Below are positions 1-40,900 of a stretch of DNA of 40,900 nt, piece by piece (the first letter of the stretch is position 1; every line of letters starts with the position of its first letter). Source of the stretch: Pirellulaceae bacterium. GTDB taxonomy: Bacteria > Planctomycetota > Planctomycetia > Pirellulales > Pirellulaceae. The notes beneath the pieces are model-generated. The model was not told the DNA's origin. It saw nothing but the letters and a program-made list of their open reading frames with translations, and made no database searches. A program made the position numbers and the translations under genes. The stretch covers positions 1-40,900 of the forward strand of contig JADYZV010000178.1 in NCBI GenBank assembly GCA_020852965.1, in the 5' to 3' direction.

Positions 1-49
1 AGTCCCTAACGGTCAACGATTCAATCGGACTCGTAACCTCGTCCACTAC
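1..49. repeat. REP-like family A element, cut by the window edge
   Basis: The right arm (GGACTCGTAACCTCGTCC then ACTAC, 27-49) and a loop (AACGGTCAACGATTCAAT) are present; the left arm would lie before base 1. The loop closely matches the loop of the complete copy at 38533-38616, so both derive from one element. No gene is seen between 1 and 232. Confidence 0.7.
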
Positions 50-232
50 AACCAACCCAAAAACCTAATAGGGTTGATGCACTAGGCAGCCCGCCGCTAG
101 GCAGCGGCCTGATTGTACTCTTGTATTTGGGTGGAATTCTGCGAGATTGGGGACTTTTCGGGAGGTTGGGGCAAGCGGAACTCGGATGCTCTGAAACTCG
201 CCTGCGCCTCGTTGACGAATCGGCCCATCGAC

Positions 233-1714
233 ATGACCGCTCAGCATAGCTTTCACGGCTACCAGACGGAAGGTTTCTACGACGAACTTTTCGACGAACA
301 TGGCAAGCCCCGACCTGGCGCAAAAGTTCTGCACGACTTCATCAACAGCTTCCAGCCGGGAGTGCTGCGTGAACGCCAAGAGGCGATTGAGCGTGCGCTG
401 CATCGCATGGGTATCACCTTCGCCGTTTATGGTGACGATAGCGGAACCGAGAAGATCTTTCCTTTCGACATCGTGCCGCGCATCGTCGAAGCCTACCAGT
501 GGAATCACATCGCGGCAGGCTTAAAGCAACGCATTCGCGCACTGAATCTATTCATTGACGACGTCTATCATAAGCAGTCCATTCTTAAAGATGGCGTCAT
601 TCCGACGGAGTTGGTTACCGGAGCGGAGTCGTTCCGAGCTCAGTGTGTAGGGATCACACCACCGCGCGGTATTTGGTGTCATATAACCGGCACCGACTTG
701 ATCCGCCATGACGATGGTGCCGTCTATGTGCTCGAAGACAATCTGCGCTGTCCTTCGGGAGTGTCGTATGTGTTGCAAAACCGCCTGCTGATGAAACGCA
801 GTTTTCCACAAGCATTCGCGGCCTCCAACGTACGTCCGGTCTTCAACTATGCAAGCCAGCTCTATGAAACGCTGGCCCACTTGGCACCACAGCATGTGGG
901 CAATGCACAAGTCGTCGTGCTCACGCCGGGCATATATAACTCGGCCTATTACGAACACTCGTTTCTGGCGCAGCAGATGGGCGTCGAACTGGTCGAAGGA
1001 CGCGACCTGGTGGTCAAGGATGGTTTCGTATACATGCGCATGACCGATGGATTCAAACGTGTCGACGTGATCTATCGTCGCATCGATGACAACTTCATCG
1101 ATCCGAAAGTGTTTCGCGCAGACTCGATGTTGGGTGTGCCTGGCTTGATGGAAGTTTATCGCAATGGTCGTGTCGCCTTGGCCAATGCGCCGGGGACTGG
1201 GATTGCGGACGACAAGGCAGTTTACGCTTATGTCCCCGACATGATTCACTATTACTTGAACGAAGAGCCGATCCTCCCCAACGTGCCTACCCTTATCTGC
1301 AGCCGTGAAGAGGATCGTAAATACGTACTGGCCAACTTGGACAAGCTGGTCGTCAAAGCGGCCAATGAAGCGGGCGGTTACGGCATGCTGATTGGCCCGC
1401 ATTCTACAGCCGAACAACAAGCCGAGTTTGCCAAACGCATCGAAGCACACCCGCGCAATTACATCGCTCAGCCGACGTTGTCTCTTTCTCGCGTACCGAC
1501 GATGGTCGGGGATCATTTCGAAGGCAGACACGTCGATTTGCGACCTTACATTCTCTACGGCAAAGACATTTGGGTCTTGCCTGGCGGGCTTACGCGAGTG
1601 GCCTTAAAGAAGGGCTCGTTGGTAGTCAATTCCTCGCAAGGTGGCGGGAGTAAGGATACGTGGGTGTTGGCTGATATTCCGGAGCAGGTCGCCGATGTGG
1701 AGGAGTCCCTATAA
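233..1714 (+). CDS. Circularly permuted ATP-grasp ligase (DUF404/DUF407, COG2308 type)
   Basis: Predicted ATP-dependent carboxylate-amine ligase, about 493 residues, the usual size for stand-alone members. The body from YDELFDEHGKPRPG through FPFDIVPRIV, VLEDNLRCPSGVSYVLQNR and PGIYNSAYYEHSFLA to the C-terminal KAANEAGGYGM loop (about residue 375) follows the family pattern. The Gly-rich loop and the basic residues around it are intact, so it should bind ATP. The frame is open upstream to 113, but homology starts only after the ATG at 233, so that start is preferred; no clear Shine-Dalgarno is seen. The stop overlaps the start of the alpha-E gene by one base (TAATG), implying translational coupling. 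In this family ATP-grasp, alpha-E and transglutaminase genes travel together and are thought to make or modify a peptide; the substrate is not known. Confidence 0.93.
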   Translation: MTAQHSFHGYQTEGFYDELFDEHGKPRPGAKVLHDFINSFQPGVLRERQEAIERALHRMGITFAVYGDDSGTEKIFPFDIVPRIVEAYQWNHIAAGLKQRIRALNLFIDDVYHKQSILKDGVIPTELVTGAESFRAQCVGITPPRGIWCHITGTDLIRHDDGAVYVLEDNLRCPSGVSYVLQNRLLMKRSFPQAFAASNVRPVFNYASQLYETLAHLAPQHVGNAQVVVLTPGIYNSAYYEHSFLAQQMGVELVEGRDLVVKDGFVYMRMTDGFKRVDVIYRRIDDNFIDPKVFRADSMLGVPGLMEVYRNGRVALANAPGTGIADDKAVYAYVPDMIHYYLNEEPILPNVPTLICSREEDRKYVLANLDKLVVKAANEAGGYGMLIGPHSTAEQQAEFAKRIEAHPRNYIAQPTLSLSRVPTMVGDHFEGRHVDLRPYILYGKDIWVLPGGLTRVALKKGSLVVNSSQGGGSKDTWVLADIPEQVADVEESL

Positions 1715-2730
1715 TGCTGAGCCGAGTTGCCGATTCGATTTATTGGATGTCGCGCTACGTCGAACGAGCCGAGAACCTGGCCCGTTTCGTGGACGTTACG
1801 TTCAACTTGATTCTCGATCAACCCAACATGGCGGCGAGCCAATGGGAACCGCTGGTATCCATCACCGGAGATGAAGAGTATTTTTCTAAAGAGTACGGTC
1901 AAGCGACGCAAGATAATGTGATTCAGTTCCTGGTATTCGATACCAAATACAGCGGCTCGATCATCTCTTGCCTGAGTCAAGCGCGTGAGAATGCCCGCAC
2001 GGTTCGCGAAGCCATTTCGTCCGAAGCCTGGGAGCAGATCAACAGCTTTTATCACAAAGTTCGCACGGCGTCGGTCGTCAGTACATCGAGCCACTCCACG
2101 CCAGAGTTCTTCGACACGGTTCGGGAACAAAGCCAACTTTTCAACGGCATTCTCGATGCCACGCTGTCGCAGGCCAGTGGCTGGCACTTTTCCAATCTAG
2201 GGCGATTGCTCGAACGGGCCGACAAGACCAGCCGTATCTTGGACGTAAAGTACTACACGTTGTTGCCGCGCGTCAACGATGTGGGGACCACCGTCGACGA
2301 CTTGCAGTGGTCAAGCGTGCTGCGCTCGGTGTCTGGCTTCGAGACGTTCCGCAAGCAGTTTCATACGATCACCGTGCATCGTGTGGTCGAGTTCCTAGTG
2401 CTCGACCGTTACTTCCCACGCTCGGTGCAGTTTTGCGTCGATCGCGCCGACGATTCGTTGCACGCCATTTCCGGTTCGCCGCTGAACACTTATCAGAATC
2501 CCGCCGAACAACGCTTGGGACGCCTCAAGGCCGAACTGGCCTATGCAGATGTACAGAGTATCGTCAACCAAGGCTTGCATGAATTCATTGACGATCTACA
2601 AATCAAGCTCAACGATGTAGCCAGCGCCATCTCCAATACTTTTTTCGCCCTGCGCCCCGTCGCAAACAGCCAAAGCCAGACTTTGAGCACTACGGTGCAA
2701 GGACAAACGCAATCGCAAACACGAATGTGA
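1714..2730 (+). CDS. Alpha-E domain protein (DUF403)
   Basis: All-alpha protein of 338 residues, the standard length for a single alpha-E domain. The N-terminus MLSRVADSIYWMSRYVERAE is the family signature, with conserved Arg and Glu residues. The closing part (VVEFLVLDRYFPRSVQFCVD) also fits. The alpha-E domain is rich in charged helices, its activity has never been shown, and it always sits beside or is fused to the permuted ATP-grasp ligase. Here it overlaps that gene by one base. The last 25 residues are Gln/Ser/Thr-rich and look like a disordered tail. The domain occurs again, fused, in the protein at 6512-9094. Confidence 0.93.
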   Translation: MLSRVADSIYWMSRYVERAENLARFVDVTFNLILDQPNMAASQWEPLVSITGDEEYFSKEYGQATQDNVIQFLVFDTKYSGSIISCLSQARENARTVREAISSEAWEQINSFYHKVRTASVVSTSSHSTPEFFDTVREQSQLFNGILDATLSQASGWHFSNLGRLLERADKTSRILDVKYYTLLPRVNDVGTTVDDLQWSSVLRSVSGFETFRKQFHTITVHRVVEFLVLDRYFPRSVQFCVDRADDSLHAISGSPLNTYQNPAEQRLGRLKAELAYADVQSIVNQGLHEFIDDLQIKLNDVASAISNTFFALRPVANSQSQTLSTTVQGQTQSQTRM

Positions 2731-2746
2731 GTCTGCTAGCCGCAAT

Positions 2747-2861
2747 GTAGCGGACGAGGCAACGAGTCCCTGAGTCTTACTGAATCAAACGGACTACGCT
2801 AAATGCGGACTCGTAACCTCGTCCACTACGCACTTTAGGGACTCGTAACCTCGTCCACTAC
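2747..2861. repeat. REP-like family A cluster
   Basis: A degenerate left arm (GCGGACGAGGCAACGAGTCC, 2750-2769) is followed by two direct copies of the right arm GGACTCGTAACCTCGTCC plus ACTAC, ending near 2830 and 2861. It fills most of the 187-base gap between the alpha-E gene and the next gene. Stem-forming arms could also attenuate read-through into 2918-6364; that role is inference. Confidence 0.8.
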
Positions 2862-2917
2862 AACAAATTGCACCATAATTCAATTCAGTTTTTTAGCTTA
2901 GCATCGGCTCATCCTCT

Positions 2918-5900
2918 ATGACTATTCGCGTCGCGCTCAATCACTTGACACGCTATCGCTACGACCAGTTGGCGACCATCCATCCGCAGGTCATACGCTT
3001 GAGACCGGCACCGCATTGCCGCACCCCCGTGCATAGCTATTCTCTCAAAGTGCAACCGGCCAATCACTTCGTCAACTGGCAACAGGACCCGCACGGCAAC
3101 TTTCTAGCTCGCTTTGTGTTTCCTGAAAAGGCGCGGAGCCTAGAAATCCAAGTCGACCTGGTAGTCGACATGACGGTCATCAACCCTTTCGACTTTTTTA
3201 TCGAAGAGTCGGCAACCAGCTTTCCGTTCAGCTACGAGCCTTGGCTGGCCGCCGAGCTAAAGCCCTATCTCGATACATCGGCCAGTACGCCCGCATTGAC
3301 CAAGTATGTGGGCCAAGTTCGCGAGCGCGCGCTGACTCGATCCGAGATGGGGACGACCGATTTTTTGGTCGCTGTCAATCAAGCGATTCAGCAAGATATC
3401 AGCTACAGCATTCGGCTCGAACCAGGGGTTCAAACGGCAGAGGAATCGCTCACGCTGCGCAGCGGATCCTGCCGTGATTCGGCTTGGCTGTTAGTGCAGG
3501 TTCTGCGAACACTAGGCTTGGCCGCCAGGTTCGTCTCGGGCTATTTGATTCAGTTGACAGCGGATATCGAGAGTCTGGATGGCCCCGCTGGTCCCACAGC
3601 CGACTTCACCGATCTGCACGCTTGGACGGAGGTCTTTCTACCTGGCGCCGGTTGGATTGGGCTCGATCCTACCTCGGGCTTACTCACCAGCGAGGGACAC
3701 ATTCCGCTGGCGGCCACCCCCGATCCTGTCTCAGCAGCCCCGATCACCGGCTCCATTGAAAAGTGCGAAGTCGAGTTTGATTTCGGCATGACGATCACGC
3801 GCATCCACGAAGACCCGCGTGTGACCAAGCCCTATACGCGGGAGCAGTGGGCCAGTATCGATGCCGTGGGCCAAGCCGTCGATCAGCGTTTGACTAGCGG
3901 TGATGTGCGTTTGACGATGGGCGGCGAGCCAACGTTTGTATCGATTGACGATATGGAAGGAGATGAATGGACGACGGCTGCGGTGGGCGAGAACAAACGT
4001 CAGTTATCGGAAACACTGATCAAACGCTTGCGTGAGCGCTTCACCACGGGCGGACTGCTACACTACGGTCAAGGGAAATGGTATCCGGGTGAATCGTTGC
4101 CACGCTGGTCGCTGGCCTGCTTCTGGCGCACCGATGGCCAAGCGATTTGGCAGGACGATTCATTGATTGCGGACACCGACGAAGATCATGGACTAAACGC
4201 CGAAGACGCAGAAATATTTCTGCACGCCTTGGCGGACAAGTTGAATGTCGAGCAGAGCTATATTGTCCCCGCCTTCGAGGACGTTGCTCACTTCTTGGTC
4301 CGCGAGCGGCAATTGCCGGTCAACGTCGACCCCACCGACCCCAAGCTCAAGGATCCGGAAGAGCGCTCGCGTTTGGTACGTGTGTTTCAACAAGGGATGA
4401 ATACACCGGTTGGTTACGTATTGCCCCTACGGCGTCAATGGTGGCAAGCTCGGCCACGCTGGACCAGCGGCCCTTGGCCAGTCCGCGCGAACCAACTGTT
4501 TTTGCTTCCGGGGGATTCGCCAATCGGCCTGCGTTTGCCGCTCGATTCACTCCCCTATGCTGCCGACGGTCCTAGCGATCCGCTGCGCTCGATCGACCCC
4601 ATGGCGCCCGTTTCGGATTTGCCGGCGCCCAATCAACCACAGCAACTCTCGATCGCTGTCGAGAACGCTCCGCAACCACAGCCCCTGCGACCTCAACGCT
4701 TGAGTGTCTCCAACACGGCAATCGTAGAGAAACTGCGTCAAGTGGCTGCGGACCGTCCGCACTTTGATCGCACACCTCCGCGATTGCGCTTGGCTGGCGA
4801 ACTGGTACGCGAACCATCTCCGGTCGCACCCGAGACAGTTCCAGCCGACAAGGTCATTCGAACTTCGTTGTGTGTCGAGGCGCGCGGCGGAAATTTGTTT
4901 GTCTTCATGCCACCAGTCGAACGGGTGGAAGATTATCTGGATTTAATTGCGGCTGTTGAGGCTACCGCCAGCGATTTGCAAGTCGCTGTGGTGGTCGAAG
5001 GCTATCAGCCTCCATCGGACCCGCGGCTGAACGTATTGAAAGTCACTCCCGATCCGGGCGTAATCGAAGTCAACACGCATCCGTCGGCCAGTTGGCAAGA
5101 GTTGGTCGACACGACGCGAACGCTGTACGAAGAAGCGCGGCTGACTCGTTTGGGAACAGAAAAATTCGATTTGGATGGCAAGCACACGGGTACCGGTGGC
5201 GGCAATCACATTGTGCTTGGCGGAGCGCATCCGAGCGACAGCCCCTTTTTGCGCCGCCCCGATGTGCTCAAGAGTCTACTGGGCTATTGGATCAACCATC
5301 CATCGCTGTCGTATCTATTCTGTGGACGATTCATCGGGCCTACCAGCCAAGCGCCGCGCGTGGACGAGGGTCGGCGCGATGCGCTATACGAGCTGGAGAT
5401 GGCTTTCGCGCAGGTCCCACCACGCGGCGAGGATTGCCCAGCTTGGTTGGTCGATCGCCTGTTTCGAAATCTGCTCGTCGACATGACGGGCAACACGCAT
5501 CGCGCCGAGTTCTGCATCGACAAACTCTATTCGCCTGACAGTAGTAGTGGTCGCCTGGGATTAGTTGAACTGCGCGGCTTCGAAATGCCGCCCCATCCAG
5601 AGATGAGTCTTACGCAGCAGTTGCTGATTCGCAGCCTGGTTGCCGCGTTTTGGGAGACCCCGTACGACGAGCCGATCATCGAGTGGGGGACGACGCTGCA
5701 TGATCGCTTTATGTTGCCCCACTTTGTATGGGACGATTTCAACTACGTGCTCGGCGATTTGTCGCGCCGCGGAGTACAGTTAGATCCCGCCTGGTTTGCT
5801 GCGCACTATGAGTTCCGCTTTCCACTTATCGGTGAGCTGCACAGCGATCAATTGTGGATCGAACTTCGCTCGGCCATCGAACCGTGGTACGTGCTGGGCG

Positions 5901-6364
5901 AGGAGCCGGCGGGAGGTGGCATGGCGCGCTATGTCGACTCGTCGGTCGAACGGCTGCAAGTGAAGGTGCGTGGTCTGATCGACCATCGTCACGCGATAAC
6001 TTGCAACGGCAGACGTTTGCCGCTGCATCCCACCGGATCGGCCGGCGAATTCGCCTGCGGCGTGCGTTACCGCGCGTGGCAGCCGCCGAGTTGCCTACAT
6101 CCAACGATTCCAGTCCATACACCCCTTACCTTCGATATAATCGACACCTCGGCGGGGCGCTCCTTGGACGGATGCTGCTATTATGTTTCACATCCGGCAG
6201 GGCGAACATACGAAACATTCCCTATCAATGCGGCGGAAGCGGAAGCGCGACGGTCGGCTCGCTTTTTTCGTATTGGCCATACGCCTGGAGCGATTAAAAT
6301 ACCAAGCACGGAAATGAACTCCTCGTTTCCAATGACTCTCGATCTGCGCCGCGCGCCCAGGTAG
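2918..6364 (+). CDS. Transglutaminase-like protease fused to DUF2126 putative amidoligase
   Basis: Large two-enzyme protein of 1148 residues, normal for this fusion. Residues about 1-290 hold the bacterial transglutaminase N-domain (MTIRVALNHLTRYRYDQL) and a papain-fold core with Cys185 (SGSCRDSAWLL), His234 (DLHAWTEVFLPG) and Asp250 (GLDPTSGLL), a complete triad. From about residue 325 (LTMGGEPTFVSIDDMEG) to near the end is DUF2126, a predicted glutamine-synthetase-like amidoligase. PGVIEVNTHPSASW and the Gly/His motif GTGGGNHIVLGG are the visible ligase-like signatures. A Pro/Gln-rich linker lies near residues 560-610. No signal peptide is visible, so it is probably cytoplasmic. Together with the two genes upstream this gives ligase, helical partner and peptidase/amidase in one group. 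The start has no clear Shine-Dalgarno. Confidence 0.93.
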   Translation: MTIRVALNHLTRYRYDQLATIHPQVIRLRPAPHCRTPVHSYSLKVQPANHFVNWQQDPHGNFLARFVFPEKARSLEIQVDLVVDMTVINPFDFFIEESATSFPFSYEPWLAAELKPYLDTSASTPALTKYVGQVRERALTRSEMGTTDFLVAVNQAIQQDISYSIRLEPGVQTAEESLTLRSGSCRDSAWLLVQVLRTLGLAARFVSGYLIQLTADIESLDGPAGPTADFTDLHAWTEVFLPGAGWIGLDPTSGLLTSEGHIPLAATPDPVSAAPITGSIEKCEVEFDFGMTITRIHEDPRVTKPYTREQWASIDAVGQAVDQRLTSGDVRLTMGGEPTFVSIDDMEGDEWTTAAVGENKRQLSETLIKRLRERFTTGGLLHYGQGKWYPGESLPRWSLACFWRTDGQAIWQDDSLIADTDEDHGLNAEDAEIFLHALADKLNVEQSYIVPAFEDVAHFLVRERQLPVNVDPTDPKLKDPEERSRLVRVFQQGMNTPVGYVLPLRRQWWQARPRWTSGPWPVRANQLFLLPGDSPIGLRLPLDSLPYAADGPSDPLRSIDPMAPVSDLPAPNQPQQLSIAVENAPQPQPLRPQRLSVSNTAIVEKLRQVAADRPHFDRTPPRLRLAGELVREPSPVAPETVPADKVIRTSLCVEARGGNLFVFMPPVERVEDYLDLIAAVEATASDLQVAVVVEGYQPPSDPRLNVLKVTPDPGVIEVNTHPSASWQELVDTTRTLYEEARLTRLGTEKFDLDGKHTGTGGGNHIVLGGAHPSDSPFLRRPDVLKSLLGYWINHPSLSYLFCGRFIGPTSQAPRVDEGRRDALYELEMAFAQVPPRGEDCPAWLVDRLFRNLLVDMTGNTHRAEFCIDKLYSPDSSSGRLGLVELRGFEMPPHPEMSLTQQLLIRSLVAAFWETPYDEPIIEWGTTLHDRFMLPHFVWDDFNYVLGDLSRRGVQLDPAWFAAHYEFRFPLIGELHSDQLWIELRSAIEPWYVLGEEPAGGGMARYVDSSVERLQVKVRGLIDHRHAITCNGRRLPLHPTGSAGEFACGVRYRAWQPPSCLHPTIPVHTPLTFDIIDTSAGRSLDGCCYYVSHPAGRTYETFPINAAEAEARRSARFFRIGHTPGAIKIPSTEMNSSFPMTLDLRRAPR

Positions 6365-6371
6365 GGCGTCA

Positions 6372-6395
6372 GGGACTCGTAACCTCGTCCACTAC
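6372..6395. repeat. Single arm of REP-like family A
   Basis: One copy of the right arm (GGGACTCGTAACCTCGTCC then ACTAC) lies eight bases after the stop of the transglutaminase/DUF2126 gene. No opposing arm is found nearby, so this is a solo half element. Confidence 0.75.
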
Positions 6396-6408
6396 GGTTA
6401 CCAGTGGT

Positions 6409-6432
6409 GAACCATTGTTCCAACAATGGTTC
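6409..6432. promoter_or_regulatory. Operator-like palindrome upstream of the second ligase gene
   Basis: Two perfect 11-base arms, GAACCATTGTT and AACAATGGTTC, are separated by CC. The frame of the next gene is open through this site from a GTG at 6404, but family homology begins only after about 6540. The palindrome is therefore more likely leader DNA than coding. It could bind a dimeric regulator; no T-tract follows, so a terminator role is less likely. Confidence 0.4.
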
Positions 6433-6475
6433 AGGGCATCGGCTTGCTTTACCCCGCAAAAACCCCATACAATTG

Positions 6476-6491
6476 GGGACAATTGTTCTAC
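6476..6491. promoter_or_regulatory. GGGACAAWTGTTCTAC motif, copy 1
   Basis: The motif GGGACAATTGTTCTAC sits about 20 bases before the probable start at 6512 and is followed by TTTTCAATAG. A near copy followed by AATAG lies before tmk at 37664. It resembles GAAC-N4-GTTC operator half-sites, but that similarity is weak and the role is inferred only from position. Confidence 0.25.
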
Positions 6492-6511
6492 TTTTCAATA
6501 GCGAATCAACT

Positions 6512-9094
6512 TTGGCAGATGGTCCTCAACTAGTTAATTCGCAAGCGGAGCAGTTCCGGCGCGTGCTGGCCGAATACCGGGCCACCGACAGCAGCTTCGA
6601 TGAGGCGGTAACGGCCGAGGGAGTACTGCGCCCCAGTTGGCAAGAGCTGTTTCAACATTTGGGTGGTCTGAGCTTCACGGAAGTGCATCGCCGCCTTGCT
6701 CAGGCACAGCATCAAATGGATATCGACGGGGTGGCCTTCAACCCCTACGACGCGCGTGGTGCGACGCGTCCCTGGAGTCTGGATGCGGTTCCATTAGTTT
6801 TGGAGCAAGCTGAGTGGAATCAGGTCGCACTAGGCCTTGAACAGCGTGCCAAATTGGCCGATCTATTGCTGCTCGATCTGCTCGGGCCACAAACGCTGCT
6901 GCACGAGAAGATTCTTCCACCCGAGGCGCTGTTTGCCCATCCGCGCTATTTTCCCGCCTATCACTCGCTGATCCCACGTCCCAAGCGTCATTTGCAGCTA
7001 TACGCCTCCGATTTAGCGCGCAGCCCCAGTGGTCAGTGGTGGGTGACCGCCGATCGCACGCGCTGTCCATTTGGTCTGGGGCATATCCTAGAGAACCGGC
7101 TGGTTTCGTCGCGCATGTTTCCCGTGCCTTTTGGCATGTGCAATGTGCGACGACTGGCACCGTTCTTCATCACGTTGCAACAAACCTTTCGTGAGTTAGC
7201 GCATCGCTATCGCGAGAATCCGCGAATTGCCATTTGGTCCAAAGGTCCTAAGAGCCGCGCCTATTTTGAGGACGCGTTTCTGGCGCGCTATCTGGGCTAT
7301 GCCTTGGTCGAAGGGGATGACTTGGCGGTACGCGATAACAAAGTCATGCTCAAGACGCTCGGCGGCCTGCTACCCGTTGAAGTGCTACTGCGCCGCGTCG
7401 AAGATCATCATTGCGATCCGGCCGAATTGTCAGGAGGCGAGAGCTATGGCGTTTCTGGATTGCTAGAAGTGATTCGCAATGGCCATGTGAGCGTCGGCAA
7501 TTCCATCGGAAGCGGCCTGGCCGAATCGCCGCTGCTGATGGCGTTCATGTCCAACATCTGTAAGCATTTCTTAGACCAAGATCTGCTGCTCCCCTCGCTG
7601 GCCACTTGGTGGTGCGGTCGCCCCGATGCGCTCAAATACGTGCTCAGCAATATCGATAAACTGACCGTTCGCCGCGCCTATCGTAGCGAAGACGAGCCCC
7701 CCTATCAGCCACGAGCCATGTCGGGAGAGGCCAAGGCGCGCTTGATCGAACGCATCAAAGCCGCGCCGGGAATGTACATCGGCCAAGAGCAGGTCAATCG
7801 ATCTACGGCTCCCGTGTGGGAGCAGGGACAATTGCAAGCCTGGTCACTGGCCCTTCGCGCTTTCCTGGTTGCCAAAGGAGACACGTACGAAACACTGCCG
7901 GGATCGTTAGCTCGCGTCTCGCCCGATCCAGACGTACTGCTCCATAACATGACCAGCGGCGAAAAGAGCCAAGACGTGTGGATCGTCTCCAACCAACCTA
8001 TATCGCCCGTCTCGCTGCTGAGTGTCGCCAGTGCCCAGGTCGAGCTGAAACGTGGTGGCGCCGAATTACCCAGCCGAGCGGCTGACAATCTGTTCTGGCT
8101 GGGACGCAATGTGGAACGTGCCGAGCAGTTGACGCGGTTGGTACGCATCACCCTACAACAACTGACCAGTGGCGAAGCGGTCGAATCGGCCGCCTCTGGA
8201 TTGGCCTACGCCTGCCAACAAGCCAAACAGCTCTCCAGCGAAAAGAAAATACCCAGCAGTCGTGCCGCCCTGGCCCGGCAACTCGTAGTGAACGTATTGA
8301 ACCCTGATGACATCTACTCACTGCGTAACGTTGTTCGCGCTGCCCACGACTCGGCTATGAAAGTTCGCGATCGTATCGCGCTGGACATACTGCGCGCGAT
8401 CAATGACCTGCGTGTCATTTTCGAAGCCAACCTGTCGAGCGAAGAAGTGGCCGCTACGGAAATGGTTAGCGCACTCGATCTGGCCCTGACGTCGTTGAAT
8501 GCCATCAGCGGCTTGGCCAGCGAAAGCATGACTCGTACTCAAGGCTGGCGGTTTCTCGACTTGGGCCGGCGGTTAGAAAGGGCCTATCAGACCGCGCGCA
8601 CCATTCGCAGCCTGATCCCACTTCAAGCTAGTGGGGTAGACTCGACTCGGGCACTCGAATACCTATTGCAAATCTGCGATAGTTTTATGACCTATCGCAA
8701 TCGTTATCTGGCCAATATGCAATTGGCGGCAGTACTCGATCTGTTGGTGACCGACGATACCAATCCGCGCTCAATCGCCTATCAACTGCAGTTAATCCAC
8801 CAGCACGTCGAGCAATTGCCGCGCCCCGATACGCAGGCGGGTATGACGCCCGAGCAGCGTTTGGCACTTTCACAATACAACGCAGTCCGCTTGAGCGACG
8901 TGCATGAGTTGGCGGCTAAAGACAATCGCAGCGAACTGTCGTCGCTGCACAAGGTGCTCAATCGAATGCTGGAGAAACTGCCCGAATTGTCCGACGCGAT
9001 CAGCGGTCGCTTCTTGATTCATGCGGGCTTGCAACGGCATTTGGCCAGTGCGAGCATTGCTGAGAATCCGAATCCAGGAGGGATGCAGGCATGA
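6512..9094 (+). CDS. Fused permuted ATP-grasp ligase and alpha-E protein
   Basis: Second version of the ligase system, with ATP-grasp (about residues 1-500) and alpha-E (about 520-840, starting LPSRAADNLFWLGRNVERAE) in one chain. The ATP-grasp half keeps the family's RPWSLDAVPLV, DRTRCPFGLGHILENRLV and GPKSRAYFEDAFLARYLG motifs. Where the stand-alone ligase has KAANEAGGYGM, this one reads TVRRAYRSEDEPPYQP, so the Gly-rich loop is absent and nucleotide binding or substrate may differ. The frame is open from a GTG at 6404, but those extra 36 residues cover a palindrome and a promoter-like stretch. The TTG at 6512 is preferred, giving about 860 residues. The stop overlaps the next start (ATGA, 9091-9094), so the two are surely co-expressed. 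Confidence 0.88.
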   Translation: MADGPQLVNSQAEQFRRVLAEYRATDSSFDEAVTAEGVLRPSWQELFQHLGGLSFTEVHRRLAQAQHQMDIDGVAFNPYDARGATRPWSLDAVPLVLEQAEWNQVALGLEQRAKLADLLLLDLLGPQTLLHEKILPPEALFAHPRYFPAYHSLIPRPKRHLQLYASDLARSPSGQWWVTADRTRCPFGLGHILENRLVSSRMFPVPFGMCNVRRLAPFFITLQQTFRELAHRYRENPRIAIWSKGPKSRAYFEDAFLARYLGYALVEGDDLAVRDNKVMLKTLGGLLPVEVLLRRVEDHHCDPAELSGGESYGVSGLLEVIRNGHVSVGNSIGSGLAESPLLMAFMSNICKHFLDQDLLLPSLATWWCGRPDALKYVLSNIDKLTVRRAYRSEDEPPYQPRAMSGEAKARLIERIKAAPGMYIGQEQVNRSTAPVWEQGQLQAWSLALRAFLVAKGDTYETLPGSLARVSPDPDVLLHNMTSGEKSQDVWIVSNQPISPVSLLSVASAQVELKRGGAELPSRAADNLFWLGRNVERAEQLTRLVRITLQQLTSGEAVESAASGLAYACQQAKQLSSEKKIPSSRAALARQLVVNVLNPDDIYSLRNVVRAAHDSAMKVRDRIALDILRAINDLRVIFEANLSSEEVAATEMVSALDLALTSLNAISGLASESMTRTQGWRFLDLGRRLERAYQTARTIRSLIPLQASGVDSTRALEYLLQICDSFMTYRNRYLANMQLAAVLDLLVTDDTNPRSIAYQLQLIHQHVEQLPRPDTQAGMTPEQRLALSQYNAVRLSDVHELAAKDNRSELSSLHKVLNRMLEKLPELSDAISGRFLIHAGLQRHLASASIAENPNPGGMQA

Positions 9095-9978
9095 CGCAAA
9101 GAATCGCCTATCGCCTATCGCATGTCACCACCTATAGCTACGACTCGCCAGTGCGCGTCTGCCACAATCTGGTGATGCTCACGCCGCGAAATAGCTCCGT
9201 GCTCGAGCTCATCCATCATCGCGTAACGATCAAACCTCATCCGCTGGTACTCAATCGCCGCGAGGATTACTTTGGCAATACGTTGCATGCCTTCTCGATC
9301 GAAGAGAGCCATCGACAATTGACGGTCTCGGCATCAGGGCGCGTGGAAGTCGAGTATTCAGAACTTCCCCCCGCTGCACAAACTTTACCATGGGAACAAG
9401 TGCGCGAGGCTGTAGTGGCACAAAGTGATCCGCGTTGGTTAGAAGCCTGTCAATTCCGCTTCAACTCACAGCGCATCCAGGCAAGTGCAGAGTTCGCCGA
9501 CTATGCTCGGGTTTCTTTTCAGCCCAATCGACCGATTTTAGAAGCTGCTTTTGAATTGACCCAGCGAGTCTTTCAAGACTTTGTCTACGACACGACCGCG
9601 ACCAATGTCAACACACCAACCAAAACGGCTTTCGAGCTGCGGCGTGGAGTCTGTCAAGACTTTGCCCATGTGCAGATCGCTTGCTTGCGATCGATGGGAT
9701 TGTGTGCGAGGTACGTGAGCGGCTACTTGCGCACGCACCCAGCGGCAGGCCAGCCCAAGTTGGTAGGCGCTGATGAATCGCACGCTTGGGTGTCGGTCTA
9801 TTGCGGACAGCAACTGGGTTGGGTTGATTTAGATCCGACCAATAACAAATACTGTAACGTCGACCACATCCCAATCGCCTGGGGACGCGACTATAGCGAT
9901 GTCGTCCCCATTCGCGGTGTATTTCTCGGTGGTGGTAAGCACATCATCACCGTCTCCGTCGACGTGGCTGAAGCGTGA
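9091..9978 (+). CDS. Transglutaminase-like cysteine protease, short form
   Basis: Stand-alone transglutaminase-family protein of 295 residues. The N-domain begins IAYRLSHVTTYSYDSPVRVC and the core carries Cys188 (RRGVCQDFAHVQ), His231 (ESHAWVSVY) and Asp248 (DLDPTNN), a full papain-like triad. It is translationally coupled to the ATP-grasp/alpha-E fusion by an ATGA overlap. No signal peptide is seen. Members of this group are usually annotated only by fold; cleavage of, or transamidation onto, the product of the adjacent ligase is the natural guess but unproved. It closes the second ligase set. Confidence 0.94.
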   Translation: MTQRIAYRLSHVTTYSYDSPVRVCHNLVMLTPRNSSVLELIHHRVTIKPHPLVLNRREDYFGNTLHAFSIEESHRQLTVSASGRVEVEYSELPPAAQTLPWEQVREAVVAQSDPRWLEACQFRFNSQRIQASAEFADYARVSFQPNRPILEAAFELTQRVFQDFVYDTTATNVNTPTKTAFELRRGVCQDFAHVQIACLRSMGLCARYVSGYLRTHPAAGQPKLVGADESHAWVSVYCGQQLGWVDLDPTNNKYCNVDHIPIAWGRDYSDVVPIRGVFLGGGKHIITVSVDVAEA

Positions 9979-10021
9979 TCTACGTCACCGAGTCGACACA
10001 AATTGTTTACGCCTAGCCGGA

Positions 10022-10105
10022 TTAGCCGGTGGGGCACGAGTTACGTTCACTATGTGTAGAGTAACGAAGCTGTGAGGGTTGAACCAGCGAGAGAACACCG
10101 GCTAA
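10022..10105. repeat. Nested inverted-repeat element in the 343-base gap
   Basis: Outer arms TTAGCCGGTG (10022-10031) and CACCGGCTAA (10096-10105) match perfectly. Inside them GTTAC (about 10040) and GTAAC (about 10071) form a second pair. The rest of the gap 9979-10321 has no convincing gene, promoter or RNA. The look is that of another short palindromic element, but no second copy is in the window. Confidence 0.45.
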
Positions 10106-10321
10106 GGAGGCGCAGGCTGCTGGGAGCGGAGTAGATTGCAAAGTTTACCGAATATGCAGACACATGCACTCCAGAGGGCAGAGCCAGGTGGCAAGCGCAT
10201 GCGAACGTACAAATGTGGCTGCCGCAGGACCAAGAGACATTCGCACCGTCACCAAGTATACTGCGCAGGAAAAGGAGCGAACACTAAGTAACTCCAAGGG
10301 AACAAATCGGGATTTCTAATC

Positions 10322-12337
10322 ATGCGGATTTGGCAAGCCAAGATACCAACCATCGTGTTCCTATTGCTGTTCGTTGGCCAGGCGGCGGCGCAGCAGAACG
10401 GTGAACCAGAGAGTGGCCAACCGGGTGATCCGATGATTGAGGAGTACTTGCGCCGAGAAACCGACAAGCTACATGATGGCTTTCTCCAGCATGTCGAATC
10501 GCTCGACGATTGGGAGCGCCTGCGACCCAAGTACCGCCAGGAATTCCTTTACATGCTAGGGCTTTGGCCATTGCCGGAGAGGACGCCGTTGGAGGCTACG
10601 ATCACGGGGACACTGAAAGGCGATGGCTATATCGTCGACAAGCTACACTACCAAAGCCAGCCTGGGTTGTACGTCACCGGAAACTTGTATCGTCCAGCGA
10701 TGACTGAGGCGGGACAGCGACTGCCTGCCGTATTGTACGTGTGTGGCCATACTGGACGCGGACGGGACGGGAACAAAACAGCGTTTCAGTCCCACGGGAT
10801 TTGGTTTGCGAAACACGGGTACATTTGCCTAGTTGTCGATACGCTGCAGTTGGGCGAGATTGCGGCGACCCATCATGGAACCTACTGCTACGACCGTTGG
10901 TGGTGGCACTCGCGCGGCTATACGCCTGCGGGCGTCGAATGCTGGAATGGCGTGCGCGGAATCGATTATTTGATCAGTCGATCCGATGTCGACTCGGAAC
11001 GAATTGCGGTCACGGGAATCAGCGGAGGCGGGGCGGCGACGTATTGGATCGCTGGTGTCGATGAGCGGGTAAAGGTCGCCGTGCCTGTCAGCGGGTTGGC
11101 CGATCTGCCGTCGCTCGTATCCAACCATGTGGTCATCGGGCATTGCGACTGCATATTCATGGTCAACACGTTTCAATGGCCGGGGGCGCGAATCGCGGCG
11201 CTGATCGCGCCGCGTCCCTTGTTGTTTGTCAACAGCGACGAAGACTCCATCTTTCCCATGGATACCAACCGGCGAATGACCGACCGTCTACAGCAGTTTT
11301 ACCAGTTGTACGGAACAGAGGATCGTTTTGCCAGCTTGGTCAGTAGCGGTGGGCATGACTATCGACAAGACATCCGTCAAGGCGTTTATCGGTTTATCAA
11401 TACGCACCTCAAAAATGATCCTCGCATCGTGACGGATAGCGAGTTGGATCTGGTCGATGGGTGGCAAAGCAATTCACATCACCCCATCGCACCCAAGATG
11501 CTGCGAGTGTTTCCCAACGACTCGGACATTCCTAGTGACGAGCTAAACACGACCATTGACCAGCGCTTCGTACCATTGGCGAACATCGCTTCGCCCAAGG
11601 TGGGCGAGTTCGCCGAGTGGAAAACGAACTTAGTGACGGAACTGCGGCGCGTGAGCTTTCCGTGGATTCCTCAACGGGTTCCCGAAGCCAAGTTGCTGGA
11701 ACGCACTGAAGCCGGGATTCTTCGCCTCGAATCGGAATCAGGTATCGACGTGCGATTGAAACTGGCCGAAGAATCCCAACATCCGGACAGGCCCGAACGA
11801 GTGTTGTTGGTCGTACAAAATCCTGGATCGGAGTCAACGGTTTCCAATTGGGTCCGTTTTATTCGGAAACCGGGCGACGTGATCTATCTGTGTCAACCGC
11901 GGGGCGTCGGCGATTCGCGTTGGACTGTGGGCAAACGAGGCAACTACGTGGAGCGTTCATTCGCCTTGTTGGGTAGGACGGTCGATGCGGGGCGAGTGTG
12001 GGACGTGGCCGCTGCGGCGCGATTCCTGAATTCCAAATATCAGGGCGAGCTGCCGGTGATTGGAGTTGGTGACTATAGAGCAGGCATCCTGGCGACCTAC
12101 GCTGCGTTGTTGGAACCTGACATTGCCGGAGTACTTCTCAACAATCCGCCCACCAGTCACATGACAGCCAACGCACCACAGTTTCTAAATGTCTTACGCG
12201 TTTGCGATATCCCTGATGCGCTGGGCATGCTAGCACCACGCGAATTGACCATCCATGGAGGAGAGCAGCAATTGATTTCGAAGGTTCGCACCGTCTACGC
12301 CGCAGCAGGTGCTTCCAAGAATCTTGTTGCGAATTGA
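10322..12337 (+). CDS. Secreted alpha/beta hydrolase, acetyl-xylan-esterase/S9-like
   Basis: Exported hydrolase of 671 residues. A signal peptide (MRIWQAKIPTIVFLLLFVG, cleavage near AAAQQ) is followed by a catalytic alpha/beta-hydrolase domain. That domain has an HTGRGRDGNK stretch, the nucleophile elbow GISGGG with Ser234, an acid in NSDEDSIFP and the His in SSGGHDYRQ. The second half (from about 400) looks like another hydrolase-type fold in which the elbow position reads GVGDYRAG, without a Ser, so it is probably non-catalytic. Planctomycetes carry many such large esterase/peptidase proteins, often for polysaccharide deacetylation. The substrate here is not known; a peptidase role cannot be excluded. 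The gene stands alone, convergent with the next gene. Confidence 0.85.
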   Translation: MRIWQAKIPTIVFLLLFVGQAAAQQNGEPESGQPGDPMIEEYLRRETDKLHDGFLQHVESLDDWERLRPKYRQEFLYMLGLWPLPERTPLEATITGTLKGDGYIVDKLHYQSQPGLYVTGNLYRPAMTEAGQRLPAVLYVCGHTGRGRDGNKTAFQSHGIWFAKHGYICLVVDTLQLGEIAATHHGTYCYDRWWWHSRGYTPAGVECWNGVRGIDYLISRSDVDSERIAVTGISGGGAATYWIAGVDERVKVAVPVSGLADLPSLVSNHVVIGHCDCIFMVNTFQWPGARIAALIAPRPLLFVNSDEDSIFPMDTNRRMTDRLQQFYQLYGTEDRFASLVSSGGHDYRQDIRQGVYRFINTHLKNDPRIVTDSELDLVDGWQSNSHHPIAPKMLRVFPNDSDIPSDELNTTIDQRFVPLANIASPKVGEFAEWKTNLVTELRRVSFPWIPQRVPEAKLLERTEAGILRLESESGIDVRLKLAEESQHPDRPERVLLVVQNPGSESTVSNWVRFIRKPGDVIYLCQPRGVGDSRWTVGKRGNYVERSFALLGRTVDAGRVWDVAAAARFLNSKYQGELPVIGVGDYRAGILATYAALLEPDIAGVLLNNPPTSHMTANAPQFLNVLRVCDIPDALGMLAPRELTIHGGEQQLISKVRTVYAAAGASKNLVAN

Positions 12338-12349
12338 TACGCTCGACCC

Positions 12350-12479
12350 TAGTGGTCTGTCACAGCTTAATTTTAGGGTAGTGGACGAGGTTACGAGTCC
12401 GTTTGGCTTGGCAGATGCATGGGACTCGTAACCTCGTCCACTACCTTCAACCCTAAATCTTAGCTGTGACAGAGGACTA
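12350..12479. mobile_element. MITE-like palindrome enclosing a family A REP pair
   Basis: The 130-base element has imperfect outer inverted ends of about 29 bases (TAGTGGTCTGTCACAGCT on the left; TAGTCCTCTGTCACAGCT on the right, read inward). Inside these lies a complete family A inverted pair (12378-12444). It encodes nothing and fills the space between two convergent genes. CTAG and CTAA flank the ends, too little to call a target duplication. It could act as a bidirectional terminator. Confidence 0.6.
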
Positions 12480-12487
12480 ATTCACGG

Positions 12488-13468
12488 TCACTCGGTTTCG
12501 TCGAATTCTGGTTTGACATTGCCATGCAATTCAATGAGTTGTTCGAGCCGGTCGGCGATCTGCAGTCGGTCTCCGACGATGATCCAGTAGCGGTAGGCAT
12601 AGCGAGAGCGAGGTCCCAAGGCCACTTTGTCCAGTGGAGCGACGTGCATACATGGACCGGCCTGTGGATCGTTGGAAAGGCCCTGCCCGTGTGGCCCAAA
12701 GTTCCAATCGTCGGTTGACATCGGCGAGAACACCGCGATGCCTGGCCGCAGCGGCCGTTGCCCCTCCGCTGTCGGCTCTTGACTGGCAAAGAATGCCATC
12801 GCCTTCTTCGGAGGATGAGCGCGTCCCCACGGTGGTCCAGGGGGTTGCGTCTCTTTGCGCCATCGCCCTTCGCCAAGATAGCTTTCAACTCCGTCAAAGT
12901 TTCGAGTGAAATAACAGGCGGGGATCTCTTGCGCGCGGACGACGGCGTCTCCCCAGCGGTCATTGGCCTCTCGGCTGCATTCCACTTCGCAGCGAACGCT
13001 GATTACATTTGGCATGTCGAGGTCGATCGAAGTCCATTGACGCATGACCGCAGCGGCTTCTTCGTTGGGCATGTCCCATAATTTGGGAACCGTTTCACTG
13101 AACAACGTTTCATCGTCTAGCTTCTTACACTCATTGACTCGCGCCCATGAGCCGACGCCACCACCTTGGATTGGATTCCACGTCCACGGACTCCAGGCTT
13201 TGCTCTGTCCTTCGTCGCGTCGATCGAGCGACTTGCCAGCATAGTAAGATTGCTGGATCAATCGCCCAGGGTCGGCGATATTGACGCTGTTGTCTGGATA
13301 CTTCTCCCAAGACAACCAGGTGATCGCTCCCCCTTTGTGTGGATCGATTCCCACCTTCACGAGCGCGTTCTCAACGAAGTGCAGCTCGTCTGCGTCTGCA
13401 GGTGCAGCGACAAGCAAGCACGCCACCGTCGTGATAAAAGGAACTATGCGAGTGCTGAGATGCTTCAT
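12488..13468 (-). CDS. Secreted protein of unknown function
   Basis: I do not recognise a named family. The 326-residue product from the ATG at 13468 starts with a clear signal peptide (MKHLSTRIVPFITTVACLLV, cleavage near PADADE). An ATG at 13495 is possible but places nine polar residues before the signal, and a GGAAAG lies just before 13468. The mature part is rich in Trp, Gly and Pro (KAWSPWTWNPIQGGG, QPPGPPWGRAHPP) and has four Cys. It reads like a beta-sandwich, galactose-mutarotase-type or carbohydrate-associated domain, but this is a guess from composition. It converges on the esterase-like gene across the palindrome at 12350-12479. Confidence 0.8.
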   Translation of the reverse strand: MKHLSTRIVPFITTVACLLVAAPADADELHFVENALVKVGIDPHKGGAITWLSWEKYPDNSVNIADPGRLIQQSYYAGKSLDRRDEGQSKAWSPWTWNPIQGGGVGSWARVNECKKLDDETLFSETVPKLWDMPNEEAAAVMRQWTSIDLDMPNVISVRCEVECSREANDRWGDAVVRAQEIPACYFTRNFDGVESYLGEGRWRKETQPPGPPWGRAHPPKKAMAFFASQEPTAEGQRPLRPGIAVFSPMSTDDWNFGPHGQGLSNDPQAGPCMHVAPLDKVALGPRSRYAYRYWIIVGDRLQIADRLEQLIELHGNVKPEFDETE

Positions 13469-13515
13469 GGTTTTGAACTTTCCGTTGTGAATCAATCGAT
13501 GGAATGGGTGAGTTC

Positions 13516-13592
13516 ATCCGTGCTCCGGCTTTGCCATCCGTGCGAATAAACGACGCAAATCCTAGCACGGATGGCAAAGCCGGAGCACGGAT
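13516..13592. repeat. Perfect 28-base inverted repeat (family C)
   Basis: The arms at 13516-13543 and 13565-13592 are exact reverse complements, with 21 bases between them. Each arm contains ATCCGTGC at one end and CCATCCGTGC at the other, around a CCGGCTTTG core. It lies between the 3' end of the Hsp70 gene and the 5' side of the secreted-protein gene, both on the minus strand, so it could block read-through. There is no T-tract. Confidence 0.75.
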
Positions 13593-13625
13593 CATTCTCC
13601 TGGTTGCGATGCGCCGCGCAGCGAG

Positions 13626-16600
13626 TCAGTCGCGCAGGGTGAGACCCAGTGGGAGGGCTTCACCAAGTAGTTGTGTAGCTTCTTCGCTGGCCAAGCGTCC
13701 TCCGTTGCGAACCAGGGCGATGGCACGAGCAGATCGATGGGGCATACTCTCCAACCGCGCAATGACCGATTGGCGAATCGATTCGGATACGTCGCGGTAA
13801 CGATCGTCGACTCGCCGCGCACAGAGCATCAGCGCAAGATTGAGCTCGGGTGCGGTCGAGCGTAGTCCAATTAGCACACTCAACCAGCGCTCGACTCGCT
13901 CGCTTTCGACGACGCAGTTGAGCGGTCCATAGGCGGGAGTGCGATTGCCCAGTCGACCTAACGTCCAGAGCATCGCTCCCTGACTGGCAGACCATTTCTT
14001 CACTGGCAGGAGTTCAAGCAGCCATTGTCCCAACTGCGACTTCTCGCTTTTGGGTAGCAATTCGAGCGAACCGACCAGTCGCAAGAGTTCGACCAACTCT
14101 TGTGGGCTGAGGGAGATACCACCTTTGCTGCGACGATGAGGATCGAGCACTCCGCGCAGTGGTCCGGCGACCTGTTGGTATACGGTCAATTGCTGCCCGG
14201 CGGTAAAGCCGCCGGCGATGCGCCGCCATAACACCAGGGCTTCATTGCGTGAACTGGCCGTCGGGAAGCAGAGCTTGCCATGCACGCTGCGCCAGGTCTG
14301 AGCAACTCGCCAATCATCGGCGGCCAAGCCATAGCCGGGACGTAGGGTATAGCCGAGCAGGTTGAGCCAGCGAGCTTCGTGCGCAGGACTGATTCGACGA
14401 CCTTCCTGAAGTTCGATGAGGCTGCTCCACATTCCCCGCAGTAGGTGCGGTGGCCAATCGCTCGACCGTAGTGACAAGGCTTCCGCCAAAGCTGTTTTCA
14501 GTTTGGCAGGCTTGATAGTCGACTGTTCGCCGAAAGTTTGGGCGAGAACGCGATCAGCCACCCCGATCAATTGCTCGTCGACTATGCCCGCTTGATTGGC
14601 GCTGGCTTCGAGCGGATTGTGGTCGGTCTGAATACTACCGCGCACATCGAACTCGAGCTTCCAACGCTCCGTCGAGCCGGCAGCGTGGCAATACATTTGC
14701 AGCGTGCCAATTTGAGTTAATTCGGTTTCGACATACACCGGCAAAGTCGCCTGTCGCCGGTTGGCGCTGTGTTCAATCACCGTGCGAATCGGTGGTAGGA
14801 AAGCAAAGTGCTCAGCTTCGATGGCTACACTTTGACCGACGCGATCGGACAGCCTTGTACTCGAGTATAGGATAGGGAATTGAACCGGTTGGCCAATGGC
14901 CAGCTCCATGGCTTGATCCGTCAATTGGAATTTATCTCCCGGAGAAGCGGAGCCGGGAACGATACAAATGGCTCGAGGCGGCTGGGTACTGGTCTGCATG
15001 TAAAAAGAACACGCCAATTTGGCTTCGATCTCGATACCATGTCCGCGGCGGACCTGCCCGAAGTAGGCTGCTCCACGGGCCACCGCCAAATCGAGTCGCT
15101 CGGCATCGAGCACACCGGCGCGCCAATCTGCAGCGACATCGGACACTCCGGCAAACCAAGCGGCGATGGTCGACTCGAGCCGCTCTCGTAGTTGCGGGCT
15201 GGTCATTACGCCGCCGTTGAATAACAGCCAGTCGGGCCGCGCGGCAGCAATTTCCGCTGGAGATGTTTGCAAAGTCGCCGTGGAATCGGTGGCGGAACCG
15301 ACAGTGGAATCGACAGCGTTCGGTTCGTCGCGACCATCCCAACGATGCGCCCACAGAAAGGCAGCCAAGTGTTTGGTTATCGCTGGATCGCGTGCGAAGG
15401 GGAGTCCAAACTCTTGAAAGCCCGTCTGTTGGTTGTCGGGGCGGTCGCCGAGCGCACACCTGGGGAAGAAGCCATCGACGACGCACAGGTCGACTTCTTC
15501 GCGGCACAATTCAACCTGTCGGCCGCTGGCTATCAGCCGCGAGCCGCTACCAGGTAGATGCAGCGTAGTTGACTCCGGCGGCTCAGCCCCTAGCAAGGAC
15601 TCTTTGGCCGCGCGACATGCTTGGCGCAGTGCATCCCAACTGCGACTCGAAAGCGGACTGCTACCGCCGGCGTTTTGAGCGGCCAGCTTTTGTTCGGCCA
15701 GCCGAGCGAGCGCGAGATCGATATTGTCGCCACCCAAGATTAAATGCTGTCCGACGGCAACCCGATGCAGCGACAATTTGGCACGATGTTCAGCAGCCAG
15801 CGTTTCACCATCGTCGCTATTCGTGGAGGTGTCTCGCACGCGAATGAGAGTAAAGTCGGTGGTGCCCCCGCCTATATCGCAGACCAGAATGGTTTGTCCA
15901 GGTGCAAGCTGCTGCTCCCAGTTGCCGGCTTGTCGTGCGAGCCAGGCGTAACAGGCGGCTTGCGGCTCTTCGATCGGTAGGATGCGATGGAGTCCCGCTT
16001 CAGCAGCCGCCTCGATCGTCAGTTGTCGTGCGACTTGATCGAACGATGCGGGGAGCGTGATCACGATATCTTGTTGAGCCAGTGGCTGGCTGGGATGTGC
16101 TCGATCCCAAACGCGCACCATGTGAGCTAGTAGTTCAGCGCTGGCAGAAACGGGGGAGATTTTCTCGACATCGTCTTCGTTCTGCCAAGGCAAAATCGGA
16201 GCGCGGCGATCGACGCCATCATGGCACAGCCAACTTTTGGAAGATGCGATTTGCCTACCTGGTAATTGCATGCCCCGCTCGCGCGCCAAAACGCCGGCGA
16301 TGCGTTGGGGAGAGGTCGCATTGCCCAACGACAGCGATGTGAGCTCCTCGGCCTGAGGTTGATAGAGGAACGACGGGAGTAGTTCGCGCCGCGCACTCGC
16401 TCCCAAGTCGACCCATTGCTCCAATGGAAAGTTCTCGATCGCGATGGTTGTTGCGGATGAAGCGGCGACTGTTGATGACGCTTGAGTGGTGTCGATGTAG
16501 GCTACGGCGCAGTTGGTAGTGCCCAGATCGATGCCGACGACGTAACGGCTGAGGGTTTGTTCGAAGCCATCGGGGGAATTCTGAGTGGGGTCGTGGTTGG

Positions 16601-16730
16601 TTGATGCGGCAAGGGAATCCGACGCGGAGCGTCGGGCCACATTCTTTGAATCGGAGGCGGAGCTGCGGGTCATATTCTCTTTTTCCGACGCGGAGCGTCG
16701 GGCCACATTGGAAGAAGGCTTGCCACTCAC
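13626..16730 (-). CDS. Hsp70-like ATPase with DUF3731-type C-terminal region
   Basis: DnaK-superfamily protein of 1034 residues. The actin-fold ATPase has the phosphate loops VVGIDLGTTNCAVAY (about residues 63-77) and CDIGGGTTDFTLI. After about residue 600 comes a large extension with Trp/Arg-rich helical segments (WKLEFDVRG, LLRGMWSSLIELQEGRR, LNLLGYTLRPGYG) typical of DUF3731 Hsp70s. The frame is open to an ATG at 16805, 79 bases inside the previous gene. The GTG at 16730 gives a 4-base GTGA overlap with that gene's stop and has GAGG ten bases upstream, so it is preferred. The first 40 residues come from a 33-bp repeat (separate entry). It has no DnaJ or GrpE neighbour, so it is not housekeeping DnaK; the client is unknown. 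Confidence 0.9.
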   Translation of the reverse strand: MSGKPSSNVARRSASEKENMTRSSASDSKNVARRSASDSLAASTNHDPTQNSPDGFEQTLSRYVVGIDLGTTNCAVAYIDTTQASSTVAASSATTIAIENFPLEQWVDLGASARRELLPSFLYQPQAEELTSLSLGNATSPQRIAGVLARERGMQLPGRQIASSKSWLCHDGVDRRAPILPWQNEDDVEKISPVSASAELLAHMVRVWDRAHPSQPLAQQDIVITLPASFDQVARQLTIEAAAEAGLHRILPIEEPQAACYAWLARQAGNWEQQLAPGQTILVCDIGGGTTDFTLIRVRDTSTNSDDGETLAAEHRAKLSLHRVAVGQHLILGGDNIDLALARLAEQKLAAQNAGGSSPLSSRSWDALRQACRAAKESLLGAEPPESTTLHLPGSGSRLIASGRQVELCREEVDLCVVDGFFPRCALGDRPDNQQTGFQEFGLPFARDPAITKHLAAFLWAHRWDGRDEPNAVDSTVGSATDSTATLQTSPAEIAAARPDWLLFNGGVMTSPQLRERLESTIAAWFAGVSDVAADWRAGVLDAERLDLAVARGAAYFGQVRRGHGIEIEAKLACSFYMQTSTQPPRAICIVPGSASPGDKFQLTDQAMELAIGQPVQFPILYSSTRLSDRVGQSVAIEAEHFAFLPPIRTVIEHSANRRQATLPVYVETELTQIGTLQMYCHAAGSTERWKLEFDVRGSIQTDHNPLEASANQAGIVDEQLIGVADRVLAQTFGEQSTIKPAKLKTALAEALSLRSSDWPPHLLRGMWSSLIELQEGRRISPAHEARWLNLLGYTLRPGYGLAADDWRVAQTWRSVHGKLCFPTASSRNEALVLWRRIAGGFTAGQQLTVYQQVAGPLRGVLDPHRRSKGGISLSPQELVELLRLVGSLELLPKSEKSQLGQWLLELLPVKKWSASQGAMLWTLGRLGNRTPAYGPLNCVVESERVERWLSVLIGLRSTAPELNLALMLCARRVDDRYRDVSESIRQSVIARLESMPHRSARAIALVRNGGRLASEEATQLLGEALPLGLTLRD
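16616..16714. repeat. Three 33-bp REP-like units inside an Hsp70 gene (family B)
   Basis: Units at 16616-16648, 16649-16681 and 16682-16714. The outer two contain the perfect hairpin CCGACGC-GGA-GCGTCGG followed by GCCACATT; the middle one is degenerate. Because 33 is a multiple of three the frame is kept. On the minus strand it encodes three 11-residue units, NVARRSASEKE, NMTRSSASDSK and NVARRSASDSL, ahead of the ATPase domain. Confidence 0.85.
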
Positions 16731-18529
16731 GTTTGCGCGGCCTCGACTTCTTCGCGCACGTTGAATTCGAGCTTCCATTGCTGGTCGTCGCGAGTGCTCT
16801 TGCAATACAATTCAAAGACCCCCAACTCCGACACGCGACTGTGGAAGCGGACCGGTACGAATCCCTCCTCGGGAGCTTCGGCCACGTCGAGCGTGAGTTC
16901 CATAGGTGCCGTCTCGACCAGCTCGGTTTCGTCCCAGTCACGCAGAGTCGTCCCGACCGCATCCTGTTTGCGATCGGCGGCGGCAAAGAATCGAAACTTG
17001 GCCTCGCGCCCGACGACTAGTCCAATCTCACGACCCGGGACATCCAGCTCGCTCCCCTCCTCCATACCGAACGGCACCACACAGACGGCTTGCAGAGGTC
17101 GCGGCATTCCAGGAATCGCCAGCCCTGCCGATTCGACTCCCACGTAATAGCTGCGCGCCGTGCCACCACGAATGCGCACGCCGCCGAATTGTTTGGTCCA
17201 ACCGTAATGCGCCGCGCCCCGCGCCACGGCAAAGTCTAAATCGTCGACCATTCCTAGAATTTGTGGTGTGGTTTCATGGCGGTCGCTACCGCGCAGCCCG
17301 GTGACTACTGCGCTCAGACGTTGCCGTAACGCTTCGGATTTGAAGACACCCCCATTGAGCATCAACAACATCCGCGCATCGTGCGGGATGTCATTGCGGG
17401 CCAGAAAGGCAGCCAAGTGCCGCGTGATGGCGGTGTCGGATTCGAATGGAAGCCCCAATTCTTGAAAGCCGGATTGCGTCCCACGCAGCGGTCGTGCATC
17501 GACTTCGACGATGGGTAAAAAACCATCGACGAGCAGCGATTGTACCTCTTCGCGAGTTAGCTCAACGCTGACGGTGCCACCAATCAATTTGGAACCGCGC
17601 CCGAGTACTGAGACCGTCTCGGTTGTTTTACCATCGCTGGCAAGCAACGATTCTTTGGCGCGACGACAACTATGCCACAGCGCGATCGATTGCCAGGCGT
17701 TGAGCTTGGTACCCTGCGCGGCAAACTTCTGCGCAACGTGGTGGGCTAGGGCCAAGTCCATGTTGTCCCCACCGACCAGTAGGTGGTCGCCGACCGCCAA
17801 TCGTCGCAGTACCAACTCTCCCTGCTCTTGTTCGGCGCGGACCAAGGTGAAATCGGTAGTGCCTCCACCGACGTCGCAGACGAGCAGGCAATCTCCTTCG
17901 CGCATGACCTTGCGCCAATTATCACCCGACTGTTCTAGCCAATGATAGACGGCGGCTTGCGGTTCTTCGAGCAGGATGAAATCGACGGGCAGACCAGCGG
18001 CCAATGCCGCTTCGCGCGTGAGCTCCCGCGCGGCCATGTCAAACGAGGCGGGGACGGTGAGTGTCACCAATTGTTCCGACAGCGGCGCGTCGGGGAACTG
18101 AGTTTGCCAGGTATCGACCAGTTGCCGCAATAACAATTTGCAGGCAACCACCGGCGAAAATTTCGTGACGTCCGCATCGCTCCCCCACGGCAAAATCGGC
18201 GCATGCCGGTCGACCCCCGCATGGCACAGCCAACTCTTGGCTGCCGCAATAGTGCGATCGGGGCGCTCGGCAGAAATCCCTCGCGCGTAGCTTCCCTGCA
18301 CCGTGGGATAGTCGGGTAAGCCGGGAACCGTGAGCGTCCCCGATGCACTCTCTTCGGCGGTAGGGACGTACAAAAAGCTCGGCAGGCTGGTCGACGACTC
18401 GGTCTGCTGGGGTGCGGTAACCTGTTCGAGCTTCAGCAGCTCGATGGCCGGTCGTTGGTCGGAGAGTTCGGTGTAGGCGACGACACAGTTGGTTGTCCCC
18501 AGATCGATTCCGATGGAATATTTTTTCAT
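16727..18529 (-). CDS. Hsp70-like ATPase, short form
   Basis: DnaK-superfamily protein of 600 residues starting MKKYSIGIDLGTTNCVVAY. The ATG at 18529 puts the first phosphate loop at residues 7-14, where Hsp70 proteins have it; the upstream ATG at 18559 adds ten residues without homology. The second loop CDVGGGTTDFTLV is intact, as is the adenosine-side motif LMLNGGVFKSEALRQRL. The C-terminus after about residue 480 is a short beta-rich domain ending WKLEFNVREE, parallel to the matching WKLEFDVRG region of the longer paralogue. A helical lid like that of DnaK is missing. It overlaps the next Hsp70 by four bases, so the two are presumably made together and may form a pair. A DUF2760 gene lies upstream, as in related genomes. 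Confidence 0.92.
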   Translation of the reverse strand: MKKYSIGIDLGTTNCVVAYTELSDQRPAIELLKLEQVTAPQQTESSTSLPSFLYVPTAEESASGTLTVPGLPDYPTVQGSYARGISAERPDRTIAAAKSWLCHAGVDRHAPILPWGSDADVTKFSPVVACKLLLRQLVDTWQTQFPDAPLSEQLVTLTVPASFDMAARELTREAALAAGLPVDFILLEEPQAAVYHWLEQSGDNWRKVMREGDCLLVCDVGGGTTDFTLVRAEQEQGELVLRRLAVGDHLLVGGDNMDLALAHHVAQKFAAQGTKLNAWQSIALWHSCRRAKESLLASDGKTTETVSVLGRGSKLIGGTVSVELTREEVQSLLVDGFLPIVEVDARPLRGTQSGFQELGLPFESDTAITRHLAAFLARNDIPHDARMLLMLNGGVFKSEALRQRLSAVVTGLRGSDRHETTPQILGMVDDLDFAVARGAAHYGWTKQFGGVRIRGGTARSYYVGVESAGLAIPGMPRPLQAVCVVPFGMEEGSELDVPGREIGLVVGREAKFRFFAAADRKQDAVGTTLRDWDETELVETAPMELTLDVAEAPEEGFVPVRFHSRVSELGVFELYCKSTRDDQQWKLEFNVREEVEAAQT

Positions 18530-18605
18530 GCGTATACTCGATAGGATGTATGTGCCCAAACATAAGCGTCAAGTCTTACTCAGCAACCGTGGCTAACATT
18601 CCTAC

Positions 18606-18966
18606 TTATCCAAGTAGTCTTTTAATAGCAGGAATATCGGCTTTGTCCTTGTCGCGACCCGATGAAGACTTGTTGAGCAGTAAGTCTTTCAAGCTGAGGA
18701 CCGGCACCGACATTCCCTCAATTTCAACATCAACCGCGACTTCCACGCGTCAGGAAAGTCAACACCAGAAAGCGAGGTCAGGATATCAATGCGCTGCGGA
18801 GGCAGTCCAACTTGAAAAACGATGTCAGGAGTCGAAAAATCGTCGACGCTAATTTGAGATGTCGGAGCGCCAAAAGCAACAAGTGCCGACCACACATCAT
18901 CATCAAACGCTCTGCCGGACTCGCTCCGATCGGTTCTCGATCGTCAGACGCTTCGTTCAGAGTCAT
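18606..18966 (-). pseudogene. Remnant of a nucleotidyltransferase and its small partner gene
   Basis: Decayed locus between two minus-strand genes. The 3' part reads WSALVAFGAPTSQISVDDF...VFQVGLPPQRIDILTSLSG...FPDAWKSR, then shifts frame near 18738 to VDVEIEGMSVPVLSLKDLLLNKSSSGRDKDKADIPAIKRLL and a TAA at 18606. This is the C-terminal half of a MNT/DUF6036-type nucleotidyltransferase as I remember the family. The N-terminal GS-x-D-x-D catalytic part is missing. Just upstream, in another frame, MTLNEASDDREPIGASPAERL resembles the start of the small protein often found before such genes. A deletion probably fused the two. No product is expected. Confidence 0.5.
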
Positions 18967-19070
18967 TTTTTGAATGATGCCGCGATTAGAATATTGATAA
19001 TTTTCCATAGCTTCGATTATAGCATTAAAACTGACCTAACCTAGTTGTTGGTTGATGTAGAATTGCCCAA

Positions 19071-19613
19071 CTACTGCACGTCCACTTCTACCGGTGCAAT
19101 GATGAGTGCGTCGCTGGCTTGGCCGCTCCAGTTGGGCAGTTCGCAACGCGTGGCCTGCCAACCCCGATGCGCAATGACACCCGAGTCACCTTGCGATTTG
19201 CCAACACGACGCAAGCGGGCGGGCGAACTCTCACCAACGAGTGGAATGGTTTCGCCTTCGGGGCTGGTCGCGAGTGGTTCAATCGCAAACATACGTGTTA
19301 GCGACTTATTGCAATCGCGCAGAACTTCGCGCGCGGCGGCTCCAATTTGTGCATCGTCGAATTCGTCCAGCGATTCGTGGACGAGGTCGAGTAGTCGCGA
19401 TTCGCGTTGTAGCGTGCTCAGCAGAGTGAGTGCTTCACTGCGAGTGGGCAGAGCTGCTTTGGTGGGAGTCTTTGCCGCTGGAGCGTCTGCGGTGGCGGGC
19501 AGCGGCAGTTTCTTATCGACTGGCGCATCGGACAATGCGAGCCTCAGTCGCTCAGCACTGTTGCGATTAAAAAGAGCTGCAAAGAAAGCTCGAAATGCTA
19601 CGCCTAAGGCCAT
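19071..19613 (-). CDS. DUF2760 family protein
   Basis: Protein of 180 residues and unknown biochemical role. The N-terminus MALGVAFRAFFAALFNR is a short hydrophobic/aromatic helix that may associate with membrane. After it come an Ala/Pro/Lys-rich linker (about 30-52) and a conserved C-terminal domain with LLSTLQRESRLLDLVHESL, DDAQIGAAAREVLRDC and the late RGWQATRCELPNW segment. This order matches DUF2760, whose genes are usually next to Hsp70/DUF3731 genes. Here it lies upstream of both Hsp70 genes on the same strand, separated from them by the nucleotidyltransferase remnant, which probably inserted into an older operon. A role as co-factor of the Hsp70 pair is inferred from this linkage only. 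Confidence 0.85.
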   Translation of the reverse strand: MALGVAFRAFFAALFNRNSAERLRLALSDAPVDKKLPLPATADAPAAKTPTKAALPTRSEALTLLSTLQRESRLLDLVHESLDEFDDAQIGAAAREVLRDCNKSLTRMFAIEPLATSPEGETIPLVGESSPARLRRVGKSQGDSGVIAHRGWQATRCELPNWSGQASDALIIAPVEVDVQ

Positions 19614-19720
19614 CGCCTCGATCCTCGGTTGGTGAAATGGAGAAATTGTTAAGTTGAAGTCGTGCCGATCGCTCGGGTGGGGTTTCAGGCTTGGTGGTTT
19701 CTAGTTGCAAAACTTCGGCT

Positions 19721-19741
19721 CCTGCCAGGCAAGCTGGCAGG
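19721..19741 (-). terminator. Hairpin after the S41 protease gene
   Basis: Eight-base arms CCTGCCAG and CTGGCAGG around a five-base loop lie about 40 bases past the S41 protease stop. On the minus strand the stem is followed by GAGCCGAAGTTTTGC, a poor T-tract, so termination would be weak. It may instead be a repeat element. Confidence 0.4.
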
Positions 19742-19777
19742 GGGACAAGCAGAACGGCGAGAAGTGTGCTGTTGGAT

Positions 19778-21067
19778 TCATTGTTTGGATAACACTTGTT
19801 GCAGGTAGTCGACGGCCATCTTGAGCTGCGGATCCCCGGCTAGCCGCGGAGCGGGTGGGCGCTCGGTGGCAGTCATCAGTCGAGGATCGCCCCGATGGCG
19901 CCAGCGGAGGTGCAAGTAGAGTTCTTCGAGGTCGCCTAGCGGTCGAGTCAAATCAGGCTCGGGATGCACGCCCCACTCGTCCTCTGGAGTCATCTCTTCA
20001 CCGCGATGTATGTTCTTGCCGCTGGGGCGATAGAAGCGGGCGGTGGTGAACTTGAGCGCAGTCTGATCGTTTTCTAATTGGAAGACTTGTTGTACCGTCC
20101 CTTTTCCGTAGGATCGCTCACCCGCTACTTTTGCACGTCCCAGATCTTGCAGGCAACCAGCCATGATCTCGCTGGCCGAAGCCGAGTGGTCGTTGATCAT
20201 TACGATCATGGGGATCGACGGATCGAGCGACAGTCCTGGATCTGCACGGAACTCGTGTAGGAGACGATTATTTCGGCCACGTGTGCTGACCACCGTACCG
20301 TGGTCGAGCAGCATATCGCACAACTCGACCGCTGCCGGCAGGAGGCCACCCGGATTGAAACGTAAATCGATGATGACCGCGCGGGCCGAACCTTTGATCG
20401 TAGACAAAGCCTTCTTTAACTCGCTGACCGTCTTTTCTCCGAACAGGGTGATGCGAATGTATGCGATGCGCGTATCCTCTTCCAAGAGATATTCCCAGCT
20501 CGAGTCGTGTCGAATGTGATCGCCATAGACCGAATCGACTTGGATATCGCCGCGATGAATGACAACGCTTAACGGTTGGGGCACACCGATCCGCTTGACT
20601 TGCAACGTGACCGGCTCTCCGATCGGGCCACGCATCAGTCCAGTGGCTTCGGTGGCCTGCAATCCTTCTGTCGATTGCTCGCCGATGCGTTCGATGACAT
20701 CTCCGGGCTGCATGCCGGCTGCGAAAGCAGGTGAGCCGGGAATGGGTGCCACGACAGTCAATTGCGGCACAGCGGGAGGACCTTCGATCAGAATCCCCAA
20801 ACCACCAAACTGCTGCTCGATTAACGAATGAAATTCTTCGTACTTGGCCGGTGGAATGAACTCCGAAAACGGATCGAGCTCGGAGACCATCCCTTTCATG
20901 GCCGCCATGTACAAATCTTGCGGATCGATCTCATCGACGTAATTGTCCTTAATCTTCACGATAGCGTAGCCGAGTTTGCCTGCATACTTGAGCCGCTCGG
21001 CTTGGAAGTAACAGGCCAAGCAGATGACCATCAAGGCAACCAGGATTTGCAAATTGCGAACCGGCAC
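19778..21067 (-). CDS. S41 family C-terminal processing peptidase with PDZ domain
   Basis: Membrane-anchored serine protease of 429 residues. An N-terminal hydrophobic segment (LQILVALMVICLACYF) acts as signal or anchor. Next come the tail-protease N-domain (YVDEIDPQDLYMAAMKGMVS), a PDZ domain with FGGLGILIEG and GMQPGDVIERIG, and the catalytic fold. Ser lies in DHSASASEIMAG (about residue 300) and Lys in ERSYGKGTVQQV, giving the Ser-Lys dyad of CtpA/Prc enzymes. Periplasmic trimming of unfolded or tagged proteins is the family role. The GTG at 21067 overlaps the stop of the SDR gene by one base (TAGTG); a TTG at 21073 is the alternative. The C-terminus past about residue 395 is family-specific and unremarkable. 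Confidence 0.93.
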   Translation of the reverse strand: MPVRNLQILVALMVICLACYFQAERLKYAGKLGYAIVKIKDNYVDEIDPQDLYMAAMKGMVSELDPFSEFIPPAKYEEFHSLIEQQFGGLGILIEGPPAVPQLTVVAPIPGSPAFAAGMQPGDVIERIGEQSTEGLQATEATGLMRGPIGEPVTLQVKRIGVPQPLSVVIHRGDIQVDSVYGDHIRHDSSWEYLLEEDTRIAYIRITLFGEKTVSELKKALSTIKGSARAVIIDLRFNPGGLLPAAVELCDMLLDHGTVVSTRGRNNRLLHEFRADPGLSLDPSIPMIVMINDHSASASEIMAGCLQDLGRAKVAGERSYGKGTVQQVFQLENDQTALKFTTARFYRPSGKNIHRGEEMTPEDEWGVHPEPDLTRPLGDLEELYLHLRWRHRGDPRLMTATERPPAPRLAGDPQLKMAVDYLQQVLSKQ

Positions 21068-21795
21068 TAGCAATAGCCTTGTGAAAGTGGTTTGATCACG
21101 AGCTCAGGGACATGTACCGTACTGGGTAGCGCCAACACGGCAAGTACCAGTTCGGCGACATGCTCAGGCTGCAAGATGCGTTGCCTGTGGGCTTCATCCA
21201 CAGGGGTCGGACGGTTTTCCAAGATGGGCGTGTTGACTTCGCCTGGGTAGACGTTGGTCACGCGCACTCCGTCGGGAGCCACTTCGTTGGCCACACATGT
21301 CCCCAGCGCCGTCATCGCAAACTTACTGGCCGAGTAGGCCACGCCACCGAGTGCAATGGCCCGCTTGCCGGCGATCGACGAGACGTTGAGTATCGTCCCT
21401 TCGCGGCGAGCGCGCATGGCGGGGAGGACGGCGTGTATGCAGTTGTAAGCTCCCGTGGCATTGATCGCCATTACCTGATCCCATTGTTCGGGGGACATGT
21501 CCGCGATGCTCCGCTGCTTGATATTCACTCCAGCCGCGTTGACCAAAATGTCGATTTGCCCAAGCTGCTCTACCGCCCACTTGAAAAAGTCATTGGTGCT
21601 GTTGCGCGAGGCCACGTCGATGGTATGCATCAGCATTGGTGTCCCGGATGCCGTTTCCTTAAGGGCTGATTCTCGACGGCCCCCGATGGCGACCTGAGCC
21701 CCGGCCGCGACCAGCCCCCGCGCAATGGCCTGTCCAATTCCAGTTCCCCCGCCTACCACCACGGTCTTCTTACCTGCCAAACCAGCCATTGTCAC
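21067..21795 (-). CDS. Short-chain dehydrogenase/reductase (SDR)
   Basis: Classical SDR of 242 residues, the standard size. The Rossmann nucleotide loop reads VVGGGTGIGQAIARGL (TGxxxGIG type, near residues 13-28). NAAG occurs as VNAAGVN, the catalytic Ser lies in NVSSIAG, and the Tyr-Lys pair is in YSASKFAM. GRRES after the second beta strand suggests NADP rather than NAD preference. The substrate cannot be read from the sequence. Start ATG at 21795; no strong Shine-Dalgarno. It is translationally coupled to the S41 protease gene downstream, an unusual pairing with no obvious functional link. Confidence 0.93.
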   Translation of the reverse strand: MTMAGLAGKKTVVVGGGTGIGQAIARGLVAAGAQVAIGGRRESALKETASGTPMLMHTIDVASRNSTNDFFKWAVEQLGQIDILVNAAGVNIKQRSIADMSPEQWDQVMAINATGAYNCIHAVLPAMRARREGTILNVSSIAGKRAIALGGVAYSASKFAMTALGTCVANEVAPDGVRVTNVYPGEVNTPILENRPTPVDEAHRQRILQPEHVAELVLAVLALPSTVHVPELVIKPLSQGYC

Positions 21796-22255
21796 CTCGT
21801 TGAAATCTTACATTATCGCGTAAATGAACGATAAACTTAATACTCCTTGCCACCGCAGAAACATGGCCAATCATTCTGTCGGCCATGATTCTGCCTGCAC
21901 CCCAAGTCGACTCAAGGCAGAATCACGGGGCAGAATGGTATGGTTACCCTGCCACGACTTACCGCATCGATTTCTGTCGAAACGGCGCGGGTGGAGCATG
22001 GTGGCGTTCTGCCCAGTGTTTCGAACGTTTTTGCTTGTCGCCATGTTCGAGATGCCTCACGCATTGTACCCGAGCTCCGATGGAGGCCCAGCCGTAACCG
22101 GACTCGCCACGAGATCCAACTTTCTGTACGGTAATTGGGCTATCGCCCAAATGGCTATTTCTGCCGACGACCGGTTAGCACTTGGACGAGGCACCAATAT
22201 GTCGAAAAGGGTCCGGTATGAATAAAAAGGCCAGTATGAGTAAAAGGATCGTGGC
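21796..22255. other. Divergent intergenic region with inverted repeats
   Basis: This 460-base gap separates the divergent SDR and lipoprotein genes, so it must hold both promoters; I cannot place them. Two features are visible. TTATCG and CGATAA (21813-21834) flank ten bases close to the SDR start. TGATTCTGCCT (21886-21896) and AGGCAGAATCA (21915-21925) are perfect arms, with further GGCAGAATGG and TTCTGCC fragments nearby, suggesting another repeat family. The open frame at 21824-22225 has no protein-like composition and is not called. Confidence 0.5.
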
Positions 22256-22897
22256 ATGCACAGGATTATGATCGGCGGCTTGATCGGCTGTGTGGCGGGC
22301 CTGAGCGGTTGCGGCACGCTAGGTAAAGGGTTCCCCACCTGGGAAAGCACCTTTGCGAAGACTTCGTTCAAATCGGCAGACGGTAAATCGGCAGACGGCC
22401 AATCGGCAGACGGCCAATCGGCGACAGGCTCAAGTTCAGCCAGCGACCCGCTGGCGGTCGACATCCCCGTCGCTCGGCCCACCGATCAGAGTCCAGTCAC
22501 TTTGGGCGCCGCAGTCAGCCGCACGCGGGTAGCACCTGGGGAACAAGTCATGCTGGTCGTGCGTTGCCAGACGGCGGAGCATTGGCATATCTATGCCGTC
22601 GATGGCCCTGTCGACGTGGGGGTGCCAACTCGGTTGAATTTGACACTTCCTGCGGGGATGACTCAGCCCTATCCGTGGCAGTTGCCGACTGCCGCTGTGG
22701 CTGCGTCTCCGTTGGGCGAAATCAGCACGTATGCTGGTGACTTTCGTTTCGTGATTCCGCTCCAAATCAGTCCGACGGCCCCGCTGGGTAAAATGGAACT
22801 ACAATGCGAGGTGGCCTACCAGGCATGCAGCGAATCGACCTGCTTGGCACCTGGTTCGCAGCACTTGGTGATCCCGCTGACGGTGCAGTCGCGATAG
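22256..22897 (+). CDS. Lipoprotein with DsbD N-terminal-like domain
   Basis: Probable lipoprotein of 213 residues: the signal MHRIMIGGLIGCVAGLSGC has a lipobox with Cys19. A repeat-built hydrophilic linker (KSADGKSADGQSADGQSA, about 39-56) leads to an immunoglobulin-like domain. That domain contains HWHIYAVDG, ISTYAGDFRFVIPLQIS and the pair CEVAYQACSESTCLAPG, which resembles the Cys region of the DsbD alpha domain that takes electrons from the membrane part. The transmembrane and thioredoxin parts of DsbD are absent, so this is a stand-alone domain; a periplasmic redox or binding role is likely. AAAGGATCG lies before the ATG at 22256. The next gene follows after four bases. Confidence 0.78.
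   Translation: MHRIMIGGLIGCVAGLSGCGTLGKGFPTWESTFAKTSFKSADGKSADGQSADGQSATGSSSASDPLAVDIPVARPTDQSPVTLGAAVSRTRVAPGEQVMLVVRCQTAEHWHIYAVDGPVDVGVPTRLNLTLPAGMTQPYPWQLPTAAVAASPLGEISTYAGDFRFVIPLQISPTAPLGKMELQCEVAYQACSESTCLAPGSQHLVIPLTVQSR
22370..22429 (+). repeat. 15-bp tandem repeat coding a Ser-Ala-Asp-Gly linker
   Basis: Units at 22370, 22385 and 22400 (AAATCGGCAGACGG type) are nearly identical, and a fourth at 22415 is degraded. Each unit codes five residues, KSADG or QSADG. The repeat sits between lipobox and domain, so length change alters only the linker. Confidence 0.85.
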
Positions 22898-22901
22898 TGG
22901 C

Positions 22902-24821
22902 TTGCAACTGGCGATCAGCGTCCACTTCTATCGGTATCGGAACGCAAGCGTGGCTCGACAAGCCAAATCGTCCTCTCCGCTCGATGCGATTGCCGTCGCT
23001 GTCTCGACAGGACTGATTATCGGCATGGTAGGGAGCTTGATTTTCTTTCTCATCGTCGCCTTTTATCGCGGCCAATACGATACCCGGCTGATGTATATCT
23101 TTGGTTTGTATACCGTGGCCACCGTGCTGATAGCTCGTATCGCCATCGACCATGGCCGAGCGTATGCCAATGCATTTAGTCTGCCGCTGGCGGTGGTTTC
23201 TATGCTATCCATGCTGCGCTTCGTGACCTTCAGTGGTCCGCTGGGACCGCTTAGCTGGATCGTCAATGTGGCATTGCTGGCGGTGGCTTGGTACTTGGCT
23301 GATCGCATTACGTTCGATTGCACGCAGGTCTCCGAGCGCGAGCGGAGCGTGCAACAAGGGCTGCTGCAGTCGCTAGGTATGCTCAAGTTGGAACGTGTCG
23401 CTTCACCCACCCAACTGCTCACAGCCGCTCCGGCCACAGCCACCGCCGCGACCAACGCCAATCGCCGCATTCGCAAACATAGTCCAGGAGTGTGGATTTT
23501 GTATTTTGCGCTACTGGCCATTCCACTCTTTGGATTGGGACAGCTTGCCATCCCGGCTGCCGACCAGCGTAGCCGCGCGTTTATGTTCTTGATTGTCTAT
23601 TTGGCCTGCGCGCTGAGTTTGTTGGTACTGACTGCGTTGCTCGGCATGCAACGCTACCTGCGACAGCGCGGCGTGGCCATGCCTGTCGAGATGGGCACGC
23701 GGTGGATCGGGATTGGCGTTGGAGCTGTGATGTTATTGTTGCTGCTGTGCTTGGTACTTCCACTACCCGGACGCAGCCTGGGGCTTATCGGTCTGCCGAG
23801 TTTTATTCAATCTCCCGAGGGGCTTTCGATGAGTCGCTGGGGTTGGGGGAAGGCAGGCCCCCAATCCGACGCCGGTGAGTCGTCGGAATCATCTCCACCG
23901 GCCTCAAGGCCCCCAGATAACGAGAAAGCCGCACCCGCTGCCAAGTCGAATGCTGACCCGAATCCTGATCCGAATGCCAAGTCGAGTGCTGAGTCGGACA
24001 ATGCAGCCCACAATCAATCCGCCGAGGTTGAGTCCGACGGCCAACGTCCATCCGATGGTAAACAGGCTCAAACTCAGCGCGAACAACGAAGGCCGTCCGA
24101 ACGGCAGCGTGAACAACCGCAACTCGAGCACGAGCACGAGCACGAGCGCGAGCACGAGCACGAGCACGAGCACGAGCGCGAGCACGAGCAGCAACAAAAT
24201 GAGCGTGAGCAGCAGCAGGAACAGCAGCGTGAAACGCGTGAGCCAAACGAGTCCGTGTCCCAACCAGCACCTGAACCAAAGAAGAGCTCGCCTCCAAGCT
24301 GGTTCGACAATTTGCCCAACAGCGTTGCCAACCTAATTAAATGGCTAACACTGGCCGTGTTGGCAATGATCATCGTCGTCTATCTGGTAACGCATCCAGG
24401 TGACATTGCTCGGCTGTGGCGTGAGCTACAAGCCTGGTGGGGCAAGCTGTGGGGAGGTCGCGGTCAGGGGAGTGCTCAGCCCACCGTAGAAACTGCCGAC
24501 GCTGAGGAGCGGTCCACCCGCCGCCCCTTTGCATCTTTTGCCAACCCGTTTGCGGGGCAGCTTAGCCGCTGGTCCCCCGCCGAGGTCGTTGTGCATTCGT
24601 TCGCCGCCTTGGAGGCCTGGGCCGCCGAGCGTGGTAGACCTCGTCGCGATCAAGAGACAACCGCCGAATTCGCAAGGCATATCGCTCGGGGCGTTCCGGC
24701 GGTCGCGGCCCCAGCCCAGCAAGCTGCCCAGATGTTAGATCAACTGATGTTCGCCGGCTGGCAGCCCCAACTGAGCGACGTACAGCCGCTGGCTGACCTA
24801 TGGCACGCTTTGGGCCGATAA
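22902..24821 (+). CDS. Membrane protein with charged repeat linker and DUF4129-like end
   Basis: Integral membrane protein of about 639 residues. The N-half has several hydrophobic helices (AVAVSTGLIIGMVGSLIFFL, LPLAVVSMLSMLRFV, WIVNVALLAVAWYL, and three or more between residues 190 and 305). Residues about 325-475 are hydrophilic, with Ser/Pro/Asn runs and an extreme Glu-His then Glu-Gln stretch. One more helix (LIKWLTLAVLAMIIVVYLV) precedes a C-terminal domain with HSFAALEAWAAERGRPRRDQETTAEFARHI, which matches DUF4129, usually found at the end of transglutaminase membrane proteins. No transglutaminase core is present. The start is uncertain: TTG at 22902 is four bases after the lipoprotein gene, while GTG at 22950 is equally placed before the first helix. 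It ends nine bases from convergent infC. Confidence 0.82.
   Translation: MQLAISVHFYRYRNASVARQAKSSSPLDAIAVAVSTGLIIGMVGSLIFFLIVAFYRGQYDTRLMYIFGLYTVATVLIARIAIDHGRAYANAFSLPLAVVSMLSMLRFVTFSGPLGPLSWIVNVALLAVAWYLADRITFDCTQVSERERSVQQGLLQSLGMLKLERVASPTQLLTAAPATATAATNANRRIRKHSPGVWILYFALLAIPLFGLGQLAIPAADQRSRAFMFLIVYLACALSLLVLTALLGMQRYLRQRGVAMPVEMGTRWIGIGVGAVMLLLLLCLVLPLPGRSLGLIGLPSFIQSPEGLSMSRWGWGKAGPQSDAGESSESSPPASRPPDNEKAAPAAKSNADPNPDPNAKSSAESDNAAHNQSAEVESDGQRPSDGKQAQTQREQRRPSERQREQPQLEHEHEHEREHEHEHEHEREHEQQQNEREQQQEQQRETREPNESVSQPAPEPKKSSPPSWFDNLPNSVANLIKWLTLAVLAMIIVVYLVTHPGDIARLWRELQAWWGKLWGGRGQGSAQPTVETADAEERSTRRPFASFANPFAGQLSRWSPAEVVVHSFAALEAWAAERGRPRRDQETTAEFARHIARGVPAVAAPAQQAAQMLDQLMFAGWQPQLSDVQPLADLWHALGR
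24126..24188 (+). repeat. GAGCAC hexanucleotide tract coding (Glu-His)n
   Basis: About ten GAGCAC/GAGCGC hexamers in a row code alternating Glu and His with two Arg. A Gln-rich CAG-type run follows to about 24230. Hexamer slippage changes length by two residues without a frameshift. Confidence 0.9.
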
Positions 24822-24830
24822 AAAACGCGG

Positions 24831-25370
24831 TTACTTCGGAGACACAGTACACATCATGCGTTTGCCAAATTGCTGCGGGGTGGCTTCGAGCTTGCCGTAG
24901 AGCAACAGCTCATCGAGAACGTTCTGCATGACGCGCTGGCCTTCTTCGATGTGCGCCATTTCGCGCCCACGGAAAATGACCGACACCTGCACTTTGTCTT
25001 TGTGCTTGAGAAATCCAACAGCCTGCTTGACTTTGTAGTCGATGTCGTGCGTCCCCGTCTTGGGACGCAAGCGAATCTCTTTCAGCTTGCCATGATGGGC
25101 GGCTGATTGCCCTTGCCGCTTCTTGCTCTTGTCGTACTTGTACTTGCCATAATCCATGATTCGGCAAACCGGTGGCTTCTCGGTGGCAGCCACTTCGACG
25201 AGATCTAAACCGGCATCGCGCGCGCGGGTCAAGGCAGCTTCGGTATCGAGAATGCCGAGCTGCTCACCTTCCTCACTGATCACACGAACTTGACGCTCGC
25301 GAATGTTGTTGTTAATTCTGGTCTGATCTGAATTCCTCTCGGTTTTTCGGTCTTTTCCTGGTAGAGCCAC
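24831..25370 (-). CDS. infC: Translation initiation factor IF-3
   Basis: IF-3 keeps the 30S subunit free of 50S and checks the initiator tRNA and start codon. The 179-residue product has the N-domain ([33 protein letters not shown]), the signature [20 protein letters not shown] in the helical linker, and the C-domain ([30 protein letters not shown]). Length and spacing equal those of typical IF-3. The start is GTG at 25370, preceded by GAAAGGGG some 13 bases away; no ATG is available upstream of the conserved RIN. Non-ATG starts are usual for infC and allow autoregulation by IF-3. The usual partners rpmI and rplT are not next to it: the next gene downstream is convergent and nine bases off. 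Confidence 0.97.
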
Positions 25371-25707
25371 TGTGCTTGGGTTACCCCTTTCTAAAAGTTT
25401 GCATGGCGTACACCCGCCGCTTGCGACACTCGAAACTCGACTGATCGATGATGATACCGAGTCGAAGTGCGTGTCGCATTCAGCCTATCGAGCCGCAAAC
25501 GATGCCACTCGAAAAGGTCCCTTGCCAAATAATCGCGGCCCGCACCAGACGCGCAGGCTATGTACTGGCCGTAAGTATCCCATATTTCAGCCAACTACGT
25601 CAATATATTACGCATTTAAGTGTTAGCTGCCCCAAATTGGTGATCCGCGACCAGAAATCCGAAAAAACCCTTGAAATCAACACGATCTCGCGTGCCGCAG
25701 TACCCTC

Positions 25708-25827
25708 AGACCCCCGCGAGCTTGATCACTCACAGGTGAATCCGTTCAGTTGCTAGACCGCTTGCCGCATAATTCCCTCAGCCCCCCGCGAGCTTGACTC
25801 GCTGGTGAATCCGTTTTGTTGCTAGTA
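25708..25827. repeat. Two diverged copies of the 48-bp repeat (family D) in the gap before infC
   Basis: Copies at about 25708-25758 and 25780-25827 share CCCCCGCGAGCTTGA, GGTGAATCCGTT and TTGCTAG with the tandem array at 31038-31229. The rest of the gap 25371-25875 holds the infC leader and no gene that I can support. Confidence 0.75.
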
Positions 25828-25875
25828 CCGCCAATGCTGTGGCTCGTGCTAGGCGAGCCGGCGTGGGGCGACTCA

Positions 25876-27255
25876 TTACGATTCGAATTCCAGCGAGCCG
25901 ATCTTCAACGAGTGCATCGCGACGGACGTCAGTAGCATCAGGACAGCAGCCGCCCAAAATGCGACTCCCAGGCCTTGGCGACTCGCAAGCTCTCCCCAGA
26001 CCACTGAACCAATCGCCATCCCCAAAGCAAATGCCATTAAATAGGCCGCCATCCCCCGCGCGCGAAACTTGCGAGGCAAGTAGACTTGGGCCGTGGCGTT
26101 GAGCGTGGTCATGGCCGCCATCCAACAGGCGCCAATCAACAGCAAACTAGGCAGGATCACCCAAGCCGCTGTCCAGCTACCGATCAGCAACAGCACACCT
26201 GCAAAGCACCACTGGCTGGCGAGCAAGATCGATTCGCTCGAATACCGGCTACGGGCTATGGGTAGAATCCAAGCGGCGGCGATGGCGCCGATTCCAATCA
26301 TTCCCAAACAGGTTCCAAAGCCTCGCTCGCGGTAGCCCAGTCGCTCGGTAGCCACCAGCGCTAGTAGGCTCCACAGTATGCTGGCGGAAAACGCAAACAC
26401 CAGCACTCGTAACAAAGCATTTCTAAGCGGTGCTGAATTGCTGACAACAAACATCCCTTTTTTTAACTCGCCCATGAATTCCGGCGGCGAACGCGTTTGG
26501 TTGGATTCGATTTCTGGACTCCACGCCAGCAGTGCGGCAACGACGGCTAGAAACGATAGTGCGTTTAATGAGAAAGCAGCCCACACACCCAAATGCGCGA
26601 TGATCACGCCGGCCAGCACCGGCCCAAGCGAGCGAGCCAGATTGAAGGATACACTCCCAATGGATACCGCTGCCGGTACCATGGCTGGGGGAACCAAATC
26701 CGGCGTGAGCGCCTGCCAAGCCGGTTGGTTGAGAACCATCCCAATCCCCATACAGGCGGTTAGGACCAACAGCAACGTGGGCGTGATCATTCCCAGCGCA
26801 GCCAGTACGGCCATCAAGCCGGCGATTCCCAGCAACAACAATTGTGACGATACGAGCCACGTCCGCCGATCAAAGCGATCGGCCCACACTCCGGCAGGGA
26901 GCGCCAAGCAGAATACTGGAATTGTCATGGCGGTGCGCACAGCGGAGACCATGCTGGGACTGGGATCGAGCGAAGTCATCAGCCACTGCGCCCCGGTTTC
27001 GTGCATCCACGTTCCCATGTTGGAAAACAGGCCCGCGATCCAAAACGTGCGATAGGCGGGAATCGACAGCGGTGCCCAGGCGCGGCGATTGACACTCGCC
27101 CCACGTGCCGGCGATGAACGATTTGCCGGGGAGGAAAGATTTGCCGGCGGTGAAAGATTTGCCTGCGGTGAAAGATCTGCCGTCGGCGGGGGACCATCGG
27201 GAGAAGGGACCGCAGCGTGCGAACGCTTCGCTTCCTTTCCTTGGTATTCCTGCAT
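25876..27255 (-). CDS. Major facilitator superfamily transporter (MFS_3, EntS-like)
   Basis: Polytopic inner-membrane protein of 459 residues with about 12 hydrophobic helices. After a 55-residue hydrophilic leader the core starts YRTFWIAGLFSNMGTWMHET, the hallmark of the DUF894/EntS-like MFS branch. The loop 2-3 motif GVWADRFDRRTWL is intact. A short cytoplasmic loop near ESNQTRSPPEFMGELKKG divides the two six-helix halves. Such proteins export small molecules, for example siderophores, but no biosynthetic gene is adjacent, so the substrate is open. The leader contains a six-residue repeat (separate entry). The ATG at 27255 is the only start before it; a start closer to the core, at the GTG coding V in ARGASVNRRAW, cannot be excluded. 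Confidence 0.9.
   Translation of the reverse strand: MQEYQGKEAKRSHAAVPSPDGPPPTADLSPQANLSPPANLSSPANRSSPARGASVNRRAWAPLSIPAYRTFWIAGLFSNMGTWMHETGAQWLMTSLDPSPSMVSAVRTAMTIPVFCLALPAGVWADRFDRRTWLVSSQLLLLGIAGLMAVLAALGMITPTLLLVLTACMGIGMVLNQPAWQALTPDLVPPAMVPAAVSIGSVSFNLARSLGPVLAGVIIAHLGVWAAFSLNALSFLAVVAALLAWSPEIESNQTRSPPEFMGELKKGMFVVSNSAPLRNALLRVLVFAFSASILWSLLALVATERLGYRERGFGTCLGMIGIGAIAAAWILPIARSRYSSESILLASQWCFAGVLLLIGSWTAAWVILPSLLLIGACWMAAMTTLNATAQVYLPRKFRARGMAAYLMAFALGMAIGSVVWGELASRQGLGVAFWAAAVLMLLTSVAMHSLKIGSLEFES
27120..27191 (-). repeat. 18-bp tandem repeat in the transporter leader
   Basis: Four units of 18 bases (GATTTGCCGGGGAGGAAA type) at 27120, 27138, 27156 and 27174. On the minus strand each codes six residues of the type L-S-x-x-A-N, giving a flexible Pro/Ser/Asn leader. 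The frame is kept. Confidence 0.8.
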
Positions 27256-27359
27256 GACCTGCCAAACCTATAGTGTCTGAGTTGTCAGCTCAGATGAGAG
27301 TCGGTGTGCCTGGACTGCGACAATCGATCGCAGCCAAGCAGTTCCCTTTCCCATTTACT

Positions 27360-28265
27360 CTAGGTGACAACTCCCGATCTTCCAAGGGTACGCCTGTGCC
27401 AGCGAAGTGAGATCACGGCGATCAACAATGCCCATAGTGCACTTGGTTCGGGTACCGCCCCGTAAACGCTGCGTGCCCCCGCAATATCCTGAGCGGACAG
27501 TTGCCGATTGATGAAATTGCAACAGTTGGGAAAATCGTCGACATACATTACATCGCCTATGCCTTGAGCATTGGGACCATCAGTGGAATGCCCAAGGCCG
27601 ATAGCGGCATGCCCTAACTCGTGCAGTACCAAGCCTTCCAAATCGTTACTGTAAGTGCCGCCGTGGTAGAACACGTCGTCTTCGCTCCCGGCGGCTCGGA
27701 TAAACAATGAATCCAAATTGATTAAGATATCGCCGGCCACAGGGTCGGGGAAATTGATTGCATCTCCTGGGGGTCCATAGCCCACTGCGCCGACAAAGGA
27801 GAACCCAGAGCCAGCCAGGGAATGAAAGCCACCGATGCGAATATCGATCGCAGAGGATGCCGGCAGACTTGGGTCGCCAGCAACCGCTCCATTGTCGGCA
27901 ACGTGTTGGAATTCGATACGCCCAGGTGATGCAGCGGACCAAGTATTGAATGCATTCTGAATCGCGCTGTCGAACGAGCTTGCGCCATAAACACCATCGA
28001 AAGCACTGCGCAAACCATTCAAGCTGCTTCCCGCCCCGGTACCTCCGCTAATCTCACCGGTCAACGGATGTGCTGCACTGAGCGTAGTCCCCTCACTCAT
28101 AAAGGACCAAGTGATCACACCGCTACTGGTACCAAACTGGCGATCGCCCCACTTCGACCCTGCTCCGTTTCCGAATGTTATAAAATCGGCCTGCACTGGA
28201 GCGATCCCGCCGCACAGCACAACTAGTGACAAGCAAGCGGAACAAGTAATGCATTTGAAATTCAT
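27360..28265 (-). CDS. Secreted matrixin-like zinc metalloprotease with PEP-CTERM anchor
   Basis: Exported protease of 301 residues. A signal peptide (MNFKCITCSACLSLVVLCGG, cleavage near VQADF) leads to a metzincin-type domain. The zinc site HELGHAAIGLGH occupies residues 215-226 with all three His and the catalytic Glu, and VMY follows as the Met-turn candidate. The C-terminus has VPEPS, a hydrophobic helix (ALWALLIAVISL) and WHRR, a complete PEP-CTERM sorting signal, so it is probably processed by an exosortase and linked to the cell surface. The ATG at 28265 has AAGGAG nine bases upstream and is chosen over the ATG at 28286. Substrate unknown. It stands alone between the transporter and HDOD genes. 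Confidence 0.9.
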   Translation of the reverse strand: MNFKCITCSACLSLVVLCGGIAPVQADFITFGNGAGSKWGDRQFGTSSGVITWSFMSEGTTLSAAHPLTGEISGGTGAGSSLNGLRSAFDGVYGASSFDSAIQNAFNTWSAASPGRIEFQHVADNGAVAGDPSLPASSAIDIRIGGFHSLAGSGFSFVGAVGYGPPGDAINFPDPVAGDILINLDSLFIRAAGSEDDVFYHGGTYSNDLEGLVLHELGHAAIGLGHSTDGPNAQGIGDVMYVDDFPNCCNFINRQLSAQDIAGARSVYGAVPEPSALWALLIAVISLRWHRRTLGRSGVVT

Positions 28266-28274
28266 CGCTATGAT

Positions 28275-28280
28275 CTCCTT
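28275..28280 (-). promoter_or_regulatory. Ribosome binding site of the PEP-CTERM protease gene
   Basis: AAGGAG lies nine bases before the ATG at 28265. Strong Shine-Dalgarno sites are rare in this window, so this one decides the start and suggests high expression. Confidence 0.75.
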
Positions 28281-28475
28281 TAGCAAGATATCATATCGAT
28301 TTATCTATGATCATCGCGTCTCGGTTTTGCAAGTCCCACCAGGTCAATTATGCCCGAATAATCGCAAATACGACCCTGCTCCCCCCAGGTTATGAAGGTG
28401 GTCGAGTGCGCCTTCAGAGGGGCAAACGGATTCGCTGCTCTCTTTCAATTCGAAAAGCGGTCACTGCGAAACGAA

Positions 28476-29420
28476 CTATTCGGCCAAAAACCATTCGGTC
28501 AAACTGCGCTCGGGGATGGCGAGTTTCATGATGGGCGCAAATTCGGCGAAGGTAGCGTCGGCCTCAGCCAAAATCTCTTCGATCTTTTCTGTGGCTTGAG
28601 GTGCCAAACGTGTCAGTCCAGCCAAGAACTCATCGCGCTCTGTCCACTGCTCGTCTCGGCAGGCAGGCAGGAGCGAAGCGAGCGCCACGCAAGCCGCGTC
28701 GCGTTGCGGTGGATCGACATCTAACAGCTCATCTAAATTGGGATGTCGCTCGATCAGCGTGGCAAACTCCTCGGGTAGTTTCCAGTTGCGAACCAAGGCG
28801 GCAGCGGCTTGGGCATGATCCCAACCGAACAGTTCTTGTTCTAGCTGCGAAAGACGCAGCCTTTCCACGCCACATCGCTCAATGAGACCTTCGTACTGCG
28901 TAGGCAACTCCTTTAGCAATAGCGGAATGGCCATGTCTTGCAAGAGCGCGGCTGCAAACAAATCCTCGGCATTGGCCAATTGCAACGACTTGCCCAAAAT
29001 CCGCGCAAAGACCGCGCGGCGCAAGGAGTCTTGCCAAAGTTTCTTCAAATCGAATGGTCCGAACTTAGGATCGGGGACCAAACTGAAAACAGCGCTCCAC
29101 AACGCAAAATTCTTGATCGTTCGCACGCCAACCAATGCCAAGGCTTGCTTGACACTCGATATTTCACGCGTGAATCCGAAATAGCTCGAATTGACAAACC
29201 GCAACACTTGCCCCATCAGCCCAGCATCCGCCTCGATCGGTCGCGCGAATTCGGCCGGACCATTGCTCGCATCCTGCGATAGTTCCAAGAGTCGAATAGC
29301 CGTTTGTGGCAAAGCAGGCAATTGAGCCGATTCGAGTATTTGCTGCAGATTCGAGTTCGGCACATCATCCGCTTGAAGAACGTCAAATTGGAGTGAGTCG
29401 GTGGTTTGTGTTTCAGCCAT
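28476..29420 (-). CDS. HDOD domain protein
   Basis: Cytoplasmic signalling-type protein of 314 residues. The HDOD core begins ILESAQLPALPQTAIRLLELSQD and continues through ADAGLMGQVLRFVNSSYFGF, ISSVKQALALVGVRTIKNFAL and LFAAALLQDMAIPLLL. HDOD domains resemble HD phosphohydrolases but lack the metal ligands, and here too the HD pair is replaced (LLQDMAIP). No GGDEF, EAL, CheW or receiver domain is attached. HDOD proteins act in signalling, motility or stress regulation through protein contacts; which one applies here cannot be told. Start ATG at 29420, no clear Shine-Dalgarno. Monocistronic. Confidence 0.9.
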   Translation of the reverse strand: MAETQTTDSLQFDVLQADDVPNSNLQQILESAQLPALPQTAIRLLELSQDASNGPAEFARPIEADAGLMGQVLRFVNSSYFGFTREISSVKQALALVGVRTIKNFALWSAVFSLVPDPKFGPFDLKKLWQDSLRRAVFARILGKSLQLANAEDLFAAALLQDMAIPLLLKELPTQYEGLIERCGVERLRLSQLEQELFGWDHAQAAAALVRNWKLPEEFATLIERHPNLDELLDVDPPQRDAACVALASLLPACRDEQWTERDEFLAGLTRLAPQATEKIEEILAEADATFAEFAPIMKLAIPERSLTEWFLAE

Positions 29421-29629
29421 CAGCGGATGCTCTTTCTAGCGGCGAAAAATGTTGGTGTGGGCTACGATTGAGGGGCTCAATCTGGTCGCTGCAAATCTAG
29501 GTCAAAAGCCTGACCAAAGCAAATCAACAACCGAGGCTGCAAGGCAACAGTTTGTCGCTGCGCGCAGGTGGTCCCATACGATTGCTTCCATCGTTACAAT
29601 CGCACATTCCAAGGCTGCGAACGCCCTTC

Positions 29630-29728
29630 GAATGCAAAATGACAAATAGAAACTGAAAACTGAAAAACTCCAGGAACTCTTTTGCTCTCCAGTTGCATTT
29701 TCAATTCGTCAATTATCATTTTGCATTC
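29630..29728. repeat. Palindromic element in the 395-base gap
   Basis: Perfect 13-base arms GAATGCAAAATGA (29630-29642) and TCATTTTGCATTC (29716-29728) enclose 73 AT-rich bases. The region is much richer in A and T than its neighbours. No gene is seen in the gap 29421-29815. Confidence 0.6.
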
Positions 29729-29773
29729 TTGAATTAAAGTTGACACAAACCTCGTCGTTCGGTGATTTGCAAC

Positions 29774-29794
29774 AACTCCCAACTCCCAACTCCC
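29774..29794. repeat. AACTCCC heptamer repeated three times
   Basis: Three perfect direct copies of AACTCCC end 21 bases before the start codon of the AMP nucleosidase gene. They lie in the expected 5' leader, so a change of copy number would move the leader by seven bases. Confidence 0.8.
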
Positions 29795-29815
29795 AGCTTT
29801 CTATGCGAGACTCAC

Positions 29816-30991
29816 ATGACGCAGCGACTGACGATTGAAGGCGATGATAACCAGCGGCTGATCGCGTCGATCGATGCTGCCTGCGACTGGATGGAACAAG
29901 CCTATGCGGCCGGAAGCTACTCGAAGATCACCGTGTTGCGGCAATGGTCCAAACACAATCCAACCATCTCGGGGAAAATGGCTCGCCCCTCAGCCTACCG
30001 CTGGTACTTGCGGCGAGAGTTGCTGCGACTGGCCAAGAAGGGGGCACAGATTGTAGTCACTCGGGCCCAGCCTCGCGTCGATTTGAATTCACCTGGGCTG
30101 CTGCAAACGATCGATGAAACCAACTTCGATCACACTCTCAAGAAAGCTTTTCTGTTCGGCCCAGAACGAGCCGAATTGTCGATCGCTCGACTCGAGCACT
30201 ATACCAGTACGCCAGTCGAAAGCTTTCAACGCTACGTGCTACTGACCAACTACCAGATGCACATCAACGCCTTCTGCGAGATGTTTCCCGAATGCCATCG
30301 CCCGCAACGGCCCGACGCGCAGATGCCCGCCTATCACCAAGTCGCTGTGGACAACAGCGGTATTTCCATTGTCAACATTGGAGTTGGCCCCTCCAACGCC
30401 AAGACACTCACCGATCACATCGCCGTGCTGCGGCCCGATGCGATGCTGATGGTGGGGCACTGCGCGGGAGTGCGCAACCACCAAGAGATCGGCGACTTTG
30501 TACTCGCCTCCGGCTACATGCGCGACGATCATGTGCTCGACCAAGCCCTGCCGCGCGCAGTCCCCATCGCCCCTAGCTTTCTACTCAATCGCTATCTGGC
30601 CAAGATTCTCGACACGCGGCGCTTGCCCTACCGCTATGGCACCGTCTACACCACCGCCAACCGCAATTGGGAACTAGCCCTGCAACAAGCATTGCGGGAT
30701 ATCAAGCTCAGCCGCAGCGTCGCCGTCGATATGGAATCGGCCACGGTGGCCGCCAACGGCTTTCGCTATCGCATCCCCTGCGCCACGCTGCTGTGCATCT
30801 CCGACAAACCGCTGCATGGCAGCCCCAAGCTACCGGAAACGGCTAAGTCATTCTACGACAAATCGAAAGTGCAGCATCTGGAAATCGCTTGCGCGGCACT
30901 CGATATGGCGCGACACGAATACCCCGATGGCATCCCCAACAGCGATCTTCGCGCCATGGACGAACCGCTGCTCGGTGGCTTGGAGGCGTAA
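29816..30991 (+). CDS. amn: AMP nucleosidase
   Basis: Hydrolyses AMP to adenine and ribose 5-phosphate in the cytoplasm, adjusting the adenylate pool. The 391-residue protein has the AMP-nucleosidase N-domain (AYAAGSYSKITVLRQWSKHNP, PSAYRWYLRREL). The C-terminal nucleoside-phosphorylase fold shows VNIGVGPSNAKTLTDHIAVL, MLMVGHCAGVRNHQEIGDFVL and the substrate-binding VDMESATVAANGFR followed by the acid-base region LCISDKPLHG. It is somewhat shorter than the E. coli enzyme (484). The ATG at 29816 is chosen; upstream extension to 29762 would run through the heptamer repeat. Confidence 0.94.
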   Translation: MTQRLTIEGDDNQRLIASIDAACDWMEQAYAAGSYSKITVLRQWSKHNPTISGKMARPSAYRWYLRRELLRLAKKGAQIVVTRAQPRVDLNSPGLLQTIDETNFDHTLKKAFLFGPERAELSIARLEHYTSTPVESFQRYVLLTNYQMHINAFCEMFPECHRPQRPDAQMPAYHQVAVDNSGISIVNIGVGPSNAKTLTDHIAVLRPDAMLMVGHCAGVRNHQEIGDFVLASGYMRDDHVLDQALPRAVPIAPSFLLNRYLAKILDTRRLPYRYGTVYTTANRNWELALQQALRDIKLSRSVAVDMESATVAANGFRYRIPCATLLCISDKPLHGSPKLPETAKSFYDKSKVQHLEIACAALDMARHEYPDGIPNSDLRAMDEPLLGGLEA

Positions 30992-31037
30992 TCCCCCCAG
31001 CCTGCTTGCCACTTCGACACATCAGTCTAGTGACTAG

Positions 31038-31229
31038 TAGACCCCCGCGTGCTTGCCACGCCGGTGAATCAGTTTTGTAGACAGCTAGACCCCCGCGTGC
31101 TTGCCACGCTGGTGAATCAGTTTTGTAGACAGCTAGACCCCCGCGTGCTTGCCACGCTGGTGAATCAGTTTTGCAGACAGTTAGACCCCCGCGTGCTCGC
31201 CACGCTGGTGAATCAGTTTTGCAGATAGA
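31038..31229. repeat. Tandem array of four 48-bp units (family D)
   Basis: Units start at 31038, 31086, 31134 and 31182, each beginning TAGACCCCCGCGTGCTTGCC and ending GGTGAATCAGTTTTGTAGAC plus a short tail. They differ at only a few positions. A partial unit (CCCCCAGCCTGCTTGCCAC) lies before at about 30994. The units abut with no spacers, so this is not CRISPR. The array fills the gap between convergent genes. Diverged copies occur at 25708-25827. Confidence 0.92.
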
Positions 31230-31281
31230 TCGAGCGCCCAACGCCCCGCTCGAACTTCGCTCGACTACCAACCAACCCGAC

Positions 31282-32604
31282 TTACAACGACGGCTCGATC
31301 AGAAAACCTGGCTTGGTCTCGGTCAAGATCTCGCGTACCGCTAGCCTGTCTGCGTCGGTGAGTCGCTCATAGCCTTCCGGCGTCGTCTTGGCGGCCAATA
31401 TCTCCGTCATACGCTCTTTGACGTATTTCATCATCTGGGCGGGCAGCGCATCGAAGGCGTCGGTGTAAATCAAGTAGCTGCAGGGATACTTGAATAGATG
31501 TTGTGACAGGTCGAGCTGCCGCAGCCCGCGTCCTTGAGCATCACCGCGCCATTGGGGATTGCTGGGGTTTTGGAATGTCTCCGTAAACGGGGTCACGCTC
31601 TCGATGGGGCACTCGAATTGGATCTCGTCTGCAAACAGCATATAACGCACCAGCGCTTCACCCGCAGCGGCGATACGACGCCCAGTCGACGGACTGACCG
31701 TATCCTCTGGCCGGTCGAGCGCCTCGTTGATGCCCCGATCGTAGTAGCCGGCGATTCGTGTCTCGAAACTGGCCCTGGCGATGAAATTGTGCATTTGAGT
31801 TTGATGCTCGAGCACCATCAGCGCCACAATATCGCTGGTCGGACGCAGGTACGGAGACGTATCGAACAACTCTTCCAATTGTCGACGATTCGAACCCGCC
31901 TCGCGATCGATCTTCTCGGGCTCGCTGCGATCCAAAGCAAAGACATTTCCCATGTGACGCATGTTGCCGTGCAAGCCGGTAACGTACCAGCCGCCAAACC
32001 GCTCATCGAGATCAGTCGTATGGTCAGTAACATAGGTACGCGTTCCGCTGCGTGGGCGACCGTTGTTGTCCGAATAGACACTGCGCACCAAGTAGCCCGG
32101 AACCCCTTGCGTTCGGTTGGTCGCGTGGCACGTCAAACACTGGCCACGATCGCGAACGATTTTCGGCGGCTGGGTCGGGTCTTGGTCGATCGTATAAAAC
32201 ACGGCCCCCTGCTCGCTATCGGTCGCCGCAATCTCGACCACGTCGCCGCGCTGGCACCAACCCACATAGATGTCATCGTTGAAGTACAACGCGCGCGGCG
32301 TGCGCGGGCTAATCTTATGTAGCTGCAGCGACGTCTTGGAAAAGACCAGCGTTTGCGTGTCAGGGCTAATGTTTAGTTTTTCAAGCACGCTCGGCAACCA
32401 ACCATGCTCGTCGGAATACTCAAGCGTTTCGCGTCCTTCGTCAATCGCCCGCGACAATAACGCGACTGCATCGTGTGCTTCGGCTTGCCCGTAGTTGATT
32501 GGAGCTTTCTCAAAGTCGAGCTGCGCTAGCGCGGGGACTGCGGGGAACAAGCACAGGCTGGTGAGCACGATGAGTACGGCTGGTAGGGATGCTGGTAGTC
32601 GCAT
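31282..32604 (-). CDS. Secreted mono-haem c-type cytochrome-like protein of unknown function
   Basis: Exported protein of 440 residues. The ATG at 32604 begins a clean signal peptide (MRLPASLPAVLIVLTSLCLF, cleavage near PALAQL); an upstream ATG at 32658 adds 18 polar residues and is rejected. One haem-binding CLTCH lies at residues 156-160, preceded by PPKIVRDRG. The protein has many conserved-looking Trp/Tyr/His segments (NDDIYVGWCQRGDVVEI, RFGGWYVTGLHGNMRHMGNV, EHQTQMHNFIARASFETR) that suggest an enzyme rather than a small electron carrier. I know similar sequences only as conserved hypothetical proteins. It is divergent from the PSCyt gene, and the 282-base gap between them (32605-32886) must hold both promoters; none can be placed. 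Confidence 0.82.
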   Translation of the reverse strand: MRLPASLPAVLIVLTSLCLFPAVPALAQLDFEKAPINYGQAEAHDAVALLSRAIDEGRETLEYSDEHGWLPSVLEKLNISPDTQTLVFSKTSLQLHKISPRTPRALYFNDDIYVGWCQRGDVVEIAATDSEQGAVFYTIDQDPTQPPKIVRDRGQCLTCHATNRTQGVPGYLVRSVYSDNNGRPRSGTRTYVTDHTTDLDERFGGWYVTGLHGNMRHMGNVFALDRSEPEKIDREAGSNRRQLEELFDTSPYLRPTSDIVALMVLEHQTQMHNFIARASFETRIAGYYDRGINEALDRPEDTVSPSTGRRIAAAGEALVRYMLFADEIQFECPIESVTPFTETFQNPSNPQWRGDAQGRGLRQLDLSQHLFKYPCSYLIYTDAFDALPAQMMKYVKERMTEILAAKTTPEGYERLTDADRLAVREILTETKPGFLIEPSL

Positions 32605-32886
32605 AGCACTCGCTTTCAGGTGGGATTGGGAAGATGGCGCGCCGCTCCCAGTGGTCAATCTTTCGGAAACTCGGGACTTTCCGAAACTCGGTAGCCACCA
32701 TCACCAGACGGTGGCAGGCTGCGGTCTGGCAAACGCAGCGACGACATACCCTGATTCTAAGAAACTTAAATCTGAATGTCAAGGTGTAGATATAGCCCGG
32801 CGGTACTTTCGGATGCCGATTTCGAGCCAATAGTGTAGAATAACAGGCAACAGAAACGCCCATATTACATTTTTCCTAAGAATTCT

Positions 32887-35379
32887 ATGCGAGGTTGTCC
32901 CGTGAGGCTGTGGCTGCCACAAGTTGGGCGCGGGCTCGCTCCCTTAAACTCCTTGCCAAATTGCGTGTACTTGCTGGCGATCGTGCTTTGCTCGACCCCC
33001 TCGCTTTACTCCGCCGAATCAGCTTCGGCCACTCCGGCACCCGTCGACTTTGCCTCCCAGATCCAACCCCTATTGGCGCGTCATTGCTACGCCTGCCACG
33101 GGCCGGACCAACAGGAGGGGGGACTGCGTTTTGACGATTCTAGGACAGTAGTGGCGCAAGCCGACAGTGGGCAAGTCGCCATTGTGCCGAGTAAACCCGC
33201 CGAAAGTGAACTGCTCCGCCGAGTGCAGGCAAGCGACGAGTCTGGTGAGCGCATGCCGCCCGAAGGCAAACCACTCAGCCCGCATAGCATTGAACTGCTC
33301 ACGCGCTGGATCGAGCGTGGCGCCGAGTTTACCGAGCACTGGGCCTTCCGTCCCCCGCAAGCTCCGCCAATCCCCCAGACCGTCAATGCGAACTGGCCCC
33401 AACAACCACTCGACCAATTCACGCTCGCCAAACTCGAACAAGCTGGTTTGTCGCCCAACTCGGCTGCTGCCTCCGAAGAGCTGATTCGACGCGTCTACCT
33501 CGATGTGACGGGGCTCCCTCCAGCGCCCGAGATCGTCCAGCAGCTTAGCACCGATTGGTCCGAAGCCACCTACGTTGCGTTGGTCGATCGACTCCTGGCC
33601 TCACCCGCTTTGGGTGAACGCTGGGGACGAGTCTGGTTGGATGTGGTGCGCTACGCCGAAACGAACAGCTTTGAACGCGATGGTGCCAAACCCAACGCGT
33701 GGAAGTATCGCGACTATGTAATCGATGCGATGAATAGTGACCTCCCCTATAACCAATTTGTACGCGAGCAGATCGCGGGCGACGAATTGGATGAGGTCAC
33801 CCCCGCCTCCTTGACGGCCACTGGCTACTATCGCTTGGGGTTGTGGGACGACGAACCGGCCGACCCGCTGCAAGCGATCTACGATGGCTACGACGATTTG
33901 GTAACGACGACTAGCCAGGGCATCTTGGGATTGACGTTAAACTGCGCGCGGTGCCACGATCACAAAATCGATCCGTTGCAACAGAAAGACTACTACGCCA
34001 TGGTCGCCTTCATGCGCGACGTGACGCCGTATGCCGCGCGCGGGGACACCCTCACAAACAATCAACTCGACTTGGACGCCGACCTCGGGCGGCGCTACAG
34101 CGAGCTCAAATCGCAAACCGACGAAGTCGAAAATAAACTGCGCAAGATCGAACGCGAGGGGATCGAGAAGATGAGCGCTGTCGACCAGCGCGCCACCGAA
34201 GGCGATCAGCGCGCGCAGGTCTTACGCGAGAAGTTGTCACAATATCTCGACGCCGACACATTCGATAAGTACTCCAAACTGAAGTTGGAGCGGGACCACT
34301 TGCGCGAGCAACAACAACGACTTCCGCCGCGCGAGACGGTATTGGGATTGGCCAAGCTCGACCCTACCCCTAGTCCCACTCACGTCATGCTGCGTGGCAG
34401 CCCACATGCCGAAGGTGAATTGGTCGAGCCCTCGTTTCCGCGTTTGCTCGGCGGTGGCAAGCCGAACATCGCAGCTCCAGCCCCCGACGCCCGCTCATCG
34501 GGGCGCCGTCGGCATCTGGCAGATTGGCTCGCAGCCGACGACAATTGGCTCACGTCGCGCGTTATCGCCAATCGCATTTGGTTGCACTATTTTGGGCGCG
34601 GCATCGTCCGCTCCGCGAACAACTTTGGACTGATGGGGGATCCCCCCACGCACCCCGAGCTGCTCGACTATTTGGCCACCGAATTGGTGCGTGACCGGTG
34701 GCAACTCAAGAAACTACATCGCAGTATATTGCTATCGAGCACGTACCGCATGAGCGTGCAGGACAATCCGCGAGCGGCCGCTCAGGACCCAGCCAACAAC
34801 CTATTCTGGCGACAGAACATCCGTCGGCTGAGCGCCGAACAAATCCGTGATTCGGTGTTGGCAGTCACTGGGCAATTGAATCAGCAACTTTACGGACCGA
34901 GCATGTTCGTTTCACTCTCGGACGAGGTGTTGGCCAGCCAGTCCCAACCTGGATTGGGCTGGGGCAATTCTCCCCCCGATCAACAGGCACGGCGCAGCAT
35001 CTACATTCATGTCAAACGGTCGCTCCCTGTACCGATGATGACCGCCTTCGACTTCCCAGAAACCGACATCAGTTGCGAAGCGCGGTTCTTGACGACCCAA
35101 CCTGGCCAAGCGCTGACCATGCTCAATAGTCAGTGGATGCAGCAGCAAGCCGCCTCCCTGCTCGAACGCGTCGAGCGCGAGGTGGGCCATGACCTCGAGC
35201 GCCAAGCGCTCAGGTGCTTGGAATTGAGCACCAGCCGCACTCCCGCCAGCGACGATGTGGCAGAGCTGATCGGCTTGGTCCATCGCTTAAAAAGTGAACA
35301 GCAGCTAAGTGACGCGCAAGCCCGTGTGGCGATGTGCTTGGTCGCTCTCAACATCAACTCCTTTTTCTATTTGGATTGA
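32887..35379 (+). CDS. Planctomycete cytochrome protein: PSCyt1, DUF1549, DUF1553
   Basis: Exported haem protein of 830 residues typical of Planctomycetota. A signal region (VYLLAIVLCSTPSLYSAES) is followed by PSCyt1 with CYACHGPD at residues 67-71 and the ligand region RMPPEGKPLS. DUF1549/PSCyt2 follows (PLDQFTLAKLEQAGLSP, RRVYLDVTGLPP, ERWGRVWLDVVRYAETN) with a second haem site CARCH at 353-357. A coiled-coil (about 400-470) then leads to DUF1553/PSD1 (RRHLADWL, SRVIANRIWLHYFGRGIV, STYRMS, LFWRQNIRRLSAEQIRDSVLA). It is shorter than many members, lacking inserted sugar-binding domains. These proteins are always paired with DUF1501, whose gene follows after four bases. A role in polysaccharide breakdown is often suggested but unproved. 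Confidence 0.94.
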   Translation: MRGCPVRLWLPQVGRGLAPLNSLPNCVYLLAIVLCSTPSLYSAESASATPAPVDFASQIQPLLARHCYACHGPDQQEGGLRFDDSRTVVAQADSGQVAIVPSKPAESELLRRVQASDESGERMPPEGKPLSPHSIELLTRWIERGAEFTEHWAFRPPQAPPIPQTVNANWPQQPLDQFTLAKLEQAGLSPNSAAASEELIRRVYLDVTGLPPAPEIVQQLSTDWSEATYVALVDRLLASPALGERWGRVWLDVVRYAETNSFERDGAKPNAWKYRDYVIDAMNSDLPYNQFVREQIAGDELDEVTPASLTATGYYRLGLWDDEPADPLQAIYDGYDDLVTTTSQGILGLTLNCARCHDHKIDPLQQKDYYAMVAFMRDVTPYAARGDTLTNNQLDLDADLGRRYSELKSQTDEVENKLRKIEREGIEKMSAVDQRATEGDQRAQVLREKLSQYLDADTFDKYSKLKLERDHLREQQQRLPPRETVLGLAKLDPTPSPTHVMLRGSPHAEGELVEPSFPRLLGGGKPNIAAPAPDARSSGRRRHLADWLAADDNWLTSRVIANRIWLHYFGRGIVRSANNFGLMGDPPTHPELLDYLATELVRDRWQLKKLHRSILLSSTYRMSVQDNPRAAAQDPANNLFWRQNIRRLSAEQIRDSVLAVTGQLNQQLYGPSMFVSLSDEVLASQSQPGLGWGNSPPDQQARRSIYIHVKRSLPVPMMTAFDFPETDISCEARFLTTQPGQALTMLNSQWMQQQAASLLERVEREVGHDLERQALRCLELSTSRTPASDDVAELIGLVHRLKSEQQLSDAQARVAMCLVALNINSFFYLD

Positions 35380-35383
35380 GGCT

Positions 35384-36841
35384 ATGTCTACCGACTCCTC
35401 TCGTGGAAATTTTTGTCGCCGCACACGCCGCGAAGTGCTGTGGCAGACTGGTGCCGGCTTTGGCGCAGTCGCTCTGTCGAGCATGCTGGGCAACGACTTT
35501 TTTGCTTCCTCAGCCGACGCAGCCACCTCAGCCAATCCGCTGGCGGCCAAACCACCCCACTTTGCTCCGCAAGCTAAGAGTATTATCTTCCTGTTCATGT
35601 ATGGCGGCCCCAGCCACATCGATACTTTCGACTACAAGCCGGGCATGATCGGTATGGACGGCAAGACGGTCGAGGTCAAGACCTTCGGGCGCGGTGGACA
35701 TCGCAATCAAGGGCGCATTGTCGAACCGCGCTGGAAGTTCAAGCAATACGGCGAGTGTGGCAAGTGGGTCAGCGATTTGTTTCCGCATTTAGCACAACGC
35801 GTCGACGATATCGCCTTTTTGCACTCGATGACCGCCGACTCGCCCATCCATGGATCCGCCATGCTGATGATGAACTCGGGGAAAATCCTAAGTGGTTCTC
35901 CCGCGCTCGGATCGTGGGTCAACTATGGCCTGGGTTCGGTCAATGAGAACTTGCCCGGTTTCGTCGTGATGCTCGATCCGACCGGCGGTCCCATCAGCGG
36001 CGCTAAGAATTGGTCCAGCGGATACATGCCCGCCACGTACCAAGGGACCGTACTGCGCAGCTCGGGTAATCCGATCTTGGACTTGCAATCCCCCGAGGGA
36101 GTCACTCGAGCGCAGCAGCGCGAACTGCTCGATGCGATCGGTGCCATCAACTCGAGACACCTGTCGCGTCACGCGGACAACGACGAATTGGCTGCGCGAA
36201 TTGCCAGCTACGAACTTGCGTATAAGATGCAAGAGCACGCACCGGCGGCCGTCGATATGTCGGACGAAGATGAGCAAACATTGGAACTGTATGGTGTCAA
36301 CCAACCAGCCACCGAAGACTTTGGACGCCGCTGCTTAATCGCGCGACGCTTGGTCGAACGTGGAGTCCGCTGCGTACAACTCTATAGCGGCGGTTCGCAC
36401 AACGATAATAATTGGGACGCTCACGGCGATTTGGAAAAGAACCATACACACCACGCCGGAGCTACCGATCAGCCGGTTGCCGCGCTGCTGACGGACCTCA
36501 AGCGGCGTGGGCTGCTCGATTCGACGTTGGTGGTGTGGGGAGGCGAATTCGGACGCCAGCCCACGGCCGAATATGCCCAAGGAACAGGGCGTGACCACAA
36601 TGCTTACGGCTTTACCATGTGGATGGCCGGAGGAGGGATCAAGGGGGGCGTGAGCGTGGGAGCTACGGACGAATTGGGTTCCAACGCAGTAGAGAAGCCG
36701 ATGCCCGTGAAGCACTTGCATGCCACCATCCTGCACCAACTCGGACTCGACCCCAATCGTTTGAGCTACTTCTATAGCGGCCTGGACCAAAAGTTGGTCG
36801 GGGTCGAACCCGTCGAGCCGATTCACGAAGTCATCGCTTGA
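35384..36841 (+). CDS. DUF1501 protein (sulfatase/phosphatase-like fold), Tat-exported
   Basis: Protein of 485 residues. The N-terminus has a twin-arginine signal (CRRTRREVLWQTGAGFGAVA), implying export of a folded, probably metal-bound protein. The body shows the DUF1501 landmarks KSIIFLFMYGGPSHIDTFDYKPG near residue 65, LHSMTADSPIHGSAMLMMNSG, GSWVNYGLG, LIARRLVERGVRCVQLYSG, WDAHGDLEKNHTHHA and VVWGGEFGRQPTAEY with GRDHNAYGFTMWMAGGGIKGG. These Asp/His/Glu-rich segments form the metal site of alkaline-phosphatase-superfamily enzymes. Start ATG at 35384 follows the PSCyt stop by four bases; the next gene overlaps by one base. The three form one operon. Confidence 0.94.
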   Translation: MSTDSSRGNFCRRTRREVLWQTGAGFGAVALSSMLGNDFFASSADAATSANPLAAKPPHFAPQAKSIIFLFMYGGPSHIDTFDYKPGMIGMDGKTVEVKTFGRGGHRNQGRIVEPRWKFKQYGECGKWVSDLFPHLAQRVDDIAFLHSMTADSPIHGSAMLMMNSGKILSGSPALGSWVNYGLGSVNENLPGFVVMLDPTGGPISGAKNWSSGYMPATYQGTVLRSSGNPILDLQSPEGVTRAQQRELLDAIGAINSRHLSRHADNDELAARIASYELAYKMQEHAPAAVDMSDEDEQTLELYGVNQPATEDFGRRCLIARRLVERGVRCVQLYSGGSHNDNNWDAHGDLEKNHTHHAGATDQPVAALLTDLKRRGLLDSTLVVWGGEFGRQPTAEYAQGTGRDHNAYGFTMWMAGGGIKGGVSVGATDELGSNAVEKPMPVKHLHATILHQLGLDPNRLSYFYSGLDQKLVGVEPVEPIHEVIA

Positions 36842-37617
36842 TGCGCTCCTTTAACAAAATCTTCATTATTGCGCTGCCACGCTGCGCCACCGTATCACTA
36901 TGCGATGCGTTGGGGCTGCTCGGCATACCCACGGCTCACCTCGGCTGCATCTACGGTGAAGCCACCGGCGAACATTTCCACCCGCAACGCTTGTCGCGGA
37001 TCTATCAGCAGATTAGCTGTGGCGACTACGACCTCGACATTCTCCACGAATGCCGTGGCCTAGCCGACTATCCCGCATGTTGTCCCAGCGTATTTCAGCA
37101 GCTCGATCGACAATTCCCCGGTAGCTTGTTTGTCAATGTCCGCCGCGATGACGATTTAGTTGGCTGGCTTCAGTCCGTAGAGCGACAGTTTGTAGGACTT
37201 CAATTGGTCAAGCAGAACATCGAGGCTAGCGCCGACGAGCAACACTTCATGCAAGTCATGTTGTCGCTACGAGCCATGACCTTTGGACAAAGTCAATTTG
37301 ATCCCGAGGTCTTCTTGCGCGCCTATCACGCCTATCAGCTACAAGTCGCGCAGACATTTGCCGCGCGGCCAGAAGTCCTGTTGCAATTTGATGATACGGC
37401 CGATCTAGAGATTGTCGGCTTCGAAAAACTGTGCAAGTTCCTGGAGTGCGCCAATCCCGGCCGGCCTTTTCCCAATAGCAACACGCACAGCCAACGCCCC
37501 CAAGCCGCCTTTATGCAAGCCCTCGCCGACGGTACAGTCGCATCGCTGACAGGCATTCAGCCGACGGGCATGCCATTGGGCCATTCGCAGCCCAAAGGTG
37601 TAGGCGTCCCCAAGTAA
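36841..37617 (+). CDS. Sulfotransferase-like P-loop protein
   Basis: Protein of 258 residues with a sulfotransferase-type fold. The 5'-phosphosulfate loop lies at the N-terminus (KIFIIALPRCATVSLCDALG), and a 3'-phosphate-like region occurs further on (FPGSLFVNVRRDDDLVGWLQSV). The usual PRTGTTSL loop is changed to PRCATVSL, so PAPS binding is plausible but not certain. The ATG at 36841 overlaps the DUF1501 stop by one base (TGATG); a TTG at 36838 is less likely. Its place as third gene in the PSCyt/DUF1501 operon suggests action on a sulfated glycan or a regulatory link. The protein has no signal peptide, so it acts inside the cell. Confidence 0.82.
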   Translation: MRSFNKIFIIALPRCATVSLCDALGLLGIPTAHLGCIYGEATGEHFHPQRLSRIYQQISCGDYDLDILHECRGLADYPACCPSVFQQLDRQFPGSLFVNVRRDDDLVGWLQSVERQFVGLQLVKQNIEASADEQHFMQVMLSLRAMTFGQSQFDPEVFLRAYHAYQLQVAQTFAARPEVLLQFDDTADLEIVGFEKLCKFLECANPGRPFPNSNTHSQRPQAAFMQALADGTVASLTGIQPTGMPLGHSQPKGVGVPK

Positions 37618-37663
37618 TCATCCAGGCACAACTCCCTTCGCATCATTGGCTGGCGCAACCATT

Positions 37664-37679
37664 GGGACAAATGTTCTAC
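37664..37679. promoter_or_regulatory. GGGACAAWTGTTCTAC motif, copy 2, before tmk
   Basis: GGGACAAATGTTCTAC followed by AATAG repeats the motif at 6476-6491 with one mismatch, and both are preceded by ATTGG. TACAAT at 37677-37682 could be a -10 box, but no -35 at proper distance is seen. It lies about 115 bases before the tmk start. Confidence 0.25.
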
Positions 37680-37794
37680 AATAGACATCGTCGTCGCATG
37701 AAAACAGCGGAAGCCGAACTTGGGTCTTTTAGAACACCAACGCACATCAACTCAATCAACAGATCTGCAGTAGCGATCGGGAAAAAGCACAATC

Positions 37795-38397
37795 ATGTCA
37801 GGTCTATTCTTGAGCTTGGATGGCGTCGACGGAGCCGGCAAGTCGACGCAGGTCGCGCGTTTGATCGCATGGTTTGAACAGCAAGGTCGCACGGTGATCT
37901 CACCGCGTGATCCCGGTAGCACAGCGCTTGGCGAAGCTCTGCGCGAGATACTGTTGCATCGACAAGAAATCCCGCTGTCGATGACCGCCGAGATGCTGCT
38001 GTATATGGCCAGCCGTGCGCAGCTAGTCCGTGAAGTCATCCACCCCGCGCTGGCTGCCGGCCAAGTAGTCATCGCCGATCGCTACCTGCTTGCCAACGTG
38101 GTCTACCAAGGCTGTGCCGGAGGAGAGACCGTCGAGCATATTTGGCAGGTAGGCAGCATCGCCACTGGAGGGTTGATGCCGCAATTGACCTTCATTCTCG
38201 ACGTACCCGTCGAGGTAGCCCTCGCTCGCTTGTCGCGCGGCTTGGATCGCTTAGAGAGTCGCGGTCCGGAATACATGCGACTGGTCCGCGACGGTTTCTT
38301 GCAACAGGCTCAACGCCTGGGGGATGCAGCCGTCATTATCGATGCCAGCCAATCTCCTGACGAGATCCACGCCGCGATCATCAGCCACCTACAGTAG
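37795..38397 (+). CDS. tmk: Thymidylate kinase
   Basis: Phosphorylates dTMP to dTDP with ATP, an essential cytoplasmic step of dTTP synthesis. The 200-residue protein has the P-loop GVDGAGKST at residues 10-18, the substrate loop RDPGSTALGEALREILL (usual form REPGGT, so two changes), the DRY motif in VVIADRYLLANVVYQG, and the lid region RLSRGLDRLESRG. The length is normal. The last codons CTACAGTAG lie inside a short repeat unit (38391), so the C-terminus may have been re-formed by repeat insertion. Start ATG at 37795; no clear Shine-Dalgarno. It stands apart from the sulfotransferase gene by 177 bases. Confidence 0.95.
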   Translation: MSGLFLSLDGVDGAGKSTQVARLIAWFEQQGRTVISPRDPGSTALGEALREILLHRQEIPLSMTAEMLLYMASRAQLVREVIHPALAAGQVVIADRYLLANVVYQGCAGGETVEHIWQVGSIATGGLMPQLTFILDVPVEVALARLSRGLDRLESRGPEYMRLVRDGFLQQAQRLGDAAVIIDASQSPDEIHAAIISHLQ

Positions 38398-38463
38398 CTC
38401 GGTGGTCCCCCACCGAACCCCAACGATTTACAGTAGCTCGGTGGTCCCCCACCGAAACCCAAC
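38391..38463. repeat. Two palindromic units (family E) starting in the tmk stop
   Basis: Units at 38391-38424 and 38430-38463 share ACAGTAGCTCGGTGG and the hairpin TCGGTGG-TCCC-CCACCGA. The first unit includes the TAG stop codon of tmk. The hairpins may terminate transcription after tmk, though no T-run follows. Confidence 0.85.
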
Positions 38464-38532
38464 CCAACCCACCGAAAATCAATTCCTAACGTATTAAAAC
38501 TATGCTGGGGACCAACCGCACTAGTTTTTGGG

Positions 38533-38616
38533 ATTGATCGTCGTGGACGAGGCTCGCGAGTCCCTCAACGGTTAGCGATTCAAGCGGACTCGCGGGCCTC
38601 ATCCACGACGATCAAT
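38533..38616. repeat. Complete REP-like family A palindrome
   Basis: The arms start ATTGATCGTCGTGGA and end TCCACGACGATCAAT, each about 31 bases with three mismatches, around a 20-base loop CTCAACGGTTAGCGATTCAA. The GTGGACGAGG...CGAGTCC core equals the other family A copies, here with CTCGCG in place of TTA. It lies between tmk and the convergent lipoprotein gene; the gap 38398-38664 holds nothing else that I can support. Confidence 0.85.
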
Positions 38617-38664
38617 TTAAATGTGGTTGAAGCAGTAGGTTAAGCTACATTATTATTAATTATA

Positions 38665-39426
38665 TTATTTCCAAGACGGAAGCGAGTTCCAAGCGCGTTC
38701 GGCCAGCGAAGGCTGCGGGGGTTCAGGCACTTCTTCCCCTGCCATGAATTGCTTCCACGTCTCGAAGTCGCCGCCGTAATCGCGACCGGTGAGTGACTTG
38801 AGCGATTGAGCGACTTGGAATTGCACTGCTGGGCTGCGGTCGCTGAGCAGTTTAATTAATGTCGATTTCACCTCATTGAGTTCGAAGACCGACAAGCCCT
38901 CGATGGCTGCTTGGCGCACGCTGGTACTTTCGTCCGTTTCCGCCAGGCTCATGAGCATATCCCGCGCCGCTTCACCACCGCGCAACTTCCAAGCGTGGCA
39001 TGCCGCCAGCCGTACTTTCTCGACATCGTCCCCCGAAGCAAAGTTGAGCGCCGTTACTGCGCTATCCGAGGGGAGTTGAGCCACCGTTGCCACCGCTCGC
39101 GCGCGCATTTCGGCGCTAGGATCTTTCTGAATGATTCTCGACAATTGTTCGGTCCATTGCTGTTGCTCTGCCTCTGGCATACGGGCGAGTTGGCTTTGGA
39201 GGAGGTCGAGTTCGGCGAGTCGATCGGTAAAGGTGGGTCCCAGCGCGCGATCCTTCTTCCACTGCGACTGGAAGTAAGGGTTCATCTTTTTCATTTGGTA
39301 GAATGGCCCGTCGGTACAACCGCTAGCCAACGCCAGCCCAAAGGCGAGCGTCCCCAGCGCCGCAGTGGTTCCCAGACAGGATACCGCTCGGGAAGCTTGG
39401 GAAACCAGATTCTGTTTGCTAGGCAT
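38665..39426 (-). CDS. Lipoprotein with HEAT-like repeats
   Basis: Probable lipoprotein of 253 residues. The ATG at 39426 is preferred over a TTG at 39441. The signal (LGTLAFGLALASGC) has a lipobox Cys near residue 37 after a long polar n-region. From about residue 100 there are four or five helical pairs of HEAT/PBS-lyase type: SAEMRARAVATVAQLPSD, DDVEKVRLAACHAWKL, STSVRQAAIEGLSVF, SPAVQFQVAQSLKSLTG. Such repeats are protein-binding scaffolds. The end is Pro-rich (EVPEPPQPSLAERAW). I cannot assign a process; it lies at the periplasmic face by inference. No operon partner. Confidence 0.85.
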   Translation of the reverse strand: MPSKQNLVSQASRAVSCLGTTAALGTLAFGLALASGCTDGPFYQMKKMNPYFQSQWKKDRALGPTFTDRLAELDLLQSQLARMPEAEQQQWTEQLSRIIQKDPSAEMRARAVATVAQLPSDSAVTALNFASGDDVEKVRLAACHAWKLRGGEAARDMLMSLAETDESTSVRQAAIEGLSVFELNEVKSTLIKLLSDRSPAVQFQVAQSLKSLTGRDYGGDFETWKQFMAGEEVPEPPQPSLAERAWNSLPSWK

Positions 39427-39830
39427 GGTATATTTCGTCAACGATTATCGCCATGAACACTACTGCTGAGCACTTGGAAAAGCGATCCGAGAGATCGAAT
39501 GCGGCCCCTCCCTCACGGACCGTAGCAAAACTCCCTCAGCGTCTCCACCCCAAACCACGCTTTTGAGATTTTCGTCGACAGTCCAGCATCCCGGCCAGCT
39601 CTGCCGAATGCAAATACACTTCGTGAAACCACTTTGCTGCAGGACTTCCCTCATCTCTGGCCGCTTAGTCCCCCAAGGCAAGGGACTCAAACAACGGTTG
39701 GCGACTCGAAAATCCGGCTGCAAACTCTAGAACCGGCTAGGATTGGATAAAAACCTGTCCAACAACTGCCTCTTCCTCGCCCATCGCACCTTGACGCCTT
39801 CCACTGAAATCGCCAAACTCATGCTCATTC
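39427..39830. other. Gap before tRNA-Val, no supported gene
   Basis: About 400 bases. A minus-strand open frame at 39460-39723 (87 codons) is Cys/Trp/Arg-rich with no motif and no start signal; I do not call it. The promoter of the tRNA must lie at the right side; no clear boxes are seen. Confidence 0.5.
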
Positions 39831-39904
39831 GGGCGATTAGCTCAGTTGGTTAGAGCGCAACGTTGACATCGTTGAGGTCACAGATTCGAGTTCTGTATCG
39901 CCCA
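39831..39904 (+). tRNA. tRNA-Val (anticodon GAC)
   Basis: Full cloverleaf: acceptor stem GGGCGAT/ATCGCCC with discriminator A, D-arm GCTC-AGTTGGTTA-GAGC, anticodon stem CAACG/CGTTG around loop TTGACAT, variable AGGTC, and T-arm ACAGA-TTCGAGT-TCTGT. The anticodon GAC reads GUC/GUU valine codons. CCA is not encoded (ACTT follows). It is the likely attachment site of an old integrated element whose recombinase remnant lies directly to the right. Confidence 0.95.
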
Positions 39905-40142
39905 CTTGGCCACTATGGCTAGAACCATTAGCAACCATCAGGACCCTGCTTTCCCCTTGGAAATCGGGGTTTTCTCGTTCTTCCGGCTGGCTGTTAATGG
40001 CTCCTGATTCCTCCTTGATGGAACCAGAAATGGCACCACTTTTGGCACCACTCTCTTGATCCGAAGAATCGCTGGCCGACTTGGCCCCCTTAGTGACTGC
40101 TTTCTGGAAGCTTTCGGCTGTCGCCATGGCGTAGTGAGCCAT
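39837..40142 (-). pseudogene. C-terminal remnant of a tyrosine recombinase (integrase)
   Basis: The frame reads MAHYAMATAESFQKAVTKGA, then a Ser/Gly/Glu-rich tail and VGDTELESVTSTMSTLRSN, ending at TAA inside the tRNA gene. The first part fits the end of planctomycete site-specific integrases around the catalytic Tyr (HYAMAT...F.KAV). The last 22 residues are simply the antisense of tRNA-Val, a common ending for integrases placed at a tRNA. Upstream of the Met the frame is blocked by a stop (near 40176), and the Arg-His-x-x-Arg part is missing. It is a broken gene; 40143-40451 contains only unrecognisable remains. Confidence 0.55.
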
Positions 40143-40451
40143 CGCCAGCGCAAGCCACCGTAGCCCCTTTTCGCTCTAAGTCTTTCAGCTCCGCCTCATG
40201 CATTCGACGATCAGCCTCTACCTGATCCAGTCGAACGAACAGAAGATTGCCAGTGAAGTGGAAGGAGCGAGGCTGGCTCCTCGAGCGAAGGGACAGACCA
40301 AAAGAACCAGCGGCGCGTAGATTGACATTAGGTCGGCTTGTTGGATCGCAGTTACTGCCCAAGGAGGGCGTGACCGAGGCTATATTGAGATTGGTTTTCA
40401 GGATCGCAACTGTCGATCCGTACTTCTTCGCGCCGAACTGCACACACGTGG

Positions 40452-40744
40452 CTACCTCGGCTCATACCGCATCGCCACCGCCCCAGAGCCAAACTCCAGT
40501 CGGTTCACAAGCGTCAAGTCGACATGCTTCGATAGCCTGCGAACAATGTCGGCCCATGGCCCGCCAGCCTGGGATGCAACACGAACTCGTACTCATCGAT
40601 CAATCCCAGCTCCGCGAGCGCCAACGGCAGCGTCACGCCTCCTACGAACAGTCCCTTGCCCGGTTCCCGCTTGAACTGCTCGACGGCCGTCCCTAGATCA
40701 CCGCGCAAGAGTTCCGCGTTCCAGTCGACCCGACCCAGGGTGCT
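40452..40744 (-). pseudogene. Broken RibD_C/dihydrofolate-reductase-like gene
   Basis: The minus strand reads STLGRVDWNAELLRGD, then GKGLFVGGVTLPLALAELGL, DEYEFVLHPRLAGHGPTLFAG. Near 40545 the frame shifts by one base and continues LSKHVDLTLVNRLEF and GSGAVAMRYEPR to a TAG at 40452-40454. This is the C-terminal half of the RibD_C/DHFR-like reductase family. The N-terminal NADPH-binding half is absent: the homology starts directly at the end of another gene (40750). One missing base near GCAGGCTATCG explains the shift. No activity is expected. Confidence 0.7.
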
Positions 40745-40749
40745 CGTGC

Positions 40750-40900
40750 CTAATTGTCGCCAACAGAGTTCGCGACGTTTCGAATGTAATCAACTTCCGC
40801 TTGACGATACGCCGTGCCGTCTTCCCGAAAGATGTCGTGGAACCAGACCGGCGGTTCGTCGTCATACGGTTTCTGCCACGAATCCCAAGGATAGATTGTG
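40750..40900 (-). CDS. 3' end of a possible secreted glycoside hydrolase (partial)
   Basis: Fifty residues up to a TAG at 40750-40752: YPWDSWQKPYDDEPPVWFHD, IFREDGTAYRQAEVDYIRNV, ANSVGDN. The 5' part lies beyond the window. The WFHDIxRxDGxxY...E..xIR ending is one I associate with planctomycete proteins annotated as 1,4-beta-xylanase-like glycosidases; this is from memory and the fragment is short. The gene ends six bases before the broken reductase fragment, so the truncation point of the latter is at this gene. Confidence 0.55.
   Translation of the reverse strand, partial: TIYPWDSWQKPYDDEPPVWFHDIFREDGTAYRQAEVDYIRNVANSVGDN

Follow-up and report, generated by a model that had tools for sequence, protein, structure and literature searches.

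Two ATP-grasp/alpha-E modules, one with transglutaminases and an altered ATP-grasp metal site, form a predicted amidoligase cluster in a Pirellulaceae bacterium

Five adjacent genes of a Pirellulaceae bacterium form a planctomycete member of the predicted circularly permuted (CP) ATP-grasp/alpha-E/transglutaminase amidoligase system, and through this membership the cluster is of a kind already known. The genes fall into two modules, and in the ATP-grasp region of the fused protein of the second module two of the three metal-ligand positions are, by alignment, lost. At about even odds (probability roughly 0.5), we propose that both modules act on one product made under nitrogen starvation, with an ATP-grasp ligase in module A, a DUF2126 ligase, a scaffold protein and thiol enzymes in module B, and NtrC control over the whole.

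Layout and module membership of the five genes

The stretch of DNA analysed (the window) is one entire contig of 40,900 bp, and all five genes lie on its + strand. Module A, defined as an ATP-grasp plus an alpha-E gene, consists of G1 (233..1714; Pfam CP_ATPgrasp_2, E 1.1e-170), a circularly permuted ATP-grasp ligase, and A1 (1714..2730; Pfam Alpha-E, E 9.9e-107, 294/294 positions), a stand-alone alpha-E protein. Module B, defined as a transglutaminase (TG)-DUF2126 gene, a fused gene and a TG gene, consists of TGD (2918..6364; Pfam Bact_transglu_N, Transglut_core and DUF2126, the last over 826/826 positions), the ATP-grasp/alpha-E fusion F2 (6404..9094; CP_ATPgrasp_2 and Alpha-E) and T2 (9091..9978; Bact_transglu_N and Transglut_core), a stand-alone transglutaminase-like thiol enzyme. 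The start codon of F2 is uncertain, because the model gives pLDDT <50 to residues 1-40 of the frame that opens at GTG 6404.

G1 and A1 overlap by TAATG at 1712-1716 and F2 and T2 by ATGA at 9091-9094. Genes do not overlap across the 187-bp gap between A1 and TGD (2731..2917) or the 39-bp gap between TGD and F2. Both gaps hold copies of a 23-bp repeat that occurs genome-wide, with three in the former (two exact and one with 3 mismatches). Only 232 bp precede G1, and generic promoter and terminator scans gave matches at chance level. The five same-strand genes with these overlaps, as described in the first-pass annotation, were confirmed as genuine by the Pfam domains and overlap positions, and Pfam likewise recovered both of its parallel ligase/alpha-E/transglutaminase sets of the known predicted system. 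CP ATP-grasp, alpha-E and Bact_transglu genes are adjacent, as the predicted (Anbu) system requires, and the only two alpha-E and two Bact_transglu_N matches in the whole genome lie within the cluster.

The TG-DUF2126 gene had been placed in the set with the single ATP-grasp and alpha-E genes; by occurrence and position, it belongs to module B with the fused gene. A fused ATP-grasp/alpha-E gene was present in 52/56 genomes with DUF2126, and DUF2126 in 52/54 genomes with the fused gene, such that the two occurred together in 52 of the 58 genomes having either one. Where the sets are split, DUF2126 lies beside the fused gene in 12 cases, beside a single alpha-E gene in 4 and beside neither in 3, and F2 or its ATP-grasp part was found at 67 of the 80 loci kept around TGD relatives. 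In the co-occurrence counts, G041, G101 and G183 were counted from their profile classes as stand-alone module-A loci despite long open frames. Trees built from subsamples separated A1 from A2 (100/100), placed TGD and T2 each in one clade (100/99) and joined TGD to the transglutaminases of module-A operons from planctomycetes (99/95). On this phylogeny, modules A and B are deep paralogues.

The expectation that relatives keep the two sets together held in part. All three marker genes are present in 52 planctomycete genomes; they lay within 12 kb of one another in 32 of these and apart in 20, and four of the latter (G176, G205, G226 and G209) are one- or two-contig assemblies, so that separation in these is not due to contig ends. 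Genes of this system also lie side by side in other phyla; together with the 32 joined planctomycete genomes, this argues that the five-gene arrangement is not due to chance. In the window's own family, the one-strand order was found in 2/10 genomes and a convergent order in 7/10, a point against the pathway proposed below.

Metal sites, catalytic residues and candidate ligases

The closest solved chain to G1 is 3n6x (E 3.9e-165). In G1, residues D155, E168 and N170 are invariant in 72/72 module-A ATP-grasps and align with the D..E.N motif of GSP_synth homologues (column match E 5e-8, using six of seven rows after one without the motif was dropped). We take these positions to be metal ligands, as in GspS and glutathione synthetase. 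Both ER motifs of the A1 family are kept in 77/77 members, and no solved relative of A1 was found at E <0.4.

The ATP-grasp region of F2 aligns end to end with the G1 profile (484 columns), and its columns were matched to those of GSP_synth homologues at E 8e-8. In the window's F2, the D is kept as D203, but the E and the N are replaced by A216 and R218. Across 97 F2 proteins, the E column holds A (41), G (24), S (18) or N (7), compared to E in 72/72 G1 proteins, and the N column holds R in 87, compared to N in 72/72. The Gly-Gly loop that is invariant in G1 is not kept in F2, K375 is K in 59/97, and R485, D524 and W526 are present in 97/97. The predicted F2 model (pLDDT 85) matched 3n6x (Foldseek E 2.7e-28) and then glutathione synthetases from 1e-9. 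The same fold is found in Cp1B (9cjn), described as a ligase of fungal E-64 synthesis; as we saw no link from Cp1B to the amidoligase system, we set it aside as a relative in function.

Given the apparent loss of two of three metal-ligand positions from F2, the working ligase of module B is probably the DUF2126 domain, and F2 is probably a binding or scaffold subunit. This makes doubtful the earlier proposal of two ligases with different specificity. The replacement Arg is itself conserved (87/97), however, so the activity of F2 may be altered instead of lost.

The catalytic triads of the thiol enzymes are kept throughout, in TGD as C185/H234/D250 (111/111) and in T2 as C188/H231/D248 (91/91). 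A Cys-His-Asp triad is also present in 12/12 planctomycete module-A TGs; in 13 other TGs, the Cys is kept in 11 and replaced by Ser in 2. The predicted TGD model (pLDDT 80) matched 3isr (Foldseek E 7e-14) and, more weakly, enzymes with a glutamine-synthetase (GS) fold (E 0.007-0.09; 9qur, E 7e-3, prob 0.90; 4s17, E 0.05). Comparison of DUF2126 with GCS2 by hhalign (12 rows) was not significant (2.8% probability, E 0.016). The motifs that PMC2588565 gives for GS-type carboxylate-amine ligases include Ex[RK]x2D and, on strand 1, Ex[EH]. In DUF2126, the Ex[RK]x2D-like residues E884, R886 and E889 are invariant in 44 rows, and Ex[EH] was not seen as such in the aligned rows, which have GGEPTF there. 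We regard the prediction that DUF2126 is a GS-type ligase as no more than moderately supported. The same paper describes a TG plus carboxylate-amine ligase family, with Mycobacterium tuberculosis Rv2566 as an example, that has the domain order of TGD (transglutaminase-like at the N-terminus, ligase-type at the C-terminus) and whose activities, like those of TGD, are predicted only.

Partner genes, known relatives and proposed nitrogen control

The absence of Anbu noted in the first-pass annotation holds genome-wide, with 0 matches by either PF00227 or an Anbu profile. Among 70 alpha-E planctomycetes (74 genomes matched, less four with weak partial matches), 14 encode Anbu, which is hence optional in the system. 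Anbu was found in 0/32 genomes with joined modules and in 14/38 others (p 5e-5; this and the p values below overstate significance because the counted genomes are related to one another). On this contrast, module B and Anbu act as alternatives to each other; 6/56 genomes with DUF2126 do encode Anbu, which counts against this. Separately, two genomes encode a GATase_4-fold domain in which Thr or Ser occupies the place expected for Cys.

Published Anbu operons, for example PP_2685-2688 of Pseudomonas putida and that of Yersinia bercovieri, consist of ATP-grasp, alpha-E, transglutaminase and Anbu genes. They share the gene kinds of module A, whereas the window's genome is without Anbu and TG-DUF2126 fills the slot after alpha-E. 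From operon order, PP_2687, called hypothetical in these papers, would be the alpha-E gene. The Burkholderia cenocepacia cluster I35_5080-5083 (DUF404/407, DUF403, TG and a large TG protein) resembles the window in that a large TG protein, probably TG-DUF2126, is encoded along with ATP-grasp and alpha-E, but a further TG separates the large gene from alpha-E. In Burkholderia sp. TSV86 (locus L148), the order is G1-A1-T1-TGD-F2-T2. In the RloABC and RimK-RimB systems, too, an ATP-grasp ligase is accompanied by peptidase and transglutaminase-like proteins, and these systems have a stress role; as described in the consulted text of their reports, they differ in having a RimK-like ATP-grasp, a membrane-bound inactive transglutaminase and an aspartic peptidase, and alpha-E and DUF2126 are unmentioned there. 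Our literature search found no product name for these genes and returned 0 papers for DUF2126 as a term; PMC12096838, PMC10318531 and PMC10274813 concern other transglutaminases or merely cite the field, and were set aside.

We clustered 1358 ORFs that flank 141 loci at distances of up to 5 kb (minimum length 50 or 60 aa) and inspected the 40 largest clusters, none of which occurred at more than 13/141 loci. No conserved gene for a small substrate, which the first-pass annotation had suggested looking for, was among them. Recurrent families reflected Pseudomonas lineage synteny (including a 90-94 aa protein at 5 loci) or, in Burkholderiales, a ComEC-like protein (by Pfam for one member). A zinc-ribbon metallopeptidase family (Peptidase_Mx by Pfam for one member) was found at 5/141 loci, and an ABC ATPase near 6/141 was the only transporter-like cluster recognised outside the Pseudomonas synteny. 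Pupylation was considered and rejected, as no Pup-like gene was recognised among these clusters; PMC2588565 likewise reports none for the TG plus carboxylate-amine ligase family.

Published work documents nitrogen-limitation and NtrC-type control of P. putida PP_2685-2688 and describes B. cenocepacia I35_5080-5083 as NtrC/sigma-54-dependent. We scored -24/-12 sigma-54-like sites with up to 2 mismatches, including those up to 120 bp inside an open frame, where several lie, because each ORF was read from its most upstream start. At planctomycete loci, a site preceded G1 in 8/31 cases compared to 9/350 other ORFs (p 1.1e-5), with no significant enrichment before F2 (0/28), alpha-E (2/34), TG (1/32) or TGD (3/32, p 0.07). 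In a second, mostly non-planctomycete collection (background 22/589), sites preceded G1 in 11/23 cases and TGD in 21/70; TG showed a weak enrichment that our preferred explanation does not predict (6/48, p 0.014), and F2 was not significant (5/53, p 0.06). This promoter enrichment in relatives agrees with the NtrC control reported for Pseudomonas and Burkholderia. The 232 bp before G1 in the window contain no sigma-54-like site, matches across the window (up to 3 mismatches) numbered 75 compared to 76.65 expected, and RpoN is encoded in the genome. For the window's organism, we infer nitrogen control from its relatives.

A proposed pathway and its alternatives

In our model, G1, with its metal site intact, would activate a carboxylate as an acyl phosphate and join it to an amine, with A1 as partner. 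The GS-type DUF2126 domain of TGD would form a second amide bond, and F2, in which the ATP-grasp/alpha-E architecture is kept and metal-ligand positions are lost, would serve as a binding or scaffold subunit. TGD and T2 would hydrolyse or transfer amide or isopeptide bonds, and module B, beside A, would take the place of the Anbu hydrolase that, usually with its own TG, accompanies A-only operons. Transcription would start from sigma-54/NtrC-type promoters under nitrogen limitation. We infer the ligase chemistry, the scaffold role, the order of steps and a small peptide or amide as the product.

It is doubtful that both ligase sets are fully active in parallel and act on one product with different amino-acid specificity, as the first-pass annotation proposed; the F2 ATP-grasp would then work through its changed metal site. 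F2 does retain the whole fold, by alignment with G1 and by its model, and many residues, among them the invariant R485, D524 and W526, but the E and N of D-E-N are replaced nearly throughout, K375 is kept in only 59/97 and the Gly-Gly loop of G1 is gone. A role in nitrogen salvage, in which the thiol enzymes, Anbu and the metallopeptidase cleave amide or isopeptide bonds to free nitrogen while the ligases store the fragments or return them to use, would agree with NtrC/sigma-54 control, with the Peptidase_Mx neighbour at 5/141 loci and with the link between these domains and urea metabolism reported from metagenomes (PMC3597751). We nonetheless consider it unlikely, as ligation costs ATP and each module has a predicted ligase, and as, among the 40 clusters inspected, the one transporter-like cluster recognised outside the Pseudomonas synteny, an ABC ATPase, lies near just 6/141 loci.

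Protein tagging, in which the ligases attach a peptide to proteins and the TG enzymes and, elsewhere, Anbu take it off, has been put forward for Anbu operons. We find it improbable: among the 40 largest clusters from the 141 loci, no gene for a small protein recurs apart from lineage synteny, PMC2588565 argued in 2008 for peptide metabolites on this same ground, and Anbu is reported to have shown no peptidase activity in a published assay.

Returning to the two-module pathway, we tentatively extend it to the origin of module B. Here GS-type chemistry, from DUF2126, may possibly have replaced ATP-grasp chemistry, leaving the old ATP-grasp/alpha-E body in place as a scaffold, a pseudo-ligase; the conserved ATP-grasp/alpha-E core of a nitrogen-starvation pathway across phyla would then have module B or an Ntn-type hydrolase (Anbu, or the GATase_4-fold domain of two genomes) as alternative partners. 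The system is widespread in bacteria, M. tuberculosis included (Rv2566, PMC2588565), and the question of its product dates from 2008-2009. With a defined core that has alternative partners, one predicted-inactive ATP-grasp and nitrogen limitation as a growth condition, the search for this product is now more testable.

Gene content of the cluster

Pfam placed all five genes of the cluster on the + strand. Module A, the core, consists of the ATP-grasp gene G1 (CP_ATPgrasp_2; 233-1714) and the stand-alone alpha-E gene A1 (Alpha-E; 1714-2730). Module B consists of TGD (Bact_transglu_N, Transglut_core and DUF2126; 2918-6364), F2 (fused CP_ATPgrasp_2 and Alpha-E; 6404-9094) and the stand-alone transglutaminase (TG) gene T2 (Bact_transglu_N and Transglut_core; 9091-9978). 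No NCBIfam model matched any of these genes at E up to 0.001. The overlaps that the first-pass annotation reported inside each set were confirmed as TAATG at 1712-1716 and ATGA at 9091-9094. The genome (8.37 Mb, 99.5% complete; the window is an entire contig of 40,900 bp) contains two alpha-E matches (A1 and F2) and two Bact_transglu_N matches (TGD and T2), all in cluster genes. Among solved chains, 3n6x matched G1 and F2, 3isr and 6g49 matched the TG parts, and nothing matched A1 under E 0.4.

Elsewhere in the window the genes are ordinary. At 13626-18559 (- strand), two divergent Hsp70-like genes lie side by side, and one of them carries DUF3731 at its end. A 23-bp repeat, GGACTCGTAACCTCGTCCACTAC, occurs 5' of G1 (27-49), in the A1/TGD gap (2747-2769, 2807-2829 and 2839-2861), in the TGD/F2 gap (6373-6395) and beyond the cluster (12378-12400 and 12422-12444), with several inverted or direct pairs; allowing up to 2 mismatches, there are 575 copies genome-wide versus 0 for the reversed control.

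Module membership and ancestry

In a sample of 294 planctomycete genomes, alpha-E was found in 74 and DUF2126 in 56; removal of 4 weak partial alpha-E matches left 70 alpha-E genomes. All 70 contained a module-A alpha-E, 54 contained F2 and 56 DUF2126, with F2 and DUF2126 together in 52, DUF2126 alone in 4, F2 alone in 2 and neither in 12. The single alpha-E, F2 and DUF2126 lay within 12 kb of one another in 32 of the 52 genomes with all three. Among the 20 split cases, DUF2126 adjoined F2 in 12, the single alpha-E in 4 and neither in 3, and in genome G003 DUF2126 pieces adjoined both, on different contigs. Some of these separations may be due to contig ends; the markers are truly separate in G176, G205 and G226 (on one contig) and in G209 (on two). 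Within the window's family (10 genomes), we found the one-strand order in 2, convergent modules in 7 and markers on different contigs in 1. The exact order G1-A1-TGD-F2-T2 on one strand was present in 15 of 61 profile-classified loci (the window and 60 that we chose), where stand-alone module A often had the order G1-A1-(Anbu)-TG.

From 586 confirmed TGD relatives on genome contigs, we examined 80 as loci, which came from Verrucomicrobiota, Acidobacteriota, Pseudomonadota, Nitrospirota, Thermodesulfobacteriota and some Planctomycetota. Among these 80, F2 or its ATP-grasp part was present in 67 and F2 with T2 in 61. Module-A genes accompanied TGD in 30 of them, lying upstream on the TGD strand in 15 and divergently in 13. 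As 8 of the 13 F2-less loci extended more than 8 kb beyond TGD, the absence of F2 there is no contig-end effect.

Trees computed on subsamples separated A1 from the alpha-E part of F2 (A2) by a 100/100 branch, and the listed F2 ATP-grasps formed one 100/100 group. TGD and T2 each formed one clade (100/99 for each); TGD joined the TGs found in module-A operons of planctomycetes (99/95), and other TGs were scattered. Judged from sequence, modules A and B are old paralogues rather than products of a recent local duplication.

Catalytic sites of the candidate ligases

Residues D155, E168 and N170 were invariant in module-A ATP-grasps (72/72). Profile alignment (E 5e-8 for G1, 8e-8 for F2) placed these columns on the D..E.N set of 6 GSP_synth homologues, which we take to be the metal ligands of glutathionylspermidine and glutathione synthetases. 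Across 97 F2 proteins, Ala (41), Gly (24), Ser (18) or Asn (7) stood in place of E168, and Arg replaced N170 in 87; the glycine pair invariant in G1 was missing, and the ATP-grasp lysine was present in just 59. Conservation of this Arg indicates that F2 is under constraint, which rules out plain decay. F2 is probably a pseudo-ligase. Its AlphaFold model (pLDDT 85) had 3n6x and eukaryote-type glutathione synthetases as the nearest solved folds. Both alpha-E ER motifs were retained in 77/77 A1 and, depending on position, in 89 to 95 of 95 A2 sequences.

Within module B, DUF2126 is more likely than F2 to be the working ligase. The AlphaFold model of TGD (pLDDT 80) was closest to 3isr, followed by weak GS-fold matches (9qur, E 0.007; 4s17, E 0.05; 2wgs, E 0.09) amid many transglutaminases; comparison of DUF2126 with the GCS2 profile gave no significant match. 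A GS-fold assignment of the TG-DUF2126 family was published in 2008 (passages of PMC2588565). The TG triad was retained in TGD (111/111), T2 (91/91) and planctomycete module-A TGs (12/12), and among 13 other TGs Ser replaced the triad Cys in 2. The best account of the cluster is one pathway, in which G1 and A1 are predicted to make an amide bond and module B is accessory, with two TG enzymes that would act by hydrolysis or by transfer.

Anbu alternation and the sigma-54 link

The first-pass annotation had also noted the lack of Anbu, a proteasome-like Ntn hydrolase that is an optional partner in such operons, and this held across the genome, where neither PF00227 nor a profile of 8 planctomycete Anbu sequences matched. 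All 9 other sampled genomes of the family have a PF00227 match, which is Anbu (its only one) in G160 and probably HslV in the other 8. Anbu was present in 14 of the 70 alpha-E genomes (3 of the 14 matches span in-frame stops), directly 3' of the module-A alpha-E in 11, elsewhere in G160 and G176, and beyond TGD in G243. The G243 locus (L099, 7669-12879) has G1-A1-TGD without F2, and Anbu lies about 1.2 kb downstream of TGD. Anbu occurred in 0/32 genomes with joined markers (Fisher p 5e-5 versus the remaining alpha-E genomes, uncorrected for kinship), in 5/20 with F2 and DUF2126 unjoined, and in 6/56 with DUF2126 versus 8/14 without it (Fisher p 5e-4, likewise uncorrected). Beside the core, module B and Anbu behave as alternatives.

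Two genomes with DUF2126 and without F2 (G033 and G101) carry, at the position that Anbu takes in other operons, immediately 3' of alpha-E, a GATase_4-fold Ntn-type domain (E 4e-73 and 2e-65; also given by Pfam for G101) that shares one open frame with a TG (L114 8873-11458, - strand; L121 12713-15421, + strand). Near their starts these frames read MTRLLAMSFD in one and VSQLLGLSFD in the other, with Thr or Ser in place of the Cys usual for this family near the N-terminus. A putative metallopeptidase (zinc ribbon and Peptidase_Mx by Pfam in L187, 6152-7273, - strand) has family members in L097, L099, L180 and L185, near such clusters in several lineages.

Passages on Pseudomonas putida describe NtrB/NtrC control of PP_2685-2688 as "likely", with PP_2686-2688 up 11- to 37-fold under nitrogen limitation in the three strains listed and a smaller rise, 1.1 to 4.8, for PP_2685 (PMC7801951; also PMC3325844). 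Passages of PMC8050072 identify PP_2688 as a circularly permuted ATP-grasp and PP_2685 as a proteasome-like subunit, and report a nitrogen response for the PP_2688 promoter but not the PP_2685 promoter; those of PMC5491218 place B. cenocepacia I35_5080-5083 among common NtrC and sigma-54 targets. We scanned from 500 bp 5' to 120 bp 3' of assigned starts for TGGCACG-N4-TTGCW (up to 2 mismatches, GG and GC fixed). Among planctomycete loci, 8/31 had a site at G1, compared with 9/350 of their other ORFs (p 1.1e-5). In a second, mostly non-planctomycete collection, whose rows are dependent owing to several close Pseudomonas and Burkholderiales, sites occurred at 11/23 G1 (p 1.7e-9) and 21/70 TGD (p 3.3e-11) versus 22/589 other ORFs, with weak enrichment at TGs (6/48, p 0.014). 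A separate shuffle control agreed for G1 and TGD. Enrichment was not significant for F2 or alpha-E in either collection, or for planctomycete TGD (3/32). The window's genome encodes RpoN; the window itself, with only 232 bp 5' of G1, contained no such site.

The cluster is a newly described member of a predicted amidoligase system that is known yet uncharacterised, and to that system our analysis adds module membership, a probable pseudo-ligase, alternation with Anbu and an extension of the sigma-54 link to Planctomycetota.
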